Assembly (NCBI GenBank): GCA_016788885.1
Contig: JAEURX010000075.1
Location: 62,001 to 126,000, forward strand
Direction: 5' to 3'
DNA from: Nitrospira sp.
GTDB lineage: Bacteria > Nitrospirota > Nitrospiria > Nitrospirales > Nitrospiraceae
DNA length: 64,000 bases
The notes below the pieces were generated by a model that did no database searches, had not been told where the DNA came from, and saw only the letters and a program-made list of their open reading frames with translations. This document shows, in pieces, positions 1-64,000 of this stretch. Made by a program: the position numbers and the translations under genes. Positions within the stretch are counted from its first letter, which is position 1; the number at the start of each line of letters is the position of its first letter.

Positions 1-41
1 ATCCTTTCTCCGATCAGAGATGAGAGTCGTTGGTCGCGCCC

Positions 42-57
42 GGTTTCGAAAGAAACC
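42..57. other. small perfect hairpin with GAAA loop
   Basis: A 6-bp perfect inverted repeat, GGTTTC / GAAACC, encloses the loop GAAA. It lies about 50 bases beyond the stop of the minus-strand gene that ends at 107, so it could be a transcript 3' end structure. No T-run follows on the minus strand, so a terminator call is weak. Confidence 0.3.
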
Positions 58-106
58 TCCGGCAGAGACGCCACAGTTGATGAATGTCATGAATGAGAGA
101 ACCGGT

Positions 107-418
107 TCAGGCGCGAGAGGAATCGGGAGGGCCTCGTGATGCCCACCGCGCACGAGAGCCGTTCGAAGCGGAGTCGAACAGGATGTCATCGATCAGGGCG
201 ATGACGGAGATCGTGGCGGGGACCAACTCGGGCGCAGGCCCGAGATCTTGTCCGGCCGCACACATCCAGGAACAGACCACGGTCCCGTGCACACCGGAAT
301 CATGATGGGCGTGCTGCGACACGTGCTCCAACATATGCGGATACACAACCCCCTGCAGGGTCAGGAATACACAGACCAACAGGAGGGGCAGCGCGATGTG
401 TCGGACACGGGTCATCAT
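107..418 (-). CDS. small exported His/Cys-motif protein, paralogue of 2931-3236
   Basis: About 103 residues. I start at the ATG at 418, four bases past the stop of the thioredoxin gene, because the longer frame would overlap that gene. An N-terminal hydrophobic stretch (about residues 6-26) suggests a signal peptide or anchor. The core motif reads HAHHDSGVHG followed by CSWMCAA: clustered His and a CxxxC-like Cys pair that could bind a metal or haem-type cofactor. A second copy of the motif occurs in the gene at 2931-3236, and both proteins end with an SRxPPxS-like tail. It is the last gene of the minus-strand TonB/TlpA cluster visible here. I do not recognise the family. A metal-binding periplasmic protein is an inference. 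Confidence 0.6.
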   Translation of the reverse strand: MMTRVRHIALPLLLVCVFLTLQGVVYPHMLEHVSQHAHHDSGVHGTVVCSWMCAAGQDLGPAPELVPATISVIALIDDILFDSASNGSRARWASRGPPDSSRA

Positions 419-422
419 ACAG

Positions 423-1004
423 TTATCGCAACGTGGCCGCCTTGATCGGCGCGGCATTCTGAATTCGGCTGACGATCTCTTGAATCTTCCGCTCCGTCAG
501 CAGCCCACCCTTGATGTATTCCTGGACCACGCCCTGCTGGTCGATGAACACGCTGACCGGCAAGCCGAACACCCCGTACTGGTTGGCCACCTGATTCTCG
601 CGGTCGAGCAGCACCGGAAACGTGTGGTTGTACTGTTGAATGTGTTCGCGCACCTTGGCCTCGTCCTCCAGCTCATTGACGGCGAGCACCACGAAATCTT
701 TGTCGCGCAACTGGTCATAGACCGTCTGCATCGCCGGCATCTCGGACGTGCAGGGCTTGCACCAGGTCGCCCAAAAATTCACCAGCACGATCTTCCCCTT
801 ATATTGCTCCAAGCTGTGCGCCTTGCCATAGAGATCCGTCAGCGAAAACCCCGCGGCGGGCATGCCGGCGGCTGGTGGTCGCGCCCCCATCGCCAAGGCC
901 GAACCGGCCAGCGTTGACAGGAGCAGGGCCGTCACGATCAATTTCCTGGTCAGGCCCCAGGTGATATTCATCGATGCCCGAGCAGCCTGTCGTTGAGTAG
1001 CCAT
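423..1004 (-). CDS. TlpA-family thiol-disulfide oxidoreductase
   Basis: 193 residues. A signal anchor (about 20-38) precedes a thioredoxin-like domain with the active site W81-C82-K83-P84-C85 and a later cis-Pro region (GLPVSVFID). Such proteins reduce or rearrange disulfides in periplasmic partners, often during cytochrome c or copper-site maturation. The start at 1004 has a GGGAGA-like site upstream; an internal Met at residue 12 would give a more ordinary signal peptide. The gene lies 20 bases after the TonB-type gene and 4 bases before the small His/Cys protein, so the three are probably co-transcribed. The CxWMC motif of the neighbour is a plausible substrate, by inference. Confidence 0.9.
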   Translation of the reverse strand: MATQRQAARASMNITWGLTRKLIVTALLLSTLAGSALAMGARPPAAGMPAAGFSLTDLYGKAHSLEQYKGKIVLVNFWATWCKPCTSEMPAMQTVYDQLRDKDFVVLAVNELEDEAKVREHIQQYNHTFPVLLDRENQVANQYGVFGLPVSVFIDQQGVVQEYIKGGLLTERKIQEIVSRIQNAAPIKAATLR

Positions 1005-1024
1005 GTTGGTTCTCCCGACTCGCC

Positions 1025-2200
1025 TTACCGGTTCAGGCTGTAACTGACCGGCAGATGCAGCACGACCATCGGTGCCGTCAACTCATGTTTCATATGCAGA
1101 GGGCAGGCCCGCCGCACGGCTTCCATCGCCGCTTGATCCAACGATTCGTAGCCGGAACTTTTCACGACCTCCACGTCCTTGAGCTGGCCGTCATGACGAA
1201 TGGAGACCTTTAAGACGACTTTGCCTTCCCAACCATTCAAGCGGGCCGTGCTGGGGTAATGTCTCAACTCAATGATGCGGCGATGCAGTGATTCGGCCAA
1301 CCAGCCGTAATCGGCTTTGGCGGCGGGCCTGGCAACGGCGGCTTGAGCGACGACCTGATGTTCCTGCAATGTGGCTGGATCCGGCTCAGCAACCGCTGCC
1401 GCAACCGGCGCAGTCGGCACCACGACCGCCTCGACCGGAGCCGGGGGCGCAGAGGGAGTTTCACTGGCGGCAGCCGTCACTGGCTCGGCTACAGGCGAGG
1501 AATGCGCCGGAGTGGGTGGCGCCTCAACCGCTTCCACGGCCGGGGCGGTATGTACCACCGGTGCACTGGCCGTCATCACTGGTTCTGGCACCGTTTCCAC
1601 CACCGCCGGCGCACTGACGACGGACTGCGCCTGATAGGTCTGCGCCGTGGCTGGCGCCGCGTCCATGATCTGCTGCTCAACCACCGACGCGACTTCCCGC
1701 TGCACTTCAGTCGGCGCCGCCTGCATGACCGGCTCCGTCTTGTGAATCTCCTGCGGTTCGATGGGCTTGGCCTGCACCTGAACGACTTCCTGTTTCGGCT
1801 GTATCTGTTCCTGCGGACGCACCGTTTCGACCACGGGCTGCGCGTCACGCTGAACCGCTTGCGGGAGCACTCTGGTTTCCACCTGCCGCTGCACCGGCTG
1901 AGGCGGCGGCTCCACCGCACGAACCGGTTGCGGTCGGGGCTTCTCCGGCGTCGGCGCAGGCGGTTGGACTTGAGGAACGGGGGCCGGGGCCGGCGCAGGG
2001 TCTTCCTGACGCACCACTTCACGCGGCGGCTCGACGAGCGCGACATCCCACTTGAACGGTTCCTTCTCCACCATGACGGCCATCTTCGGCATGAGACCCA
2101 ATGCCACCAGCGCAAGGCAGGCATGCAAGACCAGCGAGGCCCCCCAGCCTGTGACGGATTGGTTTGGGTGTCCTGAATGCGCGACCGAGAGATGCTCCAT
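1025..2200 (-). CDS. TonB-family energy transducer
   Basis: 391 residues. A short cytoplasmic N-terminus leads into one membrane helix (about 20-42). Next comes a long Pro/Ala/Val/Glu/Gln-rich periplasmic spacer (about 55-290), then a TonB C-terminal domain with the landmarks YPSTARLNGWEGKVVLKVSI and SSGYESLDQAA. It would couple proton motive force, with ExbB and ExbD, to an outer-membrane receptor; neither ExbBD nor a receptor is in the window. The C-terminus is flanked by a secreted protein (2236-2697) and a thioredoxin, on the same strand with short gaps. The spacer is longer than in E. coli TonB, suggesting a wide periplasmic reach. Confidence 0.9.
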   Translation of the reverse strand: MEHLSVAHSGHPNQSVTGWGASLVLHACLALVALGLMPKMAVMVEKEPFKWDVALVEPPREVVRQEDPAPAPAPVPQVQPPAPTPEKPRPQPVRAVEPPPQPVQRQVETRVLPQAVQRDAQPVVETVRPQEQIQPKQEVVQVQAKPIEPQEIHKTEPVMQAAPTEVQREVASVVEQQIMDAAPATAQTYQAQSVVSAPAVVETVPEPVMTASAPVVHTAPAVEAVEAPPTPAHSSPVAEPVTAAASETPSAPPAPVEAVVVPTAPVAAAVAEPDPATLQEHQVVAQAAVARPAAKADYGWLAESLHRRIIELRHYPSTARLNGWEGKVVLKVSIRHDGQLKDVEVVKSSGYESLDQAAMEAVRRACPLHMKHELTAPMVVLHLPVSYSLNR

Positions 2201-2235
2201 GGAAACGGCCCCTTTCGACAGGATGCGTTCCGACC

Positions 2236-2697
2236 TTACTTGAAGACCACCTTGGAAAGTGAACCGATCGGGATTTCGACCTGCCCGAAATCGGACTCAC
2301 CCTTAAAGCTCCCATTGACCGCGGGGACAAATTCCCCGCTCTTTCCATTGGCCAAAGTCACCGTCATCGCCGGGGCCGCCTTGTCGGCGCCTGGCTTCAT
2401 GTCTATCTGCTTGATCTGATCGAACTTGATGTTGACCGTCGCCGTGCCACGCTTGGACGGCAAATGGCGCAATTCATGCGGGACGAACGAGGTCTCGCTC
2501 ATCTTTTCTTCCCAATAAAAAATCCCGTTCTTCAATTCCGTCTCGACCCCCTGGGCATCGGTCACCGCAAGGGTAAACGCCTTCTCAGCCTTGGCATCGA
2601 CAGCGGAAGCGATGGGCGCAGACACCAGCACCGCCAACCCCGCGAGTCCGTACACCGCCATCCGCACTATCCACTGATTCACCTGCATCGTCATCAC
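2236..2697 (-). CDS. secreted protein of unknown function
   Basis: 153 residues with a clear signal peptide (about 10-33, ending IASAVDA). The mature part is predicted to be rich in beta strands, with alternating hydrophobic and charged residues and no Cys or recognised motif. It starts 35 bases upstream of the TonB-type gene on the same strand, so a periplasmic role linked to that transport system is likely. I do not recognise the family. The 233 bases upstream (2698-2930) hold no gene that I can support. Confidence 0.6.
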   Translation of the reverse strand: MMTMQVNQWIVRMAVYGLAGLAVLVSAPIASAVDAKAEKAFTLAVTDAQGVETELKNGIFYWEEKMSETSFVPHELRHLPSKRGTATVNIKFDQIKQIDMKPGADKAAPAMTVTLANGKSGEFVPAVNGSFKGESDFGQVEIPIGSLSKVVFK

Positions 2698-2930
2698 TCC
2701 TTCACTCCCTCAAACAGGAAATGGCCTCACCTCTGGTCGCCACTGGCATTAGGAATGGATCCCCGCAGGGCCTGTGATCAACACGACCACGACCGGAGCA
2801 TGTCGCCCCTCCGCTCAACAACAATGTAAAGATGGCCTGCACCCAGAGCATGCGAGACACCTCGCCTCTTTGCTCATTCACGCTCTACGACAACCAGTCG
2901 CGGAGCATCTAGGGACAACGGGGACGTGAT

Positions 2931-3236
2931 TTAGGCGGACAGGGGTGGCGCGCGAGACTGGCAGAGGGAACCTGATTGGGAGGACAGCAGTTGGTCGGAA
3001 GAAAAACTGAGGTCGCCGGACAAAGCCAGCAGATGGGCTGCATGAACGGGGGTCGCAACGTCAACCCCGGCAGTCGCACACATCCAGGCACAAATACCTG
3101 ATCCATGCATGCCGGCATCGTGATGGGCCGCGTGCTGGAGTTCATGTGCCACGGCACTACCGGTCGTCACCGCCAAGAGGGCGATGACGGCGAAGGCGAC
3201 AACCCACACAATGCCTTTGAAGCTGGAACTTCGCAT
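2931..3236 (-). CDS. small exported His/Cys-motif protein, paralogue of 107-418
   Basis: About 101 residues from the ATG at 3236, which is chosen because the signal-like hydrophobic helix (about 7-28) then begins near the N-terminus. The mature part carries HAAHHDAGMHG followed by CAWMCAT, matching the first copy in order and spacing. Conserved between the two are the HHD core, GxHG, the CxWMCA pair and an SRxPPxS-like tail. The remaining sequence differs, so these are diverged paralogues rather than a recent duplication. It lies between the TPR gene and the secreted protein of the same cluster. A periplasmic metal-binding or haem-related role is an inference; the family is unknown to me. Confidence 0.6.
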   Translation of the reverse strand: MRSSSFKGIVWVVAFAVIALLAVTTGSAVAHELQHAAHHDAGMHGSGICAWMCATAGVDVATPVHAAHLLALSGDLSFSSDQLLSSQSGSLCQSRAPPLSA

Positions 3237-3332
3237 ATGACAAAGACCGAAACCTGGCGGCATGCTAACAAACTCGTCGCGGGAGCGTCAACGCAACTTT
3301 TCACCCCTGACGGGCCATTCGGCCGGGGCCGG

Positions 3333-4427
3333 CTAGGGCCCTCCCAAACCGATGATCCGCTCGACCCGTTCATCGCGCCCGCCAAGGTCTCGATAGCGCC
3401 GATATTGGGCCAACGCCCGCCCCATGTCCTTGCGATGAAGCTCGTAAAACACCCCGAGGTTATAATGGGCCTCGGCCGAATTCGGCTTCAGCGCCACGGC
3501 CCGCTCATACTCCCGTTCGGCTTCCTCCAAACGATTCAGGCTGGTGTAGACCATTCCGAGATTCAGGTGGGCCTCGGCGTACTCCGGACGATACCGAAGG
3601 ACCTCCAGAAACTCCCGCTCGGCTTCGGCAAGCACCCCCTGACTCCTATAGACGAAGGCGAGATTGTAATGGGCGTCGACCAAATCGGCTTTCACCGCAA
3701 TGGCCTCTTTCAGAGCGGCCGCGGCGGCATTCAAATCGTTGCCCCGCTCCGCGAGGCGCCCGAGCAAATACCAGGCATCGGCATGTTTGGGATTCGCCTG
3801 CGTCAAACGAGACAAATAGTCGCGAGCCTGCCTGAGATCGCCCTGGCTCTCATGGAGGCTCGCCAGATGATACAGGGCCTCGGCATGGTCGGGGCGCACG
3901 CGGAGGAGCGCCTGGTACATCTTCACGGCATTGGCGCGATCGTGGCGCTCTTCGTACAGCCGGGCTAAATCCAGATGCGCTTCTTCATTTCCCGGTGCGA
4001 TGTCCAGCACCTGCCGCAACACCTGCTCCGCCTCGTCGCCCCGCCCCTGTGCAAGATAGACATCGGCCAGATCGTTTAAGATCTCGGCCGAGGGTGCCCC
4101 GTATTTCAAAGACTGTTTGTAGGCTTGTATCGCTTCTTCCGGGTTGCGCTTGCTCTGAAAATAGACCAGTCCCAGGACATGGTAGGCTTCGGCAAGCCGA
4201 GGATTTTGCGCCAATGCTTTTTTCAGCGCCTCGATTGCGCCATCCGCATTGCCTTCTCGAAACAACGTCACACCCCGCTCATAGCTCCGGCGGGCTGCAT
4301 CCGGCGAGGGGGACGAAGTCGACCAGGCTTCAGGGGGAGAAGCGACGAGCACGAGCAGGTAACCGAGCAGGAGGCTCGTGAGGAGATGACGCGAACCGCT
4401 AGGCCCTTGCCGCATCACAATCCGCAA
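3333..4427 (-). CDS. exported TPR-repeat protein
   Basis: 364 residues. A signal peptide or anchor (about 13-36) is followed by roughly nine tandem tetratricopeptide repeats (about 45-355), seen as recurring AEAHxNLGxVY and ALxxxPxxAEA patterns spaced 34 residues apart. TPR arrays are protein-binding scaffolds, here probably periplasmic. It is the first gene of the minus-strand cluster and is divergent from secA. An internal ATG at residue 5 is an alternative start. No enzymatic domain is visible. Confidence 0.85.
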   Translation of the reverse strand: MRIVMRQGPSGSRHLLTSLLLGYLLVLVASPPEAWSTSSPSPDAARRSYERGVTLFREGNADGAIEALKKALAQNPRLAEAYHVLGLVYFQSKRNPEEAIQAYKQSLKYGAPSAEILNDLADVYLAQGRGDEAEQVLRQVLDIAPGNEEAHLDLARLYEERHDRANAVKMYQALLRVRPDHAEALYHLASLHESQGDLRQARDYLSRLTQANPKHADAWYLLGRLAERGNDLNAAAAALKEAIAVKADLVDAHYNLAFVYRSQGVLAEAEREFLEVLRYRPEYAEAHLNLGMVYTSLNRLEEAEREYERAVALKPNSAEAHYNLGVFYELHRKDMGRALAQYRRYRDLGGRDERVERIIGLGGP

Positions 4428-4595
4428 TCGAATCCGTGGGTGACTTCGACGAGAGAGTCGCCGAAGTGGTGCGCCCCACTATAGAGAGCAGTACTTCCGA
4501 AAGCAACGACGTCACCGCGCATTTTTCCTCTGCACCATGAAGAGAGAGTTGAGTCCCTTGGCGCTGTTTCGGTAGGATTCCCCTTTCGATTCCTG

Positions 4596-4601
4596 TATAC
4601 T
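4596..4601 (+). promoter_or_regulatory. candidate -10 box for secA
   Basis: TATACT lies 49 bases before the secA ATG in the 222-bp divergent spacer. No good -35 lies 16-18 bases upstream, so the call rests on the -10 only. Confidence 0.35.
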
Positions 4602-4649
4602 CCGCCCCCGAGCCCATGAGCCGGCTCACGAGAACAAAGGTACGCCTGC

Positions 4650-7355
4650 ATGCTGACCCAAGCCCTCAACATCATCTTCGGCAGTAAAAACGACCGTGAG
4701 ATCAAGGCCTTGCGTCCGATCGTCGAACGCATCAATGGCCTCGAATCGAGCCTCACGCCCTTATCGGATCAAGCCCTGGCCGACAAAACGCAAGAGTTCA
4801 AGAAGCGTCTCGACGACGGGGAAACGCTCGACGACATTCTGCCCGAAGCCTTCGCGGTATGCCGGGAGATGTCCCGTCGCCGGCTCAATATGCGGCATTT
4901 CGACGTGCAGTTGATCGGCGGCATGATTTTGAACAAGGGCCGAATCGCCGAAATGAAGACCGGGGAAGGAAAAACCCTGGTGGCCACCCTCCCGCTCTAT
5001 CTCAATGCGTTGGAAGGGAAGGGCGCCCATCTCGTCACCGTCAACGATTACCTGGCTAAACGCGACGCCTCGTGGATGGCCCAGCTCTATCATGCGCTCG
5101 GCCTGTCCGTCGGGATCATTCAGCACGATGCCTCATTTTTTTACGACCCGACCTATGAAGCCGCGGACAAACGGCTCCAACACTTGAGGCCCTGCACCAG
5201 GCACGAGGCCTATCGCGCGGACATCACCTACGGGACGAACAACGAATACGGATTCGATTACCTCCGCGACAACCTGATCGTCAGCGACCTCAGCCAATGT
5301 GTCCAGCGCCCACTCCACTTTGCCATCGTGGACGAAGTCGACAGCATCCTGATCGACGAAGCGCGCACACCGCTGATCATATCCGGCCCGACCGATCAGA
5401 CCACCGACCTGTACTACCGGATCAATTCCATCATTCCGCAACTCAAGCCGGAGCACGACTACACCATTGAGGAAAAGACCAAGACTGCCTCGCTCACGGA
5501 AGAGGGGAACGTCCGGGTCGAAAAGTTGCTGGGCGTAGACAACCTCTACGACCTGCAACACATGGATTTGGTGCACCATGTCGTCAAAGCGCTCCAGGCC
5601 TATTCACTCTACAAGCGCGACGTCGACTATGTGGTGAAGGACGGCGAAGTCATCATCGTCGACGAGTTTACCGGCCGGTTGATGCCGGGTCGTCGCTGGA
5701 GCGACGGACTCCATCAGGCGGTGGAAGCCAAGGAAGGCGTCAAAATCGCCAATGAGAACCAGACGTTGGCCTCAGTCACCTTCCAAAACTATTTCCGCAT
5801 GTACAAGAAACTGGCGGGCATGACCGGCACCGCCGACACGGAAGCGGGCGAGTTCGCCAAGATCTACAATCTGGACGTCAACGTGGTCCCGACCAACCGG
5901 GCTATGATCCGCAAAGACTACGCCGACGTCGTCTTCCGTACGGAAAAAGAAAAATTCACCGCCATCGTCGAAGAGATCAAAGACTGCCACGAGCGCGGGC
6001 AACCGGTGCTGGTCGGTACGATCTCGATCGAAAAATCCGAACGCCTGGCCGGGTATTTGGGCCGCAACGGCATCAAGCACAACGTGCTGAACGCTAAATT
6101 CCATGAGAAGGAAGCGGAAATCATCGCCCAGGCAGGACGCAAGGGCGCGGTCACCATCGCCACCAACATGGCCGGCCGTGGTACCGATATTCTCCTGGGC
6201 GGCAACGCCGATTTCCTCTTCAAGCGCGTGCTCTATCAGGACGACACTCTCACGGAGGAGCGGAAGCAGCAGATCCTGGAACAGATCAAAACCGAGTGCG
6301 AAAGGGACAAACAGGAAGTCGTCGCCTCAGGGGGTCTGCACATCCTCGGCACGGAGCGCCACGAAAGCCGCCGGATCGACAACCAGCTCCGCGGCCGCGC
6401 CGGACGTCAAGGCGACCCTGGCTCCTCGCGTTTCTACCTGTCCCTCGAAGACGATTTGATGCGCATCTTTGCCTCCGAGCGCGTCTCGCAGATGATGCTG
6501 AAGCTCGGGATGGAGGAAGGCATACCGATCGAACATGGCATGGTCACACGTGCCATTGCCAACGCTCAGAAAAAAGTCGAGGCGCACAACTTCGAAGTCC
6601 GTAAACAGCTCCTCGAATACGACGACGTGATGAATAAACAGCGGGAAGTGATCTACCAGCACCGCCACGCCGTGTTGGCCGGTGAGCACATCCAGCAAGA
6701 TATTCACGACATGATGAAGGATCTCGTCAACGCCTTCGTCGACACCTATTGTCCGGTCGATCAATACCAGGAAGAATGGGATTTCAACGGCCTCGGAGAA
6801 GCCTTGCAGGGCCAGTTCGCGCTCGACATCACTCAAGGCAAGGGCAGCGTGGCCGACCACTTCAAGGATGTCGGCCGAGATGCGCTGATCGACGAAATCC
6901 AAACCCAGGTTCGCCGCGCCTACGACCAGAAAGAGCAGGAACTCAGCGTTGAACTCATGCGGTACCTGGAAAAGATGCTGCTCCTGCAAGTGATCGACCA
7001 CCATTGGAAGGATCACCTGCTCGGCATGGACCACCTGCGGGACGGTATCGGCCTGCGGGGGTATGGGCAGAAGGACCCGTTGATCGAGTACAAGCGAGAA
7101 GGCTTCGACATGTTCTCCTCCATGATGGAGCGCATCAAGTCCGATGTGCTGGAGCGCATGTTCCGGGTCCAAGCCGTCCGGGGCGAGCAACCACCCCCGC
7201 CGGCTCCTGAACCGACGCCGCCGCCACACATGGTACTCAACCGCAGCGACGAACCGGCCACCCAAACCGTCCAGAGCCAGGCGGACAAGACCGGCCGCAA
7301 CGATCCCTGCCCCTGCGGAAGCGGAAAAAAATTCAAGAAGTGCCACGGGGCATAA
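4650..7355 (+). CDS. secA: preprotein translocase ATPase SecA
   Basis: 901 residues, the usual size. SecA drives unfolded preproteins through SecYEG by ATP hydrolysis. Walker A is M102-K-T-G-E-G-K-T109. The DEVD Walker B box sits in [17 protein letters not shown], followed by the preprotein cross-linking domain, the second nucleotide-binding fold ([19 protein letters not shown]) and the helical wing and scaffold. The C-terminus is a Pro-rich linker plus the zinc-binding SEC-C tail [14 protein letters not shown], which in other species binds SecB and phospholipid. It stands alone between divergent neighbours and is followed by a 402-bp non-coding stretch. Confidence 0.99.
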
Positions 7356-7757
7356 CGAGAGGCGAAACCACACTGCGTCGCTTCGCGCGGAAGTTCGGCC
7401 GGCCTATGCCTCGCTCGCCTCACGATGCAACTTGTTCCTCCTTCCTGCAAAAAATCACAATAGGTACTGAAGGGGCAACAACGGTCTCCCCATTTCATTA
7501 TTCTCTTCATTTGGAGGAAGACCAGGTGGCCTCCATCCGCGCGCAGCGGAAGGGACCCGCTCGGGGATAGGTGGAGCGAGCACGCTGGGGCTGTTCGCCG
7601 TGACAGGACCCGCACCATTCCTCCCTTTTCGCCTTGACTTGCCGCAGAGCCAGCGGCTAATCTAACCCACTCTTTTCCCTAGAGAATCCGGTAGGAGAGC
7701 TGTTTCGCGCGACGGCGCCTGAAACAGGAGTCGACTACCGACAAGCGTGGTGTCACT
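7356..7757. other. 402-bp intergenic region between secA and the nuo operon
   Basis: No convincing gene in either strand. The right part holds a good promoter (7634-7663) for the methyltransferase/nuo transcript. The rest has no T-run terminator that I can see after secA and no strong hairpin. Confidence 0.6.
7634..7663 (+). promoter_or_regulatory. sigma-70 type promoter for the methyltransferase-nuo operon
   Basis: TTGACT (7634-7639) and TAATCT (7658-7663) are separated by 18 bases. Transcription would start near 7670, leaving a leader of about 88 bases before the TTG start at 7758. Confidence 0.6.
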
Positions 7758-9002
7758 TTGAGCACTGGGCATCCTCAACTCCTGGCGAATATCAAGGCTG
7801 AAATCGCGGCCATGGGTCCGATTTCGTTCGCTCGTTTCATGGAGCTCGCCCTCTATCATCCCCAATACGGCTATTACGTCAGACCCGTCGACGATCCAAC
7901 ACAAGAACGGATCGGATGGTCGGGTGATTTCTATACGAGTTCCGACGTACATCCCATTCTCGGACAGGCCCTGGCCAAACAAGCCCAGCAACTCGATGCC
8001 TGCCTTGGTCATCCGAATCCATTCACCGTGGTAGAGATGGGGCCGGGAAAGGGACTGCTGGCGCGCGATTTTCTGGCGGCCTGCCAACAGGCTCCCGCAA
8101 ACCTCGGTGCACGCCTTCGATATATCCTCATCGAACGCAGCGCATCGATGCGCGCACAGCAGCAGCAGGCGATCGGGCCGTGGGTCGACCAGACCGGTCG
8201 TGTCGCGTGGGTGGATCGACTGGAAGATCTTCCTCCCGACAGCGTCACCGGCCTCTTCTTCTCCAATGAGCTGGTCGACGCGTTTCCCGTCCATCGGCTC
8301 GCGGTGATCGACGGTCGCCCACAGGAACTCTACGTGGATGTGCGTGATGGTCGATTCACAGAGGTCTATCGTCCGCTCTCAGACGAACTCGCGTCCTACT
8401 TGCGTGAAGGCGCCATCAGCCTGCCGGACGGCTATCGGACGGAAATCAACCTTGGCGCAGTCCACTGGATGAAACAAGTCGCGGAGGTCATGAACCGTGG
8501 GGCCGTCCTGACGATTGATTACGGCCATACAGCTGAAGACCTCTATGGGCCCGAGCGCAAGAACGGCACGTTCCTCTGCTATTACAGCCAGACGACCTCG
8601 GAAGATGCGTACGACCGAGTTGGAATGCAGGACATGACCGCTCATGTAGATTTCACCGCTCTGGCGCGTGTAGGCCAACAAGCCGGTCTTGAGGTCACGG
8701 GGTTCACGAATCAGATGAGTTTCCTGATCGGCCTTGGCGCCGAGCAATTCCTGGACTCCCTCGAGCCAGAATCCGCGGAGTTTTACGCTGCCATTCACCT
8801 GTTGCGGCCGGACGGCATGGGCCGAACCTTCAAGGTTCTGGTCCAACATAAGGGAATGGCCACGCCGGAGTTGGACGGGCTGAAATTCAAACCCTTCTTC
8901 GGATCGATTTTGAACACGAACGGGGCGTCATCCGTCAATCGTCAGACGTCAGCCGACGTTTCACGAACGACACGTCACACGTCACAGGTCTGTCATGGGT
9001 AG
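7758..9002 (+). CDS. MidA/NDUFAF7-type SAM-dependent methyltransferase (COG1565 type)
   Basis: 414 residues starting at TTG. The next in-frame ATG (7812) would remove the helix before the family landmark GPISFARFMELALY, so I prefer the TTG. Other landmarks are HPQYGYYV, GDFYTSSDVHPILG, the SAM-binding VVEMGPGKGLLARD and FSNELVDAFPVHR. The mitochondrial homologue NDUFAF7 dimethylates Arg85 of NDUFS2, the NuoD homologue, during complex I assembly. Here the gene overlaps nuoA by 8 bases and shares its promoter, which supports a complex I assembly role. The last 25 or so residues look unrelated to the family and are encoded by a TTCACGA-type spacer repeat, so the C-terminal tail is probably a repeat-derived extension. 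Confidence 0.9.
   Translation: MSTGHPQLLANIKAEIAAMGPISFARFMELALYHPQYGYYVRPVDDPTQERIGWSGDFYTSSDVHPILGQALAKQAQQLDACLGHPNPFTVVEMGPGKGLLARDFLAACQQAPANLGARLRYILIERSASMRAQQQQAIGPWVDQTGRVAWVDRLEDLPPDSVTGLFFSNELVDAFPVHRLAVIDGRPQELYVDVRDGRFTEVYRPLSDELASYLREGAISLPDGYRTEINLGAVHWMKQVAEVMNRGAVLTIDYGHTAEDLYGPERKNGTFLCYYSQTTSEDAYDRVGMQDMTAHVDFTALARVGQQAGLEVTGFTNQMSFLIGLGAEQFLDSLEPESAEFYAAIHLLRPDGMGRTFKVLVQHKGMATPELDGLKFKPFFGSILNTNGASSVNRQTSADVSRTTRHTSQVCHG
8955..8971 (+). repeat. TTCACGA-type dispersed element, inside the methyltransferase 3' end
   Basis: The core GACGTTTCACGAACGAC matches the element at 28644-28659 closely and resembles those in the nuoE-F and nuoF-G spacers. Here it is read as codons of the last residues of the methyltransferase. 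Confidence 0.45.
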
Positions 9003-9366
9003 CGAAGCGGCGCCGCTGAATTACATCCCGATCCTGATTTTTATCGTGATCGCTTTTGCCTTCGGCGCGGTGCAGATTCTCCTTGGGCGCATCGTCAGGC
9101 CGAGTCGGCCCTATCGAGCCAAACTCGCGCCCTACGAGAGCGGCAGCCCGCTCTTTTCCGACGCGAAGGTGCAGTTCCCGATCCGGTACTACATCATTGC
9201 GATGCTCTTCGTGATCTTCGACATCGAGATCGTCTTTATGTTCCCTTGGGCGGTCGCGTTCAAAAAATTGGGCCTGGTGGGATTGGCCGAGATGGTGGTC
9301 TTCATCGCGATCCTGATCGTCGGGTTCTGGTATGCGTGGAAAAAAGGGGCGCTCGAATGGGACTGA
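8995..9366 (+). CDS. nuoA: NADH-quinone oxidoreductase subunit A
   Basis: 123 residues, three membrane helices (about 8-30, 62-85, 93-115). The conserved loop YESGSPLFSDAKVQFPIRYY and the FDIEIVFMFPWA segment identify NuoA, a small proton-channel subunit at the hydrophilic/membrane junction. Its ATG lies inside the end of the methyltransferase gene, so translation is probably coupled. It opens the 13-ORF complex I operon. Confidence 0.97.
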   Translation: MGSEAAPLNYIPILIFIVIAFAFGAVQILLGRIVRPSRPYRAKLAPYESGSPLFSDAKVQFPIRYYIIAMLFVIFDIEIVFMFPWAVAFKKLGLVGLAEMVVFIAILIVGFWYAWKKGALEWD

Positions 9367-9513
9367 GTATGGGAGCTAGGGTGAGCAGCCTGGCCGCCTC
9401 TGTCGCTTACGGAACGCGCGGCCTCAGAAGCCCCTCGTTCGACGCGTGCAATCAGAGGCGGTCAGACCGCTCATTCTCCTTCTCGCGAGAGAAAATAGGA
9501 AAGTGAGAGGACT

Positions 9514-9993
9514 ATGAGTTTTCTAGAAAGACAACTCGATGCCAATGTGTTGACGACGAACCTCGATGCCTTCGTCGGCTGGGCGCGCAAATCGTCCTTG
9601 TGGCCGATGACGTTCGGATTGGCCTGTTGCGCCATCGAAATGATCGCGAGCGTCTCGTCGCGGTATGACATCGACCGCTTCGGCGCCGGTGTCTTCCGGG
9701 CCTCGCCCCGGCAGTCCGATTTGATGATCGTGGCCGGTACGGTTTCGCGCAAAATGGCACCGGTGATCCGTCGCATTTACGACCAGATGGCCGAGCCGCG
9801 CTATGTCATCTCGATGGGCTCCTGCGCGACGTCCGGCAATCACTACAACAGCTATGCCGTCGTGCAGGGCGTGGATCAGATCGTTCCGGTGGACGTATAT
9901 ATTGCCGGCTGCCCGCCCCGTCCTGAGGCGCTGCTGGACGGGCTCTTGAAATTGCAGGAAAAGATTCAGCGCGAAAAGATTTTTGTGCGGTAA
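9514..9993 (+). CDS. nuoB: NADH-quinone oxidoreductase subunit B
   Basis: 159 residues. NuoB holds the terminal [4Fe-4S] cluster N2 that passes electrons to quinone. The four ligands are C38, C39, C104 and C133, in the spacing usual for the family (tandem Cys, then 65 and 29 residues). A GAGAGG site lies just upstream of the ATG, one of the few clear Shine-Dalgarno sites in the operon. A 147-bp spacer separates it from nuoA. Confidence 0.98.
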
Positions 9994-10076
9994 CCCGGGC
10001 GTGAATTGGTGACCGTGCGGGGTTGACGCTCCCCACCTGACTCACCGGATCACAACCTCCTAGTTGTTTCATCACG

Positions 10077-11828
10077 ATGCAACCACTGCTCGAACGACTC
10101 ATGACCGCTTTCCCCGACGCCATCCGTGGCGTGGAGGTGGATGCTGCGCGTAACGAGGTGACCGCCCGGGTGGCTGCCGCCCGGATCGTGGACGTCGCGC
10201 GTTGGTTGCACGACACGCCCGAAGCGGCGTTCGATCACATCACCGATATTTGCTCCGTCGACTACCCCAACGACCCGGAACGGTTCGAGGTGATTTATCA
10301 GTTGCTCTCCCTCTCGCACCGCCGGCGGATCAGGCTGAAAGCGCGAGTCACAGAAGAGACGCCTCAGATCGCCTCCGTTACCGGTATCTGGAAGGGTGCC
10401 GAATTCATGGAGCGCGAAGTGTATGACCTCATGGGGATCACCTTCGTCGGGCATCCGGACCTTCGTCGCATTCTTCTGCCGGACGACTACGAAGAGGGGC
10501 ATCCCCTGCGCAAAGACTTTCCCGCTGAAGGGCGAGGCTGGCGCAGTTCGTTCCCGTTCATCCCCCGTTTGGATGAGGCTCCCGAGGAACAGACGGAGGG
10601 AGAGATCCCGGAAGAGGAAAAGCAAGTCTATCGGGCAACCGAACAGCAAAGCGGAACGAGACGGCGCGAAGAGTTGCTCCTGAACATGGGCCCGCAACAT
10701 CCCAGCACCCACGGCGTACTCCGGGTCGTGTTGGAACTGGACGGCGAGCGAATCATCAAAGCGACCCCGGACCTGGGGTATCTGCATCGCGGCGTGGAAA
10801 AGTTGGCGGAAGGCCTCCATTACATGCAGGTCATTCCCCACACCGACCGCCTCGACTATGTCTGCGCGATGACCAACAACTACGCGTACGTACGCGCGGT
10901 GGAAAAACTGCTCGACATCACGGTGCCGGAGCGGGCGGAGTATGTCCGTACCATCGTCGCCGAAATGCAGCGGATCATCGGCCATCTCTTCTGGCTGGGC
11001 ACCCAGGCCCTCGACATCGGCGCCATGACCGTCTTTTTCTGGACGTTTCGCGAGCGCGAAATCCTCCTGGACATGTTCGAAAAATTGTGCGGTGCGCGCC
11101 TGACATTGAACTACTACCGCATCGGCGGCGTCGACAGCGATTTCACACCCGATCTTGTGGGCCGGCTGAAGGCGTTTCTGCAGACGTTCCCGGACAAGGT
11201 CAACGAATACAATCAACTGCTCATGTCCAACCGGATCTGGGTCGGGCGAACCAAAGATATCGCGGTGATTTCGGCGGAAGACGCCATCAACTTCGGCCTC
11301 ACCGGGCCGACGTTGCGAGGATCGGGCGTCGATTATGACATCCGCAAGTATGAGCCCTACGGCGTCTACAACAAGGTTGAATGGGAAGTACCCGTCGGCA
11401 AACGGGGCGACACCTACGATCGATATTGGGTGCGCATGGAAGAAATGCGGCAGAGCGCACGCATCATCGCGCAATGCCTCGACCAAATGCCGGAAGGGCC
11501 GATCATGGCGGACGTGCCGCATGTGATTCCCCCGCCAAAGGCGAAGGTCATGCGCGACATGGAGAGCTTGATTCATCACTTTATTATCTTTACGCAAGGG
11601 TTCAAGCCGCCCAAAGGCGAAACCTATTGCGGGACCGAAGCGCCTAAAGGCGAACTCGGATTTTTCATTGTGAGCGACGGCAGCCCCCGCCCATACCGGC
11701 TCAAGATCCGCGCCCCGTCTTTTATTCACATGGGCGCGTTCGACCACATGGCGCGAGGGTATTTGATTTCTGACATCATCACGATCTTCGGCACCTACGA
11801 TATCGTGATGGGAGAATGTGATAGATGA
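10077..11828 (+). CDS. nuoCD: fused NADH-quinone oxidoreductase subunit C/D
   Basis: 583 residues combining a NuoC-like domain (about 1-165; landmarks ICSVDYP and EREVYDLMGI) and a NuoD domain (about 195-583; LNMGPQHPSTHGVLR, quinone-site loop). They are joined by an acidic linker (about 165-195). NuoC and NuoD form the peripheral-arm core at the quinone site; the fusion is known from E. coli and some other lineages. R238 in YLHRGVEKL aligns with NDUFS2 Arg85, the residue methylated by NDUFAF7, which fits the methyltransferase upstream. No Shine-Dalgarno is obvious. The segment that follows (11829-12002) carries an 8-bp inverted repeat. Confidence 0.98.
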   Translation: MQPLLERLMTAFPDAIRGVEVDAARNEVTARVAAARIVDVARWLHDTPEAAFDHITDICSVDYPNDPERFEVIYQLLSLSHRRRIRLKARVTEETPQIASVTGIWKGAEFMEREVYDLMGITFVGHPDLRRILLPDDYEEGHPLRKDFPAEGRGWRSSFPFIPRLDEAPEEQTEGEIPEEEKQVYRATEQQSGTRRREELLLNMGPQHPSTHGVLRVVLELDGERIIKATPDLGYLHRGVEKLAEGLHYMQVIPHTDRLDYVCAMTNNYAYVRAVEKLLDITVPERAEYVRTIVAEMQRIIGHLFWLGTQALDIGAMTVFFWTFREREILLDMFEKLCGARLTLNYYRIGGVDSDFTPDLVGRLKAFLQTFPDKVNEYNQLLMSNRIWVGRTKDIAVISAEDAINFGLTGPTLRGSGVDYDIRKYEPYGVYNKVEWEVPVGKRGDTYDRYWVRMEEMRQSARIIAQCLDQMPEGPIMADVPHVIPPPKAKVMRDMESLIHHFIIFTQGFKPPKGETYCGTEAPKGELGFFIVSDGSPRPYRLKIRAPSFIHMGAFDHMARGYLISDIITIFGTYDIVMGECDR

Positions 11829-11843
11829 CCGCGAGGATTCACA

Positions 11844-11910
11844 GTGCCTCCTTGCTCGCAGATCGCGCACCATCAGAATGTGCTCGATCGATGCGCGCAG
11901 TTGGAGGCAC
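11844..11910. other. inverted repeat in the nuoCD-nuoE spacer
   Basis: GTGCCTCC (11844-11851) and GGAGGCAC (11903-11910) form a perfect 8-bp stem around a 51-base loop that can form further short stems. It lies in a 174-bp gap inside the operon and could be a processing or attenuation site. No T-run follows. Confidence 0.35.
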
Positions 11911-12002
11911 CGCGACCCCTGCGGTCCTCAAAGGCGGCGAGGCTGGGGGCTTGGACGCGCACACGTTGGAACACCACAGCTCACTCTTTTGGTAGAAGAG
12001 AT

Positions 12003-12539
12003 ATGTTGAAGGAAAAATGTCAGGCGGAAATTGATGAGATCCTCTCCCGGTACCCGGTGAAGCGCTCGGCGCTCTTGCCGCTACTGTATCTGGCCCAGCG
12101 GGAAGACGGGTATGTCACGGAAGCGGCGATGCAGGAAATCGCCGGCATCTTGAAGCTGACCCCGCCGCAGGTGTATGAGACGGCCACGTTTTATACGATG
12201 CTGAATCTCAAGCCGGTGGGCAAGTTCCACCTGCAGGTCTGCAAATCGTTGATGTGCGCCCTCGTGGGGTCCGACACCGTCATCGGCTGGATTGGCACCA
12301 AGCTCGGGATCAAGCCCGGGGAAACGACGCCGGACAAGCTCTTCACGCTCAGCATCGTGGAATGTCTGGCCGCGTGCGGGACGGGCCCTATGATGCAGGT
12401 CAATGACGACTATTATGAGCGTCTGACGGAAGACAAACTGGATCGCATTCTGACGGACTTGCGGCAGACCGGTACGTCATCGCTGAAAACGGGCCCGTTT
12501 ATGTGGCCGGAACCGGAACATGCGAAGCCGGGGGCGTGA
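12003..12539 (+). CDS. nuoE: NADH-quinone oxidoreductase subunit E
   Basis: 178 residues from the ATG at 12003; a longer open frame upstream shows no family similarity. It is a thioredoxin-like ferredoxin carrying cluster N1a, with ligands C80, C85, C121 and C125 (CxxxxC and CLAAC). It is part of the NADH-dehydrogenase module with NuoF and NuoG, so this complex I oxidises NADH rather than ferredoxin alone. A GGTAGAAGAG stretch precedes the start. Confidence 0.97.
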   Translation: MLKEKCQAEIDEILSRYPVKRSALLPLLYLAQREDGYVTEAAMQEIAGILKLTPPQVYETATFYTMLNLKPVGKFHLQVCKSLMCALVGSDTVIGWIGTKLGIKPGETTPDKLFTLSIVECLAACGTGPMMQVNDDYYERLTEDKLDRILTDLRQTGTSSLKTGPFMWPEPEHAKPGA

Positions 12540-12549
12540 AACATGAATC

Positions 12550-12621
12550 GTATCTCGTCGGTCGCAAGCAAGAAAAACGGGGGATCGCACGCTTCACGCC
12601 TCACGGACGACGCTTCACGAG
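12550..12621 (+). repeat. TTCACGA-type element in the nuoE-nuoF spacer
   Basis: The element runs from GTATCTCGT (12550-12558) through GCACGCTTCACG (12587-12598) to CGCTTCACGAG (12611-12621). The same order GTATCTCGT...GCACGCTTCACG recurs in the nuoF-nuoG spacer, so the two spacers carry related REP-like units. Confidence 0.5.
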
Positions 12622-12631
12622 ACTAAAGACT

Positions 12632-13939
12632 ATGCCGAAGTACGAACCCATTTTGTTGAAGAATATGCTGCTGCCCGGCTATGCCGGGTCGCTGGCCGAA
12701 TATGAACGCGCCGGTGGGTACCAGGCCATCCGGAAAGTGCTTGGACAGCTCAGCCCGACGGACGTGACCGGTATCGTCATGAAATCCGGATTGCGTGGGC
12801 GCGGTGGCGCCGGGTTTCCGACCGGTGTGAAATGGGGCTTTCTGCCGAAAGACTACCAAGGTCCCCGTTACCTCTGCTGCAATGCCGACGAGAGCGAACC
12901 AGGCACGTTCAAAGATCGCCAACTCATCGAGCGCGATCCGCATCAGCTGTTGGAAGGGATGTTGATCGCCTGCTACGCGATCGGCGCCGCCAGTGCCTAC
13001 ATTTATATTCGCGGCGAATTCGTGTTGGGCGCCAAGATTCTCGAAGCCGCCATCAAGGACGCGCGTGCCGCCGGCTATGTCGGGAAAAACATCTTCGGAT
13101 CCGGCACGTCCATCGATATCTGGGTCCATCGCGGAGCAGGCGCGTATATCTGCGGGGAAGAAACAGCTCTGCTGGAATCGCTCGAAGGGAAACGCGGGCT
13201 CCCACGCGTCAAGCCGCCATTCCCGGCCACGCATGGCCTGTACAATAAGCCGACCGTGGTCAACAACGTCGAGACCCTCGCCAACCTGCCGCACATCGTG
13301 AATCGTGGGGCAGAATGGTTCGCCGCCATCGGCTCGCCGCCCAAGAGCACAGGCACCCGGGTCTTCTGCGTGAGTGGACACGTGAAACAACCGGGCAACT
13401 ATGAAGTCCCGATGGGTATCACATTCCGCGAATTGATCTATGAACATGCCGGTGGCATGCGAGGGAACAAACCGCTCAAGGCGTTCATCCCCGGAGGAGC
13501 CTCCGCTCCGTTCCTGACGCCGGAACATTTGGACGTGAAACTGGATTTCGAATCCGTTGCCTTGGCGGGTTCCATGCTGGGGTCCGGCGGCGTCACCGTC
13601 ATGGAAGAGGGCACCGACATGGTGTGGGCCGCGCTGCGCCTGATGGAATTTTTCTACCACGAGTCCTGTGGCAAGTGCAGTCCCTGCCGGGAGGGCAGTT
13701 CCTGGCTCGTCCAGATCATGCGCCGGATCGTCAATAAGCGCGGTCGCCTGTCGGACCTTGAAACGTTGACCGACCTATGTAAGAACATCGCCGGTCGGAC
13801 GGTCTGCGCCTTCGGCGACGCCGAGGTGTCCCCGATCTTGAGCACACTCAAACATTGGCGCCAGGAATATGTCGACATGATTCAGGCCGCTGAGGCGGCC
13901 AACCTGATCCGACCGGAACCAGTGGGAACGAAGCATTGA
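12632..13939 (+). CDS. nuoF: NADH-quinone oxidoreductase subunit F
   Basis: 435 residues from the ATG at 12632 (MPKYEPILL); the extra upstream frame overlaps nuoE and lies in repeat sequence. NuoF binds NADH and FMN and holds cluster N3. The glycine-rich GLRGRGGAGFPTG motif and the N3 ligands C346, C349, C352 (SCGKCSPC) and C392 (RTVCAFGDAE) are all present, so the subunit looks active. No Shine-Dalgarno is evident. Confidence 0.98.
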   Translation: MPKYEPILLKNMLLPGYAGSLAEYERAGGYQAIRKVLGQLSPTDVTGIVMKSGLRGRGGAGFPTGVKWGFLPKDYQGPRYLCCNADESEPGTFKDRQLIERDPHQLLEGMLIACYAIGAASAYIYIRGEFVLGAKILEAAIKDARAAGYVGKNIFGSGTSIDIWVHRGAGAYICGEETALLESLEGKRGLPRVKPPFPATHGLYNKPTVVNNVETLANLPHIVNRGAEWFAAIGSPPKSTGTRVFCVSGHVKQPGNYEVPMGITFRELIYEHAGGMRGNKPLKAFIPGGASAPFLTPEHLDVKLDFESVALAGSMLGSGGVTVMEEGTDMVWAALRLMEFFYHESCGKCSPCREGSSWLVQIMRRIVNKRGRLSDLETLTDLCKNIAGRTVCAFGDAEVSPILSTLKHWRQEYVDMIQAAEAANLIRPEPVGTKH

Positions 13940-13940
13940 C

Positions 13941-14028
13941 GTATCTCGTGAAGTGTATCGCGTCATCGGAGAAGAACCGACGCTGTGCATCTCTCACAAC
14001 ACTGCACGCTTCACGAGCGATGAACGAC
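13941..14028 (+). repeat. REP-like palindromic element in the nuoF-nuoG spacer
   Basis: CTCGTGAAG (13945-13953) is the perfect inverse of CTTCACGAG (14009-14017); the stem extends to 12 pairs with one G-T. It shares GTATCTCGT and GCACGCTTCACG with the nuoE-nuoF spacer and ends with GATGAACGACG. Confidence 0.55.
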
Positions 14029-14035
14029 GTACATT

Positions 14036-16705
14036 ATGCCTGATCAAAAGCCAGACACAGTCCGCCTCACTATCGACGGTACCACGGTCGCGGTTCCCAA
14101 GGGCACCCTCGTGATCGAGGCCGCCCGGCGCGTCGGCGTGATGATCCCGCATTTCTGCTATCACCCCAAGCTGAAGCCCGACGCGAATTGCCGGATGTGC
14201 CTGGTGGAAATCGAAAAGATGCCGAAACTGCAGACGGCGTGTAGCACGCCCGTTGCCGAAGGCATGGCCGTCCGTACCGCCACCACCACCGTCGATGACG
14301 CGCACAAGTCCGTGCTGGAATTCATCCTGGCCAACCATCCGCTTGATTGTCCGGTCTGCGACCAGGGTGGAAAGTGCGACCTCCAGGATTTTTCACATCA
14401 ATACACGCCGACCACCAGCCGGTTTACCGAAACCAAACGCATCTTCCAGAAAGAATACTTCAGCCCGCTCATTGAGACGCAAATGAATCGCTGCGTCCAA
14501 TGCCTGCGCTGCGTGCGCTATTGCGACGAGATCATGGACGTCAAAGCGCTGGCGCCGGTGGGCCGCGGCACGATGACGGAGATCAAGCACTTCGGGCCAC
14601 ACGAACTCGATTGCGAGTTCTGCGGCGGATGCATTCAAATTTGCCCGGTCGGCGCCATTACCAGCCGCCTGTCGATGTACGAATACCGCCCCTGGATGCT
14701 CAAACGGGCCGACACCATTTGCACCTTCTGCGGCGACGGCTGCCGGATCACCGTGCAAACCAAGGGCAACGAGCTGATTGAGGTGAACTCCGCACACGGT
14801 GCCGGCCGGAACAACGGTGATCTCTGTGCCCGCGGATTTTTCGGTTTCCATGCCAGCAGCCACCCCGACCGCCTGACCCATCCGCTGATTCGACGAGACG
14901 GCGCACTGGTGGAGACCACCTGGGAAGAGGCGCTGGAGTTTGTCGCCGCCCAGGCCCTTCGGTTGAAATTAGCGCACGGCGCGGACGCATTCGGCGGACT
15001 GGTCTCCTCCCGTTGCACAAACGAAGACGTCTATGTGTTCCAGAAGTTCATGCGCCAGGTGATCGGCACTAATCGGGTCGATAGCAGCGCACGGTACGGC
15101 CATCTAAACGGTGTCCACGCCTTGCGGCGCGTCCAAGGCACCCATCGTTGGACCATTGCCTTCGAAGGCATCGTCGCTGCCAACGCCCTGCTCTTGGTCG
15201 GCACCAATATCACCGAAACCAGCCCGATCACCGGACTCAAAGTGAAAGAAGCCGTCAAAAAGCGGCAGGCGGCACTCGTCACGATGGAAACCTTACATCC
15301 GGCCGTCGATACGCTGAGCAATATTACGAATCTGGCCACACACCACTTCCAAACCCATCCCGAGCAGTTCGGCAACACCGTCCTCGGACTGCTCAAGGCG
15401 GTGGTGGATGGGAATCTGGTAGACGCCACCCTCACTCAACAGTCGCCTGGCTTCGTCCAACGCGTCACCACCGCCTTGAACGGGATCTCCTGGGACGTCT
15501 TGGAAGCCGCCACCGGCCATCCACGGACTCACTGGGCAGAGACCGCTCAGCTCTTGGCGAAGGCCAAGCGCCTGGTCGTGCTGGTTGGAAACGGCGTCCT
15601 GCGTCATCCGGGAGCGGGCGCGACGACCACGAATCTCCTCGACCTGCTGATCCTCCTCGGCAAGCTGGACCAACCCGGCTGCGGGCTTGGACCGCTGGCG
15701 GAAGAAAATAACGATCAGGGCACGGTGGAGATGGGCGCGGTCGCCGAATTCATCCCCGGACCGATGCCGCTCAACGATCAAGCGGCGCGCGACCGCTTGA
15801 CCTCGGTCTGGCGGGAAGAATTGCCGCGAACCCCCGGGGCCTCGCTCATCGAGATGCTGGCCGCAGCCAACAAGGGGACACTCAAAGCCTTGTTTGTCCT
15901 CGGTGAGAACCCAGTCGGCACGTTACCCGCCGCCGCCCAGGCCAAAGAAGCCCTGGCCAAACTGGACCTGCTGGTCTGTCAGGAGCTCTTTCTCACGGAG
16001 ACGGCGGCCATGGCCCATGTGGTGCTCCCCGTCTGCTCGTACATGGAAAAAGACGGCACCTTTACCAATTCCGAAGGCCATGTCCAGGCCGTTCGGCAGG
16101 CGATCAATCCGATCGGAGACAGCCGCCCGGATTGGGAAATATTGTCCGCCGTGTCTGTGTTGATGGGGGTTCCGCTCGAATATGGCGACGCGCGGGAGAT
16201 CCTCAAAGAAATCCGAAGCGTGATCCCCGGGTACGGCCTGCTGGGGCCAACCCCGACGCCTCCCAAGATCGACCAAGCAATATTGAGCCAGTATTTGGCC
16301 GAAGAGGCTGCTCTCGACATCAACGCCCGATACGCCGTTCGTCCTGCACCCAAACCGGCGGGCGACGTCTTCACGTTGACGTTCACACAGACGCTCTTTC
16401 ATTCGGGCAAGTTGTCGACACGCTCGAAGGGGTTGCTGCAATTACAGAAACACGGAGTGTTGTCCATCAACCCGGCTGATGCCACCAGGCTAGGGCTCAC
16501 GGACGGGTCCACCGTCAAGGTGTCTAATACACGCGGGGCCATCACCACGACGGTGACGCTACGCGAGCGGGTCCCTGCCGGTGTGTTGTGGTTCCCGGAG
16601 CATTTCGACGGCGAGGCTAAACAGCTCGCGGAATGGACGATTGATCCCCAGACTCAAATCCCCTATTTTAAGCTCGCGCACGTATCTCTGGCGAAGGTCT
16701 CATAG
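14036..16705 (+). CDS. nuoG: NADH-quinone oxidoreductase subunit G
   Basis: 889 residues. The N-terminal ferredoxin-like part carries ligands for N1b (CYHPKL...CRMC), N5 (HxxxCPVC...CDLQ) and N4 (CVQCLRC...C). It is followed by a CxxCGxCxxxCP ferredoxin-type stretch. The motif CTFCGDGC with a later GDLCARG gives four Cys in the arrangement of cluster N7, which only some bacteria have. The rest is a molybdopterin-oxidoreductase-like fold that in complex I has lost its cofactor. It is a core of the NADH module. Confidence 0.97.
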   Translation: MPDQKPDTVRLTIDGTTVAVPKGTLVIEAARRVGVMIPHFCYHPKLKPDANCRMCLVEIEKMPKLQTACSTPVAEGMAVRTATTTVDDAHKSVLEFILANHPLDCPVCDQGGKCDLQDFSHQYTPTTSRFTETKRIFQKEYFSPLIETQMNRCVQCLRCVRYCDEIMDVKALAPVGRGTMTEIKHFGPHELDCEFCGGCIQICPVGAITSRLSMYEYRPWMLKRADTICTFCGDGCRITVQTKGNELIEVNSAHGAGRNNGDLCARGFFGFHASSHPDRLTHPLIRRDGALVETTWEEALEFVAAQALRLKLAHGADAFGGLVSSRCTNEDVYVFQKFMRQVIGTNRVDSSARYGHLNGVHALRRVQGTHRWTIAFEGIVAANALLLVGTNITETSPITGLKVKEAVKKRQAALVTMETLHPAVDTLSNITNLATHHFQTHPEQFGNTVLGLLKAVVDGNLVDATLTQQSPGFVQRVTTALNGISWDVLEAATGHPRTHWAETAQLLAKAKRLVVLVGNGVLRHPGAGATTTNLLDLLILLGKLDQPGCGLGPLAEENNDQGTVEMGAVAEFIPGPMPLNDQAARDRLTSVWREELPRTPGASLIEMLAAANKGTLKALFVLGENPVGTLPAAAQAKEALAKLDLLVCQELFLTETAAMAHVVLPVCSYMEKDGTFTNSEGHVQAVRQAINPIGDSRPDWEILSAVSVLMGVPLEYGDAREILKEIRSVIPGYGLLGPTPTPPKIDQAILSQYLAEEAALDINARYAVRPAPKPAGDVFTLTFTQTLFHSGKLSTRSKGLLQLQKHGVLSINPADATRLGLTDGSTVKVSNTRGAITTTVTLRERVPAGVLWFPEHFDGEAKQLAEWTIDPQTQIPYFKLAHVSLAKVS

Positions 16706-16729
16706 GACGAGACGAGGAGTATTGTTGTC

Positions 16730-17797
16730 ATGGAAATCGGATTACGACTGGCGGTGTCCTTAGCTCAAATCGCCGCGGTGATGGGAGTGGTGATGCTGAC
16801 CGTCATGGTCCTCACCCTCGCTGAGCGCAAAGTCCTCGGCTGGATGCAAGATCGGATGGGTCCGATGGAAGTCGGTCCTTACGGCGTCCTCCAACCCATC
16901 GCCGACGGGCTCAAACTCTTCTTCAAAGAAGACATCATCCCAGCCGGGGCAAATCGCTTCCTCTTTACGCTGGCACCGATTCTGGCACTGGTGCCGGCCA
17001 TGATCGGGTTCGCGGTGATTCCCTTCGGGCCAAGCATGACCATCGAGCTGTTCGGCATGCAGGTCAAGCCGTTCGTGATCAGCGATATCAACATCGGCAT
17101 TCTGTACATCCTGGCCTTTGCCTCGATCGGCGCCTACGGCATCATCCTTGGCGGCTGGTCCTCGAACAGCAAATACTCGCTCCTCGGCGGACTCCGTTCC
17201 GCCGCGCAGGTCATCAGCTACGAATTGAACGTCGGCCTGGCGATCGTGGGTGTCATTCTGCTGTCCGGTTCACTCAGTCTGGTGAAGATCACCGAGGCGC
17301 AGGCTGGCGGATTCTGGAACTGGTTCGTGATTGCCATGCCGTTCCCTCAGATTTTCGCCTTCGTGGTCTACGTGATCTCGTCGGTCGCAGAAACGAACCG
17401 GGTGCCGTTCGACCTGCCGGAAGCGGAAAGCGAATTGGTTGCGGGATTCTTCACGGAATACAGCGGCATGCGGTTTGCGTTTTTCTTCATCGCGGAATAC
17501 GCGAACATGATCCTGGTCTCCTGTGTGGCTGCGGCACTCTTCCTGGGCGGGTGGAACGCCCCCTATCCCGGCACGATCCTGGGGCACCTCGGGCTGGATG
17601 CGCTGGCCTGGATCGAAAACGTCGTCTGGTTTGCCGCCAAGGTCTACTTTTTCCTCTTCCTGTTCTTTTGGTTGCGGGCCACGCTGCCCCGCCTGCGGTA
17701 TGACCAACTCATGCGGTTCGGCTGGAAAGTGATGTTGCCCATCGCGCTCGGCAACATCGTGTTGACGGCGATTGCCGCCTACTTCTTCCCGCGGTAA
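16730..17797 (+). CDS. nuoH: NADH-quinone oxidoreductase subunit H
   Basis: 355 residues, eight membrane helices. Landmarks are ERKVLGWMQDRMGP near the N-terminus and the acidic quinone-channel loop ETNRVPFDLPEAESELVAGFFTEYS. NuoH forms the quinone-access chamber together with NuoB and NuoD. A GAGGAG site lies about 12 bases before the ATG. Confidence 0.98.
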   Translation: MEIGLRLAVSLAQIAAVMGVVMLTVMVLTLAERKVLGWMQDRMGPMEVGPYGVLQPIADGLKLFFKEDIIPAGANRFLFTLAPILALVPAMIGFAVIPFGPSMTIELFGMQVKPFVISDINIGILYILAFASIGAYGIILGGWSSNSKYSLLGGLRSAAQVISYELNVGLAIVGVILLSGSLSLVKITEAQAGGFWNWFVIAMPFPQIFAFVVYVISSVAETNRVPFDLPEAESELVAGFFTEYSGMRFAFFFIAEYANMILVSCVAAALFLGGWNAPYPGTILGHLGLDALAWIENVVWFAAKVYFFLFLFFWLRATLPRLRYDQLMRFGWKVMLPIALGNIVLTAIAAYFFPR

Positions 17798-17806
17798 CGG
17801 AGTGCC

Positions 17807-18382
17807 ATGAACGCCGCTGTCACAGCAGACACCAAACGGAAACCGTCATTCAGCGATTGGCTGAAGACGTTGACGTTTTATGAGCTCCTGGTGGGCATGA
17901 AAGCCACACTCACGCACCTGCTCAACTACAAACCCATCACGCTGCAATACCCGCACGAAAAGCGCCTGCTGCCGGACAACTACCGAGGCATGCTGTCGCT
18001 GTTGCGGTATGACGACGGAACGGAGAAATGCGTGGGATGTGATCTCTGCGAAGCGGCCTGCCCCTCGCGTGTGATCCGCGTCGTCAGCGGCGAAGTACCC
18101 GGCGAGCCGACCAAGCGGTATTCCAAAGAATACTATATGGACATGACGCGCTGTCTGTTCTGCGGACTCTGCGTCGACGCCTGTCCCGTGGATGCCCTCG
18201 CCATGACCCGCGAATTTGAATGGGCCGTATACGACAAGCGCCAACTCCATCTCAATAAGCAACAGCTGCTCGCCATCGGCGACCGCGCATTCCCAGTCCG
18301 GGAAAAGCGCCTCGAGCTGCAGCATCCGAACGTGGCGTTTTTCAACGTCACGTTCAAGCATCTCCCGCAAAAGGAGAACTAG
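17807..18382 (+). CDS. nuoI: NADH-quinone oxidoreductase subunit I
   Basis: 191 residues. Two ferredoxin motifs, CVGCDLCEAACP and CLFCGLCVDACP, hold clusters N6a and N6b linking the NADH module to N2. The N-terminal amphipathic region would lie on the membrane. The gene begins 9 bases after nuoH; a 119-bp spacer without a gene separates it from nuoJ. Confidence 0.97.
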   Translation: MNAAVTADTKRKPSFSDWLKTLTFYELLVGMKATLTHLLNYKPITLQYPHEKRLLPDNYRGMLSLLRYDDGTEKCVGCDLCEAACPSRVIRVVSGEVPGEPTKRYSKEYYMDMTRCLFCGLCVDACPVDALAMTREFEWAVYDKRQLHLNKQQLLAIGDRAFPVREKRLELQHPNVAFFNVTFKHLPQKEN

Positions 18383-18501
18383 GCCGCCCGCCTCGTCCTC
18401 CGTGCTGGCCCCCCACACAGAGACGATCGAGGCGCAACAGGCTGCCACCGGAGCGACAGGGGACAGGGCCATTGATCTGATTCGGACTCGATAGCGGACG
18501 C

Positions 18502-19014
18502 ATGGACCACATTTTCTTTTTTTATTTTGCTGCAGTGATCGCCGGCACCTCCGTACTGGTCGTCGCCTTGCGTAACCCCGTGTACAGCGCGCTGGCGTTG
18601 CTGATCATGTTTTTTCACGTGGCGGGCCTGTACGTCACGCTGCATGCCGAATTCCTGGCCGCCGTGCAGATCGTCGTGTATGCCGGCGCCATTCTGGTGC
18701 TATATCTGTTCGTGGTCATGCTCCTGAGCATCAAATCTGAAGAGCGGTATCACAACCAACTCCCGGTGGCGGGACTCTTGGGCGTCACCCTTTGCACGGA
18801 AGTGCTGTTGCTGCTCATTCAAGCCCGGAGCGTCCCTTCGGCTCCAACTGGTTCGACGGATGCCGCCGCGGCAACAGGCAATACGGAAATGATCGGCGAG
18901 GCCTTGTATTCCACCTATTTGTTTCCCTTCGAAGTGGCCTCACTGATTCTCCTTGTCGCCATGATCGGGGCAATTATTTTGGCCAAGAAAGACATCATCG
19001 AGAGCACGAAGTGA
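18502..19014 (+). CDS. nuoJ: NADH-quinone oxidoreductase subunit J
   Basis: 170 residues, five membrane helices. The third carries the typical [19 protein letters not shown], whose pi-bulge helix is linked to coupling quinone reduction and proton pumping. The loop at about residues 110-130 is Ala/Thr-rich. It is followed by nuoK after 52 bases. Confidence 0.96.
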
Positions 19015-19066
19015 TCGCCGGCGAGACGACGAGCGATTACCCGGTACCTATGACCTACAGGCGCGT

Positions 19067-19372
19067 ATGACCGTTCCCTTATCGTATTATCTGGTTCTGA
19101 GTGGGTTTGTGTTCCTCACTGGTGTGGTGGGGGTCTTGATCCGGCGCAATATCATTGTCATTTTGCTCTCGGTCGAACTGATGTTGAATGCCACGAACAT
19201 CAACTTCGTCGCCTTTTCGGAATATTTCCATCAGGTGGCTGGCCAGGTATTCGTCTTTTTCGCCTTGACCGTCGCGGCGGCAGAAGTGGCCGTGGGACTG
19301 GCCATCATCATCGCCCTTCACCGGACCAATTCATCGATGTATATCGACGATCTCAATTTGTTGAAACGATAG
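19067..19372 (+). CDS. nuoK: NADH-quinone oxidoreductase subunit K
   Basis: 101 residues, three membrane helices, with the membrane Glu residues in [13 protein letters not shown] and [14 protein letters not shown] that relay protons. Length and order are as expected. The stop lies just before the nuoL start. Confidence 0.97.
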
Positions 19373-19388
19373 GTTGACTGTACCGACC

Positions 19389-21287
19389 ATGATGTACGCG
19401 CTGATCCCATTTCTTCCATTGTTCTCTTTCCTGATCGTCGGCATCGGGGAACAATGGATCAAGGATCGTGCCCATCTGGTGGCCGTCCCGGCCATGGCGG
19501 GATCCTTCCTGCTGTCGCTGCTGGCCCTGCATGATGTCGCCACCGGCGCACCCATCAATGTGACCCTGTACACCTGGCTGACGTCGGGCAATCTGGATAT
19601 TCACATCGGCATTTCCATCGACCGCCTGACCGCCGTCATGCTGATCCTGGTTACCACCGTCAGCACGTTGGTGCACATCTACACCATCGGGTACATGCAC
19701 GGTGAGCCCGGCTACGCCCGATTCTTCGCCTATATCGCCCTCTTCACCTTCTCGATGCTGATGCTGGTGATGGCGGACAACCTCTTGCAGTTGTTCGTCT
19801 TCTGGGAAGCGGTCGGACTCTGTTCCTACCTCCTCATCGGACATTGGTATGAGCGGCCGAGCGCCTGCGCAGCCGCCACGAAGGCCTTTCTGGTCAATCG
19901 CGTCGGAGACTTCGGCTTTATCCTCGGGCTCTTTCTCGTGTGGGTGACCTTCGGTTCACTCGATTACGTCACCATCTTTGCCCACGCGCAAGAACTGGCG
20001 TCCAACACGACAAACCTGCTCGGCCCCTTCGGCGGCACCTGGAACGTGTCGGTCATGACGATGATCTGTCTCCTGCTCTTTACCGGAGCCGTCGGCAAAT
20101 CCGCGCAAGTCCCGCTGCATGTCTGGCTCCCCGATGCGATGGAAGGCCCGACTCCGATTTCGGCTTTGATCCATGCCGCCACCATGGTCACGGCAGGCGT
20201 CTTCATGGTCGCACGATTAGCCCCGCTCTATAACCTGTCGCCCACGGCCATGACCGTCGTCGCCCTGATCGGTGCGCTCACCATGATGCTGGGGGCCACC
20301 ATTGCCCTGACCCAGACGGACATCAAACGGGTGGTCGCCTATTCGACCATGAGCCAGCTTGGGTACATGGTCATGGCTTGCGGTTTGGGCGCCTACAGCG
20401 CCGGCATGTATCACCTGCTCACCCATGGTGCCTTCAAGGCGCTTCTGTTTTTGGGATGCGGCTCCGTCATCATCGCGCTGCATCACGAACAAGACATGCG
20501 TCACATGGGAGGCTTGAAGGACAAGCTTCCGGTCACCTATTGGACCTTCCTCGTGGGCTCACTCGCGTTGGCCGGATTCCCGCTGACCGCGGGGTTCTTC
20601 AGCAAGGATGATCTCCTGGTCTCCTCCTGGTCGGCCGGGCCTCTGGGCCAGGTCCTGACGATCTGCGGATTGCTGACGGCTGGCCTGACCGCCTTCTATA
20701 GTTTCCGGCTCGTGTTCGTCACCTTCTGGGGCAAGTCTCACGTCGATCCCCACCATGCGGGGCATGTTCATGAACCTTCGACGACGATGACCGCGCCCTT
20801 GATGGTATTGGCCGTGCTGAGCATTGTCGCCGGCTATCTTGGCATTCCGGCATTCCTGGAGCCGGTCTTCCACGGCGAGGGGGCTGCGGGCCATCATGAA
20901 GGAAACGCGGCCTTAGGCATCATGGCGGTGGCGACACTGATGGGATTGAGCGGCATCGCGGCCGCCTATTATCTGTACGTGCTGAACCCGACGCTGCCTG
21001 ATCGCCTCGCGAAGCAGTGGCGCGCCGCGTACGAGTTGTCGTTACACAAGTGGTATATCGACGAAGCCTATGACCGTTCCCTGGTCCGCCCGACCCTGTC
21101 TGCGGCACAAGGGATGTGGAAACATGTCGATGTAGCGATCATCGACGGCGCGGTCAATGGCGTCGCCCGTGCGATTGCCTGGGGCGGCTGGTTTATCAGA
21201 CTGACACAGAGCGGGCAAACGCAGCATTACGCCCTTGGCATGACGTTGGGCGCCGTCGTCATCCTGACGGTCTACTTGCTGCTGTAG
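19389..21287 (+). CDS. nuoL: NADH-quinone oxidoreductase subunit L
   Basis: 632 residues from the first of two ATGs at 19389; an in-frame TTG at 19374 adds five residues. It is an antiporter-like proton-pumping subunit. The FWEAVGLCSYLLIGHWY segment, the Lys-bearing helix GKSAQVPLHVWLPDAMEGPTP and the C-terminal lateral helix region (KWYIDEAYD onward) are visible. It is the most distal of the pumping subunits. Confidence 0.97.
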   Translation: MMYALIPFLPLFSFLIVGIGEQWIKDRAHLVAVPAMAGSFLLSLLALHDVATGAPINVTLYTWLTSGNLDIHIGISIDRLTAVMLILVTTVSTLVHIYTIGYMHGEPGYARFFAYIALFTFSMLMLVMADNLLQLFVFWEAVGLCSYLLIGHWYERPSACAAATKAFLVNRVGDFGFILGLFLVWVTFGSLDYVTIFAHAQELASNTTNLLGPFGGTWNVSVMTMICLLLFTGAVGKSAQVPLHVWLPDAMEGPTPISALIHAATMVTAGVFMVARLAPLYNLSPTAMTVVALIGALTMMLGATIALTQTDIKRVVAYSTMSQLGYMVMACGLGAYSAGMYHLLTHGAFKALLFLGCGSVIIALHHEQDMRHMGGLKDKLPVTYWTFLVGSLALAGFPLTAGFFSKDDLLVSSWSAGPLGQVLTICGLLTAGLTAFYSFRLVFVTFWGKSHVDPHHAGHVHEPSTTMTAPLMVLAVLSIVAGYLGIPAFLEPVFHGEGAAGHHEGNAALGIMAVATLMGLSGIAAAYYLYVLNPTLPDRLAKQWRAAYELSLHKWYIDEAYDRSLVRPTLSAAQGMWKHVDVAIIDGAVNGVARAIAWGGWFIRLTQSGQTQHYALGMTLGAVVILTVYLLL

Positions 21288-21356
21288 TTGGAAGAGATAT
21301 TAGAATCCCGAATAACCGGTAGATCCTGTTACGTTTCACCCGTGGAGTAGATTTTC

Positions 21357-22922
21357 GTGACGTCGTTTCCCTGGTTGAGCCTAATCGTATTTTTCCCGCT
21401 GATCGGAGCCGTGCTTTGCTTCCTGGTCAAGGCTGAGTCCTCACGCTGGGTGGCGCTCTCCTTCACCGTCGGTAACTTCTTCCTTTCTTTGCCACTGTGG
21501 TGGTTGTTCGACACCTCCAACGCTCAGATGCAGTTCGTGGAACGGGCCTCCTGGATCAATTCCCCGCCAGTCAACTATAGCCTGGGCATGGACGGCATCA
21601 GTTTTCCACTGGTGCTCATGACCACCTTCCTCATGCCGTTTTGCGTCACCGTCTCCTGGACTGCGATCGAGAAGCGCGTGCCGCTCTTCATGTCCATGCT
21701 CCTGGTCATGGAAACGGCGATGGTCGGCGTGTTCGTGGCACTGGACTTCGTCCTGTTCTACGTGTTCTGGGAAGTCATGCTGATTCCGATGTATCTATTG
21801 ATCGGCGTCTGGGGCGGTCCGAATCGCCTGTATGCGGCGATCAAATTTTTCCTCTACACGTTGGCTGGAAGTTTGCTCCTGCTGGTCGCCATCCTCGCCC
21901 TGTACTTCCAGGGTGGACACACCTTCGACATTCTGGAACTGAGCCGCGGAACGTACGGCGCCACGCTCCAAATGTGGCTGTTCCTGGCCTTCTTCGCCGC
22001 CTTCGCCGTGAAGGTGCCGATGTTCCCGTTCCATACCTGGTTGCCGGACGCCCACGTGGAAGCACCGACTGCGGGCAGCGTCATTCTGGCCAGCGTGCTG
22101 CTGAAAATGGGTACGTATGGATTCCTCCGCTTCACCTTGCCGATGCTTCCCGATGCCACGGTGGCATTCACCAAACCGATGATTGCGCTGTCGATCGTGG
22201 CCATCATTTACGGAGCCTATATGGCGCTGGCGCAGACCGACATCAAGAAACTGATCGCCTACTCCAGCGTCAGCCACATGGGTTTTGTCACGTTGGGCAT
22301 CTTCGTGCTGAATATTCAGGGGATTGAAGGCGCGGTGATGCAAATGGTCAATCACGGCATCACGACCGGCGGCCTCTTCCTCTGCGTCGGCATCATCTAT
22401 GAACGGACCCACAGCCGCCAGATTCTCGACAACACCGGACTGGCCGGCCCCATGCCGCGTTACGCCATTTTCCTGATGATTTTTGCCTTGTCCTCGCTTG
22501 GGCTGCCGGGCACCAACAGTTTCGTGGGGGAATTCCTGGTGCTGGCCGGTACGTTTGTCTGGAGTCAGTTTGCTACGGCCTTTGCCGCACTGGGCGTCAT
22601 CCTGGCCGCCGCATATATGCTCTGGCTCATGCAGCGAGTCGTATTCGGAACCCCGGCAGCCGCCCATCGAGACCATCTCCTGGACCTCAATGCCAGGGAG
22701 ACAGCGACATTGGTACCATTGATCGTGCTGGTGTTCGTCCTGGGGATCTTTCCGAATCCACTCTTGAGCCGCATGCATGCCAGCGTGACACATCTGCTGA
22801 ACGGACCGAAGGCTCCGGCCTATGCGATCGTGCCGCCACCGGCCTCGGCCTCGACACCGGCCACACCGACCCTAGCGGCCGCGCAGCCCATTTCATCTTC
22901 TGAACAGGCAGCCACACGATGA
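21357..22922 (+). CDS. nuoM: NADH-quinone oxidoreductase subunit M
   Basis: 521 residues starting at GTG. It has fourteen or so membrane helices, with FWEVMLIPMYLLIGVWGG and the channel motif VKVPMFPFHTWLPDAHVEAPT typical of NuoM. The C-terminal tail is Pro/Ala-rich. Its end overlaps nuoN by 4 bases, so the two are translationally coupled. Confidence 0.97.
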   Translation: MTSFPWLSLIVFFPLIGAVLCFLVKAESSRWVALSFTVGNFFLSLPLWWLFDTSNAQMQFVERASWINSPPVNYSLGMDGISFPLVLMTTFLMPFCVTVSWTAIEKRVPLFMSMLLVMETAMVGVFVALDFVLFYVFWEVMLIPMYLLIGVWGGPNRLYAAIKFFLYTLAGSLLLLVAILALYFQGGHTFDILELSRGTYGATLQMWLFLAFFAAFAVKVPMFPFHTWLPDAHVEAPTAGSVILASVLLKMGTYGFLRFTLPMLPDATVAFTKPMIALSIVAIIYGAYMALAQTDIKKLIAYSSVSHMGFVTLGIFVLNIQGIEGAVMQMVNHGITTGGLFLCVGIIYERTHSRQILDNTGLAGPMPRYAIFLMIFALSSLGLPGTNSFVGEFLVLAGTFVWSQFATAFAALGVILAAAYMLWLMQRVVFGTPAAAHRDHLLDLNARETATLVPLIVLVFVLGIFPNPLLSRMHASVTHLLNGPKAPAYAIVPPPASASTPATPTLAAAQPISSSEQAATR

Positions 22923-24394
22923 GCATATCGCTTCAAGATCTTCTGGCGATCCTTCCCGAACTGATTGTCATCGGAGCCGCCTGTCTCGTCCTGGCCTTGG
23001 ACCCCATTCTGGAGACGGCGAAGAAGGACGTGCTGGCCTGGCTGACCCTGGGGGCGCTGGCCATGTGTCTCGGCCTGACCTCGTCACAGGTGACCGGCCG
23101 CACGTATGCCTTCAGCAACATGGTGATCCTTGATTCGTACGCGGCATTCTGGAAACTGCTCCTCTATATCGTAACCGGACTGACCGTGCTCCTTTCCCTT
23201 ACCTACTTGAAAGCCGAACGATTGAGCATCGGCGAGTATTACGGTTTCATTCTGCTGGCGCTGGCAGGGATGATGGTCATGGTCTCCGGGGCCGACCTGC
23301 TCACGATCTACCTCGGCACAGAGCTCATGTCGCTTTCGCTCTACGTGATGGCCGGACTCAAACGGACGGAGGCCCGCTCACTCGAAGCATCTGCCAAATA
23401 CTTTGTGCTGGGCGCCTTTTCATCCGGCATCTTGTTATATGGCATTTCCCTACTCTTCGGCCTAGCCGGCAGCACCCGTTTATCGGTGATCGCCGAGGCG
23501 ATTGCGATGCAGGGCACGAGCAATCCGATCTTGTCTCTGGCCTTGGTCCTGCTGGCGGTTGGATTCGGATTCAAATTGGCCGTGGTCCCCTTTCACATGT
23601 GGACGCCGGACGTCTACCAAGGCGCACCGACCTCGGTCACCGCCTTCATGGCTGTCGCCTCAAAAGCCGCCAGCTTCGGCGCCTTCCTGCGCGTGTTTGT
23701 GGAAGGCTTGGGAGGGGCAAGCGCCGACTGGTCGGTCCTCTTCACGATTATCTGTCTGGCCACCCTGGCCCTGGGGAATCTCGTCGCGATCGTGCAAACC
23801 AACATCAAGCGCATGCTCGCCTATTCGAGTATCGCCCATGCCGGCTATGCGCTGATCGGCGTCGTGGTCGCCGGGGGGCATCGCGGCGACGGCACCGTGG
23901 GCGGTTTCGCCAGCGTGTTACTCTACATCGCGATCTATTCGTTCATGACGCTGGGAGCCTTCGCGCTGATCGGCATGTTGCGCAAGGAAGGGCAAGAGAG
24001 CGAAAACATCGAAGACTATGCGGGCCTCGCCAAGCGCGAGCCGCTGGCGGCGTTCTTCATGCTGGTCTTTCTGGTGTCCTTGGCCGGTATTCCTCCGACC
24101 GCGGGCTTCATCGGCAAGTTCTACATTTTCATGGCCGCCGTGAACGGCGGTATGACCTGGCTGGCAGTCGTGGCCGTCATCTTCGCCGCGATTTCAGCCT
24201 TCTATTACCTGCGCATCGTGATGGTCATGTACATGCGAGAGCCGGAAGGAACCGCCGCCTCTCAGTCCCGGCTGGAAACCTCGCCGGCACTGTCGTTCGT
24301 CCTGGCCTGCGCCCTCGCCGGCGTCGTCTTTCTCGGTCTGTTCCCGAACGGCCTCTGGTCGCTGGCCACCCATGCGGCGCCGCTCCTCAAATAA
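22919..24394 (+). CDS. nuoN: NADH-quinone oxidoreductase subunit N
   Basis: 491 residues, about fourteen membrane helices, with GFKLAVVPFHMWTPDVYQGAPT and the NIKRMLAYSSIAHAGY helix. It is the third antiporter-like pump and completes the complex I operon. All 14 canonical subunits are represented by 13 ORFs because C and D are fused. Confidence 0.97.
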   Translation: MSISLQDLLAILPELIVIGAACLVLALDPILETAKKDVLAWLTLGALAMCLGLTSSQVTGRTYAFSNMVILDSYAAFWKLLLYIVTGLTVLLSLTYLKAERLSIGEYYGFILLALAGMMVMVSGADLLTIYLGTELMSLSLYVMAGLKRTEARSLEASAKYFVLGAFSSGILLYGISLLFGLAGSTRLSVIAEAIAMQGTSNPILSLALVLLAVGFGFKLAVVPFHMWTPDVYQGAPTSVTAFMAVASKAASFGAFLRVFVEGLGGASADWSVLFTIICLATLALGNLVAIVQTNIKRMLAYSSIAHAGYALIGVVVAGGHRGDGTVGGFASVLLYIAIYSFMTLGAFALIGMLRKEGQESENIEDYAGLAKREPLAAFFMLVFLVSLAGIPPTAGFIGKFYIFMAAVNGGMTWLAVVAVIFAAISAFYYLRIVMVMYMREPEGTAASQSRLETSPALSFVLACALAGVVFLGLFPNGLWSLATHAAPLLK

Positions 24395-24533
24395 CGCTGT
24401 GCCCGGGACGCATCACTTCACAGACCTCCACCGCCTCTTCGAGGCCGGCGGATCGACGTTCCTGCACCGCATCCTGGAACCATCTGTAGACGTCCATCGC
24501 TCCGCACCGATCTTGAATCGCGCGGGCCTGCAT
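24387..24533 (-). CDS. possible small ORF antisense to the nuoN-yihY gap
   Basis: 48 codons from the ATG at 24533 to a TGA at 24387-24389, filling the 137-bp gap between nuoN and the next gene on the other strand. The product (starting MQARAIQDRCGAMDVY, with RWFQDAVQER and GLEEAVEVCEVM) looks like an amphipathic helical protein with a balanced composition. No clear Shine-Dalgarno or promoter is visible. It could be chance; I list it because gap-filling short frames are easily missed. Confidence 0.25.
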   Translation of the reverse strand: MQARAIQDRCGAMDVYRWFQDAVQERRSAGLEEAVEVCEVMRPGHSVI

Positions 24534-25383
24534 GACTGAACTGACATTTCTCTCGAACGTGTTCGATACCTTCCGGCGACGAGGCTGTCCCAGTCTGGCC
24601 GCCTCGTTGGCGTTCTACTCGATCCTCTCCCTCTTCCCGATGGTGTTCCTACTGCTGTACGGCATCAGTTTCATCGTGAGCCAGGATGTGATTGGGTATC
24701 AATTCCTGCTCGGGTTTCTGAAGGGCTTTCTCCCCAGCATGGGCGAACGGCTAGCCAGGGACATCAGGCGTGTGGCGGAACAGGAAGAAGTGCGATGGGC
24801 CGTCTTTCTTGCCTTCGGATGGTTCGGCGCGTTGGTGTTCTACGAACTCGACTACGCCATGAACACCGTCTTCGGAACAGCGGCCAAGCGCCATCCCTTG
24901 ATCTCAACGCTGGTGGCAGTCGCGTTGATCTGGATGTTGGGACTCTTGACGCTGATCTCCTTCGTGGCGACCCAGGCGATCGACCTCCTGACGGCCTATG
25001 CCCCGCGCTTCCTCGGCATGAACCTGGTGGCCATCGCCGCGCACGATTTTTTGATTGCGTATACGCTGCCGTTCCTGCTGGCCTTCGCCTCCGTCACTTG
25101 TTTGTATCGCTTTCTTCCTCACCAGCGGCCAACCTGGCGCGAAGCGACGATCGGCGGCGCGGTATTCAGTCTCCTCTGGGTCTCCGCCAAGGTTCTCTTC
25201 GTCACCTATTTGGAAGACGCTGCCGTCTACACGCAACTGTATGGTTCACTGCTCGAGGTCGTCTTGCTGTTGCTGTGGGTCTATTATTCTTCGGCACTCG
25301 TTCTGCTCGGAGCGGTGGTCACCCATGAGTGCCAATGCCGCCGCCCCGTCACGCTGGATGATTCCGCCATACTTCCTGGCTAG
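24532..25383 (+). CDS. YihY/BrkB-family inner-membrane protein
   Basis: 283 residues with six or so membrane helices. The N-terminal SLAASLAFYSILSLFPMVFLL is the family signature (UPF0761/YihY). The exact function of these proteins is unsettled; older annotations as ribonuclease BN are incorrect. It begins 137 bases after nuoN on the same strand and may be read through from the operon. Convergent with the protease that follows. Confidence 0.9.
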   Translation: MTELTFLSNVFDTFRRRGCPSLAASLAFYSILSLFPMVFLLLYGISFIVSQDVIGYQFLLGFLKGFLPSMGERLARDIRRVAEQEEVRWAVFLAFGWFGALVFYELDYAMNTVFGTAAKRHPLISTLVAVALIWMLGLLTLISFVATQAIDLLTAYAPRFLGMNLVAIAAHDFLIAYTLPFLLAFASVTCLYRFLPHQRPTWREATIGGAVFSLLWVSAKVLFVTYLEDAAVYTQLYGSLLEVVLLLLWVYYSSALVLLGAVVTHECQCRRPVTLDDSAILPG

Positions 25384-25521
25384 GCCGAGCCTGCCGCAAC
25401 CACTTCGTCTCCGTTTCCCGTAACCGCGCATCAACGTTCAGCCTGCAGCGACCAACGACGGCAAGGTGCGAGCCTAGCGTGAGCGCATCGTGTCAGGGAC
25501 GACGGACGGACACAGGATCGG

Positions 25522-26694
25522 TCACGAAGAAGCAGACAGTCCGGAAGGATGGCGTTGTTCAATGAAGTGCCCGATTGACGCGCGAGTCACCAACCCCAGC
25601 AATTGCCCATCATGCACCACCACGAGACGTTCGGCGCCAAGCGCCAACATCCGTTCCAGCGCCTGCATGGCAGACAGGTCCGGCGAGACAACCATCTCGT
25701 CGTCGGACGTCTGCATGATATCGGCCACGCGACGGAACGCCCACAAGGAATTCCTGACGGCCTGGACGTCACGCACGCCAACCACGCCGACCAGGCGGCC
25801 ATCCTGAACCACCGGGAATCCCCCGTACCCATAGGGCAGGAAATACTGATTGACGGCTTCTTCCACCGTGATGTCCGGGGATAGGGCCACCACATTGGCG
25901 ACCATCAACTCGCGGACCGGCACCGAGGCCAGTGACGAACGGATGGCCGCTTGTTTACGACTTCCTCGTGCAGCCGAAAACAGAAACGCCCCCAGCAGCA
26001 CGATCCATCCCCCGCTGCTCGCCAACGAACTGGAAGTCGTACCGGACAGACCACCGACGAGCAACAAGGCGCCGAACAGCCCGAAGCTCACCCCGAACAG
26101 CAAGCCCACCAGTGCTGCTTGGCTTGTCGCACGGTAGTAATCTTTGCTCCAGGCCCACAAACCGGCCCGCAACGCGCGCCCGCCATCCAACGGAAACCCC
26201 GGCAGCAGGTTAAACAGCCCCAACTGCGTATTGACCATCCCCAGCAAGGTGCCCAGCGCCGTAAGCCCATGCAGGGACACTCCGGCCGGAATCCATTCCA
26301 AGAATGCCACCAACCCGAGACACAGCCCCGCCAGGAGAAAACTCACGATCGGACCGGCAATGGCGATAAGGAATTCGGCCAGGGGATGCGGCGGCTCCTT
26401 ACGCATTTGCGCGACGCCGCCGAAAATGAAGAGCGTAATTTGACTGATCGGAATGCGATACCGCAGCGCTACCAACGAATGACCGAGTTCATGCAGCAGA
26501 ACGGAGGCAAACAACAACAAAGCCGCCACGCCACCCATTGCCCAATATCGCGGCTCCGACAAACCGGGCAACACGTCCGGCAGATAGCCGGTCGCCAATG
26601 ACCAGGTGACAAAGAAAAAGACGAAGAGCCACGAGGCATGCACGTGGATGGGAATGCCGAAGACCTGTCCGATTTTCCAATCCGGCCCCTGCAT
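25522..26694 (-). CDS. M50-family intramembrane metalloprotease with two CBS domains
   Basis: 390 residues from the ATG at 26694, preferred over an upstream TTG because GGTGA lies just before it. Zinc ligands sit in H68-E-L-G-H72 on a membrane helix, with the third ligand region in LLPGFPLDGGRALRAG. Six membrane helices fill residues about 15-240. Two CBS modules (about 265-385) would sense adenine nucleotides or similar ligands. Such Rip3/SpoIVFB-like site-2 proteases cut transmembrane regulators; the target is unknown here. It is divergent from the deacetylase gene. Confidence 0.92.
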   Translation of the reverse strand: MQGPDWKIGQVFGIPIHVHASWLFVFFFVTWSLATGYLPDVLPGLSEPRYWAMGGVAALLLFASVLLHELGHSLVALRYRIPISQITLFIFGGVAQMRKEPPHPLAEFLIAIAGPIVSFLLAGLCLGLVAFLEWIPAGVSLHGLTALGTLLGMVNTQLGLFNLLPGFPLDGGRALRAGLWAWSKDYYRATSQAALVGLLFGVSFGLFGALLLVGGLSGTTSSSLASSGGWIVLLGAFLFSAARGSRKQAAIRSSLASVPVRELMVANVVALSPDITVEEAVNQYFLPYGYGGFPVVQDGRLVGVVGVRDVQAVRNSLWAFRRVADIMQTSDDEMVVSPDLSAMQALERMLALGAERLVVVHDGQLLGLVTRASIGHFIEQRHPSGLSASS

Positions 26695-26754
26695 GCCATC
26701 ACCGTAACAGCCACCTGAAGGAAGCGTCAACTATCGCGCGGTCTCGCCATCGGG

Positions 26755-26760
26755 TATACT
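26755..26760 (+). promoter_or_regulatory. candidate -10 box giving a near-leaderless deacetylase transcript
   Basis: TATACT ends 6 bases before the ATG at 26767, so transcription would start at or very near the start codon. No Shine-Dalgarno is visible. No good -35 is seen. Confidence 0.35.
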
Positions 26761-26766
26761 GCGCCC

Positions 26767-27489
26767 ATGTTTCGAATACCTGGCCTGATGGGTGTGATCG
26801 TCCTTCTCGGACTTGTCAGGGGTCTGGCCGTCGACCACGCACAGGCCCAAGTCATCAAGGCCGGCCCGACCTCCTGCCCCGCCGTGGCGTTGACCTACGA
26901 TCTCTGCCCGGTGCGCACCGCCTCAGGATTTGATCGCGAACTGATCGACTTCCTCATTGCACACAAGGTGCCGGCCACATTTTTCATGTCCGGGCGCTGG
27001 ATGGCCAAGCACGATGCCGAAGTCAAAGAACTCCTGGCTGTCCCCTTTTTCGAGATCGGCACGCACGGCGATGTCCATGCGCACCTTCCTATGCATGAGA
27101 TGAAGGAGCAGCAGCAAGAGATCATGGGGCCGGTGCGTGCCCTCAAGAACACCTACGGCCGGCCGGCCATCCTGTTTCGACCGCCGTATGGGGAGTATAA
27201 CGACGTGACCGTAGAGGCCGTGAAGGCGCTCGGCCTGCGATTCATCTTGTGGAACATCGAGTCCGGCGACCCGGACCCCACCCTCAGCGCCGACGCGATC
27301 CTCTCGCGTGTGCAGAAACGGCTCACGCCCGGCAGCGTGATCGTGCTGCATGCCAACGGAAAGGGCAAACACACTCGAGAAGTGACAGAGGCCTTGGCCG
27401 GAAACCTGCTGGGAAAGAAAGGCCTACGCGCGATGACCGTATCGGATCTCCTGCAATGCAACCAACCGACGAGCGACCCCACACACTGA
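26767..27489 (+). CDS. exported polysaccharide deacetylase (CE4/NodB fold)
   Basis: 240 residues with a signal peptide (about 1-28). The NodB landmarks are ALTYDLCP (catalytic D45), metal ligands H100 and H104 in THGDVHAH, FRPPYGEYND, and WNIESGDPDP. These enzymes remove N-acetyl groups from peptidoglycan or surface polysaccharide. The first motif differs from the usual TFDDGP: the second Asp of the pair is replaced by Leu, so the metal site relies on D45 and the two His. The next gene overlaps its end by 34 bases. Confidence 0.85.
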   Translation: MFRIPGLMGVIVLLGLVRGLAVDHAQAQVIKAGPTSCPAVALTYDLCPVRTASGFDRELIDFLIAHKVPATFFMSGRWMAKHDAEVKELLAVPFFEIGTHGDVHAHLPMHEMKEQQQEIMGPVRALKNTYGRPAILFRPPYGEYNDVTVEAVKALGLRFILWNIESGDPDPTLSADAILSRVQKRLTPGSVIVLHANGKGKHTREVTEALAGNLLGKKGLRAMTVSDLLQCNQPTSDPTH

Positions 27490-27947
27490 TTCGCGAGATG
27501 CGGCCTGAAGATCGCGATGCCGTGGTCGCCATCCTGACCAGCTCCGATCCTTGGAAGCGGCTCGGCTTTACGGCCGTTGACTGGGGACGCATCTTTTCCC
27601 CGCTCCCCGTCGGCCGGGACACGTTTGTCCTCGAAGGGGAAGGCCTGGTGCTCGGCATCGCCATCGTACGCAGAAAATTCCTCTTCGGCGATTATTTGGA
27701 ACTGCTTGGCATCTCGCCGACAGCCACCGGCCGGGGGTTCGGAAGCCGCTTGCTGTCGCACATCGAATCGCTCACCTTCGCACGAGCCCCGAACCTGTTC
27801 GCCTGCGTATCAGACTTCAACGACGGCGCCCGCGCGTTCTATCGCAAGCAGGGGTATAAGGAAATCGGTCCCATGCCGAATTTCCTCATTCCCGGATACG
27901 CCGAAATTCTGCTCCGGAAGACGAGCGGGCCCGCGAAAACGATGTGA
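27456..27947 (+). CDS. GNAT-family N-acetyltransferase
   Basis: 163 residues from the ATG at 27456, inside the 3' end of the deacetylase gene. The acetyl-CoA loop is seen in ISPTATGRGFGSRLLSHIE (Q/RxxGxG/A variant), and FNDGARAFYRKQGYKEIG is the typical C-terminal motif. The substrate cannot be told. The overlap suggests co-translation with the deacetylase. Confidence 0.88.
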   Translation: MQPTDERPHTLIREMRPEDRDAVVAILTSSDPWKRLGFTAVDWGRIFSPLPVGRDTFVLEGEGLVLGIAIVRRKFLFGDYLELLGISPTATGRGFGSRLLSHIESLTFARAPNLFACVSDFNDGARAFYRKQGYKEIGPMPNFLIPGYAEILLRKTSGPAKTM

Positions 27948-27961
27948 GGGCATTGCGATTA

Positions 27962-28080
27962 GGCTGCTCAAAACATTTTCCAGGAAGGCCGCAAGGAACG
28001 AGGACCCCGAGGCGTACGCGGAGGGTACGTTGAGGGGTTCGAGCGACTGAGAACGCCGCTGGAGGAGGTTTTCAGCAGCC
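27962..28080. repeat. 119-bp palindromic repeat element with 13-bp terminal inverted repeats
   Basis: GGCTGCTCAAAAC (27962-27974) and GTTTTCAGCAGCC (28068-28080) are inverse with one mismatch. The interior holds further dyads around GCGTACGC and GGGTACGTTGAGG. It fills the gap between the GNAT and VOC genes and encodes nothing. It looks like a MITE or large REP-type element of the host genome; only one copy lies in this window. Confidence 0.6.
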
Positions 28081-28095
28081 GGCAAAGGAGACGAG

Positions 28096-28497
28096 ATGAT
28101 GTGCGTGAAAAAGCTCCTCCATACCCGCATGCGCGTGAGCGACATGGATCAGACGATCCGGTTCTACCAGGACGTCCTAGGTCTGGAGGTGCTGGAGCGC
28201 AAGGTCTCCCCTCGCGGCTCTCATCTCGCCTTCCTGAAAGTCCCCAACAGCGAAGAACTCATCGAACTGTGCAGCTTTTCTGCGAGCGGCCCTGTCAGGG
28301 TACAGGAAGATCTCGTCCACCTCGCGTTTGAAGTCGAAAATTTGGACGAGACGATCCGGAGTTTACAGTCGAAACAGGTGGCGATCACCGACGGCCCGAC
28401 GCACACCTCTTCCGGGAGCCGGTTCATCTTCATCGATGCGCCCGATGGGTACGAGGTCGAACTCATTGAACGACCGCCCGGCACGACGCTGGTGTAA
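28096..28497 (+). CDS. VOC-family protein, lactoylglutathione-lyase-like
   Basis: 133 residues, two beta-alpha-beta-beta-beta modules. Metal-ligand positions of glyoxalase I are present: His in LLHTRMRV, Glu in EELIEL, His in VHLAFEV and Glu in GYEVELIE. A methylglyoxal-detoxifying role is plausible, but other VOC enzymes share this layout. AAAGGAGACGAG precedes the start and lies just after the palindromic repeat. Confidence 0.8.
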   Translation: MMCVKKLLHTRMRVSDMDQTIRFYQDVLGLEVLERKVSPRGSHLAFLKVPNSEELIELCSFSASGPVRVQEDLVHLAFEVENLDETIRSLQSKQVAITDGPTHTSSGSRFIFIDAPDGYEVELIERPPGTTLV

Positions 28498-28500
28498 ACG

Positions 28501-28659
28501 CGTCGTTCGTCGCCCGTCACGCATTGTTCGTCTTTCACCGAGCGAACGATGCGCCTCCTAACCAGCCCCTCCGCGTCCCAGTGACTGCGCAGGCCAACCC
28601 ATTGACGAATTCTCATCCGCCCCAGTATTGTTCCTCCGCGTCACGTTTCACGAACGACG
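28501..28659. repeat. TTCACGA-type inverted elements upstream of the dapF homologue
   Basis: CGTCGTTCGT (28501-28510) is the perfect inverse of ACGAACGACG (28650-28659), the latter inside GTCACGTTTCACGAACGACGAA. A third related string, GTTCGTCTTTCACCGAGCGAAC, lies between. The 178-bp spacer has no gene. Confidence 0.45.
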
Positions 28660-28675
28660 AACAAGGAGAGCGCAG

Positions 28676-29545
28676 ATGAAGAACGGGTTTTTTCGCGGAC
28701 ACGGACTCGGCAACGACTATGTGGTGATGGATCCCAAGGAACTCAGCTTCAAGCTGACTCCCGGGAAAATCCGCGGCATCTGCGATCGTCATTGGGGTCT
28801 GGGCAGCGACGGCATCCTGGCGCTCGTGCCTTCCAAGAAGGCGGACTTCGGCCTGCGAATCTACAATCCGGACGGCAGCGAGGCCGAAAAGTCCGGCAAC
28901 GGGCTACGCATCTTTGCTCGCTACCTGCATGCCACCGGCAAGACCAAGAAGCGTGCATTCACGGTCGAGACCAAGGGTGGCCTGGTGTCCATTGCGCTGC
29001 ATGTGGACCGCCATGGAGATGCCGCCTCCGCCACTGTCGAGATGGGCCAGGCGACGTTCCAACCGGCAGCACTTCCCTGTACCCTCGACATGGACGAGTT
29101 GATCCAAGCGCCGATCAAGGCCGCTGGCCGGTCGCTCCGGTTCACCGGCGTCAGTGTCGGCAATCCTCATTGCGTGGTCTTCAAGGAGAAGGGCGAATCC
29201 TGGACCCGTGAGGACCTGCTCATCTTTGGCCCCGCCCTGGAAAACCACCTCCTGTTTCCCAAACGGACCAACGTGCAACTGGCCGTACCGACCGGCCCCA
29301 AGGAAATCTTTATCCTGATCTGGGAGCGCGGCGCCGGGGAGACTCAGGCCTCCGGCTCTTCCTCCTGTGCTGCGGCAAGTGCCGCCGTCAAACTCGGGCT
29401 CGTCAAGGGTCCCGTCACGGTCACGATGCCGGGGGGCACGCTCAACATCGAGGTCGCCGAAGATTTCAGCCTGACCATGAAGGGACCAGTGGCGGAAGTC
29501 GCCCGGGGAACGCTCAGTCCGTCCTTCGTGCGAGGACTTCGTTAA
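28676..29545 (+). CDS. dapF: DapF homologue lacking both catalytic cysteines
   Basis: 289 residues from the ATG at 28676, which has AAGGAGAG just upstream. DapF interconverts LL- and meso-diaminopimelate in lysine and peptidoglycan synthesis, using two Cys as acid and base. The fold markers are clear (GHGLGNDYVV, NPDGSEAEKSGNGLR, GNPHCVVF, ERGAGETQASGSS). At the two catalytic positions, however, there are Ser codons: S73 (tcc at 28892-28894) in place of the Cys of CGNGxR, and S226 (tcc at 29351-29353) in place of the Cys of ACGTG. Either the enzyme works through Ser, has another substrate, or is inactive as an epimerase; the normal dapF could lie elsewhere. Confidence 0.85.
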   Translation: MKNGFFRGHGLGNDYVVMDPKELSFKLTPGKIRGICDRHWGLGSDGILALVPSKKADFGLRIYNPDGSEAEKSGNGLRIFARYLHATGKTKKRAFTVETKGGLVSIALHVDRHGDAASATVEMGQATFQPAALPCTLDMDELIQAPIKAAGRSLRFTGVSVGNPHCVVFKEKGESWTREDLLIFGPALENHLLFPKRTNVQLAVPTGPKEIFILIWERGAGETQASGSSSCAAASAAVKLGLVKGPVTVTMPGGTLNIEVAEDFSLTMKGPVAEVARGTLSPSFVRGLR

Positions 29546-29659
29546 GCTGGACGCCATCAGCGTGGGCGCGACATTGCAGAGGATTTGCAGCAACCATTAG
29601 AATCGCTTACAACCCAGGTTGCACAGTTCCTTTCTCGGACCGCTGAAAGCTGATCGCTC

Positions 29660-31474
29660 ATGGCTGACTTCCACGACGCGCTCCAGTCCAAGCTCGACCA
29701 CTTGCCTGACCAACCGGGCTGCTATCTCTTTCGAAACGCAAAGAGAGAGATTCTGTATGTCGGGAAAGCCGCGGTGCTGGCCGACCGCGTGCGCTCGTAT
29801 TTTCAGAAGGGCAGCGATCAGACACCCAAGACCAGCTTGCTCGTCAGCGAGATTGCCGACCTCGAAACCATCGTCACCCGCTCTGAGTTAGAAGCGCTGA
29901 TCCTCGAAAGCAATCTGATCAAGCGCCACCGTCCCCGATTCAACATCGTCCTGCGCGACGACAAACAGTATCCCTATTTGCGGTTACCGATCAAAGAGCC
30001 CTTTCCCCGCCTGTCCATCGTTCGCCGCGTGCACAAAGACGGGGCGCTCTATTACGGACCCTATACGCCGGCCGGCGCACTCCGTGAAACCTTGAAAGTC
30101 ATTCGCAAAGCGTTCCCCCTCGCCACCTGTGACATCGAGATCGACGGCCGGGCGGACCGAGCCTGCATCGAGTTTGAAATCAAACGGTGCATGGCACCTT
30201 GCACCGGTAACCAGTCCCGCGAAGACTATCACCTGATCGTCAACCAGGTGCGCCAGTTTCTTGAAGGTCGGGACCGGGAACTGCTGGACAGCCTGCGACA
30301 GAACATGGAATCTGCAGCTGAACGGGAAGAGTTCGAAGAGGCGGCCCGCTTACGGGACCGGCTGTTCAGTGTGGAGCGGACGCTGGAGAAGCAACGCATT
30401 ACCCAGGTCAGCACCTCCGACCAGGATGTGGTCGGACTGGCTCGCCAAGGCACGGCAGCGGACCTGCAGCTGCTGTTCGTGCGCGGCGGCCTACTGATCG
30501 GGCGGAAAGATTTCTTCTGGCCGCAGTCCGCCGACTCCAGCGACGAAGAACTCGTGCGCTCCGCGATCGAGCAGTTCTACAACAAGGAAGGGCAACCGCC
30601 CAAAGAACTGTTGGTACCGACCGACCTCTCCGATGCGCTCCTGATTGAACAATGGCTGAGCGAGAAGCGGGGTGATGCCGTTCGGCTCCTCACTCCGGAG
30701 CGGGGCACGAAACATCAGTTGGTGCTGCTCGCGGAAGAAAATGCGGCCGCCGCCATCGCGGACCATCTGCGCAACGAGGCCCTCGACCGGCAGGCCACGG
30801 CGGAACTGAGACGCTTGCTCCGTCTAGACGTCGCCCCTCGCCGTATCGAAGGCTTCGATATCTCGAACATTATGGGAAACCAGTCCGTCGCGTCCCTCGT
30901 GGTGTGGGAAGACGGACAGGCCAAGAAGGCCGACTACAGAAAATTCCGCATTCAAACGGTGGAAGGGGCCAACGATTTTGCCAGCATGCAGGAAGCCGTC
31001 ATGCGACGATATGGCGCCACGGAAGACCTGGCACGGCCGGATCTCATCCTGATTGATGGCGGCCTCGGGCAGTTGAGCGCCGCCATCGAAGGGCTGAAAC
31101 ACGTCGGACAGGAACAGATTCCGATCATCGGCCTCGCCAAAGCTCGCGGCGAGAAGGACGAGCGGATCTTTCTCCCGGGGCGTAAGAATCCCATCGTCCT
31201 GCGGCCGACCTCCCCCGCCACACACCTCGTGCAGCGGATCCGCGACGAAGCCCACCGATTCGCGCTCACCTATCACCGGAATCTGCGTGGCAAAGCGCTG
31301 CTCTCTTCCGAACTGGACCAGATCGTTGGCATCGGCAAAATCCGCAGGAAACGGCTTTTGAAGCTATTTGGGAGCGTACAACACATTGCTGCCGCCACCG
31401 ACGACCAACTCAAGACCGCCGGCCTTGATCAAGCCACCGTCGCTGCACTACGTAAAGCCCTCACCCCGGCCTGA
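29660..31474 (+). CDS. uvrC: excinuclease ABC subunit C
   Basis: 604 residues. UvrC makes both incisions in nucleotide excision repair. It has the GIY-YIG nuclease (about 13-93: GCYLF...ILYVGKA), UVR domain (about 200-240, EEFEEAARLRDRL), the RNase H-like domain with ILIDGGLGQL, and C-terminal helix-hairpin-helix repeats (VGIGKIRRKRLLKLFG). Length is usual. No Shine-Dalgarno is clear. Confidence 0.98.
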   Translation: MADFHDALQSKLDHLPDQPGCYLFRNAKREILYVGKAAVLADRVRSYFQKGSDQTPKTSLLVSEIADLETIVTRSELEALILESNLIKRHRPRFNIVLRDDKQYPYLRLPIKEPFPRLSIVRRVHKDGALYYGPYTPAGALRETLKVIRKAFPLATCDIEIDGRADRACIEFEIKRCMAPCTGNQSREDYHLIVNQVRQFLEGRDRELLDSLRQNMESAAEREEFEEAARLRDRLFSVERTLEKQRITQVSTSDQDVVGLARQGTAADLQLLFVRGGLLIGRKDFFWPQSADSSDEELVRSAIEQFYNKEGQPPKELLVPTDLSDALLIEQWLSEKRGDAVRLLTPERGTKHQLVLLAEENAAAAIADHLRNEALDRQATAELRRLLRLDVAPRRIEGFDISNIMGNQSVASLVVWEDGQAKKADYRKFRIQTVEGANDFASMQEAVMRRYGATEDLARPDLILIDGGLGQLSAAIEGLKHVGQEQIPIIGLAKARGEKDERIFLPGRKNPIVLRPTSPATHLVQRIRDEAHRFALTYHRNLRGKALLSSELDQIVGIGKIRRKRLLKLFGSVQHIAAATDDQLKTAGLDQATVAALRKALTPA

Positions 31475-31546
31475 CTCTCGCCACCTGACCTTGGCTGTAT
31501 GCGGTTCGATACACCCGTATCCGATTGGGTACGCCGTGTCAGCCTT

Positions 31547-31582
31547 GTCTGCCGCGTCTCGATCCGCGGCAGACGAATTTTC
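31547..31582 (+). terminator. hairpin terminator downstream of uvrC
   Basis: GTCTGCCGCG (31547-31556) and CGCGGCAGAC (31565-31574) form a perfect 10-bp stem with the loop TCTCGATC, followed by GAATTTTC. A short T-run is present, so a rho-independent terminator is likely. Confidence 0.6.
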
Positions 31583-31628
31583 TCCTTGCACGACAGGCCT
31601 TTCATCGCTACGCTCACTCCCCATGGCG

Positions 31629-31651
31629 ATCTACGTACTAGGTACGTAGAT
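31629..31651. promoter_or_regulatory. perfect 10-bp palindrome upstream of the lipoprotein operon
   Basis: ATCTACGTAC (31629-31638) and GTACGTAGAT (31642-31651) flank a 3-base centre, TAG. The site is 53 bases before the ATG at 31704 and has the form expected for a dimeric regulator. It contains TACTAGGT, which recurs at 35596-35603 upstream of the LuxR gene. Confidence 0.5.
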
Positions 31652-31703
31652 TGCCTCTTCAGAGAATCGATCCGACTTTTTACGCTCACCAGGAGGCATC
31701 CCG

Positions 31704-32336
31704 ATGAGGATGTGGCCCATCGCCGGCGTCCTGACGTTCGCGCTCCTGACCGCCTGCGCAACCCCGCCGGAAATCAAACAAGCGCTCGCGGCCAAAGACC
31801 AGGCCTACGCAGAGAATGAGCGGCTCATGCAGCAGTATCGTGAGCTGGTGAGCAATATCACTACCAGGCACCTGCAGTGGTACCGCTATGTGCAGACACG
31901 CCTCAAACTGGATTTGGCCCTTCAATGGGCGACCACCAATCCGCGGGTAGCCGACGTCCCGGAGGCTGCCATGGCCGAAGATGATGCGGCGGAGCTCGGT
32001 CCAGACGTCTTGCGCGTCATTAATATGATCCGCCTGAAGTCTCTCCCCGAACGCAAAGGGCAAACCGGGCAACCCGTATTTGCCGCCGGATCGGGCGACA
32101 TGAGCAACCTCGTGCAGCAACTCCCGGAGTTGATCGCCCAGGTGGAGCGGCGCGTCTCGACAGATGCCAAAGCGCCGCAGGCCGTTGATTTGACCGCGTT
32201 CGACCACTACCGCACCAATGTCGACGTGCTCCGCCGGATCAATGGCCTGATCAAGCAATACCTGGACATCGACGTCACGCTGAGTCAAACGGAGACCCAG
32301 TCCCTGGCCGACGCAATTCGGACGGTGCGGCGATGA
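31704..32336 (+). CDS. lipoprotein of unknown function
   Basis: 210 residues. A lipobox (LLTAC, Cys about residue 18) marks it as a lipoprotein. The rest is largely alpha-helical, with a predicted coiled coil at about 20-60 and no Cys afterwards. An AGGAGG site precedes the start. It overlaps or abuts the second lipoprotein gene and belongs to a three-gene set. I do not recognise the family. Confidence 0.65.
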   Translation: MRMWPIAGVLTFALLTACATPPEIKQALAAKDQAYAENERLMQQYRELVSNITTRHLQWYRYVQTRLKLDLALQWATTNPRVADVPEAAMAEDDAAELGPDVLRVINMIRLKSLPERKGQTGQPVFAAGSGDMSNLVQQLPELIAQVERRVSTDAKAPQAVDLTAFDHYRTNVDVLRRINGLIKQYLDIDVTLSQTETQSLADAIRTVRR

Positions 32337-32371
32337 CCCATCTTCCCGTCGCTCACCAGAAGGAGTCCTCC

Positions 32372-33082
32372 ATGGTCAGCCGAAGCCTGGCACGATTCTC
32401 CTTCGCCATATTGATGCTCGTCGCGACCGGGTGTCACTCCATTCACAGCAGTTCGGTCCGCGAGCTCCTTCAATTGGAAGGAACCAAGATCGACGCCGCC
32501 CAAACGAATATTGATCTCTTTCAGAAGGAAACCGAATCGCGGGTCAGGTACCTGGAGCAAGCCCGCGCCGAACTCCATGAAGCGTTCAAATCTCTCCACA
32601 TGCAGGAAACCAAGCACCGCTTCGCCCTGGCGGCCTTTCGAAACTTGACTACTCGGAAGGGAGACTCCGCCTATGCGGCCGCCTACCTCACTAGCCTTAT
32701 TTATATGGAGGACGTGCAGGGGCTTGAGAAAGCGGTCTGGAATCAATTCGAGGCAGACTTCTGCGGCCTGCGCGACACGGCGAACGCCCTCAACGACTCC
32801 TGGAAACACACCGCCACCCTCCATGCCCAGGTGAATCGTTTTGCCAAACAATCAGCCTTGGCCTCGGTCGATCCGGAGTTCGTCGCGGCACTTCTCAGCC
32901 AAGCTCCGAATCGTTCTGAGCAGATCATGGGAATCTTGAACCAGTCCCGCACGGCCAATGACGCCTTGGAAGAAGTGGTCGGGGCGCGCATTCTCCGCAT
33001 TGGCGGACTTGATCGTGCGCAACGATTCACTGCGGACCTGGTCGAGCTGCTGGACCGGCTCAAGAAGGATGACGGACAGTAA
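32372..33082 (+). CDS. lipoprotein of unknown function
   Basis: 236 residues from the ATG at 32372, chosen over an upstream frame start because AAGGAG lies just before it. The lipobox is VATGC (Cys about residue 21). The mature protein is helical, with long charged stretches (KIDAAQTNIDLFQKETESRVRYLEQARAELHEAF) and no known domain. It resembles its upstream neighbour in size and style rather than sequence. The two probably act together at a membrane. Confidence 0.65.
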   Translation: MVSRSLARFSFAILMLVATGCHSIHSSSVRELLQLEGTKIDAAQTNIDLFQKETESRVRYLEQARAELHEAFKSLHMQETKHRFALAAFRNLTTRKGDSAYAAAYLTSLIYMEDVQGLEKAVWNQFEADFCGLRDTANALNDSWKHTATLHAQVNRFAKQSALASVDPEFVAALLSQAPNRSEQIMGILNQSRTANDALEEVVGARILRIGGLDRAQRFTADLVELLDRLKKDDGQ

Positions 33083-33093
33083 CGGAGGACGCT

Positions 33094-33615
33094 ATGAACC
33101 GCAGCTTTGAGGGAGTGGTGACCTTCCTCCGGGACAACGACACTGTGTTGAAACAGCTGATGGAGACGGGCGAGACCGCGACCCATGAGATTGAAGAGCT
33201 TGCCACCCGCTTAGACCATGCGCGCGAGGAGGCGCAAGTGTTGATCGATCAACTGGGTGCGGTGGCGTTCAGCGTCGGGCAGCAGGACGAGACGAAGGTG
33301 AAGCAGACCGCGCTGTTGGAAGCCGTCACCGCCTTACGGAAGAAATTCGAAATGTATAAGAATGACCCGCTACGACGAGGTATTTATGCGGCGGAAATTT
33401 CCAACCTGTACCTGCAGTTGGCCAACACGTTCAACAACACCACCGTCTCTCAAATTGTCCCCTTCGCCCAGGACGAGATCGAGGGCTACAAAGAGTTGAT
33501 GAGGAAAGCCGTGCTCGACGCCGCCTCGCGGCAGAAACGTGCCGCGGTGCTCAAGGCCGGGGTACAGATTTCGCGTCTGGCGCTGAGCGTGGCCGGGAAA
33601 TTGGCGCTGGCCTAG
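33094..33615 (+). CDS. soluble helical protein of unknown function
   Basis: 173 residues, no signal sequence, a predicted coiled coil at about 25-55 and a short hydrophobic C-terminal segment (LKAGVQISRLALSVAGKLALA) that could insert into or bind a membrane. It starts 11 bases after the second lipoprotein gene and ends 20 bases before the next lipoprotein. I recognise no family; the operon context suggests an envelope-linked partner of the two lipoproteins. Confidence 0.6.
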   Translation: MNRSFEGVVTFLRDNDTVLKQLMETGETATHEIEELATRLDHAREEAQVLIDQLGAVAFSVGQQDETKVKQTALLEAVTALRKKFEMYKNDPLRRGIYAAEISNLYLQLANTFNNTTVSQIVPFAQDEIEGYKELMRKAVLDAASRQKRAAVLKAGVQISRLALSVAGKLALA

Positions 33616-33635
33616 GAAAGAGGGGAGCCGCACCC

Positions 33636-34406
33636 GTGATGTGGACACCAGCCGGAATCATCGCCATTCTCTTCTGTGCCGCCTGCAGCCTCGATGCATC
33701 CTCGCGCGGCCCCTTCGGCCCTGCGGATCCCGAGACCCCCGTTCCGAAACGATCGCTCCCCGCACACGTTCCGGCAAGACACGTTCTGGAATTCACGGCC
33801 GATGAGTCGCCCGGGCATGTCAAACCCAAAATGGCCGGAGCCGCCATGGATGCCGGCGTCACTCGATCACCCAGCCCGATCATGCCGCTATCGGTACGTG
33901 ACGTGGCCTCGATGAGGAACGCCGCTGAAGCCGACCCCCGTGTCGCCGCCCTGCTGGGCGCACGATGGGGATTTATCGATGCCGATGCAACCCCGCCGAA
34001 GAGCAAAGTTTCCTTTGGTTGCTGTCAGATCAACTCACGATTCACCAGACTCACCTACTTCAGCTATAGCCATAACGTGGCCGTCGACGTACGCATGAAA
34101 GACGGGGGCGTCCTGGAGGCTTCTCGATCCGAAGGGTACCTCCCGCCGGAAGGACCGCAGGATGTGGCACGGGGCATTGAACTGGCGCGTGCCGATCAAC
34201 GCCTCGCCGGCAACGTGCGCGACATGCAAGGCCATGGTCTTCTCATGCAGCCGGATCGGGGGTTCTTCAGAAACGACCCGGGGTATAGCCATCGGGTGAT
34301 GTGGATCACCTTCTCGCAGGGAGTGGGCGGAGACCCCAAATATTGGGCACAGGTCGACCTCACGGATGACCGTGTACTGGACGCGGGCGCTGAGCCGCCT
34401 CGTTAA
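33636..34406 (+). CDS. lipoprotein resembling copper amine oxidase domains D2/D3
   Basis: 256 residues with a lipobox (FCAAC, Cys about residue 17). From residue 90 two helix-strand modules follow: ADPRVAALLGARWGF with strands RLTYFSYSHNVAVDVRMKDGGVLE, then GYLPPEGPQDVARGIELARADQRLAG with strands HRVMWITFSQ and KYWAQVDLTDDRVLDA. This matches my recollection of the D2/D3 domains that precede the catalytic domain of copper amine oxidases (PPLTxxEhxxAxxLVRADPRV pattern). The catalytic part is encoded by the next gene. Domain recognition is by eye and needs a profile search. Confidence 0.5.
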   Translation: MMWTPAGIIAILFCAACSLDASSRGPFGPADPETPVPKRSLPAHVPARHVLEFTADESPGHVKPKMAGAAMDAGVTRSPSPIMPLSVRDVASMRNAAEADPRVAALLGARWGFIDADATPPKSKVSFGCCQINSRFTRLTYFSYSHNVAVDVRMKDGGVLEASRSEGYLPPEGPQDVARGIELARADQRLAGNVRDMQGHGLLMQPDRGFFRNDPGYSHRVMWITFSQGVGGDPKYWAQVDLTDDRVLDAGAEPPR

Positions 34407-34528
34407 CGGTCGGCACGTGTGCGAACGAAACCGGGCGGCGCGGTGACGGGCGAGGCGTGATAAGCCGGTTCAGTCATCGACAGGCACGATCTGGCGCTGC
34501 CGCCCGGCAAGGCTTGAAAGGAGAGCGG

Positions 34529-35509
34529 ATGAAACGTGTCCTGACCGGCATCCTCCTGCTGTGCGGACTCCTGACATCGCCGCTTGCCGGTGCGGCTAAT
34601 CCCACCGCTGAACATCTGCAATGGGGACGCTGGAGCTTTGACTATGAGGTTCGGGACAACACCGGCCTGGCGCTCAGAAACGTGACCTATGACGGGGAGC
34701 TCGTCCTCGGCAAAGCCAGCATGCCGGTCCTGCGCGTCAAATATGTGAAGGAACGCATCTGGTGGAATCCCTTCACGTGGTTCGGATCCCGCGCCGACAG
34801 CGGGCGCTGCGGCCCATTCCAGGATCGACTGCGCTGGCAGGACCTGGTCCCCATCGTCAACTGTGGCAACAATACAGTCTGTGTTGAAAGCTCCACGCTG
34901 AACGGGACCAAGTGGCTTGAACTCGGCATCTATGCGCGTATTGGGGAGTACCACATTTACCAGTCCTGGCATCTGTCCGACGACGGAGAACTTCGCCCGA
35001 TTGTTCAAAGCCGCGGACTCTCCTGCAATACCGACCACATCCACCACCCCTACTGGCGCTTTGACTTCGACATCGATGGCAACGGTATGGACCAGGTCTT
35101 TGCTCATGACGACGGGGGAACCGATCATGGCTGGGGCCCCGGATGGACGAAATATACGAACGAACGTAACGACGTGAAAGTCTCCGCCACCCACCGGACC
35201 TGGTTCATTCGTGATCAACTCACCGGTCACGGCGTCTGGCTCCTTCCTGGAGAAGGGTACGCGCCCCTCAAAGGCGACGGAGAACGAGATGACTTCGCCG
35301 ACCATGATGTTGCCATCCGGCGTGCCAATCCGGACGAAGACCTACCCTGGGTGTTTGGGGCACGCGGACAACTGGGCTATGACCAGGACAACCAGAGCGT
35401 GCAAGAGCAGGACGTCGTGGTCTGGTATGTGGCTCATCTTCCACACATGGCTGCCCTTGGCCCGACGAAATGGCTGACCCTTGGGCCAACCCTCAAAATT
35501 CAACGCTGA
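34529..35509 (+). CDS. exported short copper amine oxidase-like catalytic protein
   Basis: 326 residues from the ATG at 34529, after a strong AAAGGAGAG. A signal peptide (about 1-22) precedes a domain aligning with copper amine oxidase D4. The matching segments are GLALRNVTYDGELVL; ADSGRCG with possible base D90; IGEYHIYQSWHLSDDGEL with Y141 at the topaquinone position; HIHHPYWRFDFDIDG with H170 and H172 as copper ligands; and VVVWYVAHLPH with H306 as third ligand. The Tyr motif is EYH instead of NYD/E, so cofactor formation may be altered. At about 300 mature residues it is half the usual length; D2/D3-like modules lie in the preceding lipoprotein. It would oxidise primary amines to aldehydes, if active. 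Confidence 0.6.
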   Translation: MKRVLTGILLLCGLLTSPLAGAANPTAEHLQWGRWSFDYEVRDNTGLALRNVTYDGELVLGKASMPVLRVKYVKERIWWNPFTWFGSRADSGRCGPFQDRLRWQDLVPIVNCGNNTVCVESSTLNGTKWLELGIYARIGEYHIYQSWHLSDDGELRPIVQSRGLSCNTDHIHHPYWRFDFDIDGNGMDQVFAHDDGGTDHGWGPGWTKYTNERNDVKVSATHRTWFIRDQLTGHGVWLLPGEGYAPLKGDGERDDFADHDVAIRRANPDEDLPWVFGARGQLGYDQDNQSVQEQDVVVWYVAHLPHMAALGPTKWLTLGPTLKIQR

Positions 35510-35597
35510 CCACCTCTCGCCGGCTCACCTGGCCCTCTCTTCAAGACCCAGAACGCCATCCCTTTCCCGTTGCGGTTCATACCTTAGGCACTCTATA

Positions 35598-35617
35598 CTA
35601 GGTGCAGGTTACCCTAG
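35598..35617. promoter_or_regulatory. 20-bp imperfect dyad upstream of the LuxR gene
   Basis: CTAGG...CCTAG arms enclose a 20-bp element of lux-box length, 143 bases before the LuxR ATG. Only the outer five bases on each side are fully symmetrical. A role in autoregulation is a guess. Confidence 0.25.
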
Positions 35618-35760
35618 ATCCCGCTCATTTGGTCGCAGTACAATCAGCCGTTCCCCCAAGGATACAGTTGTCTCAGCATGGACCAAATCCGAATGTGTGA
35701 GCGCGACGACGACCGATCTATTGAGGCGACGACAAGGCGCGCTCGGCGGAGAGCATTGCC

Positions 35761-36558
35761 ATGAATCAGCCGGGATTTTCTACAAAGGAATTCCAACAAC
35801 TCGGCGAAATCATGCACGACGCTCGCTCCGTCAATCGAAGCGAAGGCGTCTGGAAACTCGTATCGGCTGTCCAGCACGTTATTCCCTATGAATTTTCGGG
35901 ATGCGGAGGAGTGGATCTTCTCCGTGGAGTCGATCCGGCGCTTGGGCACTCGACCTATCCGAGGGAGTTCTGCCAGCTCTACATGGGCCAGGGATTGGCG
36001 GCAGACCCTGCCGTATACCGGCTGATCACCTCCGGGCAGTCCGTCACATCCAGTGCCGACGAACCCGCCTTCACCGAGCCGAAAGACATCAGCGCCCTCA
36101 AGCTGGATTTCGGCATTAAGACGTGCCTGTCGGCCGGGGTACGCGGGGAACAGGGGACCTGCTCCTACTTTGCCTTCAGCAACTTCGACGCCAAGCACGC
36201 AGACAAACTCCGGCTACTGCTCGATATTCTCACCCCGCATTTTCACTTAAGCTACATGCGGTGCAGCTCAACGTGGAAGCCTGAGCGACCGGCTCACCCG
36301 ACAATTCTGTTGAGTAAACGGGAAGAAGAGATCCTCCGTTGGGTCGCGGCGGGCAAGACCAACTGGGAGATTTCTGTCATCCTCAAAGTTAGTTTGAATA
36401 CGGTGAAGTTCCACCTCAAAAATATTTTCCAAAAAATCGGGGTCGAAAACCGCTGGAGTGCCATCGCCTACTGGCAGACCGGCGAGCAACATCGGCTCAT
36501 TTCCTCTTCGCCTCCCAGTGACGATCGTTCACCGTCCGATTCCAATCGCGCGGAGTAA
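35761..36558 (+). CDS. LuxR-type transcriptional regulator, no LuxI partner nearby
   Basis: 265 residues. An N-terminal autoinducer-binding-like domain (about 1-170) precedes a LuxR helix-turn-helix (about 182-245: LSKREEEILRWVAAGKTNWEIS and NTVKFHLKNIFQKIG). In the ligand domain the DP pair (D82-P83) and nearby Tyr are kept, but the two pocket tryptophans of acyl-homoserine-lactone receptors are not seen at the expected places. It may therefore bind a different ligand. The next two genes encode a nitroreductase-like protein and a ketosynthase, obvious candidates for its targets. CGGAGAG precedes the start. Confidence 0.85.
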   Translation: MNQPGFSTKEFQQLGEIMHDARSVNRSEGVWKLVSAVQHVIPYEFSGCGGVDLLRGVDPALGHSTYPREFCQLYMGQGLAADPAVYRLITSGQSVTSSADEPAFTEPKDISALKLDFGIKTCLSAGVRGEQGTCSYFAFSNFDAKHADKLRLLLDILTPHFHLSYMRCSSTWKPERPAHPTILLSKREEEILRWVAAGKTNWEISVILKVSLNTVKFHLKNIFQKIGVENRWSAIAYWQTGEQHRLISSSPPSDDRSPSDSNRAE

Positions 36559-36627
36559 ATAAGACAACACCTGCCGCATCGAGAGCCGCTGTTGTTTTCG
36601 CACGATATCTCAGGACTACGCTCTCGC

Positions 36628-36643
36628 CTACCCCGATGGGTAG
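36628..36643. promoter_or_regulatory. palindrome resembling a NarL/LuxR-type operator
   Basis: CTACCCCGATGGGTAG has arms CTACCC/GGGTAG around CGAT. On the minus strand it reads TACCCAT then CGGGGTA, near the NarL heptamer consensus TACYYMT. It lies 133 bases before the nitroreductase-like gene, in the 217-bp gap downstream of the LuxR gene. Confidence 0.35.
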
Positions 36644-36734
36644 GTGACTGCAACCTACACCTCTCGTAGAGTCAGCCCAGTCAACACCACGCCCCTTGAT
36701 GGCGTGCCAGTACCACCGCTATCCACATGACCGG

Positions 36735-36777
36735 ATAGGGCCTAACGGCCCTAGGCAACCGGAAGGAGAGGCCCTAT
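36735..36777 (+). promoter_or_regulatory. mutually exclusive hairpins over the 36776 start codon
   Basis: ATAGGGCC (36735-36742) can pair with GGCCCTA (36747-36753) in a compact hairpin. It can also pair, by 8 bases, with GGCCCTAT (36770-36777), which includes the A and U of the start codon and abuts the Shine-Dalgarno GGAAGGAGAG (36761-36770). The two pairings exclude each other, so the leader could switch translation on and off. Confidence 0.45.
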
Positions 36778-38047
36778 GAAGCAGCTCGCTACACAGTCTG
36801 CAGCAATGGACGCCACATTCACCCTGTTAGACCTCCTGCAACAGCGAAAAACCCGTCGCTTCGGCCTTGGGATGACGCTGCCGAGTGGCCCGCTCCAATA
36901 CACCAGTCATCATGAGCCGGTTCCGCTGAGTCAGGAAGAAGAACGGTATTTGATTTATGCGGCGATCGGGCGATCGGGACGGAATCTGGGTGATATGCAC
37001 TTCGTCGGGAAGCCCGGCTCGAGCGAGGGGCAAGGAAACGCCTTGATGAATTTCCGAAGCCGCACCGTTCCCAGTCCGTGCTCCGCACAGACCACGCAGT
37101 TGTTTTACACGAACGACGAGGGCGTCTTCTTTGTGGCCGATGCCGCCAGCGCCGACCACTCCTGGGACCTGGACATCGTCCAACTCCAGCCCTCCCGGCT
37201 CGAGATCCCGCGTGAAGTGCCGTTCATGTTGCCGTTCAACCAATGGTATACAAACCGGCCCGGTACCACGCTCTTCTTTCCCGTCACCAATATCGCCTTA
37301 CTCTACCTGAATCTGCTCCTGATGATGTTCAGCGAGGACACCGGATATTTCATCGTCGATACCGACCATGGCAATGCCGGCTGCGGCCTGGACGCCTTCC
37401 GCAAGAGCGCGGGCGGACACCTGCATGACGATATCCGGGCACGCCGAATGTTCAGCTTGCGGGAACTCGACGCGGCGATTTGCGAAACGGCGATTCAGGA
37501 GCAAGGCATCATCTGCGAACACATTTCCTTGATGCAGCAGGCGCTGGGGCTTGGCGGCGGCATCCAGAGCGTGGGAAGCGGACGGCATCTCCTGGGCCTC
37601 GAGCCGCACATCTATCCGGGGCTGGGCTTCCAGTTCGTCGTCCCGCCCGGCAAGCCGATGCGGGCAAATCCGGTCGGCATCCCGGGCGTGTGGGAAGGCC
37701 CCATGCCACCCTTCGTAGCCTCGATGAAAGAGGCTGTCACTCGGCTGGTCGACAGCAAGTTCGGGCCGAATGGCACCTTCAGGAAGCCTCACGAGCAGAC
37801 CTGGGTCAGACCCGGATCGGCACAACAGGTTCCGGAACATTCCGCACGCGCCGTCGACGCCACCATCGCGTTTACCGAATATGTCCTCGCCACCTATGGG
37901 CGCTTCCCGGCGCACGCCGATGCCTGCAAGTCCGTCGTGGCCTGCCAGACGCATCACCTGGACGAAGATTTTTATGCGACGTTCTATCCCGACTCCGCCT
38001 TGCCGGACGCACATCGTGAGCACATGCATGCATGGCATTCCCATTGA
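36776..38047 (+). CDS. nitroreductase-like protein
   Basis: 423 residues. The N-terminus has the nitroreductase-like opening LLQQRKTRRFGLGM and LSQEEERYLIYAAIGRSGRNLGDMHF. The C-terminal half carries EQGIICEHISLMQQALGLGG, like the conserved helix near the FMN site. The protein is twice the usual single-domain length, as in fused or two-domain members. No signal peptide. It probably binds FMN and carries out an oxidation or reduction on a carrier-bound or small substrate, but no close relative is recognised. It stands 41 bases upstream of the ketosynthase gene in the same operon. Confidence 0.55.
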   Translation: MKQLATQSAAMDATFTLLDLLQQRKTRRFGLGMTLPSGPLQYTSHHEPVPLSQEEERYLIYAAIGRSGRNLGDMHFVGKPGSSEGQGNALMNFRSRTVPSPCSAQTTQLFYTNDEGVFFVADAASADHSWDLDIVQLQPSRLEIPREVPFMLPFNQWYTNRPGTTLFFPVTNIALLYLNLLLMMFSEDTGYFIVDTDHGNAGCGLDAFRKSAGGHLHDDIRARRMFSLRELDAAICETAIQEQGIICEHISLMQQALGLGGGIQSVGSGRHLLGLEPHIYPGLGFQFVVPPGKPMRANPVGIPGVWEGPMPPFVASMKEAVTRLVDSKFGPNGTFRKPHEQTWVRPGSAQQVPEHSARAVDATIAFTEYVLATYGRFPAHADACKSVVACQTHHLDEDFYATFYPDSALPDAHREHMHAWHSH

Positions 38048-38088
38048 CGACATACTTTTTCACGCTCTTACGAGCACAGGAGGGCATC

Positions 38089-39414
38089 ATGACACCACAG
38101 ACCTCTCGTCGAGTCGTCATCACCGGCATGGGAGTTATTTCCCCCTTGGGTTGTACCGTCGATCTCTTTTGGCACCTGTTGAGCCGGGGAGACAGCGCGG
38201 TGAAGCCGATCACCTCATTTGACACCTCTCCCTTTCAGGCCTGTCTCGCGGCCGAGGTGCAGGATTTCGATCCCGAGGACTTTTTGCATCGTAAACAGGC
38301 CCGGCGCATGGGACGGGCGACTCAGTTCGCGGTGGCCTGTGCCATGATGGCGACACGTGATTCCGGGATCGACCTGGAACAGGAGGATCGCGGCACCATC
38401 GGTATCAGCATCGGCACCTCCATCGGCGGCATGAAAGAAGCGTTTGAGTTTCATGACGCAGCCAAGCTGAACGCCTACGAGCGAGTCAATCCCTTTACCA
38501 TGGGTATGACCTTTCCGAATGCGATCTCTTCGGAAGTGGCCATCGTCCTGGGGTTGCATGGTCCCTGCGAGACCTATTCCATCGGCTGTTCCTCAACGGC
38601 CAATGCCATCGGACGCGCCTATGAATGGATCAAGTCGGGACAATCTTCCCTGGTCGTGGCGGGGGGGACGGAAGCGCCCCTTCATCCGAGTGTGTACGCC
38701 GCCATGAACGCCGGTCGGGCACTGGCACCGGACGAGCACGGCACAATCCGGAATCTTCCCCGCCCCTTCGACAAGACCCGGTGCGGCATGGTGCTGGGCG
38801 AAGGAGCGGGCTGTTTTATCCTTGAGGACTACGAGCATGCCCGCGCCCGCGGCGCCAAAATGTATGCCGAACTGGAAGGGTGGGGCTTCACCTGTGACGC
38901 CCACTCGATGGTCAAAGCCGCCTGCACCGGGCAAGAGCAACAACGGGCCGCCCGGCTGGCACTCTCAACCGCCCACTGGTTCCCCGAAGAAGTGGACTAC
39001 GTGAACGCCTGCGGCCTCGGCACCATGGAATTGGATGCGATCGAAACACAGACGGTGAAGCAGGTCTTGGGCGACCATGCCTATCGAGTGCCCGTCAGCT
39101 CGTTCAAAGCGGCACTTGGCCATGCCTTCGCCGCCAGCGGAGCCTTCCAACTCATCGGAACCGCGAAGGCGATGGAACACCAATTCATCCCACCCACGCT
39201 GAATTTGACCACTCCGGACCCGAACTGCGATCTGGATTATGTTTCGGGAACCGGGCGCGTAGCGCACGTCAATCGCGCGCTGATCAATAGCTTTGGATTC
39301 GGCGGCAAGAATATTGTGCTGGCACTCTCACGTGTGAACCTCGGCGCCGCCGGTACCGGTTCGATGAAAGCCGCACCGGCGTACGGCATGAATCAATTGG
39401 TTGGAGTATCCTAG
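38089..39414 (+). CDS. FabF-like beta-ketoacyl synthase with Cys-Cys-His site
   Basis: 441 residues from the ATG at 38089, which has AGGAGG upstream. KS domains join acyl units by decarboxylative Claisen condensation. The nucleophile C167 sits in SIGCSSTANA and the distal His is H345 in AALGHAFAASGA. The first His, normally in VNAHGTGT, is replaced by Cys: C308 (tgc at 39010-39012) in VNACGLGTMELDAIE. FabF numbering of Cys, His, His (163, 303, 340) fits well. No ACP, AT or other PKS module is in the window. The change could alter decarboxylation and so the product or role; together with the nitroreductase it suggests a small-molecule pathway. Confidence 0.85.
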   Translation: MTPQTSRRVVITGMGVISPLGCTVDLFWHLLSRGDSAVKPITSFDTSPFQACLAAEVQDFDPEDFLHRKQARRMGRATQFAVACAMMATRDSGIDLEQEDRGTIGISIGTSIGGMKEAFEFHDAAKLNAYERVNPFTMGMTFPNAISSEVAIVLGLHGPCETYSIGCSSTANAIGRAYEWIKSGQSSLVVAGGTEAPLHPSVYAAMNAGRALAPDEHGTIRNLPRPFDKTRCGMVLGEGAGCFILEDYEHARARGAKMYAELEGWGFTCDAHSMVKAACTGQEQQRAARLALSTAHWFPEEVDYVNACGLGTMELDAIETQTVKQVLGDHAYRVPVSSFKAALGHAFAASGAFQLIGTAKAMEHQFIPPTLNLTTPDPNCDLDYVSGTGRVAHVNRALINSFGFGGKNIVLALSRVNLGAAGTGSMKAAPAYGMNQLVGVS

Positions 39415-39659
39415 GATAATCACATGAGTGACCGGCGTCACTGCAGTAGAGGCATCGACCGCGCGTCCGCTGATGCGGCCTCCCCCGTGTGGAGCGAGGC
39501 CGCATCGGGACCGTGTAACCCCGTGTATGAACCGGCACGAGGAGGGTGGAGACCGGCCGTTGTGCGCCTCGTCACCATTATCGAAGGTGACCCGACGCAT
39601 CGGCGGAAATATCGAGCACCATCACAAGACATCCATCCACATTTATGAGAGAGTCGACC

Positions 39660-40316
39660 ATGAACGAACTAGAACACACCACCACACGGGTGTTTGTCAT
39701 CAACCCTCAAGAACTGGTCAGAGTCGGCATGCGAACACTACTGAACTCTGTCCCCGATTTCCGCATCGTCGGAGAAGCGCCCTCGCGAGAGGAGGCACTG
39801 CCGTTGGTGCTTCAGCACCAACCAGACATTGTCATCGTCGATCTCCGCGTACAGGACGGAACCGGCATCGAAACCGCCAAGGAAATCCTGTCCCATCTTC
39901 CGGCTACTCGCTTGCTGTTTCTTGCCGACACCCTCAACGACACCATTCTCCTCTCTGCCGTGGCAACTGGAGCCCACGGATATGTCCTGCAGGACGCCGG
40001 CGCCGAAACCCTGATGCACGCGCTACGCAGCATCACCAAGGGACAGGCCTATCTTGATCCGGGCGTCACCCGCCACACCTTTGCCTATCTCCGCAAAGTG
40101 GCGGATCGTGAACCTGAGCGGGGCCGCCATCTGTTGTCTCCACAGGAAAGACGCCTCCTCCCCCTTATTGCACAGGGAAAGACGAATAAGGAAATCGCCG
40201 CCGAACTCGGGTTGAGTGACAAAACCGTCAAGAACTATCTCGCCAACGTCTACTCCAAACTCCATCTCACCAGGAGGTCTCAAGCCGCCGCGTTTTACCT
40301 CAAAACAATCCCTTAG
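39660..40316 (+). CDS. atypical NarL-type response regulator
   Basis: 218 residues from the ATG at 39660 (a Met five residues earlier is possible). A receiver domain (about 8-125) precedes a LuxR helix-turn-helix (about 155-215: LSPQERRLLPLIAQGKTNKEIAAELGLSDKTVKNYLANVYSKL). The putative phospho-acceptor D61 is present, but the acidic pair that binds magnesium is replaced by N15-P16 and the conserved Lys by Q111. It may therefore act without phosphorylation. The HTH half is very close to that of the canonical regulator at 53725-54405. It lies between the ketosynthase gene and a giant kinase. Confidence 0.88.
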   Translation: MNELEHTTTRVFVINPQELVRVGMRTLLNSVPDFRIVGEAPSREEALPLVLQHQPDIVIVDLRVQDGTGIETAKEILSHLPATRLLFLADTLNDTILLSAVATGAHGYVLQDAGAETLMHALRSITKGQAYLDPGVTRHTFAYLRKVADREPERGRHLLSPQERRLLPLIAQGKTNKEIAAELGLSDKTVKNYLANVYSKLHLTRRSQAAAFYLKTIP

Positions 40317-40345
40317 GAACAAGCCGGCCGTGAACGCGGCAGCTG

Positions 40346-40423
40346 CATGCTCAAGTTCTCCGGTGCGGAGTCCGAGAGAGTACCGACACGCTCCGTTGCC
40401 CTCTCGGAACCAGCTTGAGCATG
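40346..40423 (+). promoter_or_regulatory. nested hairpin leader covering the kinase start codon
   Basis: Outer stem: CATGCTCAAG (40346-40355) pairs perfectly with CTTGAGCATG (40414-40423), whose last three bases are the ATG at 40421. Inside lie CTCCG/CGGAG (40358-40362, 40366-40370) and TCCGAGAG/CTCTCGGA (40371-40378, 40401-40408). Together these form a three-way junction that would hide the start codon. No Shine-Dalgarno is visible nearby. Confidence 0.5.
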
Positions 40424-43400
40424 TACCACCTGCGATCCTTCCACCTCCGGGACATGACTGCCTGTGGAGCAGCGCTCCGACGGCTCGGCACAAACGCCAG
40501 GAGTCTTCAGGAGGTGGCCGACCGTCTCGTTCGCCATCTCTATACATCCTTGACGATGGCTCAGACCGGAGATCCGGCCTGCGTCCTGGTCCGCTTGTTT
40601 AAGACCACATCCTACGACCTCCTCGCCCCGGAATTACAAACACTCGTCGATCGCAAACTTGAGCCACAACAGCCGAATCCATCGCTCACGTGCCTGACCC
40701 TGCTCAGCAGCGCAGGCATCCACGAGGGGTGGAATGATCCGGCCTTGTCCAGCCGATTCCGCGTCATCCCGCTCAATGGGCCCAAATCGCTTGAGCGGCT
40801 CCCGATGTTTCAACAGCTGTTCCGGCAATTGAAGTTCAGTCTGCCCCCTATCACCGCATCGGATCAAAATCTCCTCGTTGATCCACACGAGCATCGTTGC
40901 AGCGTGTTCCATGTCCCGGAGGCGCTCGATAGCCCACACGTACCGGCGCAAGAGGAGTTCGTACGCAAGTACGGCATCCGCTCGGTGCTCGGGTTCGGCG
41001 CACCATTGCCCGATGGAGAGCTGTTCTCTCTCATTCTCTTCAGCAAGGATTACATTTCCGACGAAACAGCTCAATTGTTCAAGCCGCTGGCCCTATGCGC
41101 GCAAATCGCTCTTGCCCCGTTTGCCAAGCCCACTGCCACAATGGAACAGACCGCCGCCTCAGCCCATTCGGCGACCGCAGACCTTGAAGGTCTCCTCGCC
41201 GTGCACGAACAAACCGTCAATGCGCAGGCGGACCGTCTCGAATTGATCGTGCAAGGCTCTCAAATCGGCACGTGGGATTGGGACATTCCCAGCGGGCGCG
41301 TCACGTTCAACGAACGCTGGGCCAGCATGCTCGGGTATCATCTCGACGAACTCGAACCGCATGTGCGCACATGGGAAACCCTCGTACACCCCGACGACAT
41401 GCTCGACGTCATGGCAGCGGTCTCTGCCCACCTTCGTGGAGACACGCCGACCTACTCCAGCGAGCATCGCCTTCGTTCGAAATCCGGCGCCTGGCGCTGG
41501 GTCTTCGACAGTGGGCGGGTCGTCGAGCGGGATGCCTCGGGTACGCCATTGCGTGCCACGGGTCTGCACCTCGATATCTCCAACAGAAAAGAGCTCGAAG
41601 CGGAACAGGCCCGCGCACAGCGAGCCATCCAGGTGAAACAAGACGCGCTGGATGAAGCCCAGACCCTCGCGCATCTGGGGTCCTGGGAATGGGAGATCAC
41701 CAGCGGAGTGGAGCGCTGGTCGGATGAGCAGTATCGCATTTTTGGCATCGACCCGGCCCACACCAGGCCGACCTACGCCACATTCTTGGCGGCACTCCAC
41801 CCCGACGATCGCGAACGGGTGGAACAGGCCGTCGCCAAGACCCTCAAATACGATACCCGCTACAACATCGAATGCCGCATCATTCGTCCGAGTGGAGAGC
41901 TGCGCCACATCAACTGTCGTGGAATCGTACGTCGGGAACCCGACGGATCACCGATCAGCATGACCGGAACCGTGCAGGATATTACCGACTACAAGCGCGC
42001 CGAATCGGCCTGGCGGGACAGCGAGACCCGAATGCGGTCGATTTTCGAGAGCGCGATCGAAGGCATCGTCGTCATCGACGACCGAGGACAGATCGAAACC
42101 GCCAACGCTGCGTTGTTAAAACTGTTGGGCTATGAGGCGCATGAATTCATCGGAAAGAACATTTCCATCATCATGCCGTCCCCTTACCGCGAGCACCACT
42201 CCGAATACCTCGCGAATTATTTGATCACCGGGAAACGGGAAATTATCGGCAAGGGGCGCGATGTGCTGGCCGTGCGAAAGGACGGCACTCAGATCGACAT
42301 CCACGTCTCCGTCAGCGAGATGCAAATCGGCTTCTCGAAGAAATATACGGGGATGATTCGTGACATCTCCGAGCGGAAACGCATGGAGGAAGCGGTTCGG
42401 GAAAGCGAAGAGCGGTTCCGCCAATTAGCGGAATCCATTGATGCGGTCTTTTGGCTCACGACGCCGGACAAACGCCACGTCCTCTACGTCAGTCCTGCCT
42501 TCGAGACGATTTGGGAATCTCCCCGAGAGGTGTTGTATACGAATCCCCTCTTCTGGCTCGATCATATTCACCCGGACGACCAAAAACGGGTATCCATCGC
42601 GGCCGCCTGTCAGGCACATCTGCCGTATGACGAAGAATACCGGATCATCACGCCGAGCGGACGAATCCGCTGGATCAGGGATCGCAGTTTTGTGATCAAG
42701 AACGCCGCCGGGGAAACGTACCGGATCGCCGGCATCGCCCTCGATATCAGCGCCTCCAAACAGATGGAGGAACAGATTCGCGCGAGCGAACTCCGACATC
42801 GCGCGCTCGTGGAACTCTCTCCTCATGCCATTTTCGTCAATTGCAAAGGCCGGATCGTGTTCTCAAACCAGGCCTGCGCTAAGTTACTGGGCGCCATCGC
42901 CCCGTCGCAGCTCTTCGGCAAGCAAGTGCTCGAAATCATTCACCCAGACTCGCAGGAACAGGCGCTGCAGCGGATCGCATCCATCCTCGAGACAAAGCAG
43001 GCCGTCCCCCTCATAGAAGAACGGTTCATTGCGCTCAATGGTTCGCCCATCGACGTGGAAGTGGCGGCAGCCCCGATCATGTTCGAAGGCACGCTGGCCA
43101 TCCAGGTCATTGCAACTGATATCCGGGCTCGCAAGGACTTGGAGCGTGCGCTGGTCGCCACCAACCTGCAGCTACAAACCATCCTCGATAGTGCGACGAA
43201 TGTCTCCATTGTCGCCACCAATAACGAAGGAATCATCACCACCTTTAACACCGGCGCTGAGACGCTCCTCGGATACTCGGCCATGGAAATGGTCGGGCAA
43301 CATTCGTTGGGCTTCCTTCATCTGCGGGAGGAACTCGACCATCGCGCCGATGAACTGAGCCGCCTGCACCAGCGCCCTATCCAGAACGTCGCGGCCCTGT

Positions 43401-45301
43401 TCGAAGAGGCCCTTCATGGCGGAGTTGATCAACGGGAATGGACCTACCGCAGAAAAGACGGGGAGCACCTGACCGTCTTGGTGAGCATTACCGCGCTCCG
43501 TGACAGTACCGGCGCGATGAGCGGATTCCTGGCGATCGGCAAAGATATCACCAGCCGAAAGGCTGCGGAGAACGCTCTCACGCAGGCCGCCCGCGAGTTG
43601 GCACGTAAGAATATTGAACTTGCGCAAGCACGAGATGAAGCCCTGCAGGCCGCCCGCGAGTTGGCACGTAAGAATATTGAACTTGCGCAAGCACGAGATG
43701 AAGCCCTGCAGGCCGCCCAGCTTAAGGCTGACTTTTTGGCCACGATGAGCCATGAAATCCGTACCCCAATGAACGCAATCATCGGCATGACGGGTCTCTT
43801 GCTCGATACCGCCCTCACGACCGAACAGCATGAATATGCCGATACCGTCCGCCGTTCCAGCGACGCCCTGTTGACCCTCGTGAACGATATTCTCGACTTC
43901 TCGAAGATTGAGGCCGGCAGACTCCATTTTGAACAGATTCCCTTCGATGTTCGAATGACCGTGGAGGATTCAATCGACCTCCTCGCGGAACAGGCACAGA
44001 GCAAAGGGCTTGAGTTGATCGGGCTGGTGGATGCTGCCGTGCCGACCGGAGCGATCGGCGATCCTGGCCGCATCCGTCAGATTCTCGTCAATCTGATCGG
44101 CAATGCCATCAAATTCACCTCTGCAGGTGAAGTATTCCTCTACGTCACGCGGGACATACAGAGTGGAAGGGACTTCCTACGGTTCACCGTCACTGATACC
44201 GGCATCGGCATTCCCGAGGATGTGCAGACGCGATTGTTCCAGGCCTTCACGCAGGCCGACAGCTCCACCACTCGCCGCTTTGGCGGGACAGGTCTGGGGC
44301 TCGCCATCAGCCGACGACTGGTGGAGCAAATGCAGGGCCAAATCGGCGTCAAGAGCCAAGCCGGACAAGGCAGTACGTTCTGGTTCACGGCGAAACTCCC
44401 CGAGACGTCGATCGCGACTCCACCGTCGTCGTTTTCCTGGAGCCAACTGCATGGCCGACGCATTCTCCTGGTAGATCCCTGCGATACCGCTCGGGAGGCA
44501 ATGCATCAGGCCCTCGGGGCGAATGGACTCGTGTGCAGTGAAGCCCAAAATGGACTGAAAGCCATGGAGTTAGCACGAAAGGCTGTTGCCGCCCAGAAGC
44601 CTTTCGACCTGGCATTGATCGAACGCCATCTATCCGGCCTGGATGGATTCGACACGGCCACACGGCTCAAGCAGGATCCGTCAACCGCCGGCATGCGATT
44701 AGTGATTCTTACCACGGTCGGACGGAGAGGCGACGGAGGCACCGCCCAAGAACTCGGCATCGACGCCTACCTCACCAAACCGATCCGACTCACACAATTG
44801 CTCGAATGCTTCTGTCAGTTGCTGTGCCCGCCACAGGCCGCGGCGACATCGTCCATGCCGCCGTTGATCACACGGCATACCCTGGCCGAAACCCATACGG
44901 CCACAACGCCCCGTCTGCTACTGGCGGAGGACAATCCCGTCAACCAAAAGGTGGCGTGCAAAATGCTGGAGAAACTTGGCTATCGGGTCGACGTGGCCAG
45001 CAATGGCCAGGAGGCGGTCGCCGCCCACGAACGGGCACCCTACCCGCTGATTTTCATGGACTGCCAAATGCCCGAAGTCGATGGATTCGAGGCCACGGCC
45101 TTGATCCGAAAGATGGAGGGTAAATCTGCTCATACACCCATCGTCGCCATGACCGCCAATGCCATGCAGGGAGACCGCGAACGCTGCCTGGCTGCCGGAA
45201 TGGATGACTATGTGGCCAAACCGGTCAGACCCAAAGAACTGCAGACGGTGCTGGAGACCTGGCTCGGAGATCGCGCCGTCAAGAACGGCACCACGGGCTA
45301 G
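40421..45301 (+). CDS. hybrid histidine kinase with GAF-like domain, six PAS domains and two receivers
   Basis: 1627 residues from the ATG at 40421; an in-frame TTG lies two codons earlier. Order: a GAF-like domain (about 20-230), six PAS domains (about 274-1045), a signalling coiled coil with an exact 21-residue duplication (about 1055-1097), HisKA with H1111 in MSHEIRTP, HATPase (N, G1 and G2 boxes), and two receivers. The first receiver has Glu at 1401 where the phospho-Asp should be, so it may be a fixed mimic. The second is canonical with D1547. The third PAS has FixL-like haem residues H593 and R613. Signal input is multiple; output probably goes through an Hpt or regulator elsewhere. 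Confidence 0.93.
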   Translation: MYHLRSFHLRDMTACGAALRRLGTNARSLQEVADRLVRHLYTSLTMAQTGDPACVLVRLFKTTSYDLLAPELQTLVDRKLEPQQPNPSLTCLTLLSSAGIHEGWNDPALSSRFRVIPLNGPKSLERLPMFQQLFRQLKFSLPPITASDQNLLVDPHEHRCSVFHVPEALDSPHVPAQEEFVRKYGIRSVLGFGAPLPDGELFSLILFSKDYISDETAQLFKPLALCAQIALAPFAKPTATMEQTAASAHSATADLEGLLAVHEQTVNAQADRLELIVQGSQIGTWDWDIPSGRVTFNERWASMLGYHLDELEPHVRTWETLVHPDDMLDVMAAVSAHLRGDTPTYSSEHRLRSKSGAWRWVFDSGRVVERDASGTPLRATGLHLDISNRKELEAEQARAQRAIQVKQDALDEAQTLAHLGSWEWEITSGVERWSDEQYRIFGIDPAHTRPTYATFLAALHPDDRERVEQAVAKTLKYDTRYNIECRIIRPSGELRHINCRGIVRREPDGSPISMTGTVQDITDYKRAESAWRDSETRMRSIFESAIEGIVVIDDRGQIETANAALLKLLGYEAHEFIGKNISIIMPSPYREHHSEYLANYLITGKREIIGKGRDVLAVRKDGTQIDIHVSVSEMQIGFSKKYTGMIRDISERKRMEEAVRESEERFRQLAESIDAVFWLTTPDKRHVLYVSPAFETIWESPREVLYTNPLFWLDHIHPDDQKRVSIAAACQAHLPYDEEYRIITPSGRIRWIRDRSFVIKNAAGETYRIAGIALDISASKQMEEQIRASELRHRALVELSPHAIFVNCKGRIVFSNQACAKLLGAIAPSQLFGKQVLEIIHPDSQEQALQRIASILETKQAVPLIEERFIALNGSPIDVEVAAAPIMFEGTLAIQVIATDIRARKDLERALVATNLQLQTILDSATNVSIVATNNEGIITTFNTGAETLLGYSAMEMVGQHSLGFLHLREELDHRADELSRLHQRPIQNVAALFEEALHGGVDQREWTYRRKDGEHLTVLVSITALRDSTGAMSGFLAIGKDITSRKAAENALTQAARELARKNIELAQARDEALQAARELARKNIELAQARDEALQAAQLKADFLATMSHEIRTPMNAIIGMTGLLLDTALTTEQHEYADTVRRSSDALLTLVNDILDFSKIEAGRLHFEQIPFDVRMTVEDSIDLLAEQAQSKGLELIGLVDAAVPTGAIGDPGRIRQILVNLIGNAIKFTSAGEVFLYVTRDIQSGRDFLRFTVTDTGIGIPEDVQTRLFQAFTQADSSTTRRFGGTGLGLAISRRLVEQMQGQIGVKSQAGQGSTFWFTAKLPETSIATPPSSFSWSQLHGRRILLVDPCDTAREAMHQALGANGLVCSEAQNGLKAMELARKAVAAQKPFDLALIERHLSGLDGFDTATRLKQDPSTAGMRLVILTTVGRRGDGGTAQELGIDAYLTKPIRLTQLLECFCQLLCPPQAAATSSMPPLITRHTLAETHTATTPRLLLAEDNPVNQKVACKMLEKLGYRVDVASNGQEAVAAHERAPYPLIFMDCQMPEVDGFEATALIRKMEGKSAHTPIVAMTANAMQGDRERCLAAGMDDYVAKPVRPKELQTVLETWLGDRAVKNGTTG
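43582..43718 (+). repeat. perfect 63-bp tandem duplication in the kinase gene
   Basis: Two identical 63-bp units (43582-43644 and 43645-43707) plus an 11-bp partial third (43708-43718). Each unit encodes 21 residues, exactly three heptads, so coiled-coil phase is kept in the helix before HisKA. Confidence 0.95.
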
Positions 45302-45317
45302 AGAAGGAATATTTGTC

Positions 45318-48182
45318 ATGTCCGTCCATCCACTTCGTCCTAGGCAACGGCAGCCGGAACCGGCTCTGGACCCGAACATCCTGCATGTGTTGCCGGCCAA
45401 CATCGCAGTCTTGGATGCCCGCGGCACGATTCTCGCGGTCAATGAAGCCTGGGAACGATTTGCTGCAGCCAACGGCTTCGTCGGCGATGCCTACGGTGTC
45501 GGCCTGAATTATCTACAGGTCTGTGATGCAGCTGCCCCCAACCCCGACGCCGTTCACGTCGCGCAGGGCATTCGTCACATCCTCGACGGCACCATTCGCG
45601 CCTTCTCCTACGAATACGAAAGCTCGAGCCCCTTCCTCCGCCGCTGGTTCCGCCTCATCGTCACGCCCATGCAGGGGCACCAGAGCTATGGGGCCGTCGT
45701 CATGCACATCAACGTGTCGGACCTGAAGCAGGCCGAAGCCGCCATGCACCGCAGCGAGGCGAGGCTACGCGCAATTGTCGACACGGCCGTGGACGGCATC
45801 GTCGTGATCAATAACCGGGGGATCATCGAATCCGTGAACCCCGCGGTCACCCGCATGTTCGGATATGCTCCGGAGCAACTCCTTGGGCAAAACGTCAAAC
45901 TACTCATGCCCGACCCCTACCATACGGAACACGACCAGTATCTCAACAACTACTTATCGTCCGGCCTGAAGAAAGTGATCGGCATCGGCCGCGAGGTGCT
46001 GGGTCTTCGCAGCAACGGAATCTCGTTCCCCATCGAACTCGCCGTGAGCGAGATGATCGTCGATGGCGCACAGAAATTCACCGGCATCGTGCGCGACATC
46101 TCCTCCCGCAAGCAGGCTGAAGCACAGTTCCAGCAGGTCGTGGAATCCGCGCCGAACGGCATGCTGATGATCGATCAACAGGGGAAAATGACTCTCGTCA
46201 ACAAGCAAGTTGAACAGATGTTCGGCTACACGCGGGAGGAAATGCTGGGCAAGCCGGTCGAGATGTTGATCCCCGAACGGTTTCGCCACGGCCATCCCGC
46301 GCATCGCACCGGCTATTTCGCCGCGCCCTCCTCACGGATCATGGGAGCCGGGCGGGAATTGTTCGGCCTGCACAAAACCGGCACCGAGTTCCCCGTCGAA
46401 CTCGGCCTGAATCCGATCGATACCCCTGCCGGCAAACTGGCGCTCGCATCGATCGTCGACATCACCCCGCGCAAACGTTCGGAGACGGCCCTGTCGAAAG
46501 TCACCCAGGATTTGGAATGGAAGAACTGGGAGTTATCGGAAGCCCGCGATCAGGCCGTGCGGGCGGGCCAGGCCAAAACCGACTTCCTGGCCACGATGAG
46601 CCATGAGATCCGCACCCCCATGAACGGGGTCATCGGCATGACGACGCTCCTGCTCGACACCGATTTGAACCCGGAACAAAAAAGCTATCTGGAGACGCTC
46701 AAGCATTCCGGAGAATCCCTGCTGCGGATCATCAACGATATTTTGGATTACTCGAAAATCGAGGCGGGCAAATTCACTATTGAACAAATCCCGTTCGATC
46801 TTCGCATGACTATTGAAGACACGTTGGACATCCTGGCTCCGACCGCGCAGGGACGGCAGTTGGAACTGGTCGGACTCATCGACGCGCAAACGCCTCGCAC
46901 CGTCATCGGCGATCCCGGGCGCATTCGGCAAATTTTGACGAACCTGGTCGGCAATGCCATTAAGTTTACCGAGAAGGGCGAGGTCTTGATTCAAGTCCAG
47001 CAAACGGATGAAAGCGCAGGATCCGTCACACTGCGATTTGAGGTCATCGACACCGGGATCGGCCTCACCCCGGAAGCCCAGGCAAAGATGTTCCAAGCCT
47101 TCTCACAAGCCGATAGCTCGACTGCTCGCAAATACGGCGGCACCGGACTTGGCCTTTCGATCTGCAAACGACTGGTGGAATTGATGCAGGGACAGATCGG
47201 GCTGCAATCAGCACCGGGACTCGGAACCTGCATTTCGTTTACGGTGAAGTTCGGCACACCCAAAGAAGGCTCGGCCCCCGTAACCCCTCCGCTCCCGGTG
47301 AAGAGTCTCAGCGGCCTTCGAGTCTGCCTGGTGGACGACAATGCGACCAATCGCAGCCTGCTCCAGTACCATGTCTCTGCCTGGAACATGCATCACGAGA
47401 GTGCCGTGGATGGGCCGTCGGCATTGAGTTTGCTGCGCAGAGCAGCCCAGGAAGGCACGCCCTTCGACATCGCCATCGTCGATGTCCACATGCCGGATAT
47501 GAGTGGACTCGAACTCTGCCGCCTGATCAAAGAGGACCCGCAGATACGCCACACCCACGTCATCTTGCTCACAGCCTCCGGGCAGCGCGGTGACAGCGTG
47601 CTCGCGAAAGAGGTGGGGGCCGCCGCCTATTTGACCAAACCGATTCGCGAGCGTCATCTGGCGGATTGCATGCGCTTAGCACTTGGACGAAACGGGCAGG
47701 AAGATGACAAGACGCAGTTGATTACGCGTCACACCCTCACGGAAGCAAAAGCCTGCACGATCCAGCGGGTATTGGTGGTGGACGACAACCCCGTGAATCA
47801 GCGCGTGGCCGTAAAAATGCTCGAGAAGCTGGGTTGTCGTGTGGATCTCGCCGGCACTGGCATGGAGGCATTGGCCGCCATCTGTCGACATCCCTACCCC
47901 TTGGTGTTCATGGACTGTCAGATGCCGGAGCTCGACGGATTCGAAACAACCCGGTTGATTCGCTCTCAGGAGCAACCGGGCACGCATCTGCTCATCATTG
48001 CCATGACCGCCAATGCCATGGCCGGCGACCGCGAAGCCTGTATCAAAGCAGGCATGGATGACTTCATCAGTAAGCCGATCATCGCCTCCGAATTGCGAGC
48101 CAAGGTCGCGCATTGGCTGCCCGATGCCATATCGGAAGAACCGAAGGCTTCCGGCCATGGTGACACCACAAGAACCGGCTAG
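45318..48182 (+). CDS. hybrid histidine kinase with three PAS domains and two receivers
   Basis: 954 residues from the ATG at 45318, 16 bases after the previous kinase. Order: three PAS domains (about 15-150, 155-270, 275-395), HisKA with H429, HATPase (about 475-595), receiver 1 with D722 and receiver 2 with D866, both canonical. The second PAS has the FixL haem signature: H205 and R225 in GIGR, 20 residues apart as in FixL. The third has a His at the same distance before its GAGR arginine. It is closely related to the C-terminal half of its neighbour, so the pair may have arisen by duplication. Confidence 0.93.
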
Positions 48183-48292
48183 TCGACACTCGTCAGCACA
48201 CCTCACCACCAGCCCCAATCACAGCGGCTCGGCTTCCTCCGCCGCATCCTTCCATCCGGCCGCCACCATGCATATGACCCGCGATCTCCCGA

Positions 48293-48321
48293 TTGACAGA
48301 AGTCCACGCGCCCACTAGGAT
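48293..48321 (+). promoter_or_regulatory. sigma-70 promoter for the UPF0114 gene
   Basis: TTGACA (48293-48298) and TAGGAT (48316-48321) are 17 bases apart. An AAGGAGG site follows about 12 bases before the GTG start at 48352. Confidence 0.65.
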
Positions 48322-48351
48322 ACCCCCTCAACAAGGAGGGTCCGTACACGC

Positions 48352-48909
48352 GTGAGTCATCCGTCTCCATCCCATACTTCGACCCCACCGTCTACTTCGG
48401 TCCATCGCGTCGAGCAGCTTTTCGAAACCCTGATCTTCGGCAGCCGCTGGATTCAGGCGCCTCTCTACGGTGGACTGATTGTCGCCGAATTGCTCTATGC
48501 CGCCAAGTTCCTAACGGAACTCTGGCACATGGTCGTCCATTTCCGTGAGGAGACCGAAACGCTATTCATGCTGGGTGTCTTGTCGTTGATCGACGTCACC
48601 ATGGTCGCCAACTTGTTGACCATGGTCATCATCGGCGGCTACGCGACCTTCGTCAGCAAGCTCGACTTGGACACCCACCCGGATCGTCCCGAATGGCTGA
48701 CCCACGTGGACCCCGGCACCATCAAGATCAAGCTCGCCGCGTCACTCGTCGGAATCTCCAGCATTCATCTCCTCAAGGCCTTTGTGGACGTCACGAACGA
48801 AAATCCCGAACACATCAAGTGGAAAATTTTCATCCACCTGACGTTCCTGGGTTCGGCCATCTTCCTGGCCTATACCGATAAATTGATGCAGCGGGACCGC
48901 AAACACTGA
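48352..48909 (+). CDS. UPF0114/YqhA-family membrane protein
   Basis: 185 residues starting at GTG. Four membrane helices with the family features FETLIFGSRWIQAPLYGGLI, DVTMVANLLTMVIIGGYATFVSKL and GISSIHLLKAF. The function of this widespread family is unknown. It has its own promoter and lies between the second kinase and the patatin-like gene. Confidence 0.9.
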   Translation: MSHPSPSHTSTPPSTSVHRVEQLFETLIFGSRWIQAPLYGGLIVAELLYAAKFLTELWHMVVHFREETETLFMLGVLSLIDVTMVANLLTMVIIGGYATFVSKLDLDTHPDRPEWLTHVDPGTIKIKLAASLVGISSIHLLKAFVDVTNENPEHIKWKIFIHLTFLGSAIFLAYTDKLMQRDRKH

Positions 48910-49221
48910 CCACATCCTGTCGAAGGTGAGCGGGACCTGACAGCCCCGAACTCTCTCGACGCATCGACGAGCCCCTCGCGTATCATTTGAGATACGCGCT
49001 GTATCGATTTCGATAAGCCCTTCCCATACCGCTCTACGCATTCACTCGTAGCCATGGCCGTTTCCTACAGCAACAGCGCCGTCGTGTTTTCCACAATGGC
49101 GCCGGTCCCGCGTGACACATGCGGCATGTGCCTTGCCTTTTCTCATCCGATGGTCCCGAACTGAGGCTCACCACTGCGCAGATGAGTGTCCACCCGATTT
49201 CCTGAGAGGCCTGGAGTCGCC
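48910..49221. other. 312-bp intergenic region with two dyads
   Basis: CGCGTATC-ATTTGA-GATACGCG (48977-48998, 8-bp perfect arms) is followed by TATCG-ATTT-CGATA (49002-49015). The TTGAGA (48987-48992) and GATAAG (49012-49017) boxes with a 19-base gap could be a weak promoter overlapped by both dyads. No gene is supported in the rest. Confidence 0.45.
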
Positions 49222-52200
49222 ATGACCAAACACAGCCCGACATCCGGTCCCCCGCTCTCGCTCGCCGACATTCTCGTCGAGGAGGCCGAACTGCTGGACG
49301 GCCCCTTCCCGGACGACCACTCGGTTAAGGTCCTCGCCAGGAAGAATACGGACGGTACGCTGGACAACGAGGTGATCGAGGAACTCCGTCGATATATCCA
49401 CGGTCGCCACCCGAAACAGGCAGGGCTGTGCTTCTCCGGGGGTGGCATACGGAGTGCGACCTTCGGGCTAGGGGTTCTGCAATCGCTGGCCAGGTTGCAA
49501 CTCCTGGACAAGTTCGACTATCTATCCACCGTCTCAGGCGGCGGATACATCGGCAGTTGGCTGACAGCCTGGGCCCATCGCCACCCGCGCGGCCTGCAGG
49601 GCGTGATGGAAGACCTCAACCACACGCCACCTACCGGCGCAGCCGAAGCCTCGCCACCGGTCCGCTGGCTTCGGAACTACAGCAACTACCTCAGTCCTCG
49701 TCTGGGGTTCTTTTCTGCAGACTCCTGGACCCTTCTGGGGATCTACCTGCGCAACCTGGCCTTGAATTGGATGGTGCTGATTCCCCTCCTCATGGTCCCG
49801 CTCCTCGGCCCACGCTGGATCATCGCCTTCACACAACTCAATCTCGAAAAGGCACCCCTCCCCGGCTGGGCCAATCCGGCCCTGTTCATGGTCGGTCTCG
49901 GGCTCGCCGTCATCGCGTTGATCTATCTGCACCTCTGCCGTCCTACGCTACGCGAATACCGGCGTGATAGCTGGCTGCAAACGCTGGAGACACAAGCGTG
50001 GTTTCTCCGCGCATGCCTGGCACCCTTGATCCTCTCAGTCGGCTGCCTCACCACCGCCTGGGCCTGGTTTCGCAATAACGGCGGCACCCTCGACCAAATC
50101 ACCGTCGGCCAAACGGTCCTCGGCGGCGCCTTCCTGCACACCGGGAGCTGGCTCTTTTCCGCCATCACGCTCACACGATTCAAAGCCATGACGAAGTGGC
50201 TGGTCTGGGAAACCCTCGCAGTGGCCGCCACCGGTGCGTTGGGCGGATTCTTCCTGCGCGGAGCCCTGGCCAAGCTGCCGGGCGACTCAGGGGTGGCACA
50301 ATATGCCGAATGGTTCGCCTTCCTCGCGGTGCCTGGGGTCCTGGCTGTCTTCTTGCTGACCGCCACGATCTTCATCGGCCTCGCCAGCCGATTCACGGAA
50401 GAGCAGGATCGTGAGTGGTGGGGGCGCACCGGTTCCTGGATCCTGATCGTGATGATTATGTGGATGGGACTGTCCGGCATCGTGATCTTCGGACCAGGAC
50501 TGATTCACTGGATGACACCACAGGTCGCCGCCTCGGTCGGCGGTTTGTCCGGCCTTCTTACATTGATTCTGGGATTCAGTTCACGAACCACGGCTCAGCA
50601 ACAGGAAGAACGGTCACACGTCACCACAATCACTGATATGGCGGTGCGCGCGGCCGCACCCTTGTTCATGCTCTGCGTCCTCATCGCCTTGGCGCTCGGC
50701 ACCAGTTGGCAATTAGACCTGTTCGCTCACCAGTATGGAACACATCTGAACGATCTCGCAGAACCGAAACTGACAGGACTCGGAATCTGGACCGATCCCT
50801 GGGGCCACGACCAAGTCCTCCATAATACGCCTCAATGGCTGCTGTTCCGGTTCACGGCGACCGTGATCGTGCTCGGGTTGCTGATGTCCGTCTTTATCAA
50901 CATCAACCGGTTCTCGCTCCATGCGATGTATCGTAACCGTCTCATTCGAGCCTATCTCGGCGCGTCCCGCGTACACACCGAGCGCGATCAGACCTTCAAT
51001 CCCTTTACCGGATTCGACAACCTCGATAACCCGGCCATGAGCGACATGCGATTCGACGAGGTGCGCCTCGCCCGGTGGTTCCTCACGCAGGAGACACGGC
51101 AGCAGACGATGCAGGCCCTGGCCCGCTACCTCCAACTGCCACACCCGACACCCGATCAACAGCAGATGCTGCGGGAACAACTACCCCAGGATCTGACGCA
51201 GACACCAGTTCGCAAACGTCTGAGCGAGGCCGCGCAACAACTCCGGCTCGGCCCGGCCTGCCTGGCTCGCCTCACCGCCTTGCAGTTGCCGGACACCCCT
51301 GCGGGTCGGGACGCGATCAGCTGGTTTGCCGCTCTGTTCGTGAATCGACTCTACGAACAGAGTCCCGGCCCTTTGCACATGATCAACATCGCCCTCAATC
51401 TCGTGAAAGGCGACAACCTGGCCTGGCAGCAGCGGAAGGCTCAGTCGTTCACCATCAGTCCTCTCCACAGCGGCAGTTGGAATCTGGGGTATCGTCGTTC
51501 AGAAGAATATGGAGCCAACCGCTACATCGGCCAGCCTCTATCGCTCGGGACGGCGCTGGCCATCTCAGGCGCCGCCGCCAGCCCCAACATGGGCTACCAT
51601 TCCTCTTCCGCCGTGACGTTCCTTCTGGCCCTCTTCAATATTCGCCTCGGCTGGTGGCTGGGCAATCCAGGACCAGCCGGCATGACGACCTACCATCAAG
51701 CCTCACCCACGCTCTCGATCCGTCCGCTGCTGGCGGAAGCGTTCGGGCTCACCGATGCCTGCCATCCCTACGTCTATCTGTCAGACGGAGGCCATTTCGA
51801 AAATCTCGGACTCTATGAAATGGTGCGCCGCCGGTGCCATTGCATCCTTGTCGTGGATGCCGGCTGCGACCCCCGCCTGGCCTTCGAGGATTTCGGCAAC
51901 GCCATCCGCAAAATCCGGATCGACCTGGGGATCGATATCGAGATCGCCCTCGACCAGATCACGCGCTCGGCCGACACCGGAACCAGCGCCCGCCACCATG
52001 CGATCGGCACGATCCGTTACGATAAGGTCGATGACAATGCCACCGCCGGTACGCTGGTCTACCTCAAGCCGTCATTGACCGGCAGCGAACCCACGGATGT
52101 GCAGGACTATGCGGCACGCCATCCGGCCTTCCCCCACGAGTCGACCTCCGATCAGTTCTTCGACGAGGCGCAATTCGAATCCTATCGACGCCTCGGGGAG

Positions 52201-53217
52201 CATGTCGCCCAACAGGTCTTGCGACCGGCACTCCAACAACGCGAGCAGGAGTTTTCACACCTCTGTCATGCGCTGCGCTCCCACTGGATGACGACCCCAT
52301 CGGGCATGCAGGAGTCTTTCCTGGGCGAAACGGACGATCTCAAAGACCTCGAACGACTGTTGCGGGACGATCCGGACTTGCTGCGCTACGATCTGGAGAT
52401 GTACCCGGAGCTCTGCTCCGTGTTTGGGATGGATCCGGGAACGATCACGGCGAATCCCCGTGCGGCCTTACATACCTGCAATCTACAAATTCAGCTCATG
52501 GAGCAGGTCTATCTCGCGGTGAAGTTGGAGGAGTTCCACGGGCACGCGCTGAACCGCGGATGGATGAACCTGTTCCGTCGATGGACCTCTTCGGCGACAT
52601 TCCGCCTCTTCTGGCCCGCCTTGTGCGGCATGTACAGTCAGCAATTCGTGCGGTTCGCGGAGCAGCATCTCAATCTCTCGATCGACGAGGTCGCCCGGCT
52701 GGAACCACTCGGGAAGACCGACGATCTGACGTCACTGTTTCGGGAACTCACGATCGAGTGGGCATCCGTACCGGACTATGTACAATCCTTCATCCACGTC
52801 CTCACGCAGCCCCTCCCCCTGGAGGAGGTCACGGAACAACCTCCGCGACGTGCCGCCTGGCAAATGCGTCTCCCGGCACTCGACTCGCAGGCAGGACCGG
52901 TCGGCCCCGGCGAGATCCTGGCGATTGTCACAGCTACCCGCCTGTCTGTGTCAGGGCACCGGCTTGGATTGTACGGGTGGGTTCGCCCGGCCTACCGCGG
53001 ACTGGGACTTGGACACCGGCTGTTCGGCACCGCCATCACCGAACTGACTGCAGCCTACCAAGGCCACAGCCTGAGCGTCGATTTGGGCCCTGACAATCCC
53101 TCCTGGGCCGGCACGTCGATTCGCAATATCGGATGGCTGCGGTTCTACGAACAACTGGGATTTACACGGGATCGTTCGGATCCGAGCCGCTTCCAAATGA
53201 CAAGAATCTTGCGATAG
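49222..53217 (+). CDS. patatin-like phospholipase fused to membrane domain and GNAT
   Basis: 1331 residues from the ATG at 49222, which has GGAG about 9 bases upstream; an in-frame GTG lies 12 codons earlier. An N-terminal patatin part has the oxyanion motif G73-G-G-I-R77 and nucleophile S105 in TVSGGGYIG. The catalytic Asp, D855, lies in LSDGGHFENLG more than 700 residues later. Several membrane helices (about 165-500) are inserted between them. The last 120 residues form a GNAT fold with R1255-PAYRGLGLG as acetyl-CoA loop. Patatins hydrolyse acyl ester bonds of lipids. The fusion with an acyl- or acetyltransferase is unusual and suggests lipid remodelling at the inner membrane. Confidence 0.85.
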   Translation: MTKHSPTSGPPLSLADILVEEAELLDGPFPDDHSVKVLARKNTDGTLDNEVIEELRRYIHGRHPKQAGLCFSGGGIRSATFGLGVLQSLARLQLLDKFDYLSTVSGGGYIGSWLTAWAHRHPRGLQGVMEDLNHTPPTGAAEASPPVRWLRNYSNYLSPRLGFFSADSWTLLGIYLRNLALNWMVLIPLLMVPLLGPRWIIAFTQLNLEKAPLPGWANPALFMVGLGLAVIALIYLHLCRPTLREYRRDSWLQTLETQAWFLRACLAPLILSVGCLTTAWAWFRNNGGTLDQITVGQTVLGGAFLHTGSWLFSAITLTRFKAMTKWLVWETLAVAATGALGGFFLRGALAKLPGDSGVAQYAEWFAFLAVPGVLAVFLLTATIFIGLASRFTEEQDREWWGRTGSWILIVMIMWMGLSGIVIFGPGLIHWMTPQVAASVGGLSGLLTLILGFSSRTTAQQQEERSHVTTITDMAVRAAAPLFMLCVLIALALGTSWQLDLFAHQYGTHLNDLAEPKLTGLGIWTDPWGHDQVLHNTPQWLLFRFTATVIVLGLLMSVFININRFSLHAMYRNRLIRAYLGASRVHTERDQTFNPFTGFDNLDNPAMSDMRFDEVRLARWFLTQETRQQTMQALARYLQLPHPTPDQQQMLREQLPQDLTQTPVRKRLSEAAQQLRLGPACLARLTALQLPDTPAGRDAISWFAALFVNRLYEQSPGPLHMINIALNLVKGDNLAWQQRKAQSFTISPLHSGSWNLGYRRSEEYGANRYIGQPLSLGTALAISGAAASPNMGYHSSSAVTFLLALFNIRLGWWLGNPGPAGMTTYHQASPTLSIRPLLAEAFGLTDACHPYVYLSDGGHFENLGLYEMVRRRCHCILVVDAGCDPRLAFEDFGNAIRKIRIDLGIDIEIALDQITRSADTGTSARHHAIGTIRYDKVDDNATAGTLVYLKPSLTGSEPTDVQDYAARHPAFPHESTSDQFFDEAQFESYRRLGEHVAQQVLRPALQQREQEFSHLCHALRSHWMTTPSGMQESFLGETDDLKDLERLLRDDPDLLRYDLEMYPELCSVFGMDPGTITANPRAALHTCNLQIQLMEQVYLAVKLEEFHGHALNRGWMNLFRRWTSSATFRLFWPALCGMYSQQFVRFAEQHLNLSIDEVARLEPLGKTDDLTSLFRELTIEWASVPDYVQSFIHVLTQPLPLEEVTEQPPRRAAWQMRLPALDSQAGPVGPGEILAIVTATRLSVSGHRLGLYGWVRPAYRGLGLGHRLFGTAITELTAAYQGHSLSVDLGPDNPSWAGTSIRNIGWLRFYEQLGFTRDRSDPSRFQMTRILR

Positions 53218-53322
53218 CACGAGAACCCCTCACCCCGCTGAGGAGAGACGAATCCATCGTCAGGGTTCAATCGCGCCCAGCTCAACCGGCATGCCAGGGA
53301 AGTGGGGAACTGGCAGACGACG

Positions 53323-53712
53323 TCACGCCACGCGGTGCTGTGCCGGGCCAATCAACGCCCGGACTCCGAGCAGCAACCGATCCACGCTAAAGGGTTTTTC
53401 CAACGTGCCATGCGCGCCGAAGATCGCCGCAATTTTGAGGATGTCGTAGCCCTGCACCGCCTGCCCGGATATGGCCAGGACCTTCACGGGTATCTGTTGG
53501 CTGTGCACGCGGAGAATGGTTTCCAACCCATCCTGGACCGGCAAGTAGACGTCGAGAATGACGAGATCGGGAGACTGGCTCTGAATGGTCCGAAGTGCCT
53601 GCCGTCCATCCGCGGCCTCGATGACCTGATACCCTTCCATTTCGAGTACGGTCCGCAGCCACCGACACACTTTCTCATCATCGTCCGCAACTAGAATCAG
53701 CGCCACCAACAC
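53323..53712 (-). CDS. single-domain CheY-like response regulator
   Basis: 129 residues, one receiver domain with acidic pair, phospho-Asp in LDVYLP, Ser in ISG and Lys in EKPF, all canonical. No output domain, so it signals by protein contact. It follows the next regulator gene by 12 bases and ends the kinase operon. Confidence 0.9.
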   Translation of the reverse strand: MLVALILVADDDEKVCRWLRTVLEMEGYQVIEAADGRQALRTIQSQSPDLVILDVYLPVQDGLETILRVHSQQIPVKVLAISGQAVQGYDILKIAAIFGAHGTLEKPFSVDRLLLGVRALIGPAQHRVA

Positions 53713-53724
53713 CTCGCTTCCGCG

Positions 53725-54405
53725 TCAGGCACAGTCTTCGGCTGAAATCCCCCCGCTCGGCAATGTTCTCGCATAGAGCGTTGCCACCTGCGAACGTCGC
53801 GTGATGCCTAACTTGGAATACATGTTGGAGATGTAATTCTTCACCGTCTTATCGGAGAGCGACAGGGCAACGGCGATCTCTTTGTTCGTCTTGCCTTCCG
53901 CCACCAGAGGGAACAGACGTCGCTCTTGCGGTGACAGTTCGGCCATGCAGGCTGTCGACAGCCCGCTGGCCATATCCCGCACTTCCATCATGACGGTACC
54001 GAGCAACTGCGGCCCCAGCGCCGTCCGGCCACCGGCCACCCGTCGCATCGTCTCCCGCCACATCGCCACCGGCGTATCCTTCAACACGTACCCTTGAGCG
54101 CCGGCTGCGACCGCTTCGCGAATGACGGTGGGGTCGTCGTAGACGCTGAGGATGAGCACCCGTGTATCCGGATTCCCAGCCAACAGCCTCCGGCATGCGT
54201 GCACCCCCGAGCCATCGGGCAAACTAATATCCAGCAACACCAGATCAGGCGTCAGTTTCTCCACCAATGCGAGGCCCTCTGCCATCAAGCCGGCCTCGCC
54301 AACGAGCCGGAACTCCGCCGTACGATTCAGCTGCTCCCTCAGCCCAAGGCGGGCCATGCGGCTATCATCAATCAAAACAATGCGGTACAGGTGCTGCGCG
54401 TCCAT
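53725..54405 (-). CDS. NarL-type response regulator
   Basis: 226 residues from the ATG at 54405, which has CGGAGAGAGG directly upstream; the longer frame start is less likely. Receiver with canonical DD, phospho-Asp in LLDISLPDGSG and Lys in YVLKDT, followed by a LuxR-type helix-turn-helix (LSPQERRLFPLVAEGKTNKEIAVALSLSDKTVKNY). It is a likely partner of the NarX-type kinase encoded upstream. A 10-bp hairpin lies in the gap before it. Confidence 0.92.
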   Translation of the reverse strand: MDAQHLYRIVLIDDSRMARLGLREQLNRTAEFRLVGEAGLMAEGLALVEKLTPDLVLLDISLPDGSGVHACRRLLAGNPDTRVLILSVYDDPTVIREAVAAGAQGYVLKDTPVAMWRETMRRVAGGRTALGPQLLGTVMMEVRDMASGLSTACMAELSPQERRLFPLVAEGKTNKEIAVALSLSDKTVKNYISNMYSKLGITRRSQVATLYARTLPSGGISAEDCA

Positions 54406-54497
54406 CACCCTCTCTCCGATCGCCAATCGTTCGGCAATTTTTTCGGATATAGTCTCGGCGGATGACGCGCGTAGGAATATCGGCAGAAGATGGATTC

Positions 54498-54522
54498 GCC
54501 TGTCAGCATTCGGCTGACAGGC
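54498..54522. other. 10-bp hairpin between two response regulator genes
   Basis: GCCTGTCAGC (54498-54507) and GCTGACAGGC (54513-54522) pair perfectly around ATTCG. No T-run follows on the minus strand, so it may be a partial terminator or mRNA-stability element. Confidence 0.5.
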
Positions 54523-54564
54523 AAGAGACAGGCCCCTCAGCCAGACTGAAGGGAGGTGTCGAGA

Positions 54565-55203
54565 CTAGTCGATCAGTCGGGCTTCAATCGCGTAGCGGAT
54601 CAGCTCACCGGTGCTTTCACACGACAGTTTTTGCAGAATCCTGGCCCGATAGGTACTAATGGTTTTCACGCTGAGGCGAAGCTCCTCCGCGATCATGGAG
54701 ACCGATTTGCCCTGCCCCAGCAATCGAAGCACCTGCAGTTCACGATCCGACAAGCTGGCGTGTAAGGATTCATCCGCGCCGGTTTCGATCGCGCTCGCCA
54801 TCTGTTCGGCCAAGGCCGCCGTAATGTACCGACCTCCTTGTAACACCCGCAGAACGGCCGCCAGCAGCTCGGAGGGCGCACTCTGCTTCGTCAAATACCC
54901 CGAGGCTCCTGCTTTGATCGCACGCATCGCGAATTCTTTTTCCGGATAGAGACTTAACATGAGCACCGGGAGGCGAGGCTGCAGAAGCTTGGCCTCCTTC
55001 AACACCTCCAGCCCGTGCTTGTCAGGAAGAGCGATGTCCAGAATCATCAGATCCCAGGGCAGACGCCGAACGGCATCCAAGGCCTCCTCGCCGGTGCGTA
55101 CTTCACAGATCTCTGAGCACAGTTGCTCCTCCTCCAACAATTCTCGCACTCCCCTGCGTACGATCGGATGATCATCCGCAATCAGGCATCGACAGCTATT
55201 CAT
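54565..55203 (-). CDS. NarL/FixJ-type response regulator
   Basis: 212 residues. Receiver (about 1-120, ADDHPIVRRG, phospho-Asp in LILDIALPDKHG, Lys in YLTKQS) plus LuxR-type helix-turn-helix (LSDRELQVLRLLGQGKSVSMIAEELRLSVKTISTY). Its start overlaps the end of the giant kinase gene by 8 bases, so it is translationally coupled and almost surely the cognate regulator. Confidence 0.95.
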   Translation of the reverse strand: MNSCRCLIADDHPIVRRGVRELLEEEQLCSEICEVRTGEEALDAVRRLPWDLMILDIALPDKHGLEVLKEAKLLQPRLPVLMLSLYPEKEFAMRAIKAGASGYLTKQSAPSELLAAVLRVLQGGRYITAALAEQMASAIETGADESLHASLSDRELQVLRLLGQGKSVSMIAEELRLSVKTISTYRARILQKLSCESTGELIRYAIEARLID

Positions 55204-58200
55204 GAACCGGTTTCCTCCGTCGTGGAGCCGGAGCTGACGTCACGTCGCTTCCGGCAGATTCGTCGGGCACGGCACCGACTGGAATACACACTTCGACCGT
55301 CGTGCCGGAATCCATTCGCGAGTGAATCTCAACCCGGCCCGCAAGAATCTCCACGCGCTCCCGTATGCCCCGTAGCCCGAATCCGGCCATCGGAGACAGA
55401 CCCTCAACATCAAATCCGACACCATCGTCTGTGACGGTCAACCGCCATTCCCGCCGACTCCGCTGAACCAGGATGGACACGGTCGTGGCATGTGCATGGC
55501 GAGTCACATTGGTCAGTAGTTCCTGAACAATCCGATAGAAGGCCGTCTCCAGTGTGGGCAGGCGCCCTGCACGACGGTGCGCCTGCTCAAACACCAGCGA
55601 ACAGCGCAGGCCGGTCCGCGCCTGCACGTCCGCGATCATCGCTTCCAGACCGGCCTTGAGCCCCAGTTCTTCTAGGACCGGAGGGCGAAGGACCCGAACA
55701 ATCTGGCGCAGGCGCGCAAACAAAAGATCTGTCGTCTCCAGCGCGCGAGCCAAGCGATCTTGGCCACGCCCGGCCGCCGCAGTCGATCGACCCGCGACGC
55801 TGCGCTTGACCGACGCCAGATCGAACTTGAGCGAGGTCAGCAATTGACCGACTTCATCGTGCAATTCGCGTGACAATCGTCGGCGTTCGTTGGACTCCAC
55901 CATATGCAATTCCTGAGACATGGCCTGGAATCGTCGATACGCCTCTTCCAGGGAGGCATAGGCTCGCCGAGGGGCCGTGACATCGATCATCGCTCCGATC
56001 ATACGTACGCCGACGCCAGCCTCGTTCCGTACGATATGGGCCCGATCCAGGAAGTTTCCATACGTGCCGTCGGCCAGGAGAAAACGGTATTCAGCAACGA
56101 ACGTTCTGACATCTGTTTGGATGGCCTGACTCACCATGCCGAGAATCCGTTCTTTGTCTTCCGGGTGCAACCGGTTGCTCCACGCGTCGATGCTTGTCTC
56201 CGTTCGCGGATCATACCCGAACTTGTCGCAGGCGTTGGGACTCCACCAATGACCACCCGTGAGCAAATCCCAATCCCACAAGATGTCGTTGGTAGCCTCA
56301 GCGACCAGACGGAACCGCTCCTCACTGGACCGGAGCAGGGCTTCGGTCTGCTTTCGGTCGGTGATGTCCCGACCAACCCCGGTAATCCCGACCACCCGGC
56401 CGTGTAAATCCGTGAAGGGGGCGCCATTCCAGTGATACAAAATCGCACGGCCGTCTTTGGTGAGCAGATGGCCCTCCAACTCCGCATAGCCGGCCTCGAA
56501 CGCCTGTTGAATGGCCGCGCTGGTCGGTTCCGCCTCCGACGTGGGCACCATCTCCAATGCCGATTTTCCCAACAACTCCTCATGCGTATACCCGGTGACC
56601 GTTTCCAATCGACGGTTCCATTTGCTGAGACGGCCTTCCAGATCCAGCACAAAAATCACATCGGGAACGGTTTCCATAATGGTCTGCAAATTACTCAAGG
56701 CTTCCGCCAGTTCCCGCTCCGCCTGTTTGCGCTCAGTGATATCGGCAATGGTACCGACCATGCGCAAGGGCTGCCCGTCAATGTCTCTGGCGACAACTTT
56801 GCCTCGGTCGAGATACCATCGATATTCCCCGGACTTGTGGCGTAATCGAACTTCGAGTTCCTTCACGGGCGTGCGGCCATCCAGATGCGCCTGGAGCACC
56901 TCTGTCATGCGTGGGGTGTCCTCCGGATGCAGAATCTCGTAGAAGAAAGCCGTCGACCCGGTAACCTCCTCGGGTCGATACCCGAGCAGGCGGATCCACT
57001 GAGGACTGAAGTAGACGGCATTGGTCTTGACGTTCCAGTCCCACAGCCCCTCATTGGTCGCCTCGATGGCGAAGTGGAATCGCTCTTCACTGGTGCGTAG
57101 TGCACCTTCGGCCCGCTTCCGCTCAGTCACATCACGAACGAAGGCGCAATGGCATTCCCGTCCGTTGTAGTACATGAAATTCACATCGACTTCGATCGGA
57201 ATGAGCCGGCCGTCCTTGGTGCGATGACGACTCTCAAACGACACGTTCCCCTGAGCCCTGGTTTCTTCCCAATAGCTCGGCCAGGCCTCGGTTGGGAAGT
57301 CTGAGTTCAGGTCATGCACCGTCATCCCGAGAAGTTCCTCCCGCGAATACCCCAGCATCACCGTCGCGGCATCGTTGACATCCAACAGCTCAGCGTTTGA
57401 CCCGACCCAGTAGATCGCCTCCGTCGCATGATCGACAGTGTACTTGGCTAACTGCAGGGCCTCCTCGGTCCGCTTTCGTTCTGTGATGTCCTGCACCATC
57501 GCCAATACGTGCAGCGCATGCCCCGCCTCGTCCCGGATGACCGAGAGTCCCACGTGGGCCCAAATGATGCGCCCGTCTTTTCGGATGTACCGTTTTTCAA
57601 ATACATCACAGGCCAGTTCTCCCGACAAAAGATTCCGCACCCGTTCGAGATTCTGGCCCAAGTCATCCGGATGCGTCAGGGACTGATAGGTACGCGTGAG
57701 GAGTTCCTCCTCGGAATAACCGAGAATTGTGCAGAGGGTTTGATTGACCTCCCATAACCGTCCGGTGACATCCGCGATCGACATCCCAATCGTCGCATTC
57801 CGATAGGCGGCGCGAAAGCGTTCCTCGCTACGACGGAGCGCATTTTCCACCCGCTTCCGCTCCGTAATATTCAATAAGACGCCGATGGCACGAGTGACCC
57901 GCCCCTGGCGGTCCGGAAGCCCTCGCCCCTTCGCCAACACCCATCGTTCCTCCCCCGTGGGAAGCCTGAGCCGATACTCCGCCTCGTAGTCGCGATGCAT
58001 CCTGAGGCAATCCTCGAATCGTTGTGCCACCCATTCACGGTCTTCCGGGTGAATACGCTCGAGACAGGCCGCATACGACGTAAGATCACCTGGGCGGAAG
58101 CCGACAATCTCCATCCCCCTGGGAGAAAAGATGGTGCGATCCTCTGCCACATTCCAATCAAAGGTACCTTCTCCTGCCGCGGCCAGCGCGAGACTGAGGT

Positions 58201-60325
58201 GCGTCTCCCCTTCCTGCCGCTTCGCCTCCACCTGTTTCAGCTCGGTGAGGTCCTTCACATAGGCGACACGCGAATGGGGCCGTCCATGCGCATCCCTGAT
58301 GAGCATGGCCTCGACCAAGACCGGAAACACCGAGCCGTCCTTGCGCTGTTGAACGGACTCGAAGAGGAGATGCCCCTCCTGGCCGATGAGCGTGCAATGC
58401 TCCTGAACCGCCGCGCGTGCCTCGGGAGCGTAGACTGACAGAACGGGCCGACCGATCAGTTCCTCCACCGTGTATCCGGATTGCCGGGCAAACGCTCGAT
58501 TGACCGCCAGGAAGGTCTCCGAAACCAAATCGGCATGGGCGAGCCCGAACTCCGCCTGTTCAAACACCTGTTGCCAGCGTCGCGCATCTTCCTCGGCTTG
58601 TTTCCGTTCGGTAATGTCGGTCGTCGCCCCGACCATGCGATAGGGACGGCCCTGTTCATCCCACAGCGCCTGCGCACGCGATTGAAGCCATCGATAACTT
58701 CCATCCTTGTGACGCACCCGGCATTGCACATCAAAGGGCACCCGACGTTCGAAATGGTTCTGGGTCTCGGTCCGCACGCGCGCCAGGTCATCCGGATGCA
58801 CCCGATCGAAGAATGAAGACGCGAGATCCGGCAATTCATCCTCAGCAAACCCCAACAAGGCTTTCCAACGGGCGGAATGCACCGCCTCTCCGGTGAGCAC
58901 ATTCCAATCCCAGATCCCGTCGGAGGTGCCTCGCACGGCCAGGGCATAGCGCTCTTCGCTCGCTTTGAGTTGCTGCTCGGCGAGGAATCGCCCCAACTCA
59001 CTGCCGGCGCGGCCGGCAGCCATGCGCAACAGCGATTCCGCCCAGACGGGATCCTTCAACGGTTTGCTGGCGAGCACGGCAAGCCACCCGATGGGCTCGT
59101 CGCTCGGTGAGGGAAGCATCAAGGCCATATAGGACTCGATGGAGAGATGACGAAGCAGATCATCCTGAGGGAATGTGGCTTGCACGTCGGCCGGATAGTG
59201 ACAGAATCCTTCGGTCAGGACGTGCTCGCACGGTGTCCCCGCCAAGTCATACTCTACCTGTTCCAGCGGCCCATCCGGCCCACGACCGGCAACGGTCCTG
59301 GCGCGATCCCGACCGGGAAGGGGTCGAATACAGAACGCATAGTCCGCCTCAATCGCATGCGCCAGCGTTTCCACGAGCTGCCGCAGGAATGCCACGCCTG
59401 TCGAGCGGATGGTCCCGGCCATCACGCCCAAGGCTTCTTCACTGCGCTTCTGCGCCGTGAGATCCCGTACCGAAACGATGCCGCCGATCCACTCTCCGTC
59501 ACGAATGAGCGGCGCCACGGTCCACCTGACCCGCAAGGCTGAGCCATCGCATCCGACAAACACGTCATCCGGACTCTGGCTCTTCACCGGCAGAACACAC
59601 GCACGCGCGAGCCGACAGGGTTCATCCGAACACGATGCAGCGCTCTGCTCATGACGATGGACACAGTCGTGCAGCAACCGGCCGGCAAGTTCGGAGGAAG
59701 TCTGGTTGAGAAGCACTTCCGTCTCATGATTGACGTGTCGCACACGCCCGCTGCAGTCCGTGACGAAGACCGCGTCTGCCATACTCGCGATCATCTCGCT
59801 CAGTACATGCTCATCGAGGATCGAACGATCGACTCTCAGCCTTCGCAATTCCAACTGCGCCCCGGCCTGTCGAGCCACTCGCCGCAACGCTTCACCTTGC
59901 TCGTCGGTCGTCCTGCGAGGCACCACGTCCATGACGGCGATCGTGCCCACTGCGTATCCGTCGGGGGTCAGAATCGGGGCTCCACAGTAAAATCTGACTC
60001 GCGGTTCCGCCATGACCAACGGATGGGTGGAAAAGCGCGGATCGGCCTGTGCATCCTCAATCGTCACCAACTCCGTCTGTTGGATGGTGAACGCACACAG
60101 ACCGGCGTCACGGACGGTCTCGGTTATAGCCAGGCCGACCGTGGCTTTGAACCACTGCCGGTCCCGGTCGATGAACGTGACGACCGCGATCGGCGCACGG
60201 CACAACGCCGCAGCCAGATGCGCCAAGTCATCGAAGGCGGTGTCCGGGGGAGAGTCGAGAATCCGGTAGCGCAACAAGGCAGCTACACGGGCCATGTCGT
60301 CGGAAGGCGGGGCGTGCGTCGCCAT
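55196..60325 (-). CDS. NarX-type histidine kinase with GAF domains and nine PAS domains
   Basis: 1709 residues. A GAF domain (about 15-160) is followed by a PAS with a Cys-rich insertion (CVHRHEQSAASCSDEPCRLARAC), then a second GAF-like domain, then eight more PAS domains, most ending DITERK. The kinase core is HisKA_3 type with H1489 in SRELHDEVGQ and a short HATPase (about 1590-1690). Kinases of this type signal to NarL-family regulators, and one is encoded in an 8-base overlap. No membrane helix is obvious, so sensing is probably cytoplasmic. Four Cys in the first PAS could bind metal or report redox. Confidence 0.93.
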   Translation of the reverse strand: MATHAPPSDDMARVAALLRYRILDSPPDTAFDDLAHLAAALCRAPIAVVTFIDRDRQWFKATVGLAITETVRDAGLCAFTIQQTELVTIEDAQADPRFSTHPLVMAEPRVRFYCGAPILTPDGYAVGTIAVMDVVPRRTTDEQGEALRRVARQAGAQLELRRLRVDRSILDEHVLSEMIASMADAVFVTDCSGRVRHVNHETEVLLNQTSSELAGRLLHDCVHRHEQSAASCSDEPCRLARACVLPVKSQSPDDVFVGCDGSALRVRWTVAPLIRDGEWIGGIVSVRDLTAQKRSEEALGVMAGTIRSTGVAFLRQLVETLAHAIEADYAFCIRPLPGRDRARTVAGRGPDGPLEQVEYDLAGTPCEHVLTEGFCHYPADVQATFPQDDLLRHLSIESYMALMLPSPSDEPIGWLAVLASKPLKDPVWAESLLRMAAGRAGSELGRFLAEQQLKASEERYALAVRGTSDGIWDWNVLTGEAVHSARWKALLGFAEDELPDLASSFFDRVHPDDLARVRTETQNHFERRVPFDVQCRVRHKDGSYRWLQSRAQALWDEQGRPYRMVGATTDITERKQAEEDARRWQQVFEQAEFGLAHADLVSETFLAVNRAFARQSGYTVEELIGRPVLSVYAPEARAAVQEHCTLIGQEGHLLFESVQQRKDGSVFPVLVEAMLIRDAHGRPHSRVAYVKDLTELKQVEAKRQEGETHLSLALAAAGEGTFDWNVAEDRTIFSPRGMEIVGFRPGDLTSYAACLERIHPEDREWVAQRFEDCLRMHRDYEAEYRLRLPTGEERWVLAKGRGLPDRQGRVTRAIGVLLNITERKRVENALRRSEERFRAAYRNATIGMSIADVTGRLWEVNQTLCTILGYSEEELLTRTYQSLTHPDDLGQNLERVRNLLSGELACDVFEKRYIRKDGRIIWAHVGLSVIRDEAGHALHVLAMVQDITERKRTEEALQLAKYTVDHATEAIYWVGSNAELLDVNDAATVMLGYSREELLGMTVHDLNSDFPTEAWPSYWEETRAQGNVSFESRHRTKDGRLIPIEVDVNFMYYNGRECHCAFVRDVTERKRAEGALRTSEERFHFAIEATNEGLWDWNVKTNAVYFSPQWIRLLGYRPEEVTGSTAFFYEILHPEDTPRMTEVLQAHLDGRTPVKELEVRLRHKSGEYRWYLDRGKVVARDIDGQPLRMVGTIADITERKQAERELAEALSNLQTIMETVPDVIFVLDLEGRLSKWNRRLETVTGYTHEELLGKSALEMVPTSEAEPTSAAIQQAFEAGYAELEGHLLTKDGRAILYHWNGAPFTDLHGRVVGITGVGRDITDRKQTEALLRSSEERFRLVAEATNDILWDWDLLTGGHWWSPNACDKFGYDPRTETSIDAWSNRLHPEDKERILGMVSQAIQTDVRTFVAEYRFLLADGTYGNFLDRAHIVRNEAGVGVRMIGAMIDVTAPRRAYASLEEAYRRFQAMSQELHMVESNERRRLSRELHDEVGQLLTSLKFDLASVKRSVAGRSTAAAGRGQDRLARALETTDLLFARLRQIVRVLRPPVLEELGLKAGLEAMIADVQARTGLRCSLVFEQAHRRAGRLPTLETAFYRIVQELLTNVTRHAHATTVSILVQRSRREWRLTVTDDGVGFDVEGLSPMAGFGLRGIRERVEILAGRVEIHSRMDSGTTVEVCIPVGAVPDESAGSDVTSAPAPRRRKPVHE

Positions 60326-60470
60326 ACGTGCAGTCCCACGCGCAAATACCCGAAGGATTGGTGTACGCTGATTTCGCCCAGAGTCTTACCACAAATACCC
60401 CGCATCGAATAGGGCCATCCGGGACAAGGGGAGCCATCTGGCTCTCTCAGTGACCTGTGCGGGGGCAGCG

Positions 60471-63017
60471 CTATGACCAGGCAGGGAGTGACGTGCCATC
60501 GGTCATGCGCCAATGAGGAACCCAAACCAGTGCCACGAGTTTGACGGCGATATTGGATTTGCTGGGCTTGAGCATGATGCGGTCGAGTGTTTCCGTCAGC
60601 GGATCAGTCGCAGCCGCCAACGCGGAGGTTTCGGCGTTGAACTGCGATTCAAGATCAGACAACTGTTGTTGCAGGGCCGCGACATTGTCTTCGGCATGGC
60701 TCACATCCTTCGATTCCTTCATGGCCCGGCCCGCACCACGGATCGCGGTCGTCGCCTTGCCGATCGTGGTCGCGCTGATCGTCTTCCGTCCCAGGAACGC
60801 CCCCAAGATCGTCGCACCGACGGAAATCGCTGCTTGCAACTGACTGCTTCGGGATTCCGCCTGTTGCCGCTCGACCATCTGCTCCGCGCGCCGGATACGA
60901 TCTTGGAGGGCTGCAATCTTGGGCGAATACTTTTTCCGCAGGGCGTCGCTTTGCTGATCACGTTGCTCACGCCCGGCCTGCTGGAGTCGCACCCGGAAAT
61001 CGCGTTCCGATTCACCAGGCCGCGACAAGGCATTCGCACTCGGGCTGCGAAAGAGTTCGAGCGTGTGCGTACGATAGATCCAACCTGAGAGCGCACTCTT
61101 CCAGACCTCATATTGTTTGGCCTGACTCGCGATACCGGGGAGCGGCTCGAACTTGGTACGGTCGACCGGTTCGCGCTCCAGATCGGCCAAGGCGATCTCC
61201 GCGAGGTGCGACTGTTCCCATTCCAGCGGAATCGCGCCGGTCCCGATCGCCGCCAGGCGCGTCAGCTCGTTCGTCGTATCAACCGCCGCTTTAGTATCCA
61301 CAAACCGCACCTGAACCGCCCCGAGCACCATGGGCTGATAGACGAGTGCGGCCGTGTCAGGCTGCGCGCTCCGCAAGGGTACAAAATATTGCGGCACATC
61401 GGGCGGCACGATCGGACGGGCCGCCGCCGCGTGCGTCCCCTCCTGTGCCGATCGCGACACTCCCGCTACCTGCGCGGCGCGACCCGACAGACCGGCAGAT
61501 GGGTGCGCGCTTCGCATCGGCGCCATCAATTGCTTGATTTGTGTCCGCGTCAGCGGGCCGCGCAGGTACGACAAGGTCCAGCGAGTTTGGAAGACTTCCG
61601 GCGCATCCTCGTGGACATTGTTCAGGAGAAACACCCGGTTCCCGAGCCCCGCCAGCGTTTGCTCCATCTGTTGGCGATCAAACCTTTTCCCGCTACTGGC
61701 TGCCGCACCCTCCAGCCCCTCGATCACCCGCGCCTTGTCGCGCTCCGTTTGCAGCCGACCAATGAACCAGGTGCCGGTATTGGCCAATCCCTTGTAATCG
61801 AGATCGACCGGATTTTGCGTCGCCAATACGACACCCAGCCCGAACGCCCGTGCCTGCTTGAGCAGGGTCAACAGCGGCGCCTTGGAGGGAGGATTGGCCA
61901 CAGGCGGGAAGTAGCCGAAAATTTCGTCCATGTAGAGAATCGCCCGCAGGCTGGTCGTGCCGGATTGCGAACGAACCCAGCCCAACGTTTGATTCAGCAA
62001 CAGTGAGACAAAAAACATCCGTTCTGCATCATTCAAATGCGCAATCGAAAAAATGGCGATCCGTGGCTTCCCGGACGCCCCGTACAGCATCTGTCCGACG
62101 TCCAGTGGTTCCCCTTCCATCCAAGCGGCAAATCCCGGCGCAGCCAACAAATTGTTCAGTTGCATGGCCAGCGCGAACCGCTCCTTCGACGGAAAGAACG
62201 ATTCCAGATCCAACACCCCGACCTTCACCAGCGGCGGCGCTTGAATCTGATGAATCAGCGCGGCCAGATCCAAATCTCGCCCCGCCCGCCAGGCGCTGTC
62301 GAGAATCGACGACAGGAGAATATGTTCACGGCTCTTGATCGGGTCAGCTTGCAAACCGATCAAACCCAGGAGACTGGTCACCGTCGTGCCGATCCGTTCG
62401 CGCAGGAGTTCCGCATCATCCAGCATCTCGGGCGGCGGCGCGGCAAACGACTTCAGAATCGACACCGGCAATCCCGCATTGCTCCCCGGCGTGTAGATGG
62501 CGAAGTCGGCGGCATCTCTCAATGTTTGGATACGCGCGGCGCTTTGTCCCCATTCACCCAACCCTTTCTCCCACAGCGCCGCCTGCTGTGCCGCGTAGTC
62601 GGCAGGCGCAAGTCCCTTCTTGCGTGCATCGTCTTCATTGATCCAGAGGGCAAAGTCCTCACCTCGAAGTTGCGGAAACGTGAGCAGCAGGTTCGCGAGG
62701 TCTCCCTTGGGGTCGATGACAATAGCGGGAATCCCGTCGATCGCGGCTTCTTCCAGCAGCCCGACGCACAGCCCCGTCTTGCCGCTTCCCGTCATGCCGA
62801 CGCAGACCGCATGAGTCACCAGATCCTTGGAGTCATACAGCAGCCATCCCGGCTTGGCTTTCTTCGCGGCCAGATCGTACGGTCGACCGAGATAGAACAC
62901 CCCGAGCTTCTCGAAATCAGCGGCCCCTGCGCTCGACGGATCTGGCGCGGACGCACCGAGGATGCTGTCGGTCGTGGCCACGGCTTTGGCCTTCGTCTCT
63001 GTCTTTTTCGGCGGCAT
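60471..63017 (-). CDS. HerA/FtsK-like ATPase with C-terminal coiled coil
   Basis: 848 residues from the ATG at 63017; the upstream 39 codons of the open frame lack family sense. Walker A is G74-M-T-G-S-G-K-T81 and Walker B lies in LYMDEIFGYF; the VVLATQNPVDLDYK segment is a typical sensor motif of HerA-like ATPases. A long charged coiled coil (about 715-760) and a Gly-rich hydrophobic stretch (AISVGATILGAFLG) follow. Such ATPases move DNA or protein; no nuclease partner gene such as NurA lies beside it in the window. It is divergent from the last gene. Confidence 0.85.
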   Translation of the reverse strand: MPPKKTETKAKAVATTDSILGASAPDPSSAGAADFEKLGVFYLGRPYDLAAKKAKPGWLLYDSKDLVTHAVCVGMTGSGKTGLCVGLLEEAAIDGIPAIVIDPKGDLANLLLTFPQLRGEDFALWINEDDARKKGLAPADYAAQQAALWEKGLGEWGQSAARIQTLRDAADFAIYTPGSNAGLPVSILKSFAAPPPEMLDDAELLRERIGTTVTSLLGLIGLQADPIKSREHILLSSILDSAWRAGRDLDLAALIHQIQAPPLVKVGVLDLESFFPSKERFALAMQLNNLLAAPGFAAWMEGEPLDVGQMLYGASGKPRIAIFSIAHLNDAERMFFVSLLLNQTLGWVRSQSGTTSLRAILYMDEIFGYFPPVANPPSKAPLLTLLKQARAFGLGVVLATQNPVDLDYKGLANTGTWFIGRLQTERDKARVIEGLEGAAASSGKRFDRQQMEQTLAGLGNRVFLLNNVHEDAPEVFQTRWTLSYLRGPLTRTQIKQLMAPMRSAHPSAGLSGRAAQVAGVSRSAQEGTHAAAARPIVPPDVPQYFVPLRSAQPDTAALVYQPMVLGAVQVRFVDTKAAVDTTNELTRLAAIGTGAIPLEWEQSHLAEIALADLEREPVDRTKFEPLPGIASQAKQYEVWKSALSGWIYRTHTLELFRSPSANALSRPGESERDFRVRLQQAGREQRDQQSDALRKKYSPKIAALQDRIRRAEQMVERQQAESRSSQLQAAISVGATILGAFLGRKTISATTIGKATTAIRGAGRAMKESKDVSHAEDNVAALQQQLSDLESQFNAETSALAAATDPLTETLDRIMLKPSKSNIAVKLVALVWVPHWRMTDGTSLPAWS

Positions 63018-63209
63018 AGATGATCCCCCAGTGGAGCCAGCAGGAATCGCAGAACGCTGCGGAATGTCGACCGGCATTCTAGTAAGCAGGGGCACGGACT
63101 GCAAGCCGTTCACGCATCGGTTTCCGCACGGCAACCGGTCCTCACGTTCACCCCTCGCGTACTAATTCAATTGCGAAATCGGTTGGCTCACTGGCAGGAT
63201 GCAGCTGAC

Positions 63210-64000
63210 ATGCATCGTCACTGGATCATCTCGCTCGCGCTGGCCCTCTTTGGGCTTCCTGGTCTCGCCCTGGCCGAGGCTCCGCCCCAAAGCGTGCACT
63301 GGGGCGCCATCGCCTTTCCGGACCATGACCCAACCTTGACCCTGAGCACGGCTGTGCTGGATCGCTTCACGGAATTCGACGGCGCCGGCAAACGCTACAA
63401 CGATATGCATCAGACGATGGGCTTCAACTTTTTTACGGTGAGTTGGACGAAGCCCCTCTCGCAGTTACCCGGCTGGAATCTCAATCTCACGGCGGGTGGC
63501 GGGCCGACCAGGGATGGCCCCAGCCGGTTCCTACAGAATGATGTCGTCCACAAATTACGCGGCTTTGACCCGGTCCCGGTCGGCGAGAAGCGTGACGCCA
63601 ATGACTTCATGCTGAGCGGCACGATGACGCGCTGGTTCGGCATCCTGGGAACCAGTGACGTCTTCTTTGCCGGAGTGGGCGGCGCCGGCGGCTCACTGTA
63701 CTACGAACCCTACGTACAAGCCGGCTTTCGACGTCTGGCCATCTTGGGCGTGATCCCGTTCCTCGGCGACTATCTTCGCGTGTCCGCACTGGGGCGCTAC
63801 GGCCGCCCCTTCAGCGGCGCGGCGTTTCACCAGGTCGCCCCGCAATCCTATCTCGCGCAGGCATCAGTGGGATTGGGCAACTATCAGCACTGGAAGGATT
63901 CGACGCCCTGGGAAATCGAACTCGCCGTGACCGTCGATTCCGGACTGTTCGTGGACCATCGAGGAGATGCGCTGGAAGAACGATTCGTCTCACTGGCGCT
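63210..64000 (+). CDS. exported protein, possibly outer-membrane, truncated by window end
   Basis: At least 263 residues, with no stop before 64000. A signal peptide (about 1-22, ending ALAEAP) is clear. The mature part has alternating strand-like segments (FNFFTVSW, NLNLTAGGG, DFMLSGTMTRWFG, DVFFAGVG) ending in aromatic residues, as in a beta-barrel or acyl-chain-modifying outer-membrane enzyme. I do not recognise the family. The 192-bp divergent gap upstream has at best a weak promoter. Confidence 0.6.
   Translation, partial: MHRHWIISLALALFGLPGLALAEAPPQSVHWGAIAFPDHDPTLTLSTAVLDRFTEFDGAGKRYNDMHQTMGFNFFTVSWTKPLSQLPGWNLNLTAGGGPTRDGPSRFLQNDVVHKLRGFDPVPVGEKRDANDFMLSGTMTRWFGILGTSDVFFAGVGGAGGSLYYEPYVQAGFRRLAILGVIPFLGDYLRVSALGRYGRPFSGAAFHQVAPQSYLAQASVGLGNYQHWKDSTPWEIELAVTVDSGLFVDHRGDALEERFVSLA

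Follow-up and report, generated by a model that had tools for sequence, protein, structure and literature searches.

Two adjacent genes of a Nitrospira sp. encode, as two separate proteins, a compact variant of the copper amine oxidase (CuAO) fold, which is not a classical member of that family. They lie in the 64,000-nucleotide stretch of DNA analysed here ("the window"). The first, P2 (33636-34406, + strand, stop codon included), encodes a 256-aa lipoprotein that is the D2/D3-like half of a CuAO; the second, P1 (34529-35509, + strand), encodes a 326-aa exported protein that is a compact CuAO catalytic domain (D4). Both halves are homologous to their CuAO counterparts, the residues of the copper and tyrosine site are conserved, the two genes are obligately paired, and both are under selection.

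The two ORFs are present at the coordinates and lengths given by the first-pass annotation of this DNA. Both are intact and on the same strand, with 122 nt between them; P2 has an alternative start, an ATG at 33639. Each half has its own gene and its own signal sequence (a signal peptide of about 22 aa in P1), and D2, D3 and D4 are not on one chain. P1 is the sole PF01179 match within its own genome. Scans for promoters and terminators over 31400-35900 gave nothing beyond chance level, and neither an aldehyde dehydrogenase nor an amine transporter gene lies beside the pair. Three genes of no known function, encoding lipoproteins of 210 and 249 aa and a 173-aa coiled-coil-like protein, occupy 31704-33615 on the + strand, and the same set directly precedes P2-P1 in most Nitrospira loci. 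It is a separable module, since it is absent where G057 and G280 carry the pair and lies nearby on the opposite strand in G278 (locus L136). Directly downstream of P1, at window positions 35761-36558, lies a gene for a LuxR-type regulator that has an autoinducer-binding domain and is closest to the NCBIfam family EpsA; a LuxR-type gene beside P1 is conserved in the window's genus and was not found at most other Nitrospira loci. It is followed by a 423-aa protein without a Pfam or NCBIfam match (36776-38047) and a beta-ketoacyl synthase-like gene (38032-39414), both of them syntenic in the window's genus.

P1 scores 37.8 bits against Pfam PF01179, Cu_amine_oxid (cut-off 27; E 1.4e-9). A family profile made from a varied set of eight relatives (28-84% identity to P1) matched the CuAOs of A. 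globiformis (AGAO; E 1.2e-10) and E. coli (E 2e-8) in the PDB. Profile-profile comparison with ten classical CuAOs gave an alignment spanning TynA 348-722 (E 1.1e-11), with no match when the target was reversed. The AlphaFold model of P1 is of low confidence (mean pLDDT 49.9), because only close relatives entered the prediction; all 50 matches listed by Foldseek for this low-confidence model are CuAOs (E 1.6e-9). P1 belongs to the Cu_amine_oxid domain homologues, and its first reading as a CuAO catalytic domain, made by eye, is borne out by Pfam, PDB profile, profile-profile and Foldseek matches, that is, by profile and by structure.

The PDB profile alignment places P1 Tyr141 (34949-34951, + strand) on the tyrosine that is the precursor of topaquinone (TPQ), as do the profile-profile and joint alignments. 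It also places His170 and His172, an HIH motif (35036-35044, +), on the HxH pair, and His306 (35444-35446, +) on the third ligand; these three are the predicted copper ligands 1, 2 and 3. In the joint alignment Tyr72 (34742-34744, +) is the counterpart of the tyrosine that hydrogen-bonds TPQ O4 (AGAO Y284, HPAO Y305), a contact described for HPAO Y305 (PMC3382800). Y72, Y141, H170, H172 and H306 are identical in 22/22 split or single-chain compact rows and in all ten classical rows of that alignment. The Y141, H170/H172 and H306 assignments of the first-pass annotation thus fall on classical CuAO sites and are invariant. Its D90 in "ADSG" aligns but is not supported as the catalytic aspartate, because the column is not conserved: across the family it is a gap or holds any of D, E, A, S, G and P. 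The candidate base in its place is Asp99 (34823-34825, +), an invariant residue in the motif CGPFxD; with single-chain relatives as the query D99 aligns to the TynA base, and with P1 as the query to another column.

The surroundings of Tyr141 are not classical. The consensus around the TPQ tyrosine of classical enzymes is T-x-x-N-Y-D/E (PMC3382800), and P1 departs from it with R-I-G-E-Y-H, as had been noticed at the outset (EYH, not NYD/E). Within the split set, 51 rows have R-I-G-E-Y-H and others G-Q/T/H/A-Y-H/D, while one split member (L134) carries the classical G-N-Y-D, and the single-chain relatives carry G-W-Y-R. Across the compact clade the residue before the tyrosine is E, Q, T, N, H, A or W, and that after it H, D or R. 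The effect of such changes is known from mutants: AGAO N381A still forms TPQ, with biogenesis 180-fold slower and kcat down 160-fold (PMC9491219), while in HPAO the N404A mutant makes 5-10% TPQ and the E406Q mutant forms the cofactor ten times more slowly (PMC3382800). Either the compact clade compensates for its altered motif or it performs other chemistry. On the latter account the fold and copper site would have been kept while the tyrosine stayed unmodified or gave another cofactor, the protein serving some other oxidation, copper handling or sensing. This would fit the variable residues flanking the tyrosine, the published single changes beside it that cripple TPQ formation and turnover, the lack of conservation at the classical base position, and the distance of the entire compact clade from classical CuAOs (branch support 100/100). 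Yet the TPQ-making residues of classical enzymes, namely three histidines and the precursor tyrosine together with the hydrogen-bonding partner of TPQ, Tyr72 in P1, are all invariant, N381A does still make TPQ, if slowly, and one split member has GNYD; we judge altered chemistry unlikely, though it deserves a serious hearing. The D4 domain is also shortened. Between Y72 and Y141 there are 69 residues in P1 against 97-98 in classical CuAOs, and between Y141 and the first histidine 29 against 50-58 (21-29 fewer); the loss of some 29 residues before the tyrosine suggests that P1 may have lost a dimer arm, which in the classical homodimers is a beta-hairpin.

P2 carries, at its N-terminus, the sequence FCAAC|SLDA, which we take to be a lipobox, with Cys17 (33684-33686, +) as the lipid-attachment cysteine; this residue is invariant among 34 Nitrospira P2 sequences. 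Model secondary structure and profile alignment place a first, D2-like alpha-beta repeat at residues 86-165 (33891-34130, +) and a second, D3-like one at residues 174-253 (34155-34394, +). Searches with P2 (34 members) against Pfam and PDB sequences gave zero matches. The Pfam check proposed for both proteins came out positive for P1, above the PF01179 cut-off, and negative for P2. Against a multi-sequence profile of classical CuAOs, however, the P2 family profile matches TynA 117-311, the D2/D3 region, with E 3.3e-5 and a score of 46.1, where 200 column shuffles gave at most 26.8 and the reversed target 18.2. The match to TynA as a single sequence is weak (E 0.038, TynA 253-315 only), so the multi-sequence profile is needed. 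The AlphaFold model of P2 (mean pLDDT 64.6) has two alpha-beta repeats from residue 86 onward, and in a Foldseek search of the PDB its first 25 matches are all CuAOs (E 8.5e-6, probability 1.00); their global TM-scores are low (0.22-0.33), so that only the local fold, and not the domain arrangement, is modelled. PSI-BLAST from P2 reaches the N-half of the Nonomuraea single-chain protein (L129) in round two (E 2e-5) and the N-halves of all single-chain compact relatives by round three. The P1 and P2 matches on TynA (348-722 and 117-311) are collinear with D2-D3 followed by D4. P2 is the D2/D3 half of a CuAO; profile-profile comparison with its controls, Foldseek and the single-chain relatives agree on the resemblance first seen by eye. 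D3 helps to form the substrate channel of classical CuAOs, and at HPAO position 155, in the channel, the residue is Pro or Ser (PMC3382800). P206 of P2 aligns with the proline of TynA "TPLTVGYF", the substrate-channel proline of CuAOs, and is Pro in 51/52 rows, in an alignment that is uncertain for the most divergent members.

The genome survey covered 296 Nitrospirota genomes, and other phyla were sampled through plasmid records only. P2 is present in 37 of the 296, every one of which also has P1, and intact split P1 and P2 co-occur in 37/37 genomes. At 37/37 loci of named Nitrospira genomes P2 lies directly before P1, usually 10-35 nt away. The co-occurrence that had been proposed as a check was thus found, both as presence in the same genome and as adjacency. 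P1 without P2 was seen in four genomes, which have P1 fragments only or, in G236, fragments together with a single-chain form. Both genes are under purifying selection, with dN/dS of 0.04-0.05 for P1 and 0.10-0.19 for the faster-evolving P2. P1 might nevertheless work by itself, P2 being a co-transcribed lipoprotein of D2/D3 derivation with another task, such as anchor or chaperone; the faster evolution of P2 speaks for this, as does the precedent of lysyl-oxidase type enzymes, in which a small quinone domain can function alone. Each genome with an intact split P1 has P2, however, and vice versa, both halves are joined in the single-chain relatives, and D3 lines the substrate channel of classical CuAOs, all of which make an independent P1 improbable.

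Fragmentary P1 copies occur in G016, G151, G210, G236 and G293; the P1 fragments of several relatives suggest that the pair has been lost repeatedly and recently. Such degraded copies are also what one might cite for taking the pair itself as a decaying remnant or an artefact, a functionless classical CuAO broken by frameshift or assembly error. Against this, dozens of independent assemblies have the intact pair, both genes have a start and a signal sequence of their own, the dN/dS of P1 is 0.04-0.05, and the split forms make up one clade; for this genome conservation of the pair refutes such a remnant, and we give the whole idea next to no credence. The split pair is also present on a Microvirga plasmid, and in G046 and G234 it has C-terminal additions (e.g. 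P-domain). Among split P1 proteins these additions comprise FYPxNNQxEALT-type repeats in Microvirga, a P-domain (PF01483) in G046 and a similar tail in G234; the loci concerned are L130 4689-7572, L071 8274-9725, L134 7125-8621 and L133 7011-8588.

The nearest relatives of the split pair are single-chain compact CuAO-like proteins, around 540 aa long (520-580 aa), found in G011 (L068), G022 (L069), G234 (L132), G236 (L139), Variovorax sp. WDL1 plasmids (L128) and Nonomuraea (L129). They have a compact D4 as in P1 and an N-half homologous to P2, and differ from the split forms in being fused, in lacking an apparent signal peptide and in carrying GWYR where split P1 has GEYH. In the maximum-likelihood tree one branch sets the split forms apart from all others (support 99/98), another does so for the single-chain compact forms (98/99) and a third for the classical proteins (100/100); the split clade is sister to the single-chain compact forms, and both stand apart from the classical enzymes. 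As the two compact forms are sisters, one splitting (or one fusion) accounts for the data. The original reading of the locus as a split CuAO, with D4 and D2/D3 on two adjacent exported proteins, agrees with the co-occurrence, the single-chain relatives and the tree. In G022 the single-chain gene adjoins one whose 1076-aa product contains a metalloprotease-like motif, HELGGHG (L069 2874-7852), and on the Variovorax sp. WDL1 plasmid it adjoins FG-GAP and galactose oxidase-like genes (L128 4332-11095).

Compared with classical CuAOs (PF01179; E. coli TynA, Arthrobacter AGAO, Hansenula HPAO), P2-P1 has the same D2-D3-D4 content and order, D2 and D3 being supplied by the partner protein P2, and P1 has in common with them the three copper histidines, the precursor tyrosine and the TPQ-O4 tyrosine. 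The classical enzymes, however, are homodimers of one chain of about 640-750 aa, with T-x-x-N-Y-D/E and a longer D4, whereas P2-P1 is encoded by two genes and has RIGEYH and a shortened D4. Every TPQ CuAO with a characterised structure is a single-chain homodimer, of about 70-80 kDa (PMC3382800). Because P2-P1 differs from classical TPQ CuAOs in two features, the single chain and the consensus, we file it as a variant and not as a member. In the open-access literature we found no published description of the compact branch, split or single-chain, and no paper on a split or heteromeric CuAO or on a CuAO in Nitrospira. Lysyl oxidases (LTQ enzymes) also have a small copper/quinone amine oxidase domain, as is proposed for P1.

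The reading that we somewhat favour is that P2-P1 is a two-subunit compact CuAO, tethered in the cell envelope, that oxidises a primary amine by way of copper and a tyrosine-derived quinone. The lipoprotein P2 would supply D2 and D3 and tether the complex to a cell-envelope membrane, while P1, exported by its signal peptide, would supply the shortened D4. P1 would bind one copper through H170, H172 and H306, and Y141 would probably become topaquinone or a quinone of similar kind. P2 would close the substrate channel, and the complex would turn a primary amine into an aldehyde, ammonia and hydrogen peroxide. More tentatively, this two-protein, membrane-tethered enzyme of CuAO fold could form its cofactor although the Asn-Tyr-Asp/Glu context is missing, or use another tyrosine-derived cofactor, and carry out a new envelope oxidation in these nitrite-oxidising bacteria; we hold this possible rather than probable.

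A natural split between D2/D3 and D4 opens a way to the role of D2/D3, because each half can be expressed alone or with the other. With its tyrosine and histidines invariant but the motif changed, the protein would also offer a natural test of the requirements for TPQ formation. The P1 gene can be provisionally assigned as encoding a copper-site protein; we found no paper in the open-access literature that ties such a gene to Nitrospira. Nitrospira are central nitrifiers, and there the oxidation of amines to ammonia would be ecologically relevant.

Follow-up and report, generated by a model that had tools for sequence, protein, structure and literature searches.

Three adjacent genes of a Nitrospira genome, coding for a LuxR-type regulator, a 423-aa protein of an unnamed family and a FabF-derived ketosynthase, probably constitute, together with a predicted operator, a unit in which a LuxR solo serves as the dedicated switch of a small acyl-modifying operon, a reading to which we assign, on sequence evidence, a probability of about 0.6. 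The regulatory unit formed by the LuxR protein, the operator and the two-enzyme operon would be the firm result of this computational analysis and is put forward with high confidence; an acyl-related chemistry of the cassette is favored at somewhat better than even odds. The genes lie in a window (the whole stretch of DNA that was analyzed, 64,000 nucleotides) most closely related to lineage I Nitrospira, among them Candidatus N. defluvii, and the source genome (3.9 Mb) is 99.8% complete.

Three genes and one predicted operator

The LuxR-type regulator (265 aa; 35761-36558), the 423-aa protein (36776-38047) and the ketosynthase (38089-39414; its open reading frame opens at 38032, with the likely start, preceded by a ribosome-binding site, at 38089) are all encoded on the + strand by real genes, not by chance open reading frames. 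The original prediction had grouped them within the interval 36776-39414, and they are found there with the LuxR gene lying just outside it. The same order occurs in 15/15 other related Nitrospira records found, and dN/dS values of 0.04-0.08 for all three genes indicate purifying selection. A survey of 295 Nitrospirota genomes gave 25 Nitrospiraceae with a close orthologue of the 423-aa protein, and in every orthologous neighborhood retrieved the LuxR gene is upstream and the ketosynthase gene directly downstream. Conserved synteny, proposed at the outset as a check, thus extends across at least four genera of the family, and homologues of the two enzymes, whose scattering would have spoken against a common unit, always occur together within the orthologous group. 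The operon is carried by 23 of 24 good-quality genomes of its own genus. In lineage I the cassette is part of a longer syntenic stretch with uvrC; in other genera, where identity to the LuxR, the 423-aa protein and the ketosynthase is 47-54%, 53-59% and 65-70%, respectively, the flanking genes differ and the three genes remain together. One record labelled uncultured Nitrosospira (L004, NOB2) bears the Nitrospira locus at 84-89% identity and is apparently mislabelled.

The LuxR gene is followed, ahead of the two enzyme genes, by a predicted LuxR binding site, a 20-bp inverted repeat at 36626-36645 (GCCTACCC-CGAT-GGGTAGGT). The consensus of this box is RCCTACCC-N4-GGGTAGGT, within which is a perfect 7+7 inverted repeat (CCTACCC-N4-GGGTAGG), usually extended to RCCTACCCN4GGGTAGGT. 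Its 7-bp arms do not vary from genus to genus, even where the intergenic DNA around them looks unrelated, and its 4-bp core is variable (CGAT, CGAC, GGCC, GGGT, ATCC, TTCC, GTTC among others), as expected for a protein-binding site. Exactly 21 bp after the operator stands a -10-like hexamer, TAGAGT (36667-36672, + strand); TAnnnT is found at 21 bp from the box in 28/29 loci and at 22 bp in the remaining one, against an expected frequency of ~1% per position. If the hexamer is a -10 element, the center of the box would lie at about -43 from the predicted transcription start, a class II position for a lux box.

The distribution of the box follows that of the operon. In a pattern search of the source genome it was the sole site, even when up to 2 mismatches were allowed, and each genome of the genus that has the box has it once only. 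Across 79 Nitrospiraceae, the exact box is present at the operon in 24 of the 25 operon-bearing genomes, the sole exception (G167) having a degenerate one, and in 0/54 genomes devoid of the operon. Position, co-occurrence and the form of the box are the basis on which the LuxR protein is assigned to this predicted site, and the LuxR regulon appears to be one operon. The operator ties the LuxR gene to both enzyme genes far more tightly than could be seen when the three were first noticed. As a first step of the proposed mechanism, the LuxR protein would bind the palindrome and activate the two-enzyme operon from the class II position, a step strongly supported by sequence.

No literature was found on a palindrome of the RCCTACCC type. 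The exact palindrome also occurs in two genomes of another Nitrospirota family (G005 and G015; L172, L173), with three copies in G015 and no cassette LuxR in the stretch fetched, so that the palindrome alone is not diagnostic. In a further genome of another Nitrospirota family (G178; L174 4236-5946), the same 20-bp box is flanked by a LuxR-like gene (29% identical) and a gene for a C1-peptidase-like protein, a like arrangement of the switch with different cargo. The 5′ leader (36673-36778) contains two GC-rich hairpin-like stretches, the second of which repeats AGGCCCTATG around the start codon; a conserved leader hairpin was dropped as a candidate, as the consensus fold comprised 3 pairs only, with negligible covariation.

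The cassette had originally been described as lacking the usual biosynthetic partners. No ACP gene lies beside it in the window; relatives, however, add a P450, a FadL-type porin and, once, LuxI with a canonical LuxR. A P450 gene is divergent from the cassette in L054, L059, L062 and L176 and downstream of it in L056 and L057, a gene for a FadL-type outer-membrane protein is nearby in L056, L062 and L063, and L062 has LuxI and a second, canonical LuxR within 6 kb. These neighbors make an acyl-derived product more likely. Among the 29 loci compared, a second TAnnnT at 21 bp on the opposite side of the box was observed in 3/3 with a divergent P450 and in 1/26 others. Scanning the genus for the box followed by 21 bp and TAnnnT turned up one additional genome in which the box is two-sided (G339) and for which a divergent P450 was predicted and then found, 83% identical to the L054 enzyme. 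In the genomes with a divergent P450, one box thus appears to drive both the P450 gene and the enzyme operon. A P450 of the source genome was considered as a missing pathway partner and was not counted, since it is 25-28% identical to the cassette P450s and has no box.

The two enzymes and the question of lipid metabolism

The expectation of a FabF-like synthase was borne out. The ketosynthase scores 428 bits to PRK07314 and 434 bits to TIGR03150, the latter below the TIGR03150 cut-off, and its best matches are FabF-type, which sets it apart from the FabH-derived head-to-head ketosynthases of the PpyS/OleA type. All 15 cassette ketosynthases of 15 form one clade with a support of 100/100 and a long stem, outside the vertical FabF clade and apart from both the housekeeping FabF and the second mono-domain ketosynthase of the same genomes. 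Clustering with housekeeping FabF, which the original prediction had named as evidence against it, was hence not observed. In the window protein (residues counted from the Met at 38089), Cys167 and His345 are retained and the first His is replaced by Cys308; more generally, the Lys and the second His are retained along with the catalytic Cys in the cassette enzymes, and the position of the first His, His303 in E. coli FabF, is occupied by Cys in 15/15 of them and by His in every other aligned Nitrospirota ketosynthase. The resemblance to FabF (beta-ketoacyl-ACP synthase II) therefore consists of ~430 bits to TIGR03150 and a common catalytic Cys and second His, whereas the active site reads Cys-Cys-His instead of Cys-His-His and the clade is distinct from the FabF of the same genomes. 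In FabF, both His hold the substrate carbonyl (PMC7138838). From general ketosynthase enzymology, loss of the first His would be expected to impair malonyl decarboxylation, and a Cys in its place makes normal malonyl-decarboxylating elongation unlikely. PqsBC, which acts in alkylquinolone signal synthesis, is likewise a condensing enzyme with an altered catalytic set and converts an acyl thioester into a signal precursor (PMC4807248); however, it is a FabH-like heterodimer in which Asn is replaced by Val, whereas the cassette enzyme is FabF-type.

The 423-aa protein is more elusive. Alone it matched no Pfam, NCBIfam or PDB entry, the PDB sequence search giving antibody noise only. A family-wide alignment that included homologues from Rhizobium, Rhodobacter, Nonomuraea and a haloarchaeon gave remote similarity to nitroreductase/SagB-type flavoproteins: PF00881 picks up 10 of the 22 family members (best E 0.0034, below the gathering score, the window protein itself giving no match), and the SagB/ThcOx model TIGR03605 picks up 5 of 22 (best E 0.0052, below the curated score). 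The matches of the family profile to the PDB, headed by a flavin reductase (E 0.021) and albonoursin synthase (E 0.036), are weak; an hhalign comparison of the family with real nitroreductases gave P 0.0011, vs. 0.14 for an unrelated control profile. The similarity resides in an RRxxRxF start and an N..L...ALGLG motif, and an AlphaFold model built with 16 close orthologues reached a pLDDT of 30. The protein had been regarded as a double-length nitroreductase. Of that label there stands a remote resemblance of the family, weak yet recurrent, to the nitroreductase superfamily and notably to its SagB and albonoursin-synthase branches. The resemblance falls below every curated cut-off, the single sequence gave no match, and the length is due to a long insert and a C-terminal extension of ~130 aa, with no evident duplication. 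No precursor-peptide gene was noticed in the open reading frames neighboring the cassette. The protein marks a family without a curated model. Its distant homologues were not seen beside a ketosynthase. The Rhizobium relatives (L050 5104-9362; L051 2777-9311) follow a 948-aa catalase-like/animal-haem-peroxidase fusion, an oxylipin-type context, and in some lineage I genomes (L067 8986-12971) a 35-37% paralogue lies beside genes for a ChrR-cupin anti-sigma factor and a sigma factor, with no box.

For the two enzymes, the switch reading would imply the following chemistry. The ketosynthase may accept, at Cys167, an acyl chain delivered by the ACP of the cell and then transfer that chain, or join it to an atypical partner, instead of elongating it. 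The nitroreductase/SagB-like protein, along with the P450 where present, might subsequently oxidize the product, which is the weakest step of the scheme.

The same enzymes could instead serve lipid homeostasis by remodelling fatty acids or membrane lipids, with the LuxR protein sensing an internal fatty-acid or redox state and no signal being made. The FabF ancestry of the ketosynthase, the FadL-type porin and P450 genes adjoining the cassette in relatives, and the peroxidase fusion, an oxylipin-type enzyme, beside the rhizobial homologues would all be in keeping with such a role. Yet a single-operon regulon and a Cys-for-His ketosynthase suit a specialized product better than bulk lipid synthesis, and the operon is missing from most genera of Nitrospiraceae and is thus not essential to lipid synthesis. 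Lipid homeostasis is a minority explanation, although the likeliest of the rivals to the switch reading.

The LuxR solo and its putative ligand

The regulator contains an Autoind_bind domain (29 bits in Pfam) and a GerE helix-turn-helix domain, and among PDB entries it is similar to CviR, RhlR and LasR. Its pocket was compared with that of AHL receptors at W57, Y61, D70, P71, W85 and G113 (TraR numbering; PMC4414361, PMC10134790). The motif of the window protein is F-Y-D-P-S-G, vs. the canonical W-Y-D-P-W-G: across the cassette LuxRs, W57 is F, H or L and W85 is S or T, while Y61, D70, P71 and G113 are retained. Both Trp are replaced in every cassette LuxR, whereas canonical Nitrospira LuxRs adjoining LuxI keep both. 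LuxI (PF00765) is absent from the source genome and from 19/19 genomes of the genus, and it is missing in 22 of 25 operon-bearing genomes tested, including 3 of the 6 from other genera. In a LuxI-bearing genome, the cassette LuxR still lacks both Trp and a separate canonical LuxR has the full motif. The altered ligand pocket and the lack of LuxI had both been anticipated from the window, and both are sustained across the genus. In short, of the hallmarks of an AHL LuxI/LuxR system the cassette has a class II lux-box-like palindrome, without LuxI and without the six-residue pocket, and it shares with non-AHL LuxR solos of the PluR/PauR kind the Autoind_bind and GerE domains, the lack of LuxI and an altered pocket with Y61 and D70.

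Since both lactone-contacting Trp are lost and LuxI is lacking, the ligand is probably not an ordinary acyl-homoserine lactone. As a second step of the switch reading, it may be an acyl-type or other small hydrophobic molecule, either endogenous or environmental. A different account takes the LuxR solo to detect AHLs produced by neighbors and then to switch the operon on. A 2025 survey found LuxR without LuxI in lineage I Nitrospira and left foreign-AHL sensing as an open question (PMC12342949); 4 of the 6 pocket residues are retained, and LuxI with a canonical LuxR lies within 6 kb of the cassette in one relative. Such eavesdropping is nonetheless unlikely, given that no cassette LuxR retains W57 or W85, even in the LuxI-bearing genome, and that most operon-bearing genomes tested have no LuxI at all. 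Finally, that the genes are neighbors without a shared pathway, their synteny inherited and the two enzymes acting separately, is very improbable. In its favor, the 423-aa protein has distant homologues with no ketosynthase alongside, and uvrC and other surrounding genes are likewise syntenic in lineage I; against it, the three genes stay together where other neighbors change, and the two enzyme genes, which in several genomes abut or overlap, sit behind a common box and promoter.

Related systems and possible meaning

The dedicated LuxR-solo switch favored here has its nearest known logic in the PluR/PpyS (photopyrone) and PauR/DarABC (dialkylresorcinol) systems of Photorhabdus. There too, an altered-pocket LuxR solo retains Y61 and D70 and the ligand comes from an unusual ketosynthase, not from LuxI (PMC4414361, PMC4578411), and the cassette ketosynthase is also unusual. 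In PluR and PauR this Tyr and Asp are retained and essential, and other pocket residues differ (PMC4414361). On the other hand, the pocket motifs of PluR/PauR are TYDQCS/TYDQYI, vs. FYDPSG in the cassette; PpyS evolved from a FabH-type ketosynthase, whereas the cassette enzyme is FabF-type; and PluR and PauR activate a separate clumping operon, whereas the cassette box precedes the ketosynthase operon. As ketosynthase type, pocket and target all differ, the cassette is not counted as a member of this group. The NspI/NspR1 AHL quorum-sensing system belongs to the same bacterial group and also involves a LuxR-family regulator and a lux-box-like site (PMC8553950), but the genus of the cassette has no LuxI, its palindrome differs from the reported lux box and its AHL pocket is incomplete. 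Like QscR, which adjoins phenazine genes, and other solos, the cassette LuxR lies next to the operon that it is thought to control (PMC10134790); QscR, however, senses AHLs, whereas the cassette LuxR has an altered pocket and a regulon of apparently one operon.

The operon product could possibly be the LuxR ligand itself, which would close an autoinduction loop. On this basis, a second, LuxI-independent form of cell-to-cell signaling in Nitrospira, with a new class of acyl-derived signal made by the Cys-Cys-His ketosynthase, the putative flavoprotein and sometimes the P450 of the cassette, and with its own non-AHL LuxR amplifying synthesis through the box, is a tentative and rather unlikely extension of the switch reading. 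No literature was found on such an operon in Nitrospira. These bacteria are the chief nitrite oxidizers of soils, water and treatment plants, and for one lineage I LuxR there are now a specific predicted operator, one putative target operon and a chemistry that lends itself to testing; were the product indeed a signal, the nitrogen cycle would gain a non-AHL signal of a new class.

Several features around the cassette may be recorded in their own right. One genome (G153; L171 1-3153) carries the cassette a second time; this copy, which has a box of its own, is truncated by a contig end, and a LuxI fragment lies at the other end. Upstream of the LuxR gene, and preceding it across lineage I, is a gene (34475-35509, + strand) for a 344-aa protein that matches copper amine oxidase in part (37 bits). 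After the operon comes a gene for a NarL-type response regulator (39645-40316, + strand), with lineage I orthologues of 80-96% identity at the same place; read by eye, its receiver domain keeps the phospho-Asp, its acid pair is N-P, and Ala and Gln stand at the usual Thr/Ser and Lys positions.
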